NCBI GenBank assembly: GCA_037176845.1
Contig: JAYKXP010000021.1
Coordinates: forward strand, 62,001-126,000
Length of the DNA: 64,000 nucleotides
Direction: 5' to 3'
Origin: Paramarasmius palmivorus
Lineage: Eukaryota > Basidiomycota > Agaricomycetes > Agaricales > Marasmiaceae
Program-made: the position numbers and the translations under genes
Shown: in pieces, positions 1 to 64,000 of the stretch
Layout of the letters: each line of letters begins with the position of its first letter
How positions within the stretch are numbered: the first letter of the stretch is position 1
The notes under the pieces: generated by a model
Seen by the model: only the letters and a program-made list of their open reading frames with translations
Told to the model about the DNA's origin: nothing
Database searches by the model: none

Positions 1-507
1 CCCTTCTTGCTATCACACGAGATACTTCTACTTCTGCTTCTATTCACGCCGTAGCGACAAAACTGAATGCTAGTTGTAGTAGGGGCTACCGGCATAGTCC
101 GAGCCGGTCTAGCGGTCACGTGAGCTCTATCTATGTAGTCATTCCTGTCGTAGCTACCTTTCCCAATCGCATCCACCGCGTTAGCAGCAGCTAGGGCTTC
201 CTCAGCCCCTCCTGGCCCACTCCATAGTACATTCGTCCCCAGACTCGAATTGACGTGTGATATGCTCAAGCTTCAATTCCTTCGTTCAATGAGTAGTACA
301 TATTGCACGCTATCACATGAATTACACTGTTTCCACTTTCGCGAGCCCACTTCGCAGTTGCTGGCAAGAATCACCTTATGAATCTTCTGAAGGCGCGGAA
401 CATATACATCAACCCGTCCTCACGAATCCCGCATGACAACCACTTTAAACGTTCAAATCACATTTAATCACCCAATACTCGTGCGAAAGCATACACATAC
501 CTGATAT
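1..507. other. No gene seen; edge of repeat-rich region
   Basis: No coding region is recognised here. The first 60 bases (a 'ctatcacacgagatac' stretch) resemble sequence near 15380-15440 and 8720-8780, so the window begins inside one of the dispersed repeats of this region. The stretch at about 390-500 is nearly repeated at 4830-4960, just downstream of another family member, showing that the 3' flanks were duplicated together with the genes. Confidence 0.5.
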
Positions 508-1569
508 TTACACCGCCGCATCATACCTAGGCGGCATCCATATAATACTCGTGTTCCCTGCATCTGAACGTGGAGGCAGAGGTCTCCAGCCACTATCCTC
601 GAGATGCACAATGCGTCTTTCTCTTTCAGCCCCCTGTGTCTCAGGCATGTCTCGATTACATGCCAGCAACTCCTGCTTCTTCCTGCTTGGAGTGTTAAGA
701 GCTAAGGTAGTGTGTGGGTAAGGGATGATTAATTCGGATACGGTGTATGGCGCAGGTCTCTCCGAGCAGGTCGGGCGGTTCTTGCGTCTGCGCCAGACGG
801 TAATGCAGCCAGCTGTGGCTAGTATGGTTGCAAGAACGACGCCTATGAGTATGCCTGCGAATTGACCAGAATTGAGCGATTCATTCGATGATTCGGATGA
901 GTTATCTGTGCTACTGGGGATTCTCATCCCAACTCTATATGTCAGCTTCGTCGAATGGTTAATAGGGCTAGCTTACGGAAATATTCCTCCTGCAGAGGTC
1001 GGTATCGAAGACACTGTATTGGGGGTCCTCATCCTGACTCTAGATGTGAGCTTTGTGGAGTGATCGATAGGGCTTGCTTACGAGGATATAGAATAGGCCC
1101 GGCTCGGAGTCGACGAAACCGTCACAATGGCCCTAAAGAGGAAGTTTTGTGACCTGAAGTTTCGGTCTAGACCAGGAAATGCCATTATCAATCACCAACG
1201 TACTCTGTATCTTGTGAGTCAAAAGCAGCAACCTGGAATACGCTGCCGGTGAGGTAAGTCAGGTGTTTCTGATTCTAGGGGTATGTGAACGCACCCAGCT
1301 CTAATGAAATATATTGTTCCTGAACCATTGAAAGCGCCATTGGCACTGACGTTGGTTACCCGAGGGAAGTCCGTAACGCCGCCAGGGTCGTCCAACTTCT
1401 TTGTACTTAGATAGAACTCTTGTGGGTCTTTTTCCTCCCTTGTCCAACTGAAAGTATTCGTCCGAAGAAATATCAGGGGCCGAGGAAGTTTGATTGTGAT
1501 TGCGTTTGTGGGAAGGAAGACCGAAAAAAGTGACGTGAATATCCTAATGAGCAAGGTTGAGCGAGACAT
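508..1569 (-). CDS. Single-pass membrane protein, DSGWRP/PPxY-tail family (member A, 284 aa)
   Basis: Six exons read on the minus strand: 1569-1295, 1242-1204, 1132-1082, 1039-977, 934-508 with canonical or near-canonical splice sites; the sum is 855 nt, in frame. The product starts with a signal peptide (MSRSTLLIRIF... ending PTNA), then a compact domain with a conserved Trp followed by a DP pair, a Ser/Thr stalk, one helix (GILIGVVLATILATAGC) stopped by WRRRKNR, and a tail ending EDSGWRP...MPPRYDAAV. Family function is unknown. Two oddities: the ancestral first mini-exon (1611-1592) has lost its GT donor (reads TG|AC), so the start used is an ATG inside the former intron; and exon 1039-977 (63 nt) together with its intron looks like a copy of the neighbouring exon/intron at 976-ca. 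915. Both keep the frame. A neighbour on the same strand, 2796-3910, is a relative. Confidence 0.72.
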
Positions 1570-2795
1570 ATTAATAAATTGGGAGAAAAGTCACAGAAAA
1601 AGGGGACTCATCCCAAACTGTAGGACGGGGCGAGTAACGATAATCAATGGGGTAGGCGACCGTGTTAAATCGGTAGAACTGCTGCTTAAGTATCGAAGGA
1701 ATGCCTCCTTCACAACTCCGAAGTCATTTGTCGTAGTTGCAGCAGGTGGCGATGACGCATCGGAAGTTGTCTGATCGGGTTATATTTTGACGATTTTGTG
1801 ATCTAAAGTGTGTCGAAGTCGGACAAATAAATAGTGATTCGTCAACGAGTGTCGGTAAAGAGGTGTGGAAACGGTTCTCGAGATGCATTGCATGATGGTA
1901 GCTCGCCAACCTTGATAGCAACCAACTACGGGAGATGAATTCCAACGAGAACTATGTTTGCATGGGCTGACTAGTGTATCAGTAACAAATAGAGTATCTG
2001 GCTGATTTTTGGTCGAGGCTTAGCCGGTACAGAGCACACCGTTTCAGATTTCTAGCAAAAATGACAACTTGACAACGCTACCTGAATGCATTGTTAAGTA
2101 TTACGGACGCATTATACACGCATTGTCGATAATGGCCGGCAATGATCGACGAAAGTGGGTGTATGGTTGCATTCTACGTGAATTCCAGCCCAAGCCGAAT
2201 AATATCAGCATAACGGTACTTGAACGATGACTATTGGTCACTGCTGAAGTTCTCTACTATACCATCCGATTCTGCACCACTGGCCCTAAAAGCTCCGTTA
2301 GACAAGGCCAAGTGCCGAAGAGTTCACAAAAGGAAAGTGTGAATTCAATATAAATCTTCAACTAGTATATCCTGGTAACGGTGAAAAGGGCAGGGTTATA
2401 TATTCCTGAATGTGCACATATCGGGCCGAAAGCTGGAGTCATTGGGAATGTTGTTGACGACCGCACGACCCCATTACAAGTTGTACGTTAAGGTATTGGA
2501 CTCGAAGCGCAGGCTTCAGTTGATGGAATAAAGATCCATTCATCAAGGGACAATGATTAATCATCGTCCGAGAGAAGAGTCAACCAAGCAAAAGAAACAG
2601 GTGACAATCACTGCGAAGAGGTATTGTCTACGACGGGCCAGTGAAACGTCTTGATATGACTAGGGCTGCTTAAGATGGTGTTAGCCCTCATTGGGGCTGG
2701 GTTATCTTGATTGGGATGAATCATTGATGATTGGTTCATGTTCGATCAATAGCATACTGAATCGGCTGTTTAAACTCCGTAATTATCTGCTACCA
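1570..2795. other. Intergenic, shared upstream sequence of the family
   Basis: No gene is recognised. The part nearest member A (about 1570-1700) aligns by eye with the sequence upstream of members B and C, including the motif cttaagtatcgaagg. The remainder (1950-2795) shows no coding signal I can support. Confidence 0.5.
1685..1699 (-). promoter_or_regulatory. Conserved upstream motif CTTAAGTATCGAAGG
   Basis: The 15-base string cttaagtatcgaagg lies about 115 bp upstream of the start of member A. The identical string lies at 6190-6204 upstream of member B, and a truncated form (cttaagtatca) at 3975-3985 upstream of member C. It may be a promoter element or just common ancestry of a duplicated unit; the sequence alone does not decide. 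Confidence 0.35.
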
Positions 2796-3910
2796 TTACA
2801 CTGCAGCATCATACCGAGGCGGTAAAAGGACAACACTTGCGCTCAAACTTCCTGGTACTGGTCTCCAGCCACTATCTTCAAGGTGCACAACACGCCTCTC
2901 TCTTTCTGTTTCCAGCGCGAGCTCTGAGAGTGGGCGACTAGGCGGGTTATTGTTCTCTGGGGGAGTACGGTTGAGTAAATCACGTTCATGTTTCTTCTCG
3001 CGATCAATATTCGGGGCGATGGTATTTGGGTAAAGGTCGATTGATGAGGCTGATGAGGTAACCTGTCCTTGTTTAGTGGAACGCTCGAGTCGTGCTTTGT
3101 GCCTCTGTCGGAATTTCATGGTCCCAATCGTCATTAAGAGTGTGAATGTGATTACGCCGATGAGCATCCCTGCGATTTGACCGGCGTTGAACGGTTTTGT
3201 GGTGTTGGATTCGGGGTTGGGTCTATCGCAGTGGGCATGTGTCAGGTCGTAATCACAAAATATAAGAAAGGGAATTGATGTTACAGTGTGCTAGTCTCTT
3301 CACTATTCTCTTGCGTTGTGGTAAAGGAGGTGCTAGGCAAGGTAGAGGAAGTACTAGGCAAGGTAGAGATTGTTCTGAGTTTCCCGATGTCACCCTAAGG
3401 AAACGCCAGCAAAAAAAGTAGTATAAATGCGACATACGGATCGGATTCTCCAGTAGAATCTGTTTGTTCCGAGACTATTATCGTAGTTTTATTTCCAAGT
3501 ATATTTTCGTTGAAATCAACGGCAAAAACTTGAACCAGCTTTGGGGTGTATCAGAGTCCGACGTTAACGAAAGAGAACATGAAATCACCCAATTTGGCTG
3601 ATATATATGGTCCCTGTACCACTCCGACGGCCATTGGCACTTATTGGCAAAGAGGATCCTGATGCCCCACCGAAAATATCAAGCGTCTCCTGTTCCCGTA
3701 CGTAGAATTCCATTGGGTCAGTTGAATTTCGTGTCCAGACAAAGGTATTATTTTGGCCTGCGACTGGTGAGTTGGAAAAGCCGATGGTGAGTCCTTCCGA
3801 GAGAGGGAGCAATGTAAGATATGATGCAAACATCCTGAGTATTACAGGAAGTGAATGCGAGTGAAATATCTGGAAGAAGTGGAGACTTACCAGAGAAAGA
3901 GGACACCCAT
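2796..3910 (-). pseudogene. DSGWRP/PPxY-tail membrane protein (member C), frame apparently broken
   Basis: The first mini-exon 3910-3891 (MGVLFLW) and exon 3834-3589 join cleanly and give a signal peptide and the extracellular domain (conserved FVWTR...DP). The next short exon, after the AG near 3532, has lost one C compared with its relatives (TTCAAG against TTCCAAG), so the FxVxAxDF reading is one base out of frame. A Ser/Thr stalk with two copies of TLPSTSS follows at about 3370-3290, then a helix near 3170-3110, and a tail HLEDSGWRP...LPPRYDAAV ending at 2796. I could not build a model joining all parts in one frame. Either it is an inactivated copy or a splice choice escaped me; a sequencing indel is also possible. 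Confidence 0.5.
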
Positions 3911-3974
3911 ACCAGGGGCAAGTAAGGACGAACAGTAGGAAAGGAGCGCCCTCAATACATTGCTGAAACAATCT

Positions 3975-3985
3975 CTTAAGTATCA
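3975..3985 (-). promoter_or_regulatory. Partial copy of the conserved upstream motif
   Basis: The string cttaagtatca lies 65 bp upstream of the mini-exon start of member C and matches the first ten bases of the motif found upstream of members A and B. Confidence 0.25.
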
Positions 3986-4987
3986 ATATCATCCCAGCGA
4001 CGAAATCAATCGATCAAGATGGTTGAAGTACTTGTAGTCATCCGAAATGTCTTGACAACCGTTGAGCATGGGAGGAGTATATCCAGCCACGATGTTGATG
4101 ATGTTGATGATCTCTTGTTGGGCGTCGAGAGGAGAAACCGAAGTGCCGCCGAAGCGGAGATGGAAAACGTCGTAACCCTAACCCAACCATTCCTCGGCGC
4201 AAATTGCTGACGCGCGAGAATTTTTTGGCTCTTTGGAGACTCTTGTCCTCAACGTCCATCATGTCGCCTTGTTCACTGGGAATATAGAGCTCCAGGATAA
4301 CTTGGATGTCTATGGAACATTGAGTGGTAATCTGCAGCGTGCCAGTGGTACGTCCATCGAGTTACATTGCCAATTCTGGATGTGCTGACGATGTATGTTG
4401 ATTTTCGGGACAACCACGAAAGCAGACAGAGCCGCTGTTTGGGGAAAATTGTTGAAGTTTGGATGGAAAAATAAGACGTATGATGGGTGCGTCGACATTA
4501 TCGCAAGTTTCCTTCGATTTTGTATCTAACAATCGGTTAGCACATAGTCGGTATCTCAAAGCTCTGTACTCATACTCACATCGATGTGTTTTCGAGCCGA
4601 AGATGGTCGAGCGTTATAACACAATCTCGTCCATGTGAGTCGCCCCGTGGACTTTGGATGTAGCAAGTAATATCACTGGATCGACGGAGTACAAAGTGCT
4701 CTCATTGACGTCGGCGGAAATCCAGGGGGTTAATTCAAATTGCGTCGAGATTCTTATCACAATCGGTGAACCTCATACACCAACTCCTTATCTTCGGAGG
4801 GTGCGGAACACATAAAGAAACCCGTCCACAATGTAAGATATCACGGCTCCTGCAAGGCAACCACTTTGAACATTCAAATCACAGTTAATCACCCAATACT
4901 CGAGACAGGCGATGGTACCTGCACAAGAATACATATCCTATTCGTGAAGTCCCGGAATTAAGATTTTTCGCTCTGAATACCTGATGC
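3986..4987. other. Intergenic; one copy of dispersed telomere-like repeat
   Basis: No gene is recognised. Bases 4128-4285 are one copy of the dispersed repeat described below (gtaaccctaacccaacc, then gacgcgcgagaat, then cttgtcctcaacgtccatcatgtcgc). The stretch 4310-4530 is closely related to 13455-13625. Confidence 0.5.
4128..4285 (+). repeat. Dispersed repeat with telomere-like CCCTAACCC core (copy 1)
   Basis: The order of landmarks is shared with copies at 7745-7860, 10935-11040, 13345-13460, 16395-16490 (weak), 23640-23770, 25215-25370 and 27690-27800. They are an 'aggcggaaaa' purine stretch, 'gccgtaaccctaaccc', 'gacgcgcgagaatt', 'ctcttgtcctcaacgtccatcatgtcgctctgttcactgggaat'-like blocks and often 'gaggtatcttggatg'. 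Copies are diverged and all lie on the same strand. Confidence 0.6.
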
Positions 4988-6103
4988 TTACACTGCCGCA
5001 TCATACCTAGGCGGCATCAATATAATACTCGGGTTCCCTGCATCTGACCGTGGAGGCAGCGGTCTCCAACCACTATCCTCGAGATGCACGATACGTCTTT
5101 CTCTCTCAGCTCCCTGTGTCGCGGGCATATCACGATCCAAAAGCTCTTGCTTCTTCCTGCTTGGAGCGTTAAGAGCCGAGGTTGTGTGTGGGTAGGGAGC
5201 GATGAACTCGGATACTATGGGGTGTTCTGTCGCTCGGTTTTTACGTCTGCGCCTAAAAGCGACGATGCTGATTACGGCGAATATGGTTGTAAGGATGATG
5301 CTGATGAGTATTCCTATGAGTTGACCATCGTTCAGGGAGGATTGGTTTGATTGGGCCTCAGAAGGATTGTCCGACGAGGGAGTAGGTGCTGTTAAATGTA
5401 AAGTCTCAGTGGTTATATTGGTTCTATATTATATTAGCAGGTGGCGGGAAACAAGGGCAGAAAGCAACCTACGGTGTCGGAAATGTTGTCGTATTGGAGG
5501 TCCTGGTCCTAACTCTGCATGTAAGCTTTATTGAATCATCAATAGGGCTGACTTACGGAAGAATGGCTTCTGCAGAAGTCGGATTCAGAGAGACCGTTAC
5601 ATTGGTGACAAAGAGGGGCTGGTGCAACCTGTTACAATATGTCTGTTTAGCCTTATCAAGGGCCAACGTAATCATTATATGTGCCCACTTGGTATCCTGT
5701 GAATCAAAGGCTAGAACTCGGAATAAGCTTAGATACGGGTGGGATAAGTCATATGTCCATGATCCCTTGAGTAGATGTACACACCCAGCTCTCGCGAATG
5801 ACATATTTTTTGAACCCGTTATCTCACCCTTGGTATCGAGGATAATTACTTTGTGGGTGTGTGTAGCACCATCAGGTTCGTCCAACTTTTGTTTTTTCAG
5901 ATAAAAAAGTAGCGGATCATGTGTTTTCAACGTCCAGATATAAGAAATACTCCGATTAGCCACCAGGGGCTGAGAGAACTCGATTGTGATTGCGTTTGTG
6001 AGGGGGAAGACGAGGAGGAATGACGACAATTTCCTATTGGACAAGACTGAGCGAAATATGCTCCAATCAATTAGGAGAAGACCCACAGAAAGAGAGCACC
6101 CAT
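4988..6103 (-). pseudogene. DSGWRP/PPxY-tail membrane protein (member B), probably inactivated
   Basis: Close relative of member A. The exons 6033-5785 (249 nt), then 39 nt ending in 'gataccaa', then the QPLFVT exon, read cleanly and match member E in length and phase. The tail (NDGQLIGILI helix, FRRRRKNR, then HLEDSGWRP and MPPRYDAAV) ends at 4988. Problems: the first mini-exon 6103-6084 (ATG GGT GCT CTC...) has no GT at the expected donor (TG|GG), the internal ATG that rescues member A is ATA here, and the junction near 5400-5350 into the stalk cannot be made in frame. I read this as a decaying copy, unless an alternative start or splice is used. Confidence 0.5.
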
Positions 6104-6189
6104 TTAAATCTAAAGCTTAAAAAGGGCGGGCTCGGAGTAAAGAGGATCAACGGGGAAGGAGAGGCTTCAACACATCAGTGAAACTGTCA

Positions 6190-6204
6190 CTTAAGTATCG
6201 AAGG
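6190..6204 (-). promoter_or_regulatory. Conserved upstream motif CTTAAGTATCGAAGG (copy)
   Basis: Identical 15-base string to the one upstream of member A, here about 90 bp upstream of the mini-exon of member B. Confidence 0.35.
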
Positions 6205-7744
6205 CATGCCTGCAATCAAATAAGAAACCGTGGTCAATACCTTCAGCGCATCTAAACTTGTCCAGGCGGCCTTCTATACCCATGCATCTCGGTGCTAAAT
6301 ATTTCTCGATATGCACTGCATGACAGTAGTTTTCCAAACCTGATAGTAATTCATTTACGGGAGATGAGTTCGCAGTTGACAACTCGGAGTATCACCTCAA
6401 TTCATAGTAAAGACCAGTCTCGCCGCCGAGGCGGAAGAAGCGGTAACCCTAATCTACCTGTTCTCTTACAGTAGCTTGACTTTTCAGGAATGGATAGTTC
6501 GGATACGGAGTTGAAGGACCGAGCCCTGATCTGGTACTCATCAAAGAAGTGGTGATTTCCTGTGCTAGTATTATGATTGCGTAAAAGGTATGATGGTGCG
6601 TTTAGGTATTATCAAGTCCTCGAATTTGTGGGAGATGAACTTGCAGTAAGTATGACAGAGGGAAAGTAACCCCAGTGAGGGCGCATTTGAATGAGTTTGT
6701 ACAGTAAGAATACCGCACCTGTTCTACTCCTCATCATGCGCAGAAACGAAGAATCAATTGGACCATGATATCTTTGAAGGGAAGGGAAGTTACACGCAGA
6801 ATGCCATCAATTTGTTCATATGTACCAATCTATTCTTGTCTTCAACAGTCTTTTATGCTATGTGATGTCAGTGAGTGATAGCTATCATTATGCACGAGTG
6901 TGAAGCCTGAGGTTGCCATGTATCCTTTTTGTATACACTCCAGAAACATGATCTCCAGGCTGTTCATTCCACGCTCAAGATCACTATCGCTTGTGCCGAG
7001 ATAACCATCATGGTCAACGAACGACGCGATTAGTGCACATATTGGTTGATTATCCATTGTCCAACTACTTTCAACTTGGTACCCGCCTCGTGATTTCATC
7101 ACGGACTTTACTTTTAAGACAGGTTCGCGGGTGGTACATCTTCATGATAGTGATTACATACCGTCACTCCCACTCTTCAGGTGAGGCGAATTCGGAATTC
7201 GAGTGTGGTATTGATGCCCTCAGTTTACAATGCTGCGGTATGATTGAACATATGTATTCCTGTTGCAGCACTGCAAAGAAAAATATAACTGAAAGTTCTG
7301 ATGTTACCAGCATTGGCGGTGGTGGTGGCAACAGACAACTAGTGGGCTTTTATGTCCGCAATAACGGTAGCGAATGTACCTTGCCATTGCCAATGTTTTT
7401 TTCCGTAATATCACATATCTGTAACTTAGTAAAAAAGGACGTTTAGAATGGATGAATGAATCGTCGTCTTCGTGCACCTACATACCGCAGAGATTTCCAT
7501 CAATTCATCGCGAAACGATGGAGAACGTACAATTGAAAATTCACCCCAAAAGACTTCATTCTGCCGGGTACAAATCTGCTGCGCTTTAGTTCGGGGATTA
7601 TCGTCAAAGATGTACAGGCTCTTGAAGGAATCATGATCACGAGTACCTTGATTCGGATCAATTGTACGTAGGTCTTGAAAGCTTGAACGACTAGCTTATC
7701 CGATTGTCGAGCATCATGAACGTCGAAGAGAAAGCAATTGAGCT

Positions 7745-7860
7745 ACCGGAGCGGAAAAAGCCGTAACCCCAACCCGACCGTTAACACGACGCGCGAGAAT
7801 CTGACACTCTTGTCCTCAACTTGAACGTCCATCATCTGGCTCTGTTGGCTCGGAATGTGA
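7745..7860 (+). repeat. Dispersed telomere-like repeat (copy 2)
   Basis: Carries gccgtaaccccaacccgacc, gacgcgcgagaat, cactcttgtcctcaac and gtccatcatctggctctg in the same order as copy 1. Confidence 0.55.
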
Positions 7861-9729
7861 AGAGAAAGACTGGACTGTGATATCAATGTACGTGCGTTGC
7901 GTTTCCTCCAAAAATTCCAAGTGTGTTAACTCTACGTCTAGTTTTCCGGATTGATACAGAATTGACAGGCTATTAGTCAAACCCACCTTCTTACATTCCC
8001 CAGCACAAAAACGGTGTCATTTCCCATGCTTTACTCTCAAGCATTCGTTCATCGTCCGGCGTCCCACCTTCTTAGACCCTGAATAAAACAACATTCCGAC
8101 TTGGCACACCTCATGGCTTCACGGTGTTTCTACGAGCAATGCCTTTTTTGTTACCGTGACTTGGAGACAGGAATCTTAGGGAGAGAATGGAGAGAAGACT
8201 GACTTTCGTGAGTACAAAAGATCGTTCCACGAGTTCGCTTCCTCACCCTCGCTCTCCGTAGATTGTACGTGCCTCCTCTCCAGTTTCTACTCACCTATTT
8301 CATGGGCTGCTGTGACCGATAGCGAACTTTCACATTAAGTTAGAGATAGACATGCGTGCTTTGCCTCACCACGACAACGAAGTGTGAGAGAGCGTCGAAA
8401 GGTCAGGTGCAGTAGTTTAAGACAGCGTCTTCGGGGTTAGGCAAGCTTTAGGCAAGCTCTTTCCGTGTGTACCCCACCGCGCTGGCCTCGTGAATGGTTG
8501 AAAGAAACCAACGCCAAGGAGTACTATCTTTGGGAAACGAGGCCCTTCGTTCATGTTGTCATTATGTTCCTCTCACGTCATGATGCATGATGACCTTCGA
8601 AAGTCTCGGCGCTTCAATGTGTTCCATTCATGTCACTATGACCTCGCCTTCGCTTATCTGCCTAGATCATTACGATAGATGCCCCAATCCGTACCTTCCT
8701 TATGTCCGCATTTCCCTTTCCCGCTATCACAACCGTTCACCTTCTATCACACTGTAATATATCCCCTATTTCGTGGTCTGCCATGCGGCAACATCCATTT
8801 ACTTGAGACGACTTTACTCCGTTAGGGAATTCGAAGTACAGTACTATACATTTCCAGAGTCGAATTCATGCATTGAGTGTCCATTCCACATCTTTGGCGT
8901 TTCTTTTGCTGTTGTCTTGCTAAGATGGTTTTCGAGGGAATGACGCATTTGGTAGGTAGTATTCGTGACAGATCGTAGCCAAAGATGTGACGAGTAGGCG
9001 TTCCGAGGTCAAATAGGTATGTTGACTCTCCAACATCCCTGAAACGGTGAAATCGAAGGGATCCACGACACATCACAACCTCGGGAGCAATATTCATTGA
9101 TCTTTGTATTCGGTAACCTCTCTTCACGTGTTAATCGCCTTTTCAGCCCATCAATCTACGCACGATACATGTTTAGATTCTAAAGCATATACTTTGATTG
9201 TACTACAATCATTGTAGACCAGTGGTTTTCAAGTGATTCAGCTGCGCTCGACTTACCAAGGGATACGAGACAGGAAAAAACTGTGTGCGATAAAGGAGAA
9301 TGGGCAGCTTTCAAATGATGAATTCGTTTCGCATTAAGAAGAGCCTTGTGTAAGGCGCCCGTATCAGCGCTCGTATCTACGGACTTCAGTCGTTTGTTGC
9401 TTCTTTACCACTATGTTGCCCGAGTAGCTTAGCTCCTCGTAGTTTCCCTTTGGTTACTCGAGTATACACAGGTCATTAGCAGCCATGTGTGGTGAAGTTG
9501 ACAGAGACACGTTACCTTGCTTGTTTACCTAGCAATATATCTAACACTGTTCCCAGATCTGCAGCTATTGATTTGGACTTGGCTTCATGGAATTGCATCG
9601 TCGATACTGCCTCGTCTACGCTGGAGTAACTGGTATCCTGTGCGATACGCACAAAATAGACTATGCATCAAGTAGTTGTCAACAATATCCTATAGCAAAT
9701 GATAGAGTCGTCCCGGCAAATTCGGCCTC

Positions 9730-10500
9730 CTGAGAGCGGTTGTTCAGGTTGTTCGGTGATGAACTCACAAAAGTACGTCGCAACCAGCTCGTTACCGAAA
9801 CACTTACATCTCTCGGCGAACTAAAGATGCGTATATTAGATAAGCATCTTCAATACAAGTCAAATCATCTTAAATACAAACCCAGTGCATACCCCAAAAT
9901 ACAGAAGAAGCCACCGCCACCACCGCCAACCTCGGATCCAGCACCTGCACTACCCCACTACATCTGTGTTAATGATGAAGCAGGTGAGTTCTCGATCATA
10001 AATTGTATCATACGTGATATATTATCACTAGACTTGTAGATAACTCTAGACACCATGATCAAGTGCCTTCCGAGAATACCTATATTGAGAACAGCATTCG
10101 AATGGACACAAAAGATGGCAGTCATGACCGCTCTCAACTAGGCTGAATCCCGAGGTTGGTGCGGGGAAACGTTGGTAGGAAGGAATACACGAGTAGTACC
10201 AGTCACGGAAATGATGTTGAGCTCACTCTCCGGGAATGACACGCACCTCTGCAAAACCTGTCAGTAACTACTTATAGGAGATGAATATGCAGTTGGTGAC
10301 TCGGATAAGTATCACCTCAATTCGGAGCAATCGGGCCCCGGAGTCTCCAAAGACTAAAGTAGGGAGTGCAACCGCAGCAGGGCTTCTTGACGCTTTTGAC
10401 AATACATACATACTCACATGTACAGAGATGAGATTGGACCATGATGCACAAAGAGAAAGAACGCCAAGGCGACTCTTGTCCTCAAGGTTAATCATGTCGC
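9730..10500 (+). repeat. Segmental repeat, partner at 22650-23640
   Basis: The start 'ttcggtgatgaactcacaaa' matches 'ttcggtgatcaactcacaaa' at about 22682, and the 3' half 'cctcaattcggagcaatcgg' matches 'cctcaattcggagcagtcgg' at about 23481, with long similar stretches between. Further partial copies of the 3' part lie at 24690-24870 and 6345-6420. No protein is recognised in it. Confidence 0.65.
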
Positions 10501-10934
10501 TCCGTTTACTCGGAATGAGAGAAAGACTGGACTTGAATTTGGAATATTATATCAATGGTATGTTCACCAAGACCTCTGGGTAAATCCAGAGCGTTGAGCT
10601 TGTCGCAAGTTCAAAGGGTCCAATAATAGAAGCTGGTCTATCACCGGTGTTGAGACAAGAGTATCTATCGCTCTAGTTCATCGATTTGTGTTAGCTGAAT
10701 ATGTTAGGACATGCTTTGTATCATTAGCGTCAAAGACAGGAACTTGGGATATATAACTATGACTTTGAATTTGAATTTGGCAACCATAATCAAAAGCATA
10801 CATCAATTTAAGATCGATGAAAGCGCCGATTGCCGTTCAAACTGGGTCAGAGAAGGCTGTAATCCTATAAATGCACCCTACCTCTTGATTGTCGAGAAAG
10901 AGAATGTAAAGAGCAGGACTGAGGGAGATCATGA

Positions 10935-11040
10935 AGGTTGAGAGGCGAAACGACCCTAACCCAACCATCTTCAGAAATTAATGACGTGCGAGAATCTTTG
11001 ATGTCGTTCTGTTCGCTTGGAATGTGAACTGTGAAGAAAA
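10935..11040 (+). repeat. Dispersed telomere-like repeat (copy 3)
   Basis: Carries gaaacgaccctaacccaacc, gacgtgcgagaatc and gatgtcgttctgttcgcttggaat in the common order. A further 3' part alone is found at 10470-10530 (cttgtcctcaaggttaatcatgtcgc). Confidence 0.5.
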
Positions 11041-11679
11041 GACTGAATTGTGATTACTGTCCCTCGTGTGCGGAACCCGAGCCACATCACCGTCTCTGTA
11101 GATAGGCCCAATATTCACCAGTGGCGGCGTCAATTATTCGGACCTGAAAATTGAGAAGGAAATGAATGCAAAAAGGAAAGAGGAAAATCGGTATCTGAGG
11201 CGCCGGATATATGAGGTTTTTCTGCTCAAACACATATAGTTTACGCCGGTGGTTACACGTGCCTTCCAGAGCGTCAAAGAGCATTTTTCCTGCTCTGGAA
11301 AACACAGGCGCCCAGAAAGATGGTCTTTAACGCTGCTGGAAATACGATATTTCCAGCCCTTTGTCTTTTCCAGCATATGCTTTTTCATGGCGAATATCGA
11401 CGGACAAAGGACCTCCATTTTTGGACCCGAAAAGGTCGCAAATCAGTGGCGGTCTAAGCTCAATTTTCAGCTTCCTTTCCGCTGTAATTTCCTCCGGAAT
11501 TTCCTTGTCCGCATAAACGGGGCTGCCACGAGTGGATGTATCTTACCATATCCTCATCTTATACCACCACCTTTGGTGCTAGCTCACAGCCTCAGGGTAC
11601 CGCCATCCCCTCAGCCCTCTCCAACACACGTTCCGGGTCCATAACTTTGTTACATTCCTGTCGTTGCGGCACTAGAAAT

Positions 11680-12362
11680 TTACAACGCATTCTCATAATC
11701 CGGCGGCATATCGATTAGATTACTGCCACTGCCTGCCGATTCCGAGGGTGGCGGACGGAGTCGAGGATCAGGTCTCCATCCGCTATCTTTATGTTTTCGA
11801 ATTCCTCGAGAGTGAGATGATGGTCTTGGTCCAGGGTTGGCGCTGCAACGGGACGTGAGTTCTCCACCGAGTCGACTTGTGTCCGCTCGGTATTGGGTGT
11901 AGCCTTCCTCCGCCATCGATAACGACGTGATTTTCTTGGTACCTGGATTGAAATTGGATACGGAGTTGGTGTAATGGTCGCTGAATCTGTATGGCTGGCG
12001 GATTTTTATGAGTGCATATCGCGGTGTTTACGACCTCGGTACCGGTATAGATAGAGGGCTGTTATAATGCACAATGCGAGGAGGACAGATACAATTGTTG
12101 ATATTATGATCATCGTGTTTAGTTTCCTGGAGTTGGAGTTGGAGTGTTGGAGCATGTGTTGAATTTGGGGGGTGCTACGTACTTGGTTGTGGTACTGTCT
12201 CCATTGCTGGCCGTTGAGTTGGAAGGCTGTACTTGGGCTCTGAAGGGAGGGGCTGGACTCGACATGGAGTGTTTCAAGTGTGGATGTGAGGAATACCTTG
12301 AAATGTGTCAGTTTGCTTAATATATCTTCTGGCCGACTTACTCTGCTGCTGATGTTGTGCAA
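11680..12362 (-). pseudogene. DSGWRP/PPxY-tail membrane protein relic (member F)
   Basis: The membrane helix (TMIIISTIVSVLLALCIITA followed by LYLYRYRGRKHR) is in one frame and is followed at once by a stop (TAA near 12006). The tail, with FNPGTKK matching FNPAGKK of member D, then HKDSGWRP and IDMPPDYENAL, is in another frame and ends at 11680. No extracellular exon of the family is recognised upstream before the MITE at 12532. A broken copy is the simplest reading. Confidence 0.6.
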
Positions 12363-12531
12363 CCGCGATCAATCGATCAAAGGGAGTTTCCATCAGCATT
12401 GGATTCTTTTGGAACAAGTAGGTCCCACAGCCACCAGGATTCGTGCACAACCCACAGGTCCTGAATGAGCAGAATGGCCGGTATCCCAATAGTTACCGAG
12501 TAAGCGATGTCCGATTTCGACAGCGCTGATG

Positions 12532-12840
12532 CAGGACCCCTGATTATTAGGGCAAATGATGGATCTCAAATTCCCAAATTCTGGGGTGTTTATGCCGAAC
12601 AAATTTTGGTCCAAACCCCGTGTTTATGCCGAACCAGGTTTCGGCCTTGCCAAAATCCCAAAATTTTTCGCGGCCTGTGGCGCTAATTTGACGGGTTCTT
12701 CAGCAAATTCATCAAAATTCAGTGGAACCGTACCCTGATATGCCCAATCGTGCCGAACCTGAATCCATCCTGGACGAATTTTGGGGGCGTGTTTATGCCG
12801 AACTCAGACCCATCATTTGCCCTAATAATCCAGGGTCCTG
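12532..12840. mobile_element. Non-autonomous hAT-like MITE, 309 bp
   Basis: The ends are inverted repeats of about 35 bp: caggacccctgattattagg on the left, with the complement of ccctaataatccagggtcctg on the right, with few mismatches and running on through gcaaatgatg. Ends starting CAGG are common in hAT elements. Inside, gtgtttatgccgaac occurs three times. There is no coding sequence. A clean 8-bp target duplication is not visible, so the family call is inference. Confidence 0.65.
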
Positions 12841-15800
12841 CCGATGCCCACCAAGTACAACCGTGACTGAATCCCACCCCTAATATTTATATTTCCTGTT
12901 CGCATTAGAGCACATCTGCAACCTCATTTCTGATGGTCACCACAGGAAATTTGAGCAATTTGAGCGACGAAAGTCGCTCTAAATAGCACGTGCAGTTCGA
13001 AATTTTGCGTTTGCAGATATGCTCTATTATGCCCGAGTTAGAAGGTGTAATGAGCCTAAAATGGGGCGTGGTTCGAGTTTCTTCTGATTGTTTGGCCTTC
13101 CAAGTTCACCGCCTCACGCTCAATTATACCTGTGATGAATGCAATGCCCTGACAACTATCAGGGGCAACAAACTCGGAAGCAACGAGTGCACATATTGGT
13201 TGATTATTCAAATATTGCCCGGCCTGTTTATGTACATGCTTGTCATCGTCACAGAAAGGCCGGTCAGGTCTACCCAGCCTGATGATCTCATCATGGACTT
13301 GAGATTTATGACAGGTTTGCGTAAATTAGGGACGAATGACTGGTGGCTGAGGCGGGAAATGCCGTAACCCTAACCCAAGTCATCAACGTAACTTGATTTG
13401 CTGACGCGCGAGAAATTTTTGATTCTTGTCCATCATGTTGCTCTGAATCCGAGGTATCTTGGATGTCTCTAGAGGAGTGATAATCGGCAGCGTGGTATGT
13501 TCATCGAGTTACACTGCCAATTCTGGATGTGAATGTTGATTTTCAGGACGACCACGAAGACTGGTTGAAGTTGGGATGGGAGAATAAGACGTATGATGGG
13601 TGCGTCGTATTCTGTATCTAACAATCTTCGGGCCGAATATGAAGATTCTAGTCAAGGCCACCTTCGTACACGCTCCAGCGCAAATACTGTGTCATGGCCT
13701 CGCTCATCCACCGGTGCCGAACCTACTTCAACTCTAAAACAAAGGCCTCAAACTTCTGACTTGGCACACCTCTCGGCTTCACGCTCTCTGTTATTCCCTT
13801 AATCCATGCGTTTTCGTTCCTTGGGGACAGGTGATGGTTAGGTCGGGATTGGGTCTAGGATCTGAGCGATACAATGAATAGAATACTGGCTTTCGTGAGT
13901 CCATCGACCCTTTTCATCGCTTCCTAAACCTTGTTCCTCATAGCTCTTCACAGTTTCCGGTCACTTCACATCACCAACACGTTGCCTCTTTGCTCCGCCA
14001 TTACGACCCGGAAGAACATTTCTCCACAATGCCTCTACACTCTCCGGCTCTAGGACCTCCCTTCGACCCAGCTATCTGGGGTTATCTCCCTTCGTGCCCG
14101 CATCTTCCCCGAGCAACTCTAGGTCCAGATTACGAAAGCATTCAAGTGGTCAGGATATTCCTCCGTTTGGTTTCGTTAGGTCGGTGTAACCTCACACATC
14201 TGTCTCCGAAAGTTGGAAGGAAGGGGCAACGGGATGAAGGGGTGTAACATTGTAGGAGCCGGTAAGCTCGATGGTTTCAGGCCAACGCATTTTCCACTGG
14301 CGTTGGATTCGTTTCCCGCGTTGGGTGTTGGGTTAGGAAGAGGGTGAAAGGTGGAACTGGGAGCGCGGTTCGAATCAAGGGGAGGACTGGATGTATCGGT
14401 AAGTTACCCCCGCATACATTTCGATCGGGTGCTCATTCACACCTTCTCTATACCAGCATTCGCCTCCCTGAGTTCACTAGCCCAAGCTTTGACGAGATGA
14501 CTCTCCTTTCCAACAATCACACCCACTTATCACGTTTCACGGAAAAAGAGGTGCGGGCATTCTGACGGGTGTCTTCATCTTTTACTCGCTGATCTCTTCA
14601 AGGATCAGATACTGCCTCTAGTGCTTATTATCACCGTTGCGCTCGAGCTTCCCAGTACCTCTTCTCCCTCGACTCCGCTAAGCTCAGCCCTGTGAGACAT
14701 TACCACCTATTGCCGATTTCGTTCATCCTAGGAGTCTCTCCAACTACGCCCTTCTCCCCTGTCGTCGCCTCCCTTCAGCAAAGGAAGCCCTGACACCTCG
14801 GCGTATTCCCTTCCGTGGAACTTCCGTTGGGGTGGTCAGCGCTATCACGTGGATCGAACAGCCTCAGGAGACTGGGCTCCCTGGATATCGTGGTGAATGT
14901 GCTGGGGCTAGGTCTGGAATTCAATGGGCTTCGCTTTGGTGCGACGGTTAGCATAGTGTTCTGGAAAAAGGGTTGGAAGGGCCATTATGCCTGCTTGGCA
15001 TGGCGTTCGGTTATTTTCTTTCCAGTGTCTTCTCGTATATCATCTGTACCGCTATTTTCGGGTCTTCGCTGACCGTGATGTCGGGGATGGCTACCTCACG
15101 AAATGGAGAGAAAGCCCAGCTTGGCTGAGTGCTGCGAAACCTGTCACACTTTCTTCAGATTCTGACAGACAGGTATTCGGTGCTCGCGAGATCTGGTCGT
15201 CGAAAAGTTACGAATCGCAGTTACTACCCTGACCTCCTCGTTACACCGGCTCCCATGGTCGCAGACACGTGGTGTAACTGTTGGAAAGCTCGTCTCTTCT
15301 GCTCTACTCCTGACGCTTCTCGTCCTCATGTCGCTATGATCTTGCCTTTGTTCATCTTATCGCCGCATTTTCTCCTTCCTGCTATCACAAACCTTCACCT
15401 TTCGAGATACCTCTACTTCTGTTCATACCGTAATATATCATCTCGTGGTGGCCATGCGGCAAACACCCATTGACTTGGGACGATTATACTCCGCTAGGGA
15501 AAAGGTTAGATGGGCTATTGACGTCCGTTATTCATAATTAGCGACGTGACAGTGATCAGACGCTGTCCTCCCTCACACATTTGCCGCTCATCATACGGAT
15601 ACCTTCAGGTATGGTCTCCCCTCTATTACTATTGCTCATTGTTCTTCCTATGTCTCATCGCACCTGGCACTTAGCCTACTCCTGTTCTCCAGCATCCAGT
15701 TTCCATACACGATACGCCCTCCGTTCCAAGTTAGCTCCCCGTTCTTTTGTCACCCCCCAGCCATTAATCTAATGAAATTTTTTGGGCTCAGCCTAGCCAC

Positions 15801-17141
15801 GACTTGTCAGCGCCGCTCATGGTCTCAGGTTCACGGGGGTATGCTCTTTGATCAATACCTAACGATGTTTGGCTTCATTCTGATGCCTCGTTACGTCGAC
15901 CAGCCGGGAGGCTCTGTCCTGAGTTTACTGTTGGTATGCGCATCATGTCGGGTACACAGACGGTTTCTAACTTGTCTTTCCTAGGAGGTTGAAGAGGTAT
16001 CGAAGGGTAGCGGTATTGGGTATGCCGAGCTTATGTATGGTCAGTCGGTAATAGATCACTATTTCTTTCATAAAGGCTTGAATCGTTTTGCGTGTCATGA
16101 GAATCAGATCTAGGTAGATAATCAAAGACTAGTGACCTCCAAGAGTCATTAATTGATATCATCCTCTTGTTACCTTCACTACCCGCTGTTACGCCTGCTA
16201 CCCGCTATTTCTCCCACTACCCGCTGCTTTCCCGGCTAACTGTCATTTCCCTTGCAACCTGCTTACAATCCACGTTACTTGCTATACTACTGACTACTCG
16301 ACGTCGAAGTATGTTCTAACATAGTATATATCGGCTATACGTCTGACAGTTTTTGCTGATGGAGCGGGTTGAAGAGAAAGGACCGAACAGTTGCTGAAGC
16401 TGGAACCGCCGGCAACCCTAACTCGATGGAAACTGGCGATGAGAATTTGATCTGTGTCCTCGACATCCATCATGATCGATGATCAGCTTGTCGACCTTTT
16501 CTCGCTTACAGGCTGATACCTAATCGACCCAAAGTGACACGACATAGGAGAGTTGCACGGATAATGAAGACAAGAAGAGCACATAGCACTAGTTATTGGG
16601 TCCTAGAAAAAGCGTGGGATGAAGAGAAAGGAACCGAAGAGCGACTGAGGCAGACAATACCGGAACCTTAGTAGCACAACCATTTTGGGGATACGTGAAT
16701 TCACTCTTCTCGACACCCGGCCTTATTATCCCCTTTTGCGTAAGACGAAGCTCAGAGGGTTAGGGATTTTGCGAGTGTGAATGTGTGATAAGAGTCACAT
16801 AAACGGTAGGTGCTTCGAGTTTCAATTCCTTGGTGTCCTTGATTGCGTATCCTTTGCTCTTAGGGTTTTAGATACGGACACCCCACCGATGCTCTCTGCC
16901 CCGTCCACGCTCGCTATCTCTTACCCTCCCGACGAACTGTTGGCTGTCTCGGGCAACTTATCACAAATGAATGCGGTGGCTGTGAACATGACTGTTGGAC
17001 ATTCAAACATCTGATGGTTTCATTAGGGACTTGAAACTTAAGGAAGCGACATAGCACTCTACACTTGAAGTTCTTCCCTTCCCAACACGTCCAGTTGCCC
17101 CTCCTTCACTAGCCTCTCTCTGTTATCTATCCATAGGCCAT
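12841..17141. other. 4.3-kb gene-poor repeat stretch
   Basis: No gene is recognised. It contains a telomere-like repeat copy at 13345-13460 and a weak one at 16395-16490, and the second copy of the segment seen at 7030-8840. A short imperfect tandem of 'ctacccgct' words lies at 16170-16240. Confidence 0.5.
13345..13460 (+). repeat. Dispersed telomere-like repeat (copy 4)
   Basis: Carries gccgtaaccctaacccaag, gctgacgcgcgagaaattt, cttgtccatcatgttgctct and gaggtatcttggatg in the common order; its 3' flank resembles 4310-4500. Confidence 0.55.
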
Positions 17142-18251
17142 ATGGTGAATCTCCTGCTCTTGTGAGTTCGTTCTGCACCACTGGTCACATTTCGCTGAGT
17201 TTCGCTCAATAGACCGTTACTTGTCTTATCCTCCACGGCGGTAAACGCAATCACTCTCGAGTTTTCTCAGGTCCCTATCGCAGGTCAAAATAACCCCTTT
17301 GTATGGATGCGGGAACAAAGCGATCCTCAAGAATTCTATATCAAAAGTCAAAAGTCAAACGGTATCGGTGGTCTGTCAGGCCCCTCCGAGCCGACCAAGA
17401 TTAGCGCGAATGGTAACCTAAGTGGTAAAGACATTGTATATTTCTGCGAAGCTGGGTAAGCACATTCCAGCAAGCTTGCCTGCCTCTCTAACGAACGGTC
17501 TTGAAGTTTATTTCAACTCGTGGTCGTGGAGGATATTCAGTATGCATCGATTCTGTCTCAAAGTTCCCGCGTTTAGAGTTCAATGTTCTAGGCCTTTGAA
17601 CATACTTTTCTCAACTCCGGTGATGGTCGCAGAAAATGGGACAGCTGTTGGTGATATGCCGTAAGCCGCACTTTTTATGATCATTCCTCAGTTGAATGCA
17701 TCCTCGATAGAAAATCGTCACGAGAAAGGTGCCAAGGAAGGAAAGGGAGTGGAAAGGAAACGCATATGAAGGCGCCAACATCCAATCTCCAAAACAGTCC
17801 GTCCGAAACAGTCCGATCTACATTGCAACCTAGTCAGATCGCAGGCATAATTATCGGCGTAACGATTGCAACAGCTCTGGCTACCGTTGGACTCCTCGCC
17901 TTGCGGCGAAGAATCAAGAAGAGGTTGAAGGACACACCGTCACACTACTCTTTTACTTCCACTTCATCTGACACAAATTTATTCGTCACGCCTTACCCAC
18001 ATACAATAGCTTTTAACCCAGCAGGGAAGAAGATAGTAGAGCCTCTCGATAGTCTACAACGCGTTCGCAATTCTCCACAACTTCAGCCTGGAGTTCCACA
18101 ACATGGAGCACAGGATATCAGAGTTGAGATGGATCGAGAAAAGCGAGCGGTACATCTCAATGATAGCGGTTGGAGACCGTTACCTCCGCGTTCGGATGAA
18201 GCGAATTCCAGTGTTGTATTGATGCCACCTGTCTACGATGCTGCGGTATAA
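17142..18251 (+). CDS. Single-pass membrane protein, DSGWRP/PPxY-tail family (member D, 301 aa)
   Basis: Five exons: 17142-17161, 17213-17455, 17507-17539, 17592-17660, 17711-18251; the sum is 906 nt and all introns are phase 2. The signal peptide MVNLLLL+PLLVLSSTAVNA is split by intron 1. The extracellular domain follows (FVWMREQSDPQEFYIK, conserved Trp and DP), then a 33-nt exon and a short exon with QPL. The stalk is unusual in being basic (GRKGSGKETHMK). The helix is about residues 157-177 (GIIIGVTIATALATVGLLAL), followed by RRRIKKR. The tail has TPYPHT, then HLNDSGWRP and MPPVYDAAV at the end. The domain's fold may be Ig-like/Kre9-like, which is inference. It lies tail-to-tail with member E. 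Role unknown; likely cell surface. Confidence 0.8.
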
Positions 18252-18429
18252 CCTTGCATTTAATCGAGTATGGAGACCAATTTAGTTGCACTTGGGTGCA
18301 GCATAATTTTTTAATGAAAAATTTGACAACTACTTCGATCTAATATCTGATACGGTCATAGAACAGAATAAAGATTTATCGTTCTTGTTTTTGTATTAAA
18401 TATGCTTGCAAAAACCTTAGGAGACAAAG

Positions 18430-19582
18430 TTATACAGCCGCATCGTATCTAGGAGGCATTAGTATTATACTCGAGGAGCTTTCCATGTCTGAACGTGGAG
18501 GCACAGGCCTCCAACCACTATCCTCAAGATGCACAATACGCCTTTCTCTCTCCACTCCCCGTGTCTCGGGCATTTCTGGACTTAGATCAAAACACAAAGC
18601 CTCACGCTCCTGTTTCTTCATGCTTGGAGTATTAAGAGCTGATGTCGTTCTTGGGTAGGCTACAATAAACTCTCGGTGTCCTGCTGCTCGGATTTTACGT
18701 CCTCGCCGCAAGACAATGGTGATAATTGCGGCTGTTATGACTGCGAGAACAACACCGATGATTATGCCTGCAAGTTGACCAGGGGTGATGGAGGAGTGGG
18801 ACTCGGATTCGGATGGGGTATTGGTCGAAGAAGGTCTGATACTGGGAGAAGGTGAGGTTGAGAGAGCTGAGTGTTCATTCCGAGTATTCGTATCTGAGCT
18901 AAATGGCATGATGTTATTAACAGCTGGTGGAACTCGATGCGAAAGTGCAACGTACGGTAGTGGAGTTATCATCGTGCTGGCGCCCAATGTTGTGGTCCTT
19001 ATCGCATGTAAGCTTCATTGAGTTCAGAGTTGAATTACATGGATAAACTCACGAAGGTGTGCTGATAGAGGTTGGGTTGGTAAGAACCGTCACGGTGGTG
19101 ACAAAGAGCGGTTGTGACCTGCTTGTTGAGATTTATTGATATTCGGCATAATCATTCTATGAACGTACTCTTGATCCGGTGAATCAAAGGCTAGAACTTG
19201 GAATGACCTTGGGTGTGGCTGAGGTAGGTAAGATGTTCAAGGATTCCTGGGTATAAGTACATACCCAGCATACAAAAATGGTATTGTCCCTGAACCGTTC
19301 GTTGTACCATATGCATGCACAGTCACTAGTCCAGTAGGGCGGTCGGTGACTCCAGGTTCCTCCAATTTGAGTTTCTTCAGATAGAATGTTCGCGGATCGT
19401 TTTCCGCCCGTGTCCAGTAAAAAGAATTGTTGCGAGATGCGAACAGAAATGGAGGGAAATCGATGGTGATCGCATCTGTGAGATGAAGCACGGAAAGGAA
19501 TGACGCCAGCGCTCTATCAAATGAATTGAGTGAGATATAGTCCAATGTATCAGTCAATAGCTCACAAGAAAATGTGATACAT
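18430..19582 (-). CDS. Single-pass membrane protein, DSGWRP/PPxY-tail family (member E, 312 aa)
   Basis: Five exons: 19582-19566, 19513-19265, 19207-19169, 19118-19053, 18997-18430; the sum is 939 nt, all introns phase 2, with donors GTGAG, GTATGT, GTACGT and GTGAG. The signal peptide is MYHIFL+ALASFLSVLHLTDA. The extracellular domain keeps FYWTR...DP. The 39-nt exon encodes FQVLAFDSPDQ and the next encodes QPLFVTTVTV. A long Ser/Thr/Pro stalk precedes the helix (GIIIGVVLAVITAAIITIV), RRGRK, and a tail with HLEDSGWRP and MPPRYDAAV. This is the clearest intact example of the subfamily and served as my reference for A, B and C. Function unknown. Confidence 0.82.
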
Positions 19583-21784
19583 GCCAACCAGTACAACGGG
19601 GCGAACAAAAAAGATCAGAGGGAAGGGTACATTGCTCCAATGGATTTTTAAGTGTCAGGGTAAATGTAGTGATGTATATGTTCGCAACCATGAAGATTGT
19701 GCCCAGGCTTCACTTTGTTTGATTGTCAAGTAGCTGTACGTCTCACTCAGCTACTCCTTGCGCATGCATTGATGGTTGCCTGCGATCATTACTATACCAA
19801 GGATATATACGATGCATTCTTTGGCAGTCCCGATAGCTGCGTTGATGCGAATTCAGACCTTTGAGTCTCAACCCCGATCCCCAATTTCAGCGACTCTGAA
19901 CGTTTGCCACCCAAGACGAAGCTCAGTTACCGATCGCGGGAGATGGGCCTTGTAATGGAATCAATCTCTGAGCTCCGAGTCTCGGCTGACTCGCCAGGGT
20001 CATGCACACCAGACACGGCACCAGATTTGCTCCACCAATTCACAATGTCCATCTGATCATCTCATTTTACAGAAATGAAACGAGATCATGAAGGAGAAAG
20101 GGAACCGAAGAGTAGCCTTGTTCGTATGATGGGAGCTTGAAATTAGCAGCCGGACTCATGTGGTGCACCTCGGCATGGGAGCGCAGCGTTTAAGGCACGT
20201 TTCCCTCCTCTATCGTATGGCCATACATTCCTAATCCTGTCACTTCTTATTGATTCTCGGATATCTATTTGCTATCAATGTCGACTTTAACTCTCCCTAA
20301 TTCTGTGTTTGAGTCGCATGAACTCCACCCGACAGGCTCCGGGTCTCGCCAGCATGACTTTAACAGGGGACTGGCATTCCGTCCCTTCCCTCTATTCTAA
20401 TTGAAGCACGGCAAAGAGTTGATTGATGAAAAGGATCTTCTTCTTGTGATAGCAACCAGGGGAAGACACTTCTTATAATTAATGATACCTTTGATTGCTC
20501 CCAGAGCTCAAAGGGAGACAACTGTGGGATTCCTCACTCTTTGTACACCAGCTGGGAGGGTTAATGCAGACCTTTCATTAATGGGTAAAACACATCAAAT
20601 TGATTCATTCAATAGACATGAATGCCACGTAAATGCCCTTGGGCATCACCGGGACACTGCTTTCCAAGCCTGCCTCAAGTCTTAGTGACGATATCCGTCT
20701 TGCAATCGCGACTCCGGATGAAGCTTCTGGAACAACACAAGTTCAAGGAGCCTATTTGGCAGAGGATAAGGATAGTTTTTGAGGAATCGTATCGGTCTCT
20801 TTCTGGCAATGAAAGAAACAGTTTCCCAGTCAGTACAATAATTATCTGGGCGGCAGTCACTCATACCGGCAACACATCAGGCTCGGCTTCCAGATGTGAT
20901 GTGGCTGTCAAGAATTGATGTACCTCATGCTCTTGATGTTCCCCAGCTTAAAGCTTAGAAGAAATCAAAATAGAGGGCTGCGGCTCAACTGCGGCTGCAC
21001 CCGCAAGACTGTGGATAAATGATATGGTATCCCGACGCTAGGGAATGGAGAGTATGGGCGATATGAGATAGTAAGGCTTCAAACGATATGATAGATCAGT
21101 CCCTACTTATATAAAGACTCAGACTCGGAAGTCATGCACTAGTGTACTCACTGATGGAACTTGTGTCGGCACTCGTGTGATATTTGAGCGAGAAGAGGTA
21201 TGATTGTCGTCGTCAGAAGAGTTTCTGGTCGCTTCAAGCGGGGTTTGAGAAGCACGTGCACCAATAGATTAATAGTACGGGTCGTTGAGTTGAAGGAGAG
21301 GTAGCAACACAATTGACTATAGGCAAGGGCAACATGAATGACCAAAACAAGCCCTTGATTACTTTTGCCAGGGATCTGACACCTTGGCTACACTGTATTC
21401 TGGATCTTGTTCGTAAAGACAGCAACGCCATCGACCATCCAGGTGGTAATGGCGTGTGGTGCCATGTTAATCCCATCAAGCAAAGGTTGGCGCGTCGCTT
21501 ATGGAAGGCAGGGACCAACGGAACCTCCGGTATGTTAATAAGACTTTTCAGAAGTCTTTCTACTGAAAGTACTGAGTCAGATCCTCGATTTTATACTGAG
21601 TTAGCTTTGGTATGAAGGTGAAATCATAATCAAAAGTCAGCATATACTCACCCAAATCGACTGAAGGGGTTAAGACGCCGTAGCCAATCATGATCATTTC
21701 TCCACTATCGGATAGCCATCTTGGTTGGCGCGATATCTCTTCATTTAGATCAACAATTGCTCGCTATCAAGAGGCGGCGGCAGA

Positions 21785-21980
21785 AAGTACAGGATTATTC
21801 GGGGTTGAACTTGCCTCGTATTGGGGCAGGTACCGGCTGCTGTCTTCGAAGTGAACCACACCCCTCTCTCTTTCTATTTGAGCGACTAAGTGGGTTACTG
21901 TTCTGCGGGAAACTTGGAGTGCGATTGATTAAATCACTTCTCGCAATCGAGGTGAAGTTCAGATGTGAGACGATATTGAC
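21785..21980 (-). pseudogene. Relic of a DSGWRP tail
   Basis: On the minus strand the reading IERERGVVHFEDSSRYLP aligns with ERERRVVHLEDSGWRP of the family tails, and the flanking DNA resembles the tail of member C (2850-3010). The invariant Trp is gone and a stop lies just upstream, so this is a fragment. Confidence 0.5.
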
Positions 21981-22649
21981 GATCCCAGCTTGTGGTTTTG
22001 ACTAACCGACGAGCTGGCGATGTTCCTAGGGAACTGTGGTTGTCTGTTAACTGACGATCATTAGTTTATGATTGAGCAAATGTCCAGCTGGGAATTTGTC
22101 CCTGTTGAGTCGATCTAGAAAGCGTACGCCGTTCTTTGTGCGTGTGCGAGTGCCCCTCACACTTGCTGACATCCGAAGATCATAACATTGATAGAACTCC
22201 TTTTTGAGCATTGAGATATTGAAAAGTTAGCGATGTTATAAAACTAAAACAAGCCCTTGATTACATTCACCACGGATCTGACACCTTGGATACATCGTAT
22301 TTCGAACCTTGCTCGGACAGCAACGCGCTACCCACCATCCCGCAAGATCTAGGCGGCAACGGAATATCTTAGAAGGCGGGGAGCCACGGAACTCCTGGCA
22401 ACTTATCAAGATACGTCAGAAGTTTGCACTGATTCTATGAGGTTCGACGGCTCCGCTTTAGAATAGGTATCTAGATATATCCTTGACCTGTTCGAGGGTA
22501 TTGAGTGGTCCTAAGTTCTTGAGTAGTCGGCGGGTCGCACGCTTCAAGTAGGCCTCCACAAGATCGTACAGCGAATGATAGACTCGTCCCCAGGGTCATT
22601 AAAGTTGTGAGACATCAAGCTTGCTGGTTGTGTGCTTTCCATATGTGCA

Positions 22650-23640
22650 AATTCGGCCATCTGCGGGCGTTTGTTATGTTTGTTCGGTGATCAACTCACA
22701 AAAGCACGTCGTAACCAGCTCGCTACCGAAACCTCAATCTCTTGGCGACCTAGTGATGCATCGATGGCCACTTCAACACAAGTCGACCAATCTCAAATGC
22801 AAACCAGCGCATATCACAACATGCAGAAGAAGTTACCGCCAACCTCGGATCCAGCAACTGTACAACCTATACATCTGGCTCTGCCAGTGATGCCGGATCT
22901 GTTAATGATGAAGAAAGTAAGTCGATCATAGATTGTACATACATGTTATTATCACTAGATAACTCAAGACGTGCACCGTGATCAAGCGCCTTCCGAGAAT
23001 ACTTAAATTGGAGAACAGCATCCCATGGTCACAGAGACTCATATGATGATTTGATCTGGATGGGAAAGAGAAACCCAATTAAACCTCCCTGTAAGATGTT
23101 CCGGGTGAGGCGCTTACGAGGGCCTCTGTAGCCACTGTCATCTTGACGACTTACTTCGCCTATTCACAACCATTTCCGAATGATGAGTGATAAGTAATGT
23201 GAAGTTGATGACATGGCCTATTGGTTAACGATGTATAGTACATATCCGCGCTCGAGACAGTCGACTTGGCTGTAGCACTACTAGGCTGGATCCGGGGTTG
23301 GTGTGGGTAAAGAAGGAATATAGTACACTCACGGAAATGATGCTGAGTTCACTCTTCTAAGCATGCATTCGAGACGCATGCCATGCGAACTTTTCAGTAA
23401 CTATTTGTCACATACTTTTTTTTTTATATATATATTTCCCCCCCATAATGAACATGCAATTGATGACACGGGAGTATCACCTCAATTCGGAGCAGTCGGG
23501 CCCAGGTATCTCCAAAGGACTAAAGTAGGGAGTGAAACCGCAGCAGGACTTCTTGACGCTTTTGGACGGTAAATGACGCGCATACACCTTACATGCGCAG
23601 AGATGAGATTGGATCATGATGCACAGAGACAAAGGACGCC
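22650..23640 (+). repeat. Segmental repeat, partner of 9730-10500
   Basis: Same order of landmarks as 9730-10500, but longer because of extra DNA, including a microsatellite near 23415-23444 (T10, then (TA)n, then C8). Confidence 0.6.
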
Positions 23641-23770
23641 AAGGCAGACCAAAGCCGTAACATGACCTATCCATTCTCCAAAGGAAATTGGTGACGTGCG
23701 AGAATTTCTGCCTTGCCTCTGTCCTCAATGTCCATCATGTCGCTGCGTTCACTGGAAACTGAGGTATCTT
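23640..23770 (+). repeat. Dispersed telomere-like repeat (copy 6, core eroded)
   Basis: Has aagccgtaacatgacctat, gacgtgcgagaatttc, ctgtcctcaatgtccatcat and gaggtatcttggctagg. The CCCTAA core is mutated. Confidence 0.45.
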
Positions 23771-25214
23771 GGCTAGGTATAAATCTTGTTTTTTAAAAAA
23801 CGGGTGATCAAGACATACAGAGCTGCTGCTGAGAGAATGGGCTAGTATTATAAGAGCGTAAAGGGTGTGGTTCGTACGTTTTTTGATGTTCTTCGCAGTT
23901 CTCCAGAACTCTCTCTGTTCGTTTGTAGTAGAAGTGGAGTGAACGAGTCAGCTGGTACGATATAATACTGTCCGGAGGATGAGTATTACATTTTCATGAT
24001 GAAACGCTCAACCCCTTTGTACCCGACTAGACGAGGGACCTATCTGGTTTCGTCATTATATCCATAGCAAGCTGACTGTTTTGATTTGCTCCTATCAATC
24101 AAAGTACCAAATTGACGCTTACGTTGCAGTTGTAGAAAGTACAACAACGCTCGGAGTTTCCGGTTCCGTCTCTAGCTACAGAAAACCGAGATTGACTGTT
24201 TATTACTCCTGCCAGCTGGGACAAGGGTTGACCGATTGCCGTAGGAAGCCAAGTCGTGTTTGTGTGTCATGGTCCCAATGACTGTGCCCTGGTTTTATGG
24301 TTTCTATCTCTCAGGTTGGTATCATAATATGTTTCGGATGCACTAGCTCTGCGCAGTATTGCCGTTCAAACAGGGTCGGAGGAGGCTGTCGATCCGAGGC
24401 CCAGGAGTCGTCTAGCTCTCTCTTGCGTAGATGAAACTCTCGAGACTTAGTATCCGGATAAAAGAAGCTACAGTACGAATGGAAGTTGAGGGAATTGATG
24501 TCGTGTAGGAGGAAAGATGATCAATATCAACATTTAGTGCGAGGCGGTGTTGATAGATTGTACTATCTCGCGCCGATTGCTGCCGAGACTGCGCTCCATT
24601 CATTCATTGTAGTCAAGAGCATCAAATCAGGATGAGGACCGTGGTATACCCAGTACAATTCCGAGTCTGACACGCCATCGCATGACTGAACTCATTTACG
24701 GGAGATGAATATGCAGTCGACGATTTGGAGTATCACTTCAATTCAGGCACAGGAAATTTCGGATAGTAAAATAGTGAGTGCACCGCCAGCAGGGGATCCA
24801 TTCTCTTCTTGAAACAGTGGTCACTTTTGACGGTAGATGACGCATCACATGCGCAGAGATGAGAATTTGGCGATCATAATCAAAAACCATCTCGCTTCAG
24901 TTCGATGGAAGGATAGTTCAGTGGGGTCAGAGAAGGTGATGTTTTCTTGTTTCCGTGGTAGTAGATGAGTTGCAGGTACTAGCTTTGAGGCTCCGTATCA
25001 TACAAAAGAAATAACCAGGGTCGATGTCGTGAGAAGGAAACTTAAGAGCAGTGACCGCAGGTGTATGTGACTAAGTGAGATTACTGGTAAAAACCCATGA
25101 GCGTTCAACGACTTGATAGAGATAGTTGATAGCTGGTCTGTGTGTTCTCCATGAAACTTGTCAGTAGTTGGCCTTTCCGTAAGAATGACGCGGAGGCTTT
25201 TCAGGTAACGTACC

Positions 25215-25370
25215 GTCTGAAAGCGGCGGCGGGAAAAATGCCGTAACTTAACCTAACGGTACAACATACCTATATTGGGGCACGCGAGAAATTGATACAC
25301 TCTTGTCCTCATTCGTCTCTTGTCGGCCTGTTCACTGGGAAACACTGTGATTCGAGGTATCTTGGCTAGT
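25215..25370 (+). repeat. Dispersed telomere-like repeat (copy 7)
   Basis: Has atgccgtaacttaacctaac, gcacgcgagaaattg, cactcttgtcctcattcg and gaggtatcttggctag in the common order. Confidence 0.45.
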
Positions 25371-25494
25371 TATATGAGAGTTTGGGTGATATTGTATTTG
25401 TGCGGTACGTTGATTCGTGGTTTATTGCACGTTCATGATATGTCTTGTCTTGTCAGTTGTATCATGTAGTTGAAGTATCGTCGGAGGTAAAATG

Positions 25495-25960
25495 GCCCGG
25501 CTCGATAGCCGAGGTGGCAGCTCAAGAACGACTCGGGCTTCCTGCATCAGAACGCAGGTGCCAAAGGTTCGACACCTCGCTGTCATAGCTGTGAATATAA
25601 CTACGTCGTTTCTCTCATCGGAGGACTACAATTTCTGTATTCTGCGCACTGGCCTCGTCGACGTGGCAAACCTTAGAGTGTCGATTCAGTTGAAGATGCC
25701 TCCTCGGGGGGGGGTCTCCCAATTCCGAATCTCATCAACGTGAGGAGCGACATCTAGCTGCAGTTCGACGCCATTCTGGTTGACATTTTCCTGGCGCTGT
25801 ACCGCCATTATAGGTAACTGTTTTTGTATTGGTTAAGGGGAAACTGTCGGAGCCAGCGTTGAGAGGGTACGTTGTTCTCTTCTTCTGAGGTTGTATCGAT
25901 GCCGACGAGTAACCAGGATAATCAGCATGACAACACCAACTACTGGACAGCAAGTGGCGA
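25495..25960 (-). pseudogene. Decayed membrane-protein relic of the same family
   Basis: On the minus strand a helix-like run (VVGVVMLIILVTRRHRYNLRRR) lies near 25950-25890, followed by stops. Near 25580-25500 the DNA 'gttctgatgcaggaagcccgag' aligns with the tail of member A ('gttcagatgcagggaacacg'), continuing to LPPRLSS in place of MPPRYDA. Frames do not connect. This is a weak call, based on alignment by eye. Confidence 0.35.
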
Positions 25961-27299
25961 CCGATATTCTGGTAGGACGCAGACAGTAAGAAAGTATTCG
26001 GTTATTTAGTGAGAAGGTGATTGACTCTTTAAACGAGTATTGTTACATAGCTGGGGTGCTAGTTGGACTCATATCGGAGACTGTGGAAGGGTATTGCTTC
26101 TTTAGATATCGCTGAGGGGTGGATGGTAGATTACTATATGACTCTCTTTGTTGGCGATGGTGAACTGCTACATCTGTGTGGGTCGTTTCGCTGCCTGGCG
26201 CAGAGTTTGTGGTCAAACTCCCCGTGACGCTGAACTTTGTGTCTCTCGCTGAATGCTGAAGTTGGTCCTATCATACTTTGAGAGAATTAGCTTGTGTATA
26301 GTATTTTTCATACTGATGGGTGATAAAGATTCACGTTGCTAGCTCTCGATGACGGTATTTTGAGCGTGGTGAAAAATACCAATCGTGTTGTTTTTTCAGG
26401 AGTGTTGACTTGTTTCAAAATGGTCAGATCGTATTCATGATAATGGTTATACTCAATATGACTCACGATGTCGAGTTGATGATAGCACTTTGTTATTATG
26501 TTCTAGCGTTACCGTAAATGATGTTTGCGATAGATAATAAGAGCTGAACACGACATGGATGAACAGCATAGTATGTTAATTAATGGACATAACATCTGAA
26601 TACTTGGGAGAGTGTGCCCTGGATGGGGACTTGACAAGAGAAACGGAAGACGTTCCAGTATCACATAAAACTGGAGGTTTTGCTAATGGCTGTGTTGTTG
26701 CATGGTATTGTTGTCGTGGAGTTAGTGCCATGCATGGTTAGGGTAAGCGTTGTGGGATTCACATCCACGACTTCCAATGTTTTGTACGACAAGAGGAAAC
26801 ACTAGTCCGACGCCCCTGATATGTCAACAGAGTTAGAGCTACACAAATGTTTCAAACATAAGACCGATACTTACAAAAATAGTTTCAGCATAATTGGAGA
26901 GATGAGAGTCCAAAATGCGAGGGTTGGAAAGAATCGGCGCCCTCAAGGGAGTTGTGAGACTGGAGATGATATAGCAGAAACTCATCTGCATCATCATCTC
27001 ACGAAGACATGATATACATCGACCGAGATGATCATGCCAATCATCATGGCTTTCGTTGGAAATATGGTTTACTCTCTTGGTCATACATCTGTTCTGCCAA
27101 ACCAATCATCATCTTTTACCCATGCTGTTGGCATGCCAAACAGCTACCAGTCCCCGCAGTGCTTCTCTGTCGTTTTTGTTACTATGCATAGTTTTATACT
27201 ACGTGAGACCAACCAGGGTCGGCCTCTAACCAAGATCGGTATCACACACGATTTCCAAGGAGCTCTCTGTTACTAACGCTCGCTTAACTACCTTCCCTC

Positions 27300-27479
27300 A
27301 GTGCCCCCTCTCTCCACCCCACCCCTCGCCGCCCTCTCTCGGTACACCCCCCTCCCCCCACCCCCACCCCCCCCCCCACACCCACACACCTACCCCAACC
27401 ACCCCCCCCCACCCACCACCCCCCCCCCCTCCCCCCTCACCAACCCAATCCCCCCCCCACTCCTCCACCCAGCTTACCC

Positions 27480-27514
<35 letters not shown>

Positions 27515-27660
27515 ACATCCCACCCCCCCCCCCCAAACCCCCTCAACCACCCAAACCCACCCATCCGTCCCCCCCACCCCGCCTCCATACAATTCCCCCC
27601 CCCCCCCCCTATCCCTCCCCCCCCCCCCGCCTCCCCCCCCCAACCCCACCCTCACGCTCT
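27300..27660. repeat. C-rich low-complexity tract with a C34 run
   Basis: About 360 bases are made almost entirely of C with scattered A and T; the longest pure run is 34 C near 27481-27514. Open frames here on either strand are only Pro- or Gly-rich translation of the tract and are not genes. The tract may be real or an assembly or base-calling artefact. Confidence 0.85.
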
Positions 27661-27689
27661 AGCAGACTCTGTCAAAACGGATAGGGAAA

Positions 27690-27800
27690 CGCCCGAGGCG
27701 GAAAAAGCCGTAACCTAACCTAACTAACCCAAACGAAATGGCACGCGCGAGATTTTTGCTCTTGTCTCGACGTCATGATCTCGCTCTGTTCCCTTGGGAA
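27690..27800 (+). repeat. Dispersed telomere-like repeat (copy 8)
   Basis: Begins right after the C-rich tract: cgaggcggaaaaagccgtaa, cctaacctaactaaccc, gcacgcgcgagatttt, gctcttgtctcgacg, ctctgttcccttgggaat. Confidence 0.5.
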
Positions 27801-30800
27801 TGGGGATGGGGTGTGTATTTAGGATGTACGCGACACGCGCAGACTGTCGCTCAAGTAGGAATGGTTCGTAAGTTGAGCTTTTCTCTTTGATTTCCAAGTG
27901 TGTTGACCGTGCGTCTGGTTTTTCAGGACTGATATGCTCACGCCCAAACGCACGAAGACATACAGAGTCGCTGATTGTTGAAGTGGTCATACTGGGGATG
28001 GGGAGGTTAAAACGTTTGATGGGGCGTTGTTTTTATCGCAAGGAAGTTGATTGTTTTGGTTCTTATTCTTCAGGCTGGATACGACAACATTCTCCATGCA
28101 GAAGATCTCCCAACGAAACAAGCCCTCGGCTTTTCAACGTTAACCTTGCATTTCGCTGAATATTGGACTCAGGATCAGGGTTAGAGAAGGCTGGTATATG
28201 GGCACCAAAACGTCGATGACCTTTAACCTCTCGGCTTCATGTTCCTTCTCGGGACCTAGGTTTCCCCCTCAATCAATGCCTTTTCATATCTCAGCTCAGG
28301 TCTGCGTCTGTCTGGGCGCCGATGGAGAGAAGAGTGGCCTTCCTGAACCTCTACCTCAACACGCTTTCCGGTCACTTTACCTCTCCGACGCGTCACCTAC
28401 TCGACCATTAGGAAGAACTACGCAGGTTCTCGGCACTTCCCCGGCTTCAGGTTCCTGCTCCGAAACATCGTCTCCGCAGCTTCACGCCCCTTCCTCCCAT
28501 CCCCGGTCACGTTGATCCTCAAAGGTGGGCGTAACGATTCTTTGCACGAGGCTTACCTGCTAACCCTGGTTCTGTGTAGGTTACCATGTCCCTCCCTTTT
28601 ACGGCCTTGTACACCAACCAAGCGTTACTTCCCCCCACCCCCCAGTATTTTTACCGTTCCCCCTCTCTCGCGCACCCCCCATGCCCCCCCTCACCACTCA
28701 CCCCCCCCCCCGTCCCCTCTGGTGGTGGTACACGACATCGCTCCTCCTTCGTGTTTCTCGCTAACCCATTGCCCCTCATTTACGGAACACCTCTTTGTAC
28801 CTCCCCCGGCGCTGAGACTCCTTTGACTCCCTCAATGAAACACGACCTCCATGGGCTTTGGAACCTCTGGGTGGTGTCGCTTTCCATCCTCTTCCTCCTC
28901 GATAAACGGCTTTCAACATTGGGGATGAGGGTTACCGATCCTTCTACGAGCTTACCTACCAACCTTCGGTCGCCGTAGACCTACATGGCCGCCTGTCCAA
29001 CCCGAAATTAAGCCGCTGCCAGTTCCACTTGAGGCGCTCGAGCCTCAGGAAACACTTCACAACACCTCGGCGTCAGGCTCTTGCACCGAATAGGGCCTCG
29101 TTTCCTGCAGCTGAATATCCGTTCCTCCTTGACGCTGGATCGGCGGGTAGTTTCCTTCACAAGGGTCGGCGGAACGATTCTTTCCATGAAGCTTGCTTGC
29201 TAATCCTGGGACTTTATAGCTTCCTTATCCCGCACGACGCGCGCCTAACAAGCGTATCGTTCTGTGAGGTCGCGGCGTTTGTTCAGGATTTGGGCTGGTT
29301 GGGTTAAGGAAAAAGGGCGTGAAGTTCGTGAGTCCAACGATACATCTACCAATACCCAGCTCGGCTCCCTAACCCTCAATCCTTCATAGGCCTTCCTTTC
29401 CTCATATCACCCTTGCCTCTCCTCTTGCTAGAGAACCGCGCTTTGCTGCGGTTTTTCCACCCCATCCTCGGCGATGGGGATCATATTCACAGATACCAAG
29501 CCTGCTTCCCATTTTCTCGTTGGCTCGTAGGGTGTTACATTGGGAGTGTGTCGTGTTTGTCGCGCCTTCCCCCATATCCAACGAAAGGGCCTCATCGCAA
29601 TGCGGGGTCTGTGGAGTAGACACACCTCCTCTCATGTTCGTTTTGAATGAGGCGGGTAACTGAGGAGGAAAAGAGCTGGGAGGGGGTTATTCTGGGCACG
29701 CGGGGTAAGGAACAGGGGAAGGAGAAGGAGAGGGGTGTGAGGGTGGTGTGGTGTTGGTAAGCCTTTTGCCGGGGATTGGTCATACAGCAGTGTTTTGACT
29801 AACCTTTTCATAATCCTAGACTGCAATACACGGAGCCAGGAGTTTGCTGGCACAAGCTTACCTTCTCTCCGTTGACAGGGAGCACGTCTCTGTCCATCGG
29901 TTTGGCGGCGTGGGGTTTAGTTGCGAGGAGCGTAAGTGGAGCATGAGCACGAAGGTGTGGTTCGGAGGGTTCAAGCCCCGGTTTACGCGTTTGGGTGTGG
30001 GCATGTCAGAGGGGGGCTTAGTCATTCACAATCCTTGCTATCCGCCGTTCACTTATTCTGGGTTCCCTTCAGCACTCGTCGTGTCGGCTGTCATCGAGAA
30101 GGGGGATATGGATTTTCCGACGTCTTCTCCCCACCACTACACTCTCTGCCGATCAAAGTGGAAAAGGCGTCAGAGAGCCACTTTTTCATATCCGATATCT
30201 GATAGACAGGGCCTCCTATCAGCGAGCAAGCCCCAACGTTTTCGTAAACCCTGATACCGCGGTGCTTGCTCAGTCTTTACACGTTCGTTCTCGACCTCGT
30301 GTTCCAGGCCAGGAACTTCACAAGTGGATTTCTCATGTCCTGCTCTGGCACTGATCGCGGATGGCGGATGGCGGATGTGGAAACAGCGGGTACCCCTTTT
30401 TTTGCGAGCGAGCATGACATCCTTCACAAATTACACGGCTCGAATTCCTCCATGTGTGGGGACGTAGAACAGCCTCTAGTCGCGAAATAGCTAATGCCGT
30501 GGAGGTGTATGATCTTCCTTGGGGGACGAGGCTCTGCTGTGTTGATAATTTCATATTCATACTCCCTCGACATTGTCTTCTCCCGTGATAGATTTCCGCT
30601 TCATTTCACACTCTAATGTTACCATCCGCTTTCTCACTTTCTCGTCTGTTATCTTAGTCTATTCGCCGTGCCCCACTTTCATTCTTCATCTTCACCTTCA
30701 CCTTGTCTTTCTTCTCCTGTCAACTTCCGTCTCCACGCTCCTCCTTTCTGCCGTTACGGAACTCTAGTTGCTTTCTTAACCAATTTGTAATTTGTAGATT

Positions 30801-31233
30801 GCAGTCTACACGGAACAATCAAGTACGTTGGCGCAGTTGCTGTGAAAGACTATGTATCTCAACCTTTCTGCCTTGCATTGCTCTCGCCACCTGGAACACA
30901 CGCTCCATAATCATGATTTCATGAACGTGCTTTGGGCCTGGAATCACGCAGAACCATCGTGTTATCAATCATACATGTCGGTACATGTCAGTAGTTAGAT
31001 GCTATCACGGATCTTTGGCGCGACGCTTGACAACATCATTGATGTGATGAAGCTTGATTCATACTCTTTATATTCGAGCTTCTTCTCTCAACGTAGGAGA
31101 TGGTGTTAAAAATTGCAGTATCTCTTGTCTAGTATCTACTTTTATGGAGAAAACATCAACCGTAACTAGCCTAGTTAAATTTTCCGTATACCATTTTCAT
31201 AAACACGGAACTGTCCCAGTCATGTCATTCGAG

Positions 31234-32279
31234 TTACTTTTGCTCGGTGGCTTGCTCAGCCTTCGCAGGCATGAACAGCCATGCGATCGTTATGAGCAAT
31301 CGTAACCCACATGCGACGCCCAACGCACCCGCAGAACCAATCTGGAATAAGATAGCACGAGAGCTGAAAGTGCCGATAAACAGGGCACAGGCTGATAATA
31401 GCTTGTGGTCTCGACGAGCTATGCTTTTGCGTAGATTCAATAGACTACGATCTGTTAGGATATCCATCCAGACGATGGTGAAGACGACTAGATACACAGA
31501 TGTCAGTATGCAAAGTCAATATCCAGAAGGAAAGAGATGGACGTACTCGTCGACCCTAAATGGGTATTCAACTTCTTTGCTTGGACACCTTGAACCGCAA
31601 CGCTGGCGCTCATGAAAGCGATACCAACGAACGTCAAAAGATTGGTCCAGGCCGGAGTTCCACGGTTGCTCGCAATATCACCCGAATGAGACTGCCATAT
31701 TACTATGGCGCCAATGGCGGTGAAGAGTGTAGACAAAAACGATCCCAGTGCTAACCAGTACCGTCTATGTGTGCCAACGACATCCCCTAAGCGACCGATT
31801 ATGGTCGCGCAGACCATGAAGGCAAGAAGAGAGCAGAGGGATTGTTGTTGTGTTTTGGAAAAGGCGAGAGAGCTCGGACTGTTCGTCGCTGCGAGCTCTA
31901 CGAGCTTTGCAAGTGCGATAGCAAGCTGCACAGAGAGAGCACGTCAGAAAATCCCAATTTATAAGCGTAAATGCGACGTACCTGGATAAAATTCCCAGTC
32001 TGGAAGCCACACCAAACAAAAGTGGCTGAAAACGAAATGGCATCCCTGCGAGGTAAATGGGTGAGCGAGGATTGGAATGAGAAGAAGGCCAGCGACGTAC
32101 ATAAACCCGGTCATGAAGCATAGGCCTGCTAATGGTAGTGTGCAGTGTGGAGTATCGACGTCCTCAATCAACCATGACCTATATGACTTCTTTTGAGGAA
32201 CGGCGATGGTTCCTTGCTCCGAGTCAGAGTCCCAAGAGGTTTTGATAGAGCTGATCTCGTTGGTTCTTGTGCTAGCCAT
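31234..32279 (-). CDS. DUF1275 (YoaK-like) multi-pass membrane protein, 291 aa
   Basis: Four exons: 32279-32101, 32045-31982, 31925-31547, 31487-31234; the sum is 876 nt, in frame, with donors GTACGT throughout. After a hydrophilic start (MASTRTNEISS) the protein reads LPLAGLCFMTGFMDAISFSA, then FVWCGFQTGNFIQLAIAL, the typical opening of the DUF1275 family (first helix with a D-A motif, then a Q-TGN motif). It continues with SLCSLLAFMVCATIIGRLGD, GIAFMSASVAVQGVQAKKL and a final SRAILFQIGSAGALGVACGL region. The family has about six helices; its role in fungi is unknown and a transporter is only a guess. The start is the first in-frame ATG. It stands alone among the receptor-like array. Confidence 0.85.
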
Positions 32280-33663
32280 GGGAGATGGAGTGTTCTGGAG
32301 AAGTGGAAGCAAAAGAGCATCGTTATTTAAACAGAAAACCCTCGTGCCTCCGACTATCGAAAATAATGCGGGATTTACAATCAAACACGAAAGAGAGTAA
32401 CAAGATTTTGGCAGGAGTTAGTGATCCGTCAGTTGTGGAACGCAATAATGAAGTGAATCGATATGGCTCACGAGAGAATGCCACAGTGTCAATATAATAC
32501 CGGTCTAGACGAGGATTGACTGCTTCGCTCGGCTGACGCTGCCAAGCTTCACTGTCTTCTCTGACATGGGCGACGCTATGGTGACATCCTCGGTACCCGA
32601 GGGTTGTAAAAGTCGATCTATTAAACACAGAGTCGTCGTTTTGTTGCGTAGAGCAAAATGCGTATCGCCGTTGCAGGGCACGATGTAGTCGTTGCGATTG
32701 GCCAATCATATTCATTGGTAGCGATCTAATCTCCCGAGTAACCGCAGCGCCCTCGAGTAAGTAACGATCCAGTGGTAACGAGGAGTATCTTTGAATCGGC
32801 CAGCGGTCGAGACCATCGAATACAGTTATGACGGGCAAAGTCGGAAAATGTCAAGCCAGAGGGAGGAAGAGGAAAGAACCGGGCGAGAAGGTAGACAATG
32901 TCCGCGGCGTCAAAAAACCTGTAGCGGAATCCTGCTTTGGCCGAACAAGCAAGTCTTGCTCGCAAGGAAGAGAGATAGGCAGATCTTTAGCCCAGCAAGA
33001 ACCCACTGTGCCAGAAACTAGTCAAGTAGGTGATCGAAGCGTTATGGTCGGTCATATCCAAAGGCCCCGTATTGAAACTCACGGTAACTAAGATGAGATA
33101 CGCTTGGACAGCGCTCATCGAGGTGTAGCAAAAAGAAGAGCTCGGTCACATGTCAAGTTCGGTTTCAGTACCATCACGTGGAATATTTGATCCCTTTTAG
33201 CGCCGGAAATTTGTCGCTCTCTTCTGCTCCCTCATCTTGCACCGATGCTTAATCATGATATATTGCATCATTTCCATTCATAACTCGTCCCTCTATAGAA
33301 CTCGTCCTCTGCATCATATTTGTCATTGCATCCTTCCCCCGGCATGCTCAAGGGAGACAGGAACTGAAAGTACGTTGCTGCATCCTTGAGCGGGAGGTTT
33401 GACAAGAATTGATAGCTGCTACCTGTTTGACGGCTTGAATACATCGATTCTGGCTTGGCAACAACAAATGTGCTTCGAATCAGAACATGAACCATTCGTT
33501 GGCTGAAACTATCAACAAATCATTGTTTTCGTCTCTATGCTTCTCAATCAATCACTTCTCAGAAGTCCATATAATAGTAATTCATGGCGTACAACTCCGA
33601 GTCGCACCTTCGCTCACTTTCATCTTTTACACGGTATCAATCTCTGAAATCTCGCATGCGGGC
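32280..33663. other. Intergenic, no gene recognised
   Basis: A minus-strand open frame covers 32323-32838 but shows no family signal, no helix and no codon evidence I can point to. I treat the stretch as the shared upstream region of the divergent genes at 32279 and 33664. Confidence 0.4.
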
Positions 33664-34715
33664 ATGCTTTTCTCTCTCTGGTAACCATATTTGACAGAAT
33701 CTACAGTTCATTGATTAACGACAAGTTTAGTGTCTTCAGCGCAATTTTCTTCCTCTCTCCTTGCTCGGCATTCAATATCTCTGTTCCAACGGTCATGCTC
33801 GTAGGAGAGCTGACGGTATTGAACTGGACCTGGTCACTCGGAGATGAAAGAAGCATAGGATACCTTCTCTGCGATGGTGTGGGCGAGCGCGAAGGACGTT
33901 GCCATGTTCAATCAAAGCCAAAGTCTATCAAGAATCTGACGGATGGCAGTGGCTTTGTAAACGTGAGTGCACCATCTACAGGGTAAGTCTACCCTTTTCC
34001 TCCTATGTCGAAATTTCCTCAGCTCGTTTTGTTTAGTACATACTGGGTAGAAGGTTTTACGTTCACCTTAACACCTGGGTGCGTACCGGTACTTTGAAAG
34101 AATCCGGGATACATATTCAATTGACATGTCTCTAGATCAGACCCGCAAGACGACAACTTTGACGATATGTTTCGTCTTTTCAGATCTCCGAACATTACAG
34201 CCGTTCGGGCTGGTGATCAAGTGGATGACGCAAGTACAAGTGCTATCTCTTCGAGTAATGCCATTAGCACCGGTATCCCCACGTACGTCTATGAAGCACG
34301 AAACTACCTTTTCTCTAACACGTATAGCAGTGCAACTATCACAATCACATCATCATCGTTGTCAACCACTCGCATTGTTGGCGGTGTTCTAGGCGCAATC
34401 TGCGGGATTTGTTTAATTGTGATAATCACTCTTGTTGCGATTATCATACGAAGAAGAACTCGTCGCCAGGACAGTGTAGAAGGATTCATGCATGAATCTT
34501 CACCACACATTGGATCCGTAGAACATGGTTCTGGGAACACTGATGCGATACCCTATATATACGAGCCATTTAGGCCACCAGTGACGACAATGGTAACAGT
34601 TCTCCCACCCACAAAATCGTCAACAGAAATGAACCATCAGCACGCGACTCCGATAACGTTCGTGCACGAAGTAGAAGCTCCTCCGCCGTCGTATATCTCC
34701 GGGTCGCATGTATGA
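33664..34715 (+). CDS. Single-pass membrane protein with PPxY tail (member H, 281 aa)
   Basis: Five exons: 33664-33680, 33731-33982, 34037-34078, 34136-34282, 34328-34715; the sum is 846 nt, all introns phase 2. Signal peptide MLFSLC+VFSAIFFLSPCSA is followed by a domain beginning FNISVPTVMLVGELTVLNWT and holding two Cys in GYLLC...GRCHV. A 42-nt exon encodes YWVEGFTFTLTPG. The stalk starts GSDPQDDNFDDMF, a string nearly repeated in member Q. The helix is GAICGICLIVIITLVAIII followed by RRRTRRQ. The tail lacks DSGWRP but ends EAPPPSYISGSHV. The last intron is 45 bp and open in frame, so a retained form would also be translatable. Function unknown. Confidence 0.8.
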
Positions 34716-35310
34716 TATGTACGAGTCGAAGGATATGAATGTGACTATATTCAACACCGCGGCTTTTCAGGAATGAATGTCAAAGAGGGTCGGCATTCAG
34801 TTTAGAGTTCGGGGGTCTCTTCGGTGTATCGATGCCGTACAGCCGCTACCTACGGCATGGTTTTCCTTGTACAAAGCCGTGCGGCCCTATATAGAAAATA
34901 TAAGCCTGTCTGACTCTTATGCCTATAAAGTCACCTCTTTAGGGATCATGACTCGGACACACTCAGGCTGATACCAAGTGTATCTACTAGTGAGAACAAC
35001 CAAAGTTGTCACAAACGACTTGGTGCTCCCCGGTTCAATGATCGAATTAACTATGTGCAACGTATTCCCAATATAAAATCAGTGCTTTCCTCGATCAGTC
35101 CACCGCTTTACCTCCTACTCAGACCGAAAAATTCATAACAATGACCAATCGGAGTCCCGGTCATGTTATAAATCATGCCGAGCCACGGCTATACGGCCTC
35201 TGCAAAATCTGTAGTGTTGGCATCGAAAGTCGTGTCGGTTGTTTTATAGACGATCAAGACATTGAGAGGCTTGAAAATATGCTGAAATTCCATTCAAAGA
35301 ATCTGACGGA

Positions 35311-35698
35311 ATGAATGTGATCCTAGTACTTTTTGCTAAACCTTCGGCTTCTGTTCAGCGACATGTTGTAATTGACCATCTAGCCACTGACTGTCGTTCC
35401 TCTCGAAAAGTCATTGCTGGATCAGTCATTGGCGCTGCAGTGGCAGTCATTCTCGCAGTGATGAGTATACTTTGGTACCGCCGGACGAAATTGTATCAGG
35501 ACAACGAGAAGGATGGAACTGAGACGGAGAGATCTTCGACCTGCTCGTTGAATTTCGGAAGGACTGGTTGAACTTGAACAACGTAATCCTGACAGGGAGC
35601 AAAAAGTTATATATCACGACGATAGTGGATGGAGACCAACGGATGACAGGAGAGGAAGCATATTGGAGATGCAGCCCCGATATGATGCTGCGTTATGA
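35311..35698 (+). pseudogene. DSGWRP-tail membrane protein relic (member I)
   Basis: The helix (VIAGSVIGAAVAVILAVMSI, then WYRRTK) is in one frame and stops at 35571. The tail (REQKVIYHDDSGWRP, then EMQPRYDAAL) is one base out of frame and ends at 35698. The PY motif is changed to QPRY. No extracellular exon of the family is recognised between 34716 and 35310. It is a truncated and frameshifted copy. Confidence 0.6.
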
Positions 35699-36320
35699 CA
35701 AAACTCGGACAAAACTTTCATGATGCATTCTAAAAGGATGTTCCACTGTAGCATGTGTAGGGCGAGAACCTTCACGAAGTAATTATGAGGGTGCTGGTGA
35801 GGGTACTGCAACCTTGCCAAATCGCGATGGTCAAAGGTAAGCCTAAGGTTTAATTTAATCTTAAATATTAAAAGGCGCGTAAACTACCAGGAACGATGAG
35901 GAAATCCAGAGCCGGGTCCAGGGACATCACCTGCTTTGGTCTGACTCGGATCATGTGCCGGTACTCGGTCCAGTGTCCACGCGTTTCATTGTCAAACCTG
36001 AAACTTGGACCAAACCTTCATAATCATCTGGGGCTATTCGTTTCAACACTGGTCTGAATGCGGCTCACGCTCTTCCCTCTTTCAAGTTAGCCTAATTCTA
36101 CATAGGCAGATCACTGCAGAAGAAACGATATGTATCGTCATCAGAGTATCCGACCGGCACAGCGCTGGAGCTCTGAGCTCAATGATAGCCCTGACAACCG
36201 GGAGCATGGAATCCCAGGCTAATCCAAACGGCATGACTCTTCAACAACCGGCACTTTTCTTGTTCATTCATCGGCTCTACTAGCAGGTCTTTCTTCTCCG
36301 CTCACTCTCTATACTTCAAG
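35699..36320. other. Intergenic, no gene recognised
   Basis: Short open frames only; I see no family motif, RNA gene or repeat. Confidence 0.4.
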
Positions 36321-37311
36321 ATGCTTTAGTGAGTAGCCCAATGGATTTTTGCTTCTCATAGCTAACATCCTCCACCTCGGATAGTTTATTCTTCTTCATC
36401 GCGTGCTGGCTCACAGCGTCTCTCGTTCACTCCTTTGATATGGGCACACCCAGCTTCCTCATCCCGAACGAGCCAGCAGTTTTCAACTGGACCGAATCCG
36501 AGCGTGACCAGCAACGACATACCTCTAACAGGACCGTCACTCTGGGTCTAATCGACGTCGACAGACTCGATGGTCAATGTGCTACCCTTGAAAAGCTTCC
36601 CGTCCTTGTCTCTCTTGCAGAAGAAGCCCACGCCGTCACTTCTTCGACAGGAACAGCAACGTTCACTGCCAACCGGACTGGGTAAGTCTCTGACACTTAC
36701 TTAGGATTAGGACCTAATTCAATGATACAGGATCTTCGTGATATGTGCTTATGTGGTGTAAGATTACCATGTGTTTCCAAGAGATCAATCATTCTGACTC
36801 TTGAGTCTTGTCGTTCATAGGAACGATCAAAACGTGGCTACAGGCGCTTTCTTTCAATCGATGAGGATTCCTTCACTTTTCGTCGCTTCATCGGTCGTTT
36901 CGGCAACTGCAACGGCAGATTCTTCTCTACAGACATCCGAGTCTTCGTCGGACACTGACAGCAATAGGTGTGTTCTAATACGTTCCCTATGTCCGCAAGA
37001 TTTATTAGTTGCATAGTTCTACTCGGAACTCAATCAGTCCCGCGGCTATAGGTGGAATCGTGGGCGGCGTGCTTGTGCTTCTATTGGTCACTGCGGCACT
37101 TATATACTATGTGATACGCCGTCGTCGTCACCGCAAGAGGTTCCAACGCCAATCTGTGTTCGCCATAGACCCATTCGGCGGGAACCGCAAGGGAGGCGCT
37201 GGGGATGATGTGCCCCCACAAGTAGTCGTTCACTCTGACAGTGGGTGGAGGCCTGGAGGAGAAGTGGATGTACCTCCTGCATATACCGAGCCTTTCGGGA
37301 AAGGCGGGTAA
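36321..37311 (+). CDS. Single-pass membrane protein, DSGWRP/PPxY tail (member J, 257 aa)
   Basis: Five exons: 36321-36328 (8 nt), 36385-36681, 36731-36757 (27 nt), 36821-36967, 37017-37311; the sum is 774 nt, all introns phase 2. Signal peptide MLYLFFFIACWLTASLVHS is followed by a domain with FDMGTPSF...AVFNWTESE and N-glycosylation sequons such as SNRT. The 27-nt exon encodes IFVICAYVV, matching TFFVCAVS in member K. The stalk is Ser/Thr-rich; the helix GGIVGGVLVLLLVTAALIYYVI is followed by RRRRHRKR. The tail has VVHSDSGWRPGG and VDVPPAYTEPF. A neighbour of member K in the same direction, 192 bp apart; probably tandem duplicates. Confidence 0.82.
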
Positions 37312-37503
37312 ATAGTTGAACATTGAAATATTGACAGATCGTGACTGGTTCTCATCTTGATGTGAATCACTGGGACTGATAAATAACTTCCCGCTATTGA
37401 TGTTCTCACACGTTCGATGAAACCATGACTACACGAATGTCTGTCTTAAAAGAACATCGAGCAACCAGGTCCTGTTCTTGCTACATTTCTTGGAGGAGCC
37501 TGG

Positions 37504-38500
37504 ATGTTCCTCCCAATTGTTGTGTACGTTTTTTTTCTTGAATATTACAGTTTTCTATTAATTCCATATGCATCGACTAGATTCTCCTTCCTTTCTCTTA
37601 TACCCTGGCCCAGTGCCTTTGGGTTCGAAATACATGTTCCTTCAACGGTCCGTGCTCTAGAGCCCACCTGGTATAACTGGACGATCACATATTCCTTGGA
37701 CCCGCCGAACATCACCGTCGCTTTGCTGGACCAATCTGTAGTTTCAGATTGTGATAAAGCTCTTGCTCAAAATATCACTTCATTGGCTACGACATGGGTA
37801 GGACCAAATAGGGTCTCGAGCCTTCCACTTTCGGACAAGACGGGCATAAAGTGGTCAACAGATAAACCCGGGTACGCCTTCATCGTCCAAGTTTCGATTG
37901 TGGTTTCTTATATTACTACATGGAAAGGACGTTCTTTGTCTGTGCCGTTTCGCAGTAAGTGAAAATTGCTATTTATTTTTCTCTTGGACGGTCCTAACCT
38001 TCTAAACTGACAGGCCGCCTTCACAGCCTAACTTGAACAAAGTTGTCTATGAGTCACCAAAAATAGACTCAGTCTTTGCGCAAACTGTCATTGTTTCTCA
38101 GACAGCGTCACAAGCGGCTACTACTGGTGCAGTTGGGTCAGTATCACAACCATCCGGGACTACAAGGTGCGTTTGTTCTTCTATATAATAACCGTTCCGA
38201 GTCGCTCAGTATTTGTATCACAGCGAGTCGGATGCGGGGCTAAGCAACGCTGCTATTGCTGGGATAGTGATAGGCACTTGCTTTGGAGTATCGATAGCTG
38301 GGATACTGATATGGCTTTTCATCCGACATCGAAGACGCAGACGTATTGCGGGTTCATTCACGGAATACACAGTCGATCCTTTCTTGGGTTCAAATAAATT
38401 AGCAAAGGAAAGGGCTCTTGAGGAGGCGAACCCAAGTATAAATGGACAAGTGCGATCAGAAGTAATCGAAATGCCACCTTCCTACACGTCTGCCTTGTAA
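37504..38500 (+). CDS. Single-pass membrane protein with PPxY tail (member K, 255 aa)
   Basis: Five exons: 37504-37523, 37581-37871, 37928-37954 (27 nt), 38014-38166, 38224-38500; the sum is 768 nt, all introns phase 2 (donors GTACGT, GTACGC, GTAAGT, GTGCGT). Signal peptide MFLPIVV+FSFLSLIPWPSA is followed by a domain starting FGFEIHVPSTV with YNWTITYSLDPPNIT and several N-x-S/T sites. The Thr/Ser/Gln stalk is followed by a helix (GIVIGTCFGVSIAGILIWLF) and IRHRRRRR. The tail carries TVDPFLGSNK (compare AIDPFGGNRK in member J) and ends IEMPPSYTSAL. No DSGWRP is present. Function unknown. Confidence 0.82.
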
Positions 38501-38623
38501 CGTCCGTGTATATCAATTTCAGCGTCATGTGATCGTGTTCGTCACACAGACTTACGTCATGGCCTGAAAATTTTCTCTTTGCCTTTTCCGCGCTTGTTTT
38601 TCGCTCGCCTATCCTTGTCTACG

Positions 38624-40258
38624 ATGGAAAGGTATGTTGCGCTGCTGTTCTTGAAAATTGCTGACATCTCTATAAACAGCCCTACGCGACAAACACCGGA
38701 TCCTGAGAAAGCACCACTGGTTCAGCACACAGCGCCTATCAACAGGCTTCCTCCAGAACTTCTTTCCCGCATCCTCACTTATATGGTCAAGTGGAATAGG
38801 TTCGGCTTGCTGCAAGGTTACGAATCCTGGTCCCAAGCATTATACTTCTGCCCCGTTTGTCGATACTGGCGCGACGTGGCATTGTCAACTCCCAGGTTGT
38901 GGTCCATTATCACCCTCAGCATCGACTTCAATCGAAGATATCCCCCCATAATCCTTGAACGTCTTCTAGCACACGTTAAGCGCTCCCAGAACACCCCCAT
39001 TTCGTTCAAGTTTACTATAAACGGCCCACATGCGGATCCCGAATATCTCGACCCATACCTAAATGCCCTATTTGACGAAGCCCATCGGTGGAGGAGTTTC
39101 GAGTTTGAGGCTCCTTGGGGCTTCAACTCCGTATTGATGAAGATCTTGGAGTCTACCGAAGGAAAGCTAGTAGCTCTCGAGTCCCTCACAATAGACGTCA
39201 AATCGCTCGAGAAGAACATGTTCAACTTTCTCCAGCACACCACTCCCGCATTCCATTCCCTGACATTAATCTCCGAAGACTCAGACTTCTTCACCTGTGT
39301 CAACCTCGCCTCACTCTCAATCCCCTTCACTCAGATTACCAACCTTCACCTCGATAATATCACTACTGCCGTTCTCGCACTCATCGAGGTTTGCCCAAAC
39401 CTCGTTTCAGCGCACTTTGTCATTCCTGCCTTAGCCTGTCGGCGGTATTGGCTTGACGACGTTGGTGTCCGTAGCCCGAAGAAGAAAGCGGCTCCGTACC
39501 ATCTATCCTCCCTCACTCAACTGACCATTGAGGTCTCCGAGTCATCACAGAAAAGCAGTGACTATGCTTTTGCCGATGTCGCCATCATCATTCATTCACT
39601 CAAGGCGCCAGCTTTGAAGTCCTTTGCTCTCACTACGGATGCCAAGCGCTTCGATGCTCGCTATGACATGATTGCGAGCAAGCGCAATGACGAGTTCGCC
39701 GCCACGCTTGAAGGGTTTCTTGCACGTTCGCCGGACCTCGCCTACCTTCACGTGGACTGTGTCCCATTGAAGGACCAGGACTTGCTAAGGGTGATGCTGG
39801 TAGTGCCTCATGTCACGGAGCTGGTGCTGAGAGAAGTTGGCAAGGCGAGGAAGGCGAATACGTCGGACAAGTCGAACAACGTCATCACGAAGACCTTTTT
39901 GGACGCTTTGACCATGAAGCGTAAATCATCCGCTCTTCTCCCTCAGCTCCGACATATCCGCTTTACATTCCGTGACTTTGTGTCGATCCAAAAGCCGTTC
40001 CAAAAGTTCATTGATTCACGACTGGGCACATCTTCTCCTCATCCTTGTTCCACACTTCAATCCGCCTACATCAAATTCACTCATGACGGATATCGCGCGT
40101 TTGATTGGTCTCATCTTCGAGAGCGCCAACGGGCTGGTTTGGCTATCCGCGTATTCTTTCAGTGGGTTATCGATGATGATGATCCATATGATTCGAACGA
40201 TGAAGACAAGCACTACGATAAAGACGAGAAGGTTTTCCTCGGGTATGATACCGAGTAG
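38624..40258 (+). CDS. F-box domain protein, 528 aa
   Basis: Two exons: 38624-38631 and 38680-40258, joined across a GTATGT...ACAG intron, give MESPTRQTPDPEK at the start; the sum is 1587 nt. If the intron were kept the ATG would stay in frame, so the start is not fully settled. Residues about 32-80 (INRLPPELLSRILTYMV, then CPVCRYWRDVALSTPRLWS) fit an F-box: a LPPELL helix and a W-R-x-V-A/TPxLW segment. The rest has scattered leucine-rich strand/helix patterns and an acidic end (DDDDPYDSNDEDKHYDKDE). Known F-box proteins bind Skp1 and bring substrates to an SCF ubiquitin ligase. Agaricomycetes have large families of such proteins; the substrate is unknown. It sits between the two opposed halves of the membrane-protein array. 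Confidence 0.8.
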   Translation: MERYVALLFLKIADISINSPTRQTPDPEKAPLVQHTAPINRLPPELLSRILTYMVKWNRFGLLQGYESWSQALYFCPVCRYWRDVALSTPRLWSIITLSIDFNRRYPPIILERLLAHVKRSQNTPISFKFTINGPHADPEYLDPYLNALFDEAHRWRSFEFEAPWGFNSVLMKILESTEGKLVALESLTIDVKSLEKNMFNFLQHTTPAFHSLTLISEDSDFFTCVNLASLSIPFTQITNLHLDNITTAVLALIEVCPNLVSAHFVIPALACRRYWLDDVGVRSPKKKAAPYHLSSLTQLTIEVSESSQKSSDYAFADVAIIIHSLKAPALKSFALTTDAKRFDARYDMIASKRNDEFAATLEGFLARSPDLAYLHVDCVPLKDQDLLRVMLVVPHVTELVLREVGKARKANTSDKSNNVITKTFLDALTMKRKSSALLPQLRHIRFTFRDFVSIQKPFQKFIDSRLGTSSPHPCSTLQSAYIKFTHDGYRAFDWSHLRERQRAGLAIRVFFQWVIDDDDPYDSNDEDKHYDKDEKVFLGYDTE

Positions 40259-40476
40259 GAGATCACGGACAACATCGACTTCAACAGCTTTTCGCTCTCT
40301 TACAGGCACCGATATCCACGGAAGCAACGGTGTCGACGTGTAATACTTTTCATCAAATGTTGTGTATATTAGGCCCAGGGTCAACTATGTACGTGCTATA
40401 ACTCATTAGAAGCGAGATGTACAGGTAACGGTCATGTATAGAAAGAACGAAGTGCGAGTAAATAATACATATATGA

Positions 40477-41535
40477 TCAATTCTTCGTAGGACGGGTTGG
40501 ACTGTAGGCCGGTGGTGTATCAGCGGCCTCTGATGGAGCTGATTGAGAACTTCCAGCGGTCTGTGTCCATGACCCATCATTGGAAAACATTCGTTGATGG
40601 GAACTTGAAGCACCACCGGAACTATCCGTAGCGATGTACCTCGCTGTCCCCTTCGAAGCATGATGCATGCCCATAGTCGTGTTTGATGCTGGCTGTGAGT
40701 AGATGGATTGTGGGAAGGGTGCTACACCCGGATGGACGTTTGCTAAAGACGATTGATTTTGGAGGTGATGTGAAGTGGATGAATGAGTAGGGAGTGGAAG
40801 TGGAGGCGGATCTGTGGGGAGTCGGATAACTCTGTATTGGCAGAAGCGATACAAGATGAACCCGGTAATCAGGGACAGAGCAAGGACACCTCCTATCACG
40901 CCTCCAATGACCGGCCCTGCGATACTGTCTCGCTGGCTAGTAGATTCGTTGGGGGATGAGGATGCTGTTTGTGTTACTGTGATGGCGAATGCGGAGGCAG
41001 TAAAAGTTGATGAACTGGTCAAGCCTGAGATGAGGCTGTTCACTGGTGTCGTTCCAGATCTATTTGAGAAGATCAACAGAGATGTTTGACTGATGTATCT
41101 CTAGGACATACGTTGCGTTATACGAGAAAGCACATGTTCGGAATGTTCTGTGTGATGTTTGAGTTCATGACCTCAACGAAGGCGAACAGTGACGTACCCG
41201 GAATGACCAGCATAAAATCCAATCGAACCGATCCTGTCCTGGATGTTCAGGATTGTGAACGACTGCTCTCGTTTTGGCGCAGCACCAACATCGCATTCCG
41301 AGACCTTGGAAGTGTCGAACAAGACGATAACGACCCGATCGGGCTCACTTGTCAACCATGTCCATTTCACGGGGAATTGGTCAGAGACGTTGACGCTAGA
41401 TGGAACTTCGAGGGAGAAGGAATATACTCCTTGCAAGCTAGCTACCGTGAGCAAAACGAGGATACCAAAACTTGAAATACTAGGTGAGCATATAAATACA
41501 ACGAGACAAAAAGGTGCTCACTATTGGTATAGCAT
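40477..41535 (-). CDS. Single-pass membrane protein with PPxY tail (member L, 300 aa)
   Basis: Four exons: 41535-41522 (14 nt), 41470-41198, a 33-nt exon encoding TFRTCAFSYNAT, and 41059-40477; the sum is 903 nt, all introns phase 2. Signal peptide MLYQY+FGILVLLTVASLQGVYS. The domain reads FSLEVPSSVNVSDQFPVKWT and ends GSIGFYAGHSG, with one Cys in ECDVG. After a Ser/Thr stalk the helix (GPVIGGVIGGVLALSLITGFILY) is followed by RFCQYR. The long tail is rich in Ser/His/Gln and ends DTPPAYSPTRPTKN; in place of DSGWRP it has NDGSWT. Closest relative in the window is member N. Function unknown. Confidence 0.8.
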
Positions 41536-42100
41536 TCTCCCCCTCGAGTACATCGCCGCCAGCTCGGGGAGGTGCTACTGAGGTGATATTTGGCGGGGAA
41601 GGCAGGAACTCCCAGGCTGATGAGAGCGTATGGCGCCTTTATGTATATAACAGCACGCAAATGACTTCGGGCGGGCATTAGCTCGAGTCCCCGAACACAA
41701 AAGCCAAAATCGGAGCTGCTGGCACAACAGAACCCCATATGTACTAAAGTCGTTTCCAGGCCCAATATGTGAAATCTTCGCACTTTGCTTTGATTGGCGA
41801 CGGTGAGCTTGTTATGTTAAGATGTTGAAGAGGCTATAGCACTTAAGTGAAATTCGGCTCTAACTGATATCGCATAGCATCTCCCAAACGGATAGGAGTA
41901 ATGATGGCTTTGGTGTGAATTGAGGAACGATAAATGGATTATGGCACACTGGGCGATCCGGTATCCGAGTCTCCGAGAGGCATAAGTAACCTGAATCTTG
42001 ACGCCGATGTGTACTACGGATTCGGAATCATAGTAAAACAGTCTGAAAACAGTATACAAAACTAAGAGACTATAGGAAAAGCTCTAGCTAGATACGCCTT
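41536..42100. other. Intergenic, no gene recognised
   Basis: No open frame with family motifs. It must hold the promoter of member L and the terminator of member M; I see no distinctive element. Confidence 0.4.
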
Positions 42101-43099
42101 TTAGTTTTTGACTCGGCGATTAGCAGAAACAATGGCATATGCAGGCGGTATCTCCGTCTCAGCGGTCTCTGAGGGTCCTGATTGTGATCCCCAACCTCCT
42201 TCGCTTGCAGCTCTGCTTGGACCTGCAGGTGGTGACATTGGTGGATAGCTTGAACTGGCAGCATCGCTCGTTGCATGTCCTGCAGCTGTGTAATAGGTGA
42301 AATAGCCACCCGTTTGCGGTTCGTATGGCATATGAGAGCCCTCAAGGTGAGAAGCGCTCATAAGTGCTTCATTTGACCCGGAATTAGTTGTTTTGCAAAC
42401 GATACGGTACCGGCAGAACCAAAATGGGAGGAGGACGAGGGCGATCAAGAGTGCAAAGAATCCCCCCAGCACCCCACCGATTATAGGACCATCTCTATTT
42501 GAGGATGATCTTGCACTAGACTCGCCAGTGGGGGAGCTACCACTGGTGATTGTGGTGGTTTGTGGACGTATAAAGGCAGAAATTACGGTCGAGTTAAATA
42601 AACTGGAACGCAGACTACGCTCAGGTGGCTCCCTGTACCCATGTCAGAATCATAGCATATATATGCTAGTTTCAGACTCACGATTCGTAGGAGAAAGCAC
42701 ACATAAGATATGACCTATGAATTGTTAAGGTTGAGCACTAAGATCACGTCAAGAAAAGAAAGACACGCACCCGGAATGTGGTACTTGAATTGAATCTAAT
42801 CTTCCCTGTCCGTTCGACACTCCCTGTACTGTGACAATCCTTTCTCGGAAAGGAACATTGCTTGCAAGGCATTGCGGCGTCCTCGTAAGGTCGAGAACTA
42901 GGACTGCAATGTTTTGAGGGTCGCTCGTGTCCGAGGTCCAATCAATAGCAAATTCCTCCAAGACGGTGACATTGGAAGGAATGCTGAGACTGAAAGATCG
43001 TACACTAACAATCAGAAGCGGAAGAATAAATCTAAGTGGAAAGTTAGCCTAAGGAGACCGAGATCTCTTGAAATTATAGACTCACAGGCAGAAAACCAT
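42101..43099 (-). CDS. Single-pass membrane protein with PPxY tail (member M, 279 aa)
   Basis: Four exons: 43099-43086 (14 nt), 43031-42771, 42714-42682 (33 nt), 42632-42101; the sum is 840 nt, all introns phase 2. Signal peptide MVFCL+FILPLLIVSVRS. The domain starts FSLSIPSNVTVLEEFAIDWT, has SDPQNIAVLVLDLTRTPQC, and ends VPHSG. The 33-nt exon encodes SYLMCAFSYES. The stalk begins PPERSLRSSLFNSTVI, shared with member O. The helix (IIGGVLGGFFALLIALVLLPFWF) is followed by CRYR. The tail has GGYFTYY and GGWGSQSGPS and ends IPPAYAIVSANRRVKN, the last residues resembling QNPRRKR of member O. Function unknown. Confidence 0.8.
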
Positions 43100-44495
43100 G
43101 CTGCAGGGGCAAAACAGAACATGTTCGCGTTCCTCGGACTTGATATATCATGAGTTCGGCAAATTCGGGCGCTCTCCGGGTTCCCCGTAGGCGCTGCCCG
43201 CTCTGTCGCCTATCTGAATGTATTGTCATTTGAGTAGTGATTTAAATTATCGGATCGACGGAGACGTGTCTGATCTACACGGTCAGCACTGGACTGAGTA
43301 AGACCGGTGAACATGCCCGAACTAACCTGGCACCGGGGTCTAAGCCCCAACCCCTTTACAGATCGTACATTCTGTGATGGGCAGTGTGAAGAACCGTATA
43401 TCAAGCGGAAGGCGGTGTTCAATGGTCCTTTGAACAAAGGTGTACAGTCGCAGACAATCAAAAGCAACAAATTTGATTGCGGACGAACCTGATTTTTCGG
43501 GGCAATAATTTTATCAGAATCATAACCAGAATGGCCAAAGACGTCGAAAAAACCATCTCCGAAGTTTTTCCCACGTCATTCTTGGGACCGCCAAATTTTT
43601 GAAGGTTTTCAACAACGTTGTGTACCTCTCTTGGGCCTCTGAAGGTGAGTTTGGAGTGGGTTCAGGGTCAGCTAAGTTACTGGCCCCAAGGTGTGTTTGT
43701 GATATCCTCCTGGAATCGAACAAGTCACTTGCATTGAACAGCGGAGAATGGTGCTGAGCCCGAAAATTGATTGATGCCAACAATGTCACGTCAAAGACGT
43801 ATACTTTCTCAGGATACTTACCCAATATAGGCAGTATTGAGAGCGAATTTACTGACGAACGGCTCGTGAGATTTTATTCGTTTTCCAGGATCATCACCCG
43901 CTTGAGGAAAGGAGTCGATTGGAATATTCTCGGATTTTTCCTGATTTTTTTTAGGGACCGCCAAAATTTTGACGGTTCCCGGACCCTAAATGGCTGTTTC
44001 CTGAGGGATGGCTCGTCAGATCGAGCTCAAAATTGGTGAGGAGCACCCTCTTAACAAGATCTATCGATTCCGCACTTTACTGGGTGTCCAAAAAATAGGT
44101 CCCAAAATTGGATGCTTTTGATTGTCCGCGACTGTACTTATCTGGGTTTTGCCAGGCCTTGGGACAGCCTTCTTTGTTCGGGGAAAATACTGTTCCATCA
44201 CCATGTAGACTCTGGTCTTTGGACGTAGAGACCAATATGAATGTAATCAAGCCTCTATGAGATGAGAAATGCGAAGTGAAACGTGTCGACATTGATATAC
44301 CAGTTAGGCAGCACCCACAATGATATTGATTGATGGAATCAAACTAGATACACAATGGTGCCCATATATGATCATCAAGGAAAACGCTTCGCTACTTAGT
44401 GATAGTGTTCATACTAGCATGATCTTGTCGAGACTCAGACAGTGCTGTGGAAGACTGAATCCACATCTCGAGGGGTAACGATTGATCGTTATTGG
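43100..44495. other. 1.4-kb intergenic stretch, possible old repeat
   Basis: No gene is recognised. 'gggaccgccaaatttttgaagg' (43585) recurs as 'gggaccgccaaaattttgacgg' (43955), the second being nearly palindromic around 'ccgccaaaattttgacggttcc'. Local self-similarity suggests an eroded mobile or repeat sequence. Confidence 0.4.
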
Positions 44496-45435
44496 TCAAG
44501 CTACAGTTGAGTATGCTGGTGGATCTGTATGGGGAGTTGAGGTCCTTTCCAGTCTTGCGCTAGGCAACGACGTCCTTTGTGTTACCCGCGTTTTGTTCCT
44601 CCACTTCTTCGTTCTCTCTGAGTGTCTTTCGTTTCTGGTGATTTGATAGGGTACGTGTCCTCCCTCGGTAAGAGAAGAATACCTCGGGCGAACGAGCCTA
44701 TATCGCAAACACCAAAATAAAACCAGTCCTGTAATGACTAACAGGAAAGAAAAGCCCCCAATAACGCTTGCTATCACAGGAATAACAATGCTACGTCTCG
44801 TAGGTTGTAGAAGGGGTGATGATAGAGTTGGGGTAATAACGACAGTTGTCGTAGTTGTAAGTGCCGTGGCAGTAAACGTCTTTGAGCTGGCTAGATTCTC
44901 TAAGAGACTGTATACTGGTTTATTTCCCGATCTGAAAATCAAGTATATTTTGAAACAGGTCGATGGGTCGTGAAAACGGAACTCACGTCCTGTTGTACAA
45001 GAACGCACATGTTTGAAACGTCCTATGAAACGCATCATCTAAATGTTCGACTAATCAATCTGGGAGCTAGCACTTACCCAGGATGACTCACAGAGAAGCC
45101 GATGGACCCATTGCCATCTTTTAGGTTTAGAACGACAAAGGAACCTTCACGTTGATCTACAGCACTCAAATCACTGCGACATCCCGAATTCTTCGTTACA
45201 TCGTTCTGGACGATGATCACTGCGTCAGGTTTGGTGGCGAACCAAGCCCATTTAACTGGGAATTGGTCTGCAACGGTGACGCTAAGAGGTACGTCGAGAG
45301 TGAACGAGAGCACTATGTCGGAACCCAATACAAGCAGATGAAATAAAAGTGTCCTGATGTTGATTGAGTAGGAGTCTAACGGAGCGCGAAGAAGCTAAAC
45401 ATCACTCACTGAATGTGACAGTGAAGCACTGTCAT
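44496..45435 (-). CDS. Single-pass membrane protein with PPxY tail (member N, 257 aa)
   Basis: Four exons: 45435-45410, 45353-45078, a 36-nt exon encoding TFQTCAFLYNRT, and 44931-44496; the sum is 774 nt, all introns phase 2. Signal region MTVLHCHIQTLLFHLLVLGS; the domain starts FTLDVPLSVTVADQFPVKWA and ends GSIGFSVSHPG, very like member L. The stalk (NSLLENLASSKTFTATALTT-like composition) leads to a helix (IVIPVIASVIGGFSFLLVITGLV) followed by CLRYRLVRPR. The tail is basic and short, ending HTDPPAYSTVA. DSGWRP is absent. The mini-exon here is the longest of the family (26 nt), so the exact ATG is less sure than elsewhere. Function unknown. Confidence 0.75.
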
Positions 45436-45699
45436 AAGGCCTAAGAACGCTGGAATGGATGGCTTGTTTTCGATGCACAAAGTCTTTATGCGACTAAAAC
45501 TCCTTAAATCTGATTGTCAAAAACATTCCTCGATTCCGTTGCGGAGGCGTCGGCTCACATCATAACGAATAGAGGTAACGCTGTATTTGCCATACTAACA
45601 CCGATCAGGCAGTTCTGGAACACGAGTCTTTGGAGCAAAGCTGCAAAATTAGGAACAAGCATATCTTCCACTCCTGATTACACAACGGGCAGGTATACA

Positions 45700-46602
45700 T
45701 CAACGCTTCCTCCTGGGATTCTGGTGCACACTGGAATATGACGGCAGCACTTCGGACGACACGTCAGAAGGAGATAGCTGCGACCTCCACCCGCTCATGC
45801 TATCGGCGACTCTGACTTGACTGGACTGAGGCAATGACGAAGTTTCGAGAATACGACTAGCTGTCTCCATCGTGATGATAGAGTTCTGAACTCGTACCAG
45901 GCGACAGCGGCAGAGTCCGAATAGGATGACAACAATTGCGAGGACAAGGGCGAAAAAGCCCCCGAGGCTACTTCCTATAATGGTCGCATCGTTCGAGCGT
46001 GTTTGTGACATGGACGTCGGGTGCAAGGTGGAAGCTGTCTGCGTGATGGTAATTGTGGTAGGAGAGAGGGAGGCGAATATGACGGTCGAATTGAATAAGC
46101 TTTCTTGGATGTTATCTTCTGGAGGATCCCTTGAAAACGAAATTATGAGTCAGATATGCCCATCTGCGCATGCAATCAGACTCACGATCCGTACGAGAAG
46201 GCGCAAAGTATGAATTGCCTATCGGCGGAGAAGTTTGAGGACCATGAAGTAGCATTTAGGTTATCTACGCACCCTGAATGTTGCACCAATATCGAATCTA
46301 CCGTCCCCTGCCCGTCAGACACCTGTTATACTACTTTGAGCTTTTCCCGATGAGATACTTGGCTAGCCTGGCATTGAGGTGTCCGCGTCGCATCATAGAA
46401 GACGATGACAATGTTTCTGGGATCGTTGGGCTGCGAGGCCCATTTAAGGGAGAATTCCTTCAAAACAGTGACGTTCGAAGGTGTATCGATAGAGAAAGAC
46501 TCTACGCCAAATATGAGGAGAGCCAAGACGGTGTATCTTTGAAATAGTGTTGATAGCTGGTTTATGCTAGTAAGAACATGCGACGTACCTCAAACAGAAC
46601 AT
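45700..46602 (-). pseudogene. Member O: intact exon structure with one in-frame stop
   Basis: Four exons: 46602-46589 (14 nt), 46536-46273, a 33-nt exon encoding QFILCAFSYGS, and 46129-45700; the sum is 741 nt with all introns phase 2. The only defect is a TAA at 46328-46326, codon 75 of 247, inside the extracellular domain. Signal peptide MFCLRYTVLALLIFGVES, domain FSIDTPSNVTVLKEFSLKWA, stalk PPEDNIQESLFNSTVI (as in member M), helix GSSLGGFFALVLAIVVILFG followed by LCRCRLVR. The tail has SMSGWRS and ends VLPSYSSVHQNPRRKR. Everything after the stop is still in frame, so the mutation is recent, a sequencing error, or a polymorphism. Confidence 0.65.
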
Positions 46603-47158
46603 GAGGATGATAGCGAGACAGAATCAATCGTGTTCCCGCGTTTTGTTGTTTCTGGGCCATCAGAGTGTTCCGGAATTGGAAATATCGTTCAAGATGCGCC
46701 TTGTATAGCACCAATGATGCTATCGAAAGCGCGATTGAGTTGTGTCGAAACGCCGAACAGCAAGGCGATGAACGTTGAACGACGCAAGATTCAGGGCTGG
46801 AAGTCTCACATGACGTAACAGTCGTTGATACAAACCAGGTGACTCAGGACATAAGGTCCATGGACCCACCGCGCCCAGATTCCTGGGTCTCGAACACGGA
46901 CTGTCTTGACTTTGAATCTGCTCCTCCTTTAATTTTTACTCGTACCAATGCAACCCTTCTAGAAATTATTGTCTCTAGCTCCGAGTTGCATGCGGCAATT
47001 GGGGATACTGGAAGTGGGTTAAGGTCAAAATACAATCGGTAGAGAAATATGTCCAAATTCAGTCCAATACGTTGGTCGCCCAACCGGGCATTCAGCTGGC
47101 TCGATACTTGATAATGCACATGTGTTGATTGACTGTTCGTCTAGACTAGCACTGGCAT
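46603..47158. other. Intergenic, no gene recognised
   Basis: Open frames on both strands are short and without motifs. Confidence 0.4.
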
Positions 47159-48310
47159 TTATCTGGCAGATTCATACTCCGGCGGCATCTCCTCTGTCCA
47201 CTCGTCCACGCCGCCCTCACACGTAACACCTGGTCTCCAACCGCTATCTCTATGAATGAATATTCGTGGTGTTTGAGTTAATATCGGTGGTTCTAGCACT
47301 GGATCTACTGGAACTGGGTACGATTGGCTTCTCACCGGGGACGATACGGATGTCAAAGTTCTGCTTTTCGCTCGGCTAGAAACTGGGGACCATCTGGCGC
47401 CGGGAGACGTTGGCGACGCGAACGATGTCTGTTGTTCGTGCGGTATATGGATATCTACCCCAATACGTGGTACCCATGTTTCAAACGGCGTGATGGGAGA
47501 CTCTGTCGGGACCTCTTTTTGGTGGCGGCGGCGACGACAAATGAACAAAAGTAGGGAGATTATAACGAGGGTGCCAATAGCCCCTCCTGTGATTCCAGCT
47601 ATGAGCCTAAGCTTAGTGAGTATTTCCAGCCTATGCACACGCCATGACGAATGCTTACCCCGTTTTTGAGGCTCTGGCTTCTGGTACTGCCGCTGGACTT
47701 TGGGTCATAGTAGTGTCGCTTGGATTTGGGGCCGTGGCAGTACCAGAAACATCGAGCGTGTCGCCATTAGTCGGTGCACCGAAGAGAACGGCGAGGAATG
47801 TCGGTGATTGGAATATAACTACAAGCTCCAGTACTGGATTTACCCTACTCTTACGTAAAATATGCAAAGGAACGAATGACAAACATATTACACGTACGTT
47901 AGGTCTGCTGAATACCCGCATAAATAATACTTTCTGTCTTGAGTCATGAATTCCATGTTGCATTTCGGGAGTCCCGAAACTCACCCCATGTTGGATGTTC
48001 GCAAGCTGATAGTTCCACCGTGCACGTTTGGATGTTTAATGAAAGCTCCATCTTCCTCTCTTCTTAGCGTTTCGTTTGGATTCGTCAAACATTCGGGTCC
48101 AACCGACCCGAAGTTGTACATGGAGACAGTTATGTTGTCGGGATCGTTTGTCTGCCACTCCCAGGTGAATTTCGTCCGTTGATTGACGTTCATGCGAGTT
48201 GGGGTAGTAATATTGAAGCATTTCGCTGAGTATAGCATAGTCAAAATCAGGATGAGAAGTCTAGACAAAGCACTGTCAGAACCCAGAGGCAAGGGGGAAT
48301 TGAGAGACAT
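47159..48310 (-). CDS. Single-pass membrane protein, DSGWRP/PPxY tail (member P, 334 aa)
   Basis: Exons read: 48310-47985, 47937-47898, 47849-47659, 47606-47159; the sum is 1005 nt. Unlike the rest, no mini-exon is needed: ATG at 48310 runs directly through a hydrophobic stretch (LLILILTMLYSAKC). The domain starts FNITTPTRMNVNQRTKFTWE and has TNDPDNITVSMYNFG. The second intron, phase 0, is also open in frame and could be retained. The stalk is Thr/Ser/Pro-rich, the helix GITGGAIGTLVIISLLLFI is followed by CRRRRHQK, and the long tail has the string FIHRDSGWRPG and ends EMPPEYESAR. A start further upstream is possible. Function unknown; nearest relatives are J and K. Confidence 0.7.
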
Positions 48311-48569
48311 ACAGGATCCTGGGTGGTGTGCAGGTGCAGAGGAGCATGCTTTGCATGGCGCACTCGAAATCACGTCTCTTAACAGATACAGCTTCCCATT
48401 CTGGCTTTTTCCCAAGGTGGCCCCATTCTCACCAAGAAGACAGATCGACAGCAACTCGACTGACGAGCACTCTTGCTTCCATCTCGTTTTGATACAAATT
48501 AATGTCCTAAATGTCCATTTATTGATGATGAAATCAAGATACAAATGTCCGTAGTTTTGAACGTACTAC
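48311..48569. other. Short intergenic region between members P and Q
   Basis: No separate gene is seen; it holds the presumed promoter of member P and the 3' end of member Q. Confidence 0.4.
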
Positions 48570-49888
48570 TCAGCTTGACACATACGATGGCGGAACTTCA
48601 ACTACCCTTCGTGATTGTGGAGGCGGTGGCGCGGGAAGCTCTCGACCTCGCCACCCACTATCTGCATGTCTGACTACGACTTCCGAATCGATGTCTCCGT
48701 GTGCAGAATGCGGAGAAGCATAGCTCTGATGAGGTGACGGAAACGCATATCCTGCGGACATGTACGGCGAGACCGTTTCATTGGATGCGGTAGACCTCGA
48801 GCGCATCTTCATCAGCTTAGCAGGAGGAATTATACGCAGCTCTGGTCTTCCTCCAAATGGACCTGACTGGGGTGAGTCGAGGTTTATGGACGATCTGGAG
48901 TAACGAGCCGGCATGTAATGGTAGTTGTGGTTGAAGTCATATGTGTATGGCTGAACCTGACTTGTTGGGGATGGACCCGACATGGACCAACCCACCGCAA
49001 GCGAGTTCTCTGTTCTCACCTGCGTGGGGATATAATTGGGTGAGAGCATGGAATCTTTCGCCCTTCGCCGGCGCGTGATCGTAACGCAAAGCACGATACA
49101 GAGTCCGAGGAAAAGAGCGGAAATTCCTCCCAAAATCGCACCTATAATTCGTGCTTTGTTTGAGTTGGTTCCTGAACCCGATGAAGAGACTGGATCCAGT
49201 GCAATGCTTGGCGTGGGACTTAGACACAGAAAAGGTTAGATGTATCCGAATGCGGAGAGCTATAAGGGCGTTTACCTTGCACTAGTAGATGATAACGAGC
49301 TCTGAGTCTGACTCGTTCGCGGAGGTGTTGCACTTGTAGACGTGTTAAGCTTTTCCCCAGGATTGACTGCTATCACAGGCGGAGATGTGAAAATCGGGAA
49401 CATATCCTGGAAATCGTCGTCTTCGGGGTCAGAGCTACAGTGCCATCAGCAAAGATTCACTCGATATTTCCAGTGCATACCCCCGGAATAATGTAAAGGT
49501 GAATCCACTAACAAAGAAGTTGCTTGATGACGAAGGGTTAGGGCACTATGCAAAACCGAAAGGCAAGGAACTCACCCAGCGAAAGGCGCAGTGACGTTCA
49601 CTGCACCCCTTCCATTTTCCAGATCTCGGATCGATCGTGGGCGAGAAGAAATGTCACAACCGAATCGCGAGTCCACTTCTCCACTACATAGAACATATCC
49701 GATTGGGGCTTCGTCGCCTTTGTTCCACGTCCAGTTCAGTTGCGTAGGCTGACCAACAAAGAGTTTCGACGGAACGGAGATGTTGAATGCCCGCACTCTT
49801 AAGGATAACAAGATGATTCTTGAGCGATTTCGTTAGAATAAAAGAAGTACAAAGCGTACGGTATCACTCACACATATAAGAGAAACAT
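48570..49888 (-). CDS. Single-pass membrane protein, DSGWR/PPxY tail (member Q, 369 aa)
   Basis: Five exons: 49888-49872 (17 nt), 49818-49576, a 42-nt exon encoding NFFVSGFTFTLFRG, 49434-49276, 49218-48570; the sum is 1110 nt, all introns phase 2. Signal peptide MFLLYV+IILLSLRVRA, then FNISVPSKLFVGQPTQLNWT, with two Cys as in member H. The stalk starts GSDPEDDDFQDMF. The helix IIGAILGGISALFLGLCIVL is followed by TRRRRAK. The tail, the longest in the array (about 170 aa), has many Tyr (YTYDFNHNYHYMPARY), VVRHADSGWRGRE and ends EVPPSYVSS. It is the mirror partner of member H on the other side of the F-box gene. Function unknown. Confidence 0.82.
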
Positions 49889-50594
49889 AGTCGTTCAACG
49901 TCCCAGCCAGCTGGACGAGGGAAAGAAGTGGGTGGAAGCACAGCCAGTCGAGGGAAGGGGATCAGATGCCTAAGGCTCCTTACTGAGAACGTTAGAATGA
50001 CAGCTTGAAGAGTCTATGGATGGCATCATTCCAGTGTCCTCGAGACGTAGCAACTACAGAACACCTGTCAGATTAAGCACTATGGAATGATAGAAATTTT
50101 TCCGCACATGTCCGTCTATTTGCAGTCCGAAGCCAAGAATACTTGATCATACGGAAACTGAGTTGGGTAGACTCCGATAGAGCTGCGAGCAAAACGACAT
50201 GATGGCAAGAAGCAGGAACGCATGGACCAATCGGAGCCGAAATGTCCGAACATTTAAGCCGCATAAGGTTAGGGTTTATTTCGAACCAATCTTGAACGAC
50301 GCCGGTTTTTGATGACTCCACTTCAGATTACTCGAGCGCTCAGGCCCAAGACCCAAGCTCTTTCCCAATCAACCAGGAGCAATAGTATTGGTAGAGCGAT
50401 AATGGACTGTAAACATAGTTACGAGTTCCTGCTTGGTGCGTGACGTCTATATCTCAATCCTGAATACCGAACCGTAACTTCAGAGGATTGTAGAACATGT
50501 AAAGTTTGCTTGTAGTCGACCGAAAATCTGGCATCGATTGGATCAAACATTTGCCCTGTTTTCGAAACAAATGGAAGTCATCGAAACCCTAGCA

Positions 50595-50862
50595 ATAGAC
50601 TCGCAAGCCAGTCTATACGGTGACGCTTGCCTTCCCTCGCTGCTAGAAATCGTGGAATCCGAGAGTCGGAAAGGGACGAGGTAAGGTTTGGTAACGATTT
50701 TGATGGTCGCTCGGGGTAAGGGCAAGTCATAGACTCGCAAGCCAGTCTATACGGTGACGCTTGCCTTCCCTCGCTGCTAGAAATCGTGGAATCCGAGAGT
50801 CGGAAAGGGACGAGGTAAGGTTTGGTAACGATTTTGATGGTCGCTCGGGGTAAGGGCAAGTC
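50595..50862. repeat. Tandem duplication, two identical 134-bp units
   Basis: The unit at 50595-50728 (begins atagactcgcaagccagtct, ends gggtaagggcaagtc) is repeated without any difference I can see at 50729-50862. The unit length is not a multiple of three, so open frames across it change frame between copies. Confidence 0.9.
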
Positions 50863-50872
50863 ACCGTACAGA

Positions 50873-51533
50873 CTGGTACACGTCGCAGGCTTGGATATAT
50901 CGGGAAGGTGTGTGAAAACGAACTTAGTGAAATCAAGCTTTCGTTGGTGAGCGGCTGGCTAGTTGATCAAGGTGGGTGTCGAACTGCGTCGAGACATGTC
51001 CCTCCACTAATCTTCAGTATTGTGTATCAGATAGCCAAAATGAATATGTAAGAAAGTCTACGTATGATGTACACCTCGGAAACAGCCAGAAGCCTGATCT
51101 ATGAAGGAAGTTGACCCATGTACTCACATTTGATCGCGGCTGAGCGTCTTCACACACCGAAATTGGGTGTAATGGCCAGGATGTCATTTCCGAGCCGGTT
51201 CCAGCAATGTGTCAAATTGTTTGAAGGACATGGATGAGGACGACTTTGCGGTTGAAGACAAAGATGAGGACGATATGGTGGAACTGCCAAATGAGTGAGC
51301 CATAATTCAGATTTCCGCTTTTCGACTTACTATGGTTTCTATTTAGGTCTTTGTTGTGAACACTCACTTTTTGCGACTATGAGGAATATATTGAGAGTGT
51401 TGTAATGATAGTATAGAGGGAAAGTGTAGTACGAAATACCATTCTGACTTCGGGGCAGTGGAGAAACATCGTGATTTCACTAAGTTCGTTTTCACACACC
51501 TTCCCGATATATCCAGGCTTGCGAAGTGTACCA
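50873..51533. repeat. Inverted repeat, about 62-bp arms around 540 bp
   Basis: The left arm (50873-50934; contains ggatatatcgggaaggtgtg) is the reverse complement of 51472-51533 (contains cacaccttcccgatatatcc) with only a few mismatches. The DNA between has no recognised gene. It may be a foldback element. Confidence 0.75.
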
Positions 51534-52675
51534 GCCGCTTCGCAGAACTCAGCCTCCCATCAAAAAAATTTCAAATCTGCGAAGCGGGTGGGAACGAGCC
51601 TACCCTAGCAACAACGTTACCAGGGAGGCCCGAAGTCCCCATTCACGTCTACTGCACCAAAATTGGCTTGCGAATCTGCAAATATATACTTCGTGCCTCT
51701 AGAGACGTACTTTCTCTCTCCCCGCATCACTAGCCCTACATTCTGCCCACTTTGGTGTGCCCGACATCAACACGTCCGCGTCTCCACGTACATCACAGTA
51801 CACTAAAGACCACCTCTACATTCCTGCAACGATAGCTATGACGATTTCTTGATAATCGATCCACGAAGCTCAACGAAACTCAACGAAGACAAACATCTTC
51901 ATGCGAATAATTAGTATTCTGGACTCTTCGCTATTCTAAAGCTGACATACCCACTCGTCTTCGACCAGAGGGTCTTCCTCGCCTGGTAGTGATAATCGTT
52001 CCGGGATTGGGGATACCGTATGGCTTGAGGCGTGTACGTCTGTTGCTCTCTACGATCATTTCATTGACTTTCTTGAACATTGTACCATCTTCCAGTGATA
52101 CGTAGGCACCAAAAAACGAACTAAATTTGGGATGCACCGACCATGAGTCGCCAAGGCCTTCCACTTCATGATGGTCGGCTCCTCTCGTTCCGCGTCATCC
52201 CTGATTCGGTGGAATGTTAGCCCATCTCCCCTTACTTCCGTCCCTTTCATAACTAATGGCGACTAGTGGAAACTGCATGATTATCTTATCTACCGTTCTG
52301 GGCAAGTAACATTAGTACTCGAAATGGACGGCTGCTAAAAGAAACGATAGTTCGAACCATGTTCAATGCTGTTCAATGCCTAGAGAAAACAGGAGCCCTC
52401 TCTATGGCGATTCCTGCTGGATATCACCGTGGTAGTTATGAGAACGCTGTTTCTATGATTACGGGAATCATGAATCGTTTGATCAAAGTTCCCGCCTTTC
52501 AATTTAGATTCTTTGATCACGCATCTCAAAGGCGATGCTTGTTTTCCTTTAATACACGCTGCCAAAAACAGCAGGGCTCTGGTACCTTCATGGCATCCCA
52601 TTACTACGCATAAACTCACTGTTCTCTATCCCTCGTCTGGAAAGGAGGAGCTTTGGTCTCCCCTGCTTCTTGAAA

Positions 52676-54103
52676 ATGGCTATTGACTTTACTCCGGAAA
52701 GTGTGTTGTCGACCAACAACATCGTCAGTCAGCCCATCATCACTGTAATCGTGCGTCCCTCTCTCCCGCTTCTGCTGATCATGATCTACTAACGACAGTT
52801 GCCGTTCTAGTTCGAGGGAATAGTCTATGGTAAGTGTTCACTAATCTTCGGCGGAGCCGTATTCTTACCGGGTTCTCGAAGGCTTTTACGTTCATCTTTT
52901 TGGAATGTGCATGTACCTCGTCTGGCAGAACCGCATGCCACACTTGAGGATATACGTTCCAGCTATTATTATTCTATTTATTCTGGCTACAATCGGTCTC
53001 ATCTTGAGCGTTGTCAATATCGAATTCTCATCTGTAGCATACTTGGAGGTGCTTCAAACAAATGATTTGGCTAAGGTCATGTCAGCAGGGCCCAAGTTGT
53101 TACAGACAAGGTACGTACAGGGACAGGTTTCTATATTTTCCAATGAACTAATCCTTCTTGAGTGCTGCAACGCATTTCATATATCTGCTTGCAAAGTGAT
53201 TCCGCTTCTCTTACTTCCCAACGTTCAAAGTTAACATGTTTTGGACAGTATCGTGACGGATATGTCTTTGGTACGCCTTCTCATCTCCTCGGACAGGTCA
53301 ACCTCTCACCAAACCGACATTTAGATCTACAGATGCCACATTATCTGGGGTTCAAGAAGACGGTTCATTGTCGCACCAGTCCTCGTATCGCTTGGTAGTA
53401 ACAGTAAGGAAGCTTGTCACTTCCTAATGCTCAATGCCGGACTCACAATCTATCAGCACTTGGCATCATCGCGGTGTCTTACCAGTTTAAGCCAGATCTC
53501 GACTCATTCCTAACGGGCAATGATTTCTTTGTCGGGTTCATGGGTAGCATCACGTTCACGACGCTGCTGTTGACTCTGATGATGGGTACGTTATCGCATG
53601 CGTTCAGCTGTGTTAGGATCTCATCGTGATCTCAACACAGCGGGTCGAGTTTGGTGGATAACGCGCCGACGTGCTAGGCGATTCGATTCTGGCTTAATGA
53701 AAAAGGTCAAGGCGACGGTGGCTATCATGTAAGATGATCCGAAGCTCATTATCATGTCACCTTTCCTTATGTTCTTCAGCTTGGAGTCGGCCCTTGTATA
53801 CAGCCTATTCCTCGCTGTTTACCAGATCCAAAACGCTCGGCTACCCATGTCAGTTGATCTCGGGGTTTATCCGTTATTGATCCAATTTGCAGTGCGTATT
53901 ATTTGTTGATTCATTGCTCTCACTACTAAAGTAGTCCTTCCAAGGGAATTTCTCCAACACTCATTATCGTGCGTGCTGGGCTTGGGCTGAGCGTTGAGAA
54001 CTCCGAGAATGACAAGCAGGAAGCACTCTTTGATAACTCGCAGAGTTATGGTCCACAAATGATGGTCGAATCAGTCTCAGTCATAGAAAAAACAGAAGTC
54101 TGA
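52676..54103 (+). CDS. Multi-pass membrane protein of an uncharacterised basidiomycete family, 303 aa
   Basis: Nine exons: 52676-52750, 52811-52829 (19 nt), 52882-53110, 53249-53270 (22 nt), 53325-53403, 53457-53585, 53641-53728, 53780-53891, 53945-54103; the sum is 912 nt, in frame. The start MAIDFTPESVLSTNN is extracellular or short cytoplasmic. It is followed by hydrophobic segments FEGIVYGFYVHLFGMCMYLV, IYVPAIIILFILATIGLILS, the loop IYRCHIIWGSRR, IVAPVLVSLGS, FMGSITFTTLLLTLMM, a basic RVWWITRRARR linker, ILESALVYSLFLAVYQIQ, and GVYPLLIQFAGISPTLIIVR. The layout suggests seven helices. Proteins of this build (YRxYxxWGSR, ESAxxY, GIAPTLIxVR) are frequent in mushroom genomes and have no known role. 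It is convergent with the gene at 54164. Confidence 0.78.
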
Positions 54104-54163
54104 TAAAGGACACTGTTGTATGTGTGCGACGCAATATTTATTGGTCTGAAAGAATACATCTTC

Positions 54164-57116
54164 CTAATCACTAGGTAGAGGGATGTATGGCATGGGAGGA
54201 GGACTAGGTGCTGGTGGTATGAAGTTCTCGCTCGACTGACTGGGAGAGCTGGAAAGTGCATGAGTGAAAAAATGAGGGAACTGCTCCCTGACACGGGGAT
54301 CAATGCCATGATCATGAAGCGCTAGATTGCTAGAGCTCTGTTGCAAAATATGACCAAGGTGAATATGACACCATGTGAAATAGTTTGGGCCATCGAAGTA
54401 AGCATCCTTGGAGGTCAAGTAGAGGAGATGATCCTTTTGGTCGCCTGGATATTCGCCATTTTGGGGGAATACCCCATGCAGATAGGCGTGAATTAGACGT
54501 GCAAGCGAGATATAAACACGCCAAAGATCTGAATTTTCTGATCGCTTCTCCTGGATATCGAGTGCTTCAAAATAGGTCCGCACGCTCCGAAACCCGTTGC
54601 AACGGACAAACGCTAAATGGATAGCTGGATACATGTCCTTTGCTCGGACTCGCATTAATTCGGAGACGAAGTCGGATACTCTAAGAAAATACGTCTTGTT
54701 GACTTCATGATGACCAGTCACGGCAAGAGTTTCCAAAGACTTGGTCATCAAGCGGACAGTGTCTAGCCGGAGACTGTAGCTCCGAAGAGGAAAGCAAGAA
54801 GGTGATATTGAGATTTTGAACAGACGTAAAACAGTGTTCAAATAGTTGTGAGATCCCCGATACAATGACGCTTCTCGCTGGAAGGGGTGGGGTAGCAAGG
54901 CGCCTATCTGGCATAGCATGAACTCGATTGTGCCAGACTCGAGAGCCCATTCGTTCTGGCGAGAAGTCACTTGATCCAGTGCAAAGCTCAAGTGACGTTC
55001 TATCGACTCCAAGACTGCGACTTGGCCGCCCAGACTTTCCCCAGATAAATGATTTTCTGTGACCTTTTGATGCATTTCTAAGACACATCGAATGTGATAT
55101 AGGTTGAGGTAAATGTCATTTAGCTAGTAGAGCAATATCCTAAGCACCTTCTCCGAAAAGATCAAACTAAATAACTGACCTGCCATTGCTTTAATTCCGG
55201 CGAATTGTACGTGAGCAAACAGTGAAGCGTCTGAGAAATGTCGTGCTTAAACGAAGCCACTTCTTCGCTAAGCGCTCGCAAATTCATTGGTTTTGAATCA
55301 CCATTCGCCACATCACGAGTGCGGATCTGCGAATTTATGACTCTTCCTGACATATGCTGCGTGTAGCCGGGACCAGCACTCCAAAGTAAGAATTGAGTGA
55401 TGACCCATTGAGTAGATGGATCAAAACGGCACCCATCCTTGATGACAAGCAGGAGCTCCTTCCATACCGCCGCAGGTAGGTAAAGTTCCGCTGGTTTACC
55501 ATTGAACTGAATGAATAAATCAGCCAGTGGCCAAGGATCTTCTCTCCTGTCGAGAAGGATCGCAGAGATAACAAAAAGGTCGGGTCGCCCCGCCTCTTGT
55601 CCCTTCTTCCAGAATGCAAGCGAATACGGACGAAATGTCGGTGCGCCCAAAATGTCCAGGTGAACACATGTCCTAACGAGTCTTTCGGCTGTATTATGCT
55701 TCCCCGATCTCATTCGCTGATCCGTGGTGAAGCAGCCACGTAGCATCTGGACCGCGGATTCACGTATGTCACCACGTCTGAGCTTCTGAATATGCTCGAA
55801 GTCTGGAGGCAAGCCCGATATTGCTTGAACTACAATACCGTTGATTGCCATGTCCGTGATAGAGGTATTGTATAGCCATATCAAAGACTCAGCCACCAAT
55901 AAAGAGCCCTGGCTTTGTAGGCCAGTATGCTCTCGTCCTGAGCCATGAGACCGGCGAAGTTGATGGTTCTCCGATGAGGTGACTGGGTGCCCGAAAAAGC
56001 GGATAGCAAGGTCGACAGTGAAACGGAGACCGTGACGAAGAGCGTCCTGCTCATAAATTCCAGCCGTACGAATTCGTGAACTAAAGGAGTGCAGAATGGA
56101 GACAGCAAGAAGTGACATTGCCCTCAAAGCCGACGAAAAGGGACTCGATGGATGCTGTCAGGTCAGACCTGTACGGACAATCCGGATATATCAGGGGGAG
56201 AGTGTTCGCAGTCACATAGAGTCCCAGACAAACAGATGTCACGGCACAAAGTGCCCACGAGATCGCGGAATGTAGAGGAGAAAGGAATACAACCAATCCC
56301 GCAAGGAAGATGAAGAGTGCTAAGTGAAGGAGAATGGGTAGAGTCCCAACAATGAATGAAACTTTCCATCGTTGAAGACCCATATATCTGTACTGGCGAA
56401 TAAGAGCACGGTCGCGTGGGGTCCCAGAAATGGTCGTCATATAGGCCTGGATCCACTGCTTTACTAGGACAGCAATGAGTGCCGTTGAGAGGCCGAAGCA
56501 CAAGCTTACGAGCCAAAGGGCGTTAACCCAAACATCGGTGGAAGAATACGTTTCCGAGCCAATGCTCAGAGCGGACTTTTGAATGGTTGCCACGGATTGA
56601 CCCAAGGCAGATGCACGTTGTATTGCAACTAGTTCTTGAAGTAGGGAGGCCGATATTTGGGTGTAGTCAGGACTCAACGATTGAGTTGTTTGAACAACAA
56701 AAGTTGTGACAACTGCCGAGAATAGACCAGCCTGAGAAACATTCAGTATGTGAATTCCTCAAGATGAATACTACTCACGAAAACTAATAGAACATCAATT
56801 GTGTCTCTCCAACCCCCGAGCATCTCCACGTCTGAGAGATCTCGTTCATCCAAGTAAGCCAACCAAACACGAGCATCTTTCCCAATCTCCTCGCCGTAGG
56901 AATCTTCCGGGTATTCCTGCTCATAGTCGCGAGTGTCTATCGATGCCAGGTCACAACTGAATCCCGAAAGCTACGGAAGTAGCACTTACAAGAGCGGTTT
57001 CCTGGAAGAGATCCAGAGAAGTCTCTTTCAAGTCCGAACAATGTCTTCGCCCATTGACTGGAGCTAGCCCTTGTAGGAAGCGGTCTGGTGGTTGAAGCTT
57101 GGGGGAGCGATGTCAT
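54164..57116 (-). CDS. DUF6535-domain membrane protein, with an apparent 1-nt frameshift
   Basis: Exons: 57116-56990, 56936-56779, 56732 to about 56150, about 56061-55180, 55123-54164. The DUF6535 core is clear: KDARVWLAYLDERDLSDVEM, GGWRDTIDVLLVF, AGLFSAVVTTF, VVQTTQSLSPDYTQ, with helices through WVNALWLVSLCFGLSTALIA and LHLALFIFLAGLVVFLSPLH, then YPDCPY. Between AGLFSAVVTTF and VVQTTQ the frame changes in a run of five T (minus strand, 56699-56703); four T would keep it. A second frame change after YPDCPY can be explained by an intron with acceptor CTTTAG at 56081 (donor near 56150), but the donor is weak. The C-terminal 600 residues (ESLIWLYNTS and similar) are helical and unassigned. Role unknown. 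Confidence 0.7.
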
Positions 57117-57408
57117 GGGCGGTGAAGGAAGGGTCTTATTCGGGCTCGAGTCAACTGAATGGTTACTATAAGCTCTCTTCTGTTCATGGACTTCTGGACG
57201 GGGATAAGTACTGATATACTGATAGCCGAACGATGTGAGCTATTTGTGAGCAAAGGAGCGTCCACAAGGATCAAGCGTCCGAGTTGAAACAAGGTTAGAT
57301 CATTATGTCGTGACATCTACATAGGAAACAGAAGGGGCACCAAATCCACGGTTGAAGAATGTTGAACTCGACTATTTTCTCGCACGCGTTCGTTTTACGT
57401 TGGTGATG
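57117..57408. other. Intergenic up to the mobile element
   Basis: Promoter side of the DUF6535 gene. It ends with ttggtgatg (57400-57408), the left copy of the direct repeat flanking the element. Confidence 0.5.
57400..57408. repeat. Target-site duplication, left copy (TTGGTGATG)
   Basis: The nine bases just outside the left inverted repeat equal the nine just outside the right one (63589-63597). One further G (57399 and 63588) also agrees, so 9 or 10 bp depends on where the element is taken to end. Confidence 0.8.
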
Positions 57409-57527
57409 CAGGCTCCTTCCCACCCGTCCTAATGAAGTATCTGCATCAACCAATCAGAACACGACATAATTCGGGCAGATACTTCCTAGGACGGCTGGCA
57501 CAAGGTGATCGGACCGCCCTTCCCGAG
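57409..57527 (+). repeat. Left terminal inverted repeat
   Basis: 119 bp, complementary to 63471-63588. It contains its own hairpin: gtcctaatgaagtatctgc (57426 onward) pairs with gcagatacttcctaggac, with about 27 bases between. The inner part caaggtgatcggaccgccct is identical in both ends. Confidence 0.88.
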
Positions 57528-57646
57528 GCAAGCTGGTCTGCAACGTCACCCCCGTAGCCGACACTGGTTCATCAAAGGAGTCGGTAAGATATTGTAGATA
57601 ACAGTACCGTAGCTGGCTGTAATACTATTCGAGCTATACGATCAAC

Positions 57647-60365
57647 ATGTCGAGCGAATTCATCCAACTCAGTGCTCTCACTATCAGCGACATTATTCGG
57701 TACATGGATCAGCATCACCACACGTCACCCGGCGAATTTTTTCTCTCTCTTCTCGATCCTAACATCTTTGACAAATCGAATCATTCTGTCCCTCAATTTT
57801 TGGTCGACATATTGGACTCTCTTGTGGCCCTTGAACCAACAGCGGCATCTATATCTGCATGGGCCATAAATCACACGATTCAGATCCTTCATCTTGAAGT
57901 CGGCCGACTCACACACGCATCCTCCGGCTTTCAGCTCGATGCGAAGAATGCAAAACGCCAGGACCTCGAGCAGCTCAATATACAAACTTTCAGCAGCCAG
58001 ATGCAGGAATTGGGGCCAAATTTGTGGAGAGTCCTTGCTGCATTGCTCGATTCCAATGATCCAGATCTATCAGCACATCGGGACGCTCAACAGCGCTACA
58101 AGAAGAGAAAGAAATCCAAGAAGGACCAAGAAAAAGTGAACAGGAAGGAGATAGAGGACGGTCTTGATACAAGAGATATTTTTAATCCTAGGATGGAAGA
58201 CTGGGTGGTTTTTGATGAGTTGACTAGAGAGAAGGATAGAAAAGCAGAGAGAAGGGCCTTGATGGAGATTGTGCGTACTCGCAAGGCATTTGATGCAATT
58301 TTTACGCTAATCGTTGTTTTAGAAACAAGTCGTCTGCATCAGTATCATAATTCAAAACGCGAACGTGAAGTGCAACGCCCTACAGGCTTTGATTGGCTTG
58401 TTTCTTCATACATGTAGTGTATCCGAGAGCACAATCGAAGTTGTTGCACATATTGGCGTCTCCGTATCTCAGACCACTATCCACAACATGGTTTCGAACC
58501 TATCTGAGACCCATGCAGAGGATCTCATTTCCCTGGGTCGCCGGCTGCTCGTAGCCTTTGGCTTCGATAATGTTGATTTTTTCCTCGAACATACTTCACC
58601 CATCGTCGGCGATCCCACCTCCAGTCTCCTCCATCTCACATCAGGGACGTTGTTTCCCCTGCAACATGGGATCACACTTGGTGATCTATCATGTGCGCGA
58701 GAGTTAGCTGTTCAGAGCCAACAAAAAGCATCACAATTCTTCTCGGACTTCGAAATTGGTTGCGCACTTCGGAAAGAGTTCCCAGATCCGCTCCTCGACA
58801 GTACCGGAATGAATCGTCGACAACGATGGTACCAGTGGAAGTTCCTGCATGACCTCATAACACTTGATTCATCATTTGAAAAGTTCTCGAGGGATCTACA
58901 GGATCCCGAAGACGTTTTGCGCATCCCTCTTACACGGTTCGAGCAGTTACATGCTCCACTCATGGATACACCGTGTTCCAAACCCTCAGAGTGTGATGAG
59001 GTGCTTGAGACACTTCTTCGACGATGTGCTCATATCGGAGACCCATCAGATCGAACGGAAGAGAGCCCCGGGAGCATAGTAGATGTGGATAACATGGTGT
59101 TCCTTATATTTGGTGATCTCGGAGTCGGCGAGCAGATACGCTCGCTCATTGAGTCCCGAAGTATCGAGGGGACACCTTGGCGAAGACGAGAGTTTGTTGT
59201 ATATGTCCTGGGCTTGTTTCATGTCAAGATGGCATGTGCCGATGCTATTTGGCGCATCTATCTGAAGTCGTCTGATGGCGTTGAAGATCCTATGACCCTC
59301 GAAAACCTTGTTCGACAGATACGCCCCGAGGAGACCGGCAAAATCAAAAGCAATCCTGGGTTCCGTCGAATGCACGAAGTTATCCAGCATGTAGGAGCAG
59401 TGGAAAGGCTAGATTGCTGGCGAGTTCTTGTCAAGAAACACACCAAGTACAACACTCTTGCCGAATTTGCGGCGTCAGATCCTTCATTTGAGGACTTGCA
59501 CAACCTTGCTGCTATCCTAGCCAAGGACTATGTCTGCAAGATTGGTGACAAGCCAAAGAATCAGCGGCCATCGGGATGCGAGGATTTACCTCGAGATCTC
59601 ACATTTGAGAACATGTTGCAGCGGCAGCAATTGTTCCTGCTTTATGAGGAAACTACATGGGCAATGAACGAAGGAGACATAGGGCGGCTAGAAGAATGTC
59701 TCATTCCGTGGATGTGGGTCTTTCGATCAACAGGAAAGCACCGATACGCTAGATTCATCCATTGCTACCTTCGTGATATGTATTTCACATACTCAAGCTT
59801 TCCTGGGCTACGGTAGACTTTCATATTAGTTCACCATGATCCGTCTCTAACGATATTCTTCACTTTCCCAGTCGCGCTATTCGCTTCCATATCTTGGTCA
59901 ATCCGACAGGGAAAAAGGGAAAGTGGCGGCCAGTTGATTGGGTCATTGAGTTCAACAATTTGTATTCAAAGGCTCGTCGCTTCATCTGAGTTATCAAACC
60001 TTGCTAATACACTTCCTCAGGCCATCTTCGGGGGTCAATTTTCAAACCACAAGAAGGAATACATCATCAAGGAATCTGCGTTGATTGGAGTGTATAAGAA
60101 TGCTAAGCAACAAGTCGAAGAAATGTTCAGGATCACTCACGGCACATCGCGACATTCAATGCGCAATTTGTCCGGTACCTTCAAAAAGCTTCAAAGGTAC
60201 TTCGAAGATAAGGAAGCGCACGAATTTATTGATGGTCGGGAAGCAGGGTTCCAAACGGAAGATGTTATTAATAAAGGCGCGGGTATGGAAGTAGCTACTG
60301 GGCAGGGTGCAACAGCCGAAGAGGACGACCCTATCGTGCTAGAGGTTGATGACTTTCAAGTATGA
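57647..60365 (+). CDS. DUF6589-domain protein, 852 aa; candidate transposase of the element
   Basis: Four exons: 57647-58270, 58323-59812, 59872-59971, 60021-60365; the sum is 2559 nt. Intron 3 begins GC (59972) instead of GT, and keeps NNLYSK joined to AIFGGQFSNH. Residues 1-210 are helical with a lysine-rich run (RYKKRKKSKKDQEK). The DUF6589 region follows: NALQALIGLFLHTCS, FGFDNVDF (Asp at about 290), IFGDLGVGEQIRSL (Asp about 473), GLFHVKMACADAIWRIY, YEETTWAMNEGD (Glu about 650), then ILVNPTGKKGKWRPVDWVIE and SALIGVYKN. Two Asp and a Glu at the ends of predicted strands would fit an RNase-H-type DDE transposase, which is inference. It is inside the inverted repeats and 162 bp upstream of the helicase gene, so it probably works with it. 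Confidence 0.85.
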
Positions 60366-60527
60366 GAGGTCAGCAAAAGGAAGACTATGACATGTGAACA
60401 TTGTGTGACCATCTCAGACGCGGCGCGTCATTGATAGTAGTAAAAATTTGTGCACTCTTTCTCTCTCTCGATTTCTACCTATTTATGCTCTCATAACCTA
60501 TACTATCACTCTCTAATTCACGGTATC

Positions 60528-63286
60528 ATGTCAATTGATAATCCGTTCGTTTGCTCCGACCATACTCCCCCTAAAGAAACCACCAAACCCGCAAAAAAAT
60601 GGAATGTCGAGTCAATCCGGGCTGCCGTCGAAAAACGTTTACACAAAAGGCCGTGTCTTGCACAGATATTACCCGCACAAGCACTCTACGAAGGTTGTGA
60701 TGTAGTGAGCGTGGAACGCACCGGTGGAGGAAAAACTTTATCATTTTGGATTCCCTTGTGCATGTCGTTGGAGGATGGCTCGAACAAGATGTTGACACTC
60801 GTTACGCCGCTCACACTCCTTGGAAAGCAGATGGAGGTTAATCTTAAAGAAGCTGGGATCCCATGTGTTGCAGTTGATTCTTTCAACAACACATCAAAGA
60901 CATATAAGGTGGGTCCTCCGATCCGTTGTCAATTGTATACTGGCTATGATGTTGATGGAATACAGGACATTGCTTCGGGAAAATATTCAGTAATTGTCAT
61001 TAGCCCAGAGCTTGCAACACATGGCTCTTATCCAGCACTGTTGAAGGATGAAAAGTTTAACAAGCGGCTTCTAGCCATAATATTTGATGAGGCGCATACT
61101 ATCAGCACATGGGGGAAGACATTTCGGGACAGTTATAGGACTGTCGGGGACCTGCGATACTATATTCCCGATCATGTACCCTTCTTTGCTGCATCCGCGA
61201 CAGTCACCCTAGCGATTCTTGAGGATATCCGTGGAATCCTTCATCTCCGTACCTCCCGAACGAAATATTATATCCGTTCCAATGACAGGCCAACGATTAG
61301 CCTGGGAGCCTTCCCCTTGAAACATCCAATTGATTCATTCCGAGACCTGGCATTCCTCATTCCTGATAACTATCAAATTGGACACGCACCTATACCCAGC
61401 TTCCTTGTCTTCTTTGACAACACCAAGACGACCGAGGACGCAACTCGATATCTCCAAAGCCGGCTCCCCACCAAGATGCGTGAACGGGTGAAGTGGTTTC
61501 ATGCTACCATGACCAAAGCATTCCGAGAGGACACTTATAATGAGTTTCGGCGAGAGGAATTGATTGGTTTATGTGTCACAGATGCCTTTGGAATGGTGAG
61601 TTCTACTTGTAATTCACCGAATAAACATCACTTATCATTACTTGATTAGGGACTAGATCTACCGAACGTAGAAGTCGTCGTCCAGTATCGGATACCGACG
61701 GCGAGTCAGAGTGGAAGCATCTGTGCTGCGGCGCAGAGATTTGGACGTGCAGCGAGGGGACCAAATACACGGGGGATGGCCATTCTTCTCTACGAGAGTG
61801 CCTTCTCTGATTTCGAACGAGTGGAGGCAGAGAAAAGAGCTGATAAGAAGGCTTTAGCATCAGCAGTTGCTGCAAAAAGAAAGGCAGACGGCGACTTACC
61901 TCAGTCCCCACGCAAACGTGCAGCGTGTGCTTCTCTCAACAACATCCCTCAGACACCAGTCACTCCCACAACTCCAGGCACCCCTCAGAGTCTCACCACA
62001 CCCACTCACCGATCACCAGCAACCAGCCCTTCCCCCCAACGCCAACAGAAGACATCTCCAAGTGTTCCTGCTCGTCACTTTGCGATTGCCAAAGGCATTT
62101 ATAATCGATCCGAAGCACAGCGTTTAGCAGCCTACCGCGCTACTGAAAAGCAAAAGCAGAACTCGCCATCACGCCGAAAACAAGCAAAGTCACGTACGAT
62201 AGACCTAGGCTCAGCAATGGACGACTTCGTGAATGCTCGGACTCGAGGATATTGTCGAAGGAATATTCTGAACACTGCATTTAACACAGGAAGACAAGAA
62301 TGTGAGTTATCATAGTGTTCAACGTAGTGCAAAACTAAATACCTCTTGTCAGCAACCTCTAATCATAGAGACTGTGATTCATCAAAGCCACAAGGCTGCG
62401 CTCGATGTTCGCCGCAGGTGATGGATGTCTGTTGTGACGTGTGTAACCCAGCAGCCTTCCGACACGTCAACGATGCCACTGTCTCTGCTCCGCCTCGTGC
62501 ACCACGTAAATCCTCGGCCAAACCTCATGTTGCTTCACACCAGCAAGAGTGTTTTCGAAAGGAACTTCGGGAGTGGGTATGTAAGACGGCAGAGGCAGCC
62601 GCCGGGAAGGAGGTAATCAGTGAGTTCGGCGTTTGCATTTTCATGGCGGACGTCATTTTCGAACGAATCATCGATATTTTCCATCTCGGAAAGCTCACCT
62701 CAAGTGATTCTTTCGATAGAGAGGTTCAATGGCGTGCAGATTTCAAGGCCAGATACGGGGCGAACATTGTTGGCATTGCCAGCAAGTACGCCGCTTCCTT
62801 TCCCACACCGACACTTCCTTCACTCCCGTCATCAACCAATTCAACGGCAAGTCACGCATCGAAGGAGCCAGTGACAGCGCCGGGAGCGTCGTCATCGAGA
62901 ACACCTCGCCAGGAAAGATGTAGCGCCTGCCAGGGTCTCGGACATAGAAGTACGTCTTCACTATAATCTTCAAAACCTATAGGCTATAACTCACTTTTCT
63001 GTTAGAGAATAACAAGCTAAAATGTCCTCGTCATCCAGAAAACCCCGCCAACGTGCTTAGTGCTATGACCCCGAGGACTCCTAACCCATCTACCAGCACG
63101 CCGATTGCAATTCCACGAGCCGCCGCGTCACCTACACCACCCCCGCACTCTGTAAATCATCGATTCATTCCATACACGGCTCCTGCACAGTATCGATCTA
63201 GTCCCCTTGCTACTCCCCGTTCCAGTAATAACCAGAATATTCCACCAGCAAATCCTATCCCTCATTCTAATTCTCATAATACATAA
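60528..63286 (+). CDS. RecQ-like DNA helicase, 865 aa
   Basis: Four exons: 60528-61595, 61650-62301, 62353-62949, 63006-63286; the sum is 2598 nt, in frame. The start is the ATG at 60528 (MSIDNPFVCSDHTPP). Helicase motifs in order: Walker A TGGGKT (residues 65-70), VTPLTLLGKQM (motif Ia), DEAH (187-190), FAASATV (motif III), LVFFDNTKTTEDA (motif IV), GLDLPNVEVVVQY (motif V), QRFGRAARG (385-393, motif VI). A Thr/Pro/Ser-rich linker follows, then Cys-rich segments GCARCSPQVMDVCCDVC, as in the RecQ zinc region, and CSACQGLGH...KCPRH, a possible zinc knuckle. The end is Pro/Ser-rich. RecQ enzymes unwind DNA 3' to 5' using ATP. As cargo of a TIR element it may assist transposition or repair of the donor site. 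Confidence 0.88.
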
Positions 63287-63470
63287 CTAATGAATTCATC
63301 GTACATATTACACTCATTTGCGTATAGCTACACTGTATATAACTCTTAGTACAAAGATAATCTGTTCGTCCAACCTCTGGTTCAGCTCACATTCCCCAAG
63401 AGGTAAGTAGAATCTCCGAATGGCAAGAGATAAAGATTTAGCGAGGGTGGTTCGACCGGGTTTGCGTCGT

Positions 63471-63588
63471 CTCGGGAAGGGCGGTCCGATCACCTTGTGC
63501 CAGCCGTCCTATGAAGTATCAGTCGAAATAGCTCGTGTCCTGATTGGCTGCTGATGATACTTCATTAGGACGGGTGGGAAGGAGCCTG
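63471..63588 (-). repeat. Right terminal inverted repeat
   Basis: 118 bp, complementary to the left end, including gggcggtccgatcaccttgt and the terminal acgggtgggaaggagcctg. Its internal arms (tcctatgaagtatc and gatacttcattagga) also form a hairpin. Confidence 0.88.
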
Positions 63589-63597
63589 TTGGTGATG
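63589..63597. repeat. Target-site duplication, right copy (TTGGTGATG)
   Basis: Matches 57400-57408 exactly. Confidence 0.8.
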
Positions 63598-63745
63598 GAT
63601 GATTAGGAACAAAGTAGTAGACCCGTTTAGGACGTAATATAATTTATTCAAGTGCCGAGCGGTTATTCGGTCCGGACCACGGAGTACGCTAGGTAAGTAC
63701 ATTGCTGATTGGGGTACGAAGACTGGGCAACACAGGATGTACCCC
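63598..63745. other. Flank of the mobile element
   Basis: No gene or RNA recognised. Before insertion this DNA would have followed directly on 57399. Confidence 0.4.
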
Positions 63746-63830
63746 TCTAGCTAGACTGCCTTGTAAATCAACCCGGCCGTCTAGCTAGACTTGGCGGGTG
63801 GTTGTGAGCCCTTGCTGTCTAGCTAGACAG
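63746..63830. repeat. Three copies of the palindrome TCTAGCTAGAC
   Basis: tctagctagac at 63746, gtctagctagac at 63779 and ctgtctagctagacag (a 16-base perfect palindrome) at 63815, spaced about 33-37 bp. Short inverted repeats at regular spacing can be protein-binding sites or remnants of a repeat. Confidence 0.7.
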
Positions 63831-63885
63831 CCTTACGGCATATATCCCCGTGATCACGGAAGCACTTGGGTGCCTGATAAACAAA

Positions 63886-63977
63886 AAAGGTAACAAGGTA
63901 GAATTGAACCTGCAACGTTACGGACAATTATTAATTAAAAGAACGGGCAAGCGTACTAACGACTAGGCCACTGATCC
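63886..63977 (-). tRNA. tRNA-like sequence, probably a pseudogene or SINE head
   Basis: On the minus strand TGGCCTAGTCGTTAGTACG fits an A box / D arm and GGTTCAATTCT fits a B box / T arm, with about 40 bases between. A loop cttttaa would read anticodon UUU (Lys). The T stem and the acceptor stem do not pair well, so an active tRNA is doubtful. Confidence 0.35.
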
Positions 63978-64000
63978 ATGCTTAAACTGGGTTCAAGCCC

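Follow-up and report, generated by a model that had tools for sequence, protein, structure and literature searches.

Is a DNA element that carries a DUF6589 protein and a RecQ-family helicase between its inverted repeats the founder of a superfamily of its own, or does it belong to a kind of transposon that has already been described? This question is raised by a locus of the basidiomycete Paramarasmius palmivorus, located in a window of 64,000 nucleotides (the whole stretch of DNA analysed, from contig JAYKXP010000021.1). A preliminary description had proposed that the locus is a complete element with a matching direct repeat and two intact spliced genes, that no known element fits it, and that it stands for a class II superfamily that moves with its own RecQ helicase.

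The element occupies positions 57409-63588. Its terminal inverted repeats measure 119 and 118 bp and are 90% identical; their local alignment scores 96, compared to a maximum of 18 when one arm was shuffled 200 times. Directly outside both ends stands TTGGTGATG, a 9-bp direct repeat without mismatch, the random expectation for such an identity at a fixed position being 4 to the minus 9, or about 4e-6. The termini are CA and TG, and the DNA enclosed by the repeats harbors two spliced genes, both on the + strand (Table 1). The proposal of a complete element flanked by a matching direct repeat is thus borne out. When an empty site was searched for in the assembly, only the element's own two flanks were returned. 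About 150 bp beyond the right end, at window positions 63743-63832, there are three spaced copies of TCTAGCTAGAC. Elsewhere in the window, whose G+C content is 47%, a 134-bp unit is repeated in tandem at 50595-50863 (2.0 copies, 100% match), and about 290 bases at 27347-27641 are very C-rich and of low complexity on the + strand.

Table 1. Features of the element and its flanks, in window positions
Feature	Position	Strand	Basis or remark
Left target-site duplication, TTGGTGATG	57400..57408	.	same letters as 63589-63597
Left terminal inverted repeat, 119 bp, starting with CAGGCTCCTTCCCACCCG	57409..57527	+	tip at 8 genome sites
Putative transposase gene (DUF6589, 852 aa)	57647..60365	+	Pfam match, relatives
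Putative transposase gene, exons	57647-58270, 58323-59812, 59872-59971, 60021-60365	+	reading frame and relatives
D290 codon, proposed first catalytic residue	58566..58568	+	D in 63/63; first core strand, model 77-87
D473 codon, proposed second catalytic residue	59115..59117	+	D in 62/63, 1 gap
E665 codon, proposed third catalytic residue	59691..59693	+	E in 61/63, 2 gaps; helix 453-469 of model
RecQ-family helicase gene (846 aa)	60528..63286	+	Pfam, NCBIfam, 14 relatives
Helicase gene, exons (n=5)	60528-60908, 60966-61595, 61650-62301, 62353-62949, 63006-63286	+	reading frame and relatives
Right terminal inverted repeat, 118 bp, ending with CGGGTGGGAAGGAGCCTG	63471..63588	-	pairing with left arm
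Right target-site duplication, TTGGTGATG	63589..63597	.	same letters as 57400-57408

The first protein matches PF20231 (DUF6589) with an E value of 9e-81 and 272 bits (cut-off 27), and a Pfam scan extended to E 1 yielded no other family. The Pfam entry lists the function of DUF6589 as unknown, and no mention of this domain was found in the open-access literature searched, where PF20231 matched only an unrelated optics paper. The full set of proposed catalytic residues, D290, D473 and E665, is present in 60 of 63 aligned DUF6589 sequences, the remaining three being gapped. The predicted fold consists of an RNase H-like core with a helical insertion, in which D473 directly follows core strand 260-264. 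The structures nearest to it are the P-element, Hermes and RAG enzymes, with middling Z values, and the Foldseek matches of the model were not significant. Judging from the conserved residues and the modelled fold, the DUF6589 protein looks like a DDE transposase. A distant search from the DUF6589 alignment retrieved three proteins, all of them DUF6589, and reached no animal Academ relatives; here, as in the direct protein searches with DUF6589 and with the helicase, scoring was limited to the approximately 8000 candidates sharing most words. The C-terminus of the 852-aa gene model roughly coincides with the ends of the aligned relatives. Its third intron (59972-60020) is of the GC-AG type and was placed from relatives rather than transcripts; a GT donor in its stead was sought among related copies, which offered no comparable stretch.

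The second protein contains the Pfam domains DEAD and Helicase_C, and its best NCBIfam matches are RecQ-family models, each short of its curated cut-off and led by recQ_fam (E 4e-37, 128.2 bits, cut-off 219.8). By sequence, the solved-structure relatives of the region 60528-61595 are WRN, RecQ, RECQ5, BLM and RECQ1 chains. The motor motifs are readable, namely TGGGKT, DEAH with the aromatic stretch that follows it, SAT and QRFGRAARG. Downstream of the motor there is a Cys-rich stretch with a CCHC-like knuckle, largely kept across the 14 aligned relatives, and after the motor Pfam detected no C-terminal domain of the kinds typical of RecQ proteins. Among the best 36 helicase relatives, all 35 with an organism name presumably belong to mushroom-forming fungi, and bacterial RecQ comes next (E 3e-19). 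Since the 57-bp segment 60909-60965, missing from all 14 aligned relatives, is an in-frame intron, the helicase has five exons and 846 aa, and a model of 865 aa was replaced. The 865-aa version was the query for the Pfam, NCBIfam, genome and protein searches, and for the alignment of the 14 relatives. Both of the spliced genes announced for this locus are therefore present, with two amendments to their supposed intactness: the GC-AG intron in the transposase gene and the additional in-frame intron in the helicase gene.

In the public annotation of the locus (P0144, VNI00_006740, 1568 aa) both genes are merged into one protein, labelled 'DNA 3'-5' helicase'. This fused model omits helicase residues W25, I30, R31, K40, R41 and C43, invariant or nearly so among the 14 relatives, as well as the Cys-rich region. 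Because near-invariant residues are dropped, the fusion is read as an annotation error, and a single transposase-helicase protein was ruled out, given that conserved helicase residues are skipped and that the separate transposase ends approximately as its relatives do. In the public model the genes are connected (window 60360-60665) by a splice whose donor, GTATGAG, overlaps with the stop codon of the transposase. A fused transcript spanning both genes may exist as a minor splice form.

The two genes recur together in this genome, as had been anticipated. DUF6589 matches number at least 62, in at least 29 clusters, and helicase matches at least 35, in at least 31 clusters. A helicase match lies within 5 kb of 18 of the 29 DUF6589 clusters, that of the window included, and within 3 kb of 17, so that the alternative of genes rarely found in company does not hold. 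The number expected by chance at 5 kb is about 0.13 (31 clusters x 10 kb / 68.3 Mb x 29); some copies are near-identical recent duplicates, and thus not independent, although the excess is still far larger. For nine of the 11 other DUF6589 clusters the contig holds no helicase match; the remaining two have one at 8.7 and 15.7 kb. Seen from the helicase side, 18 of 31 clusters have DUF6589 neighbours no more than 5 kb away, in agreement with the suggestion that extra RecQ-like genes may be cargo of such elements, and the other 13 have none at that distance. The pairs are convergent in 16 cases and divergent in one; the window pair, with both genes on one strand, is unlike the other 17. Outside this genome, at least five contigs in four other genera hold relatives of both genes: Trametes polyzona (4362954 bases), Rhodofomes roseus (746638 and 36130 bases), Fomitopsis serialis (43940 bases) and Pholiota molesta (83420 bases). 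This co-residence was deduced from equal organism name and equal contig size, which is weak for the two longest contigs. The shared contigs account for at least five of the best 36 helicase relatives (P0080-P0115), and the two genes on the 36130-base contig of R. roseus are numbered g6060 and g6058.

A DNA search of the genome with the whole element returned one full-length copy, the window's own, together with a decayed relative of its right part, 70-75% identical, on contig C2, as well as shorter matches to its ends on C2, C103, C84, C20 and C11. The 18-base tip, with up to one mismatch allowed, was found at eight genome sites, all exact, while the reversed control gave none. Six of the eight tips make three pairs, namely the window element, C2:1249071-1249964 and C103:167935-168829, and the two on C20 and C84 are unpaired. 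The small copies on C2 and C103 measure 894 and 895 bp, are identical in 882 of 896 columns, and have contents unrelated to the element's two genes; in the C2 copy, the longest run without a stop codon spans 90 codons. The C2 copy is flanked by a 9-bp duplication, GTTTATCCC, and the C103 copy by one of 8 bp, GCTGCTGT. As the same repeats bound these copies of about 895 bp, each with its own duplication, the ends of the element are mobile, and the likeness of the two copies suggests that they were probably so not long ago. Repeats around unrelated contents and devoid of a flanking duplication would have spoken against the original proposal; unrelated contents were indeed found, yet both complete cases carry duplications, which fits the expectation for non-autonomous copies. 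A separate element with long near-matching inverted repeats (cttacccgacggctacagacaccct...), read by eye, lies on C2 at about 165013-165949 (G000:C2; L019:3014-3950); the decayed relative of the window element is approximately 2.5 kb away.

When an end of the C214 element served as query, a second family with related ends came to light on C36, C133 and C53. The C53 copy, with ends TAGTCTCGA..., has a perfect 9-bp duplication, GTGCTGTAT, and encloses both DUF6589 and helicase matches, and the C214b copy has an 8-bp duplication, CGAATCCC. Neither the C36 nor the C133 copy has its own duplication; GGATAGGAT lies both to the left of the C36 copy and to the right of the C133 copy, which would fit a single insertion broken in two by recombination or an assembly error. 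In total, both ends were located for seven copies, and five of them have a perfect duplication, three of 9 bp and two of 8 bp. The predicted variability of the flanking duplications is therefore confirmed for their sequence, and the length given for them, 9 bp, has to be widened to 9 or 8 bp. At nine other DUF6589 loci (C52, C15, C157, C214a, C171, C22, C163, C115 and C146), a search for inverted repeats in the outer 2.2-2.4 kb of each stretch gave no convincing end pair; these loci may have short or decayed ends, or ends that lie beyond the stretch or were lost where the contig stops (C214a).

Kojima is said to have named AcademH in 2020 (Mob DNA 11:15), a fungal and animal lineage whose elements encode a helicase and make duplications of 9 or 10 bp. 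An excerpt of PMC10045372 places AcademH, with duplications of 9 or 10 bp and a helicase, in the same superfamily as AcademX, with duplications of 3 or 4 bp and a nuclease, and connects the difference in length with the two enzymes. AcademH is low-copy in Basidiomycota, Ascomycota and Mucoromycota according to part of a kingdom-wide survey (PMC10799480), and putative non-autonomous Academ elements are noted for Marasmius oreades in a section of PMC8290104. The element resembles AcademH in carrying a helicase between its repeats, in the 9-bp duplication (at the window element and the C2 and C53 copies), in its basidiomycete host and low copy number (one full-length copy) and, from sequence and predicted fold, in its putative DDD/E transposase. 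It differs from AcademH in the 8-bp duplications at C103 and C214b and in the lack of an own duplication at C36 and C133, and from AcademX in having a helicase and 9 bp instead of a nuclease and 3 or 4 bp. Because the helicase and the 9-bp duplication in a basidiomycete match AcademH as published, we are confident in regarding the element as an AcademH-type class II transposon that is probably autonomous, AcademH being compared by description. The claim that no known element fits has to be withdrawn, given a DUF6589 protein that looks like a DDE transposase and a lineage already named; class II status and a RecQ-family helicase stand, and the element is most probably an added member of a published kind rather than a new superfamily.

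Several other readings have to be weighed against this assignment. Helitrons lack inverted repeats and duplications and encode Rep and a Pif1-type helicase, and were ruled out on the repeats, the duplication and the RecQ-family helicase of the element. The predicted RNase H-like core with helical insertion resembles that of the P element, hAT (Hermes), RAG1 and Transib, which are not known to carry a helicase, and the aligned DUF6589 proteins do not conserve the C/DxxH motif that P and hAT possess. The CPA element of Tolypocladium inflatum, reportedly described earlier by Kempken in 2008 with a RecQ-like gene, offers a further likeness, that of a RecQ-like gene in a fungal element. KolobokH elements carry a RecQ helicase downstream of the transposase and are known only from fungi in the portion of PMC9587614 consulted. 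The window element shares with them a RecQ helicase, a predicted DDE transposase and a fungal host, and its helicase also sits downstream on the same strand; against this, Kolobok has TTAA 4-bp duplications, 5'-RR / YY-3' ends and a C/DxxH signature between the second D and E (same portion of PMC9587614), whereas the element has TTGGTGATG and CA/TG, and C/DxxH occurs between these residues at one place in at most 17 of the 63 DUF6589 sequences and anywhere in 26. KolobokH was rejected on target site, ends and signature, and such membership appears extremely improbable.

It could also be argued that host RecQ and DUF6589 genes were trapped by chance between inverted repeats, as a composite or through capture by another element. 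Helicase relatives do occur apart, in the 13 clusters without DUF6589 within 5 kb, but the 18 paired DUF6589 clusters against 0.13 expected (some being recent duplicates) and the contigs shared in four other genera make this very unlikely. A non-Academ superfamily, in which DUF6589 would be a DDE lineage of its own and the RecQ helicase an independent acquisition, draws on the silence of the literature searched on DUF6589, on the 8-bp length of two of the five duplications and on Academ being known here from descriptions rather than from sequence comparison. The host group, the helicase and the duplication length of the window element agree with reported AcademH, and such a superfamily is accordingly judged unlikely. 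Equally doubtful is the broader proposal that PF20231 founds its own non-Academ superfamily, near P/hAT/RAG in fold, which would have spread with a dedicated zinc-region RecQ-type helicase through mushroom-forming fungi and be the source of most of their surplus RecQ genes.

The model proposed for the AcademH-like element is that the DUF6589 protein would bind the inverted repeats, excise the element and insert it at a target cut with a stagger of about 9 bp; the flanking duplication would arise when the resulting gaps are filled. The RecQ-type helicase may unwind or remodel strands while the element is excised or integrated or while gaps are repaired, and the same enzymes could mobilise the copies of about 895 bp in trans. 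From the frequent company of both genes, it can be guessed that transposition depends on the helicase.

This locus adds to the published kind a likely function for DUF6589, predicted to be the transposase of helicase-bearing elements, together with a one-strand gene order, 8-bp duplications and a fused public model. Automatic annotation can disguise such an element as a host gene, which would inflate the RecQ counts of mushrooms. With its two genes, its long ends and the small relatives that share them, this copy is well suited to the question of why cut-and-paste transposition needs a RecQ helicase.
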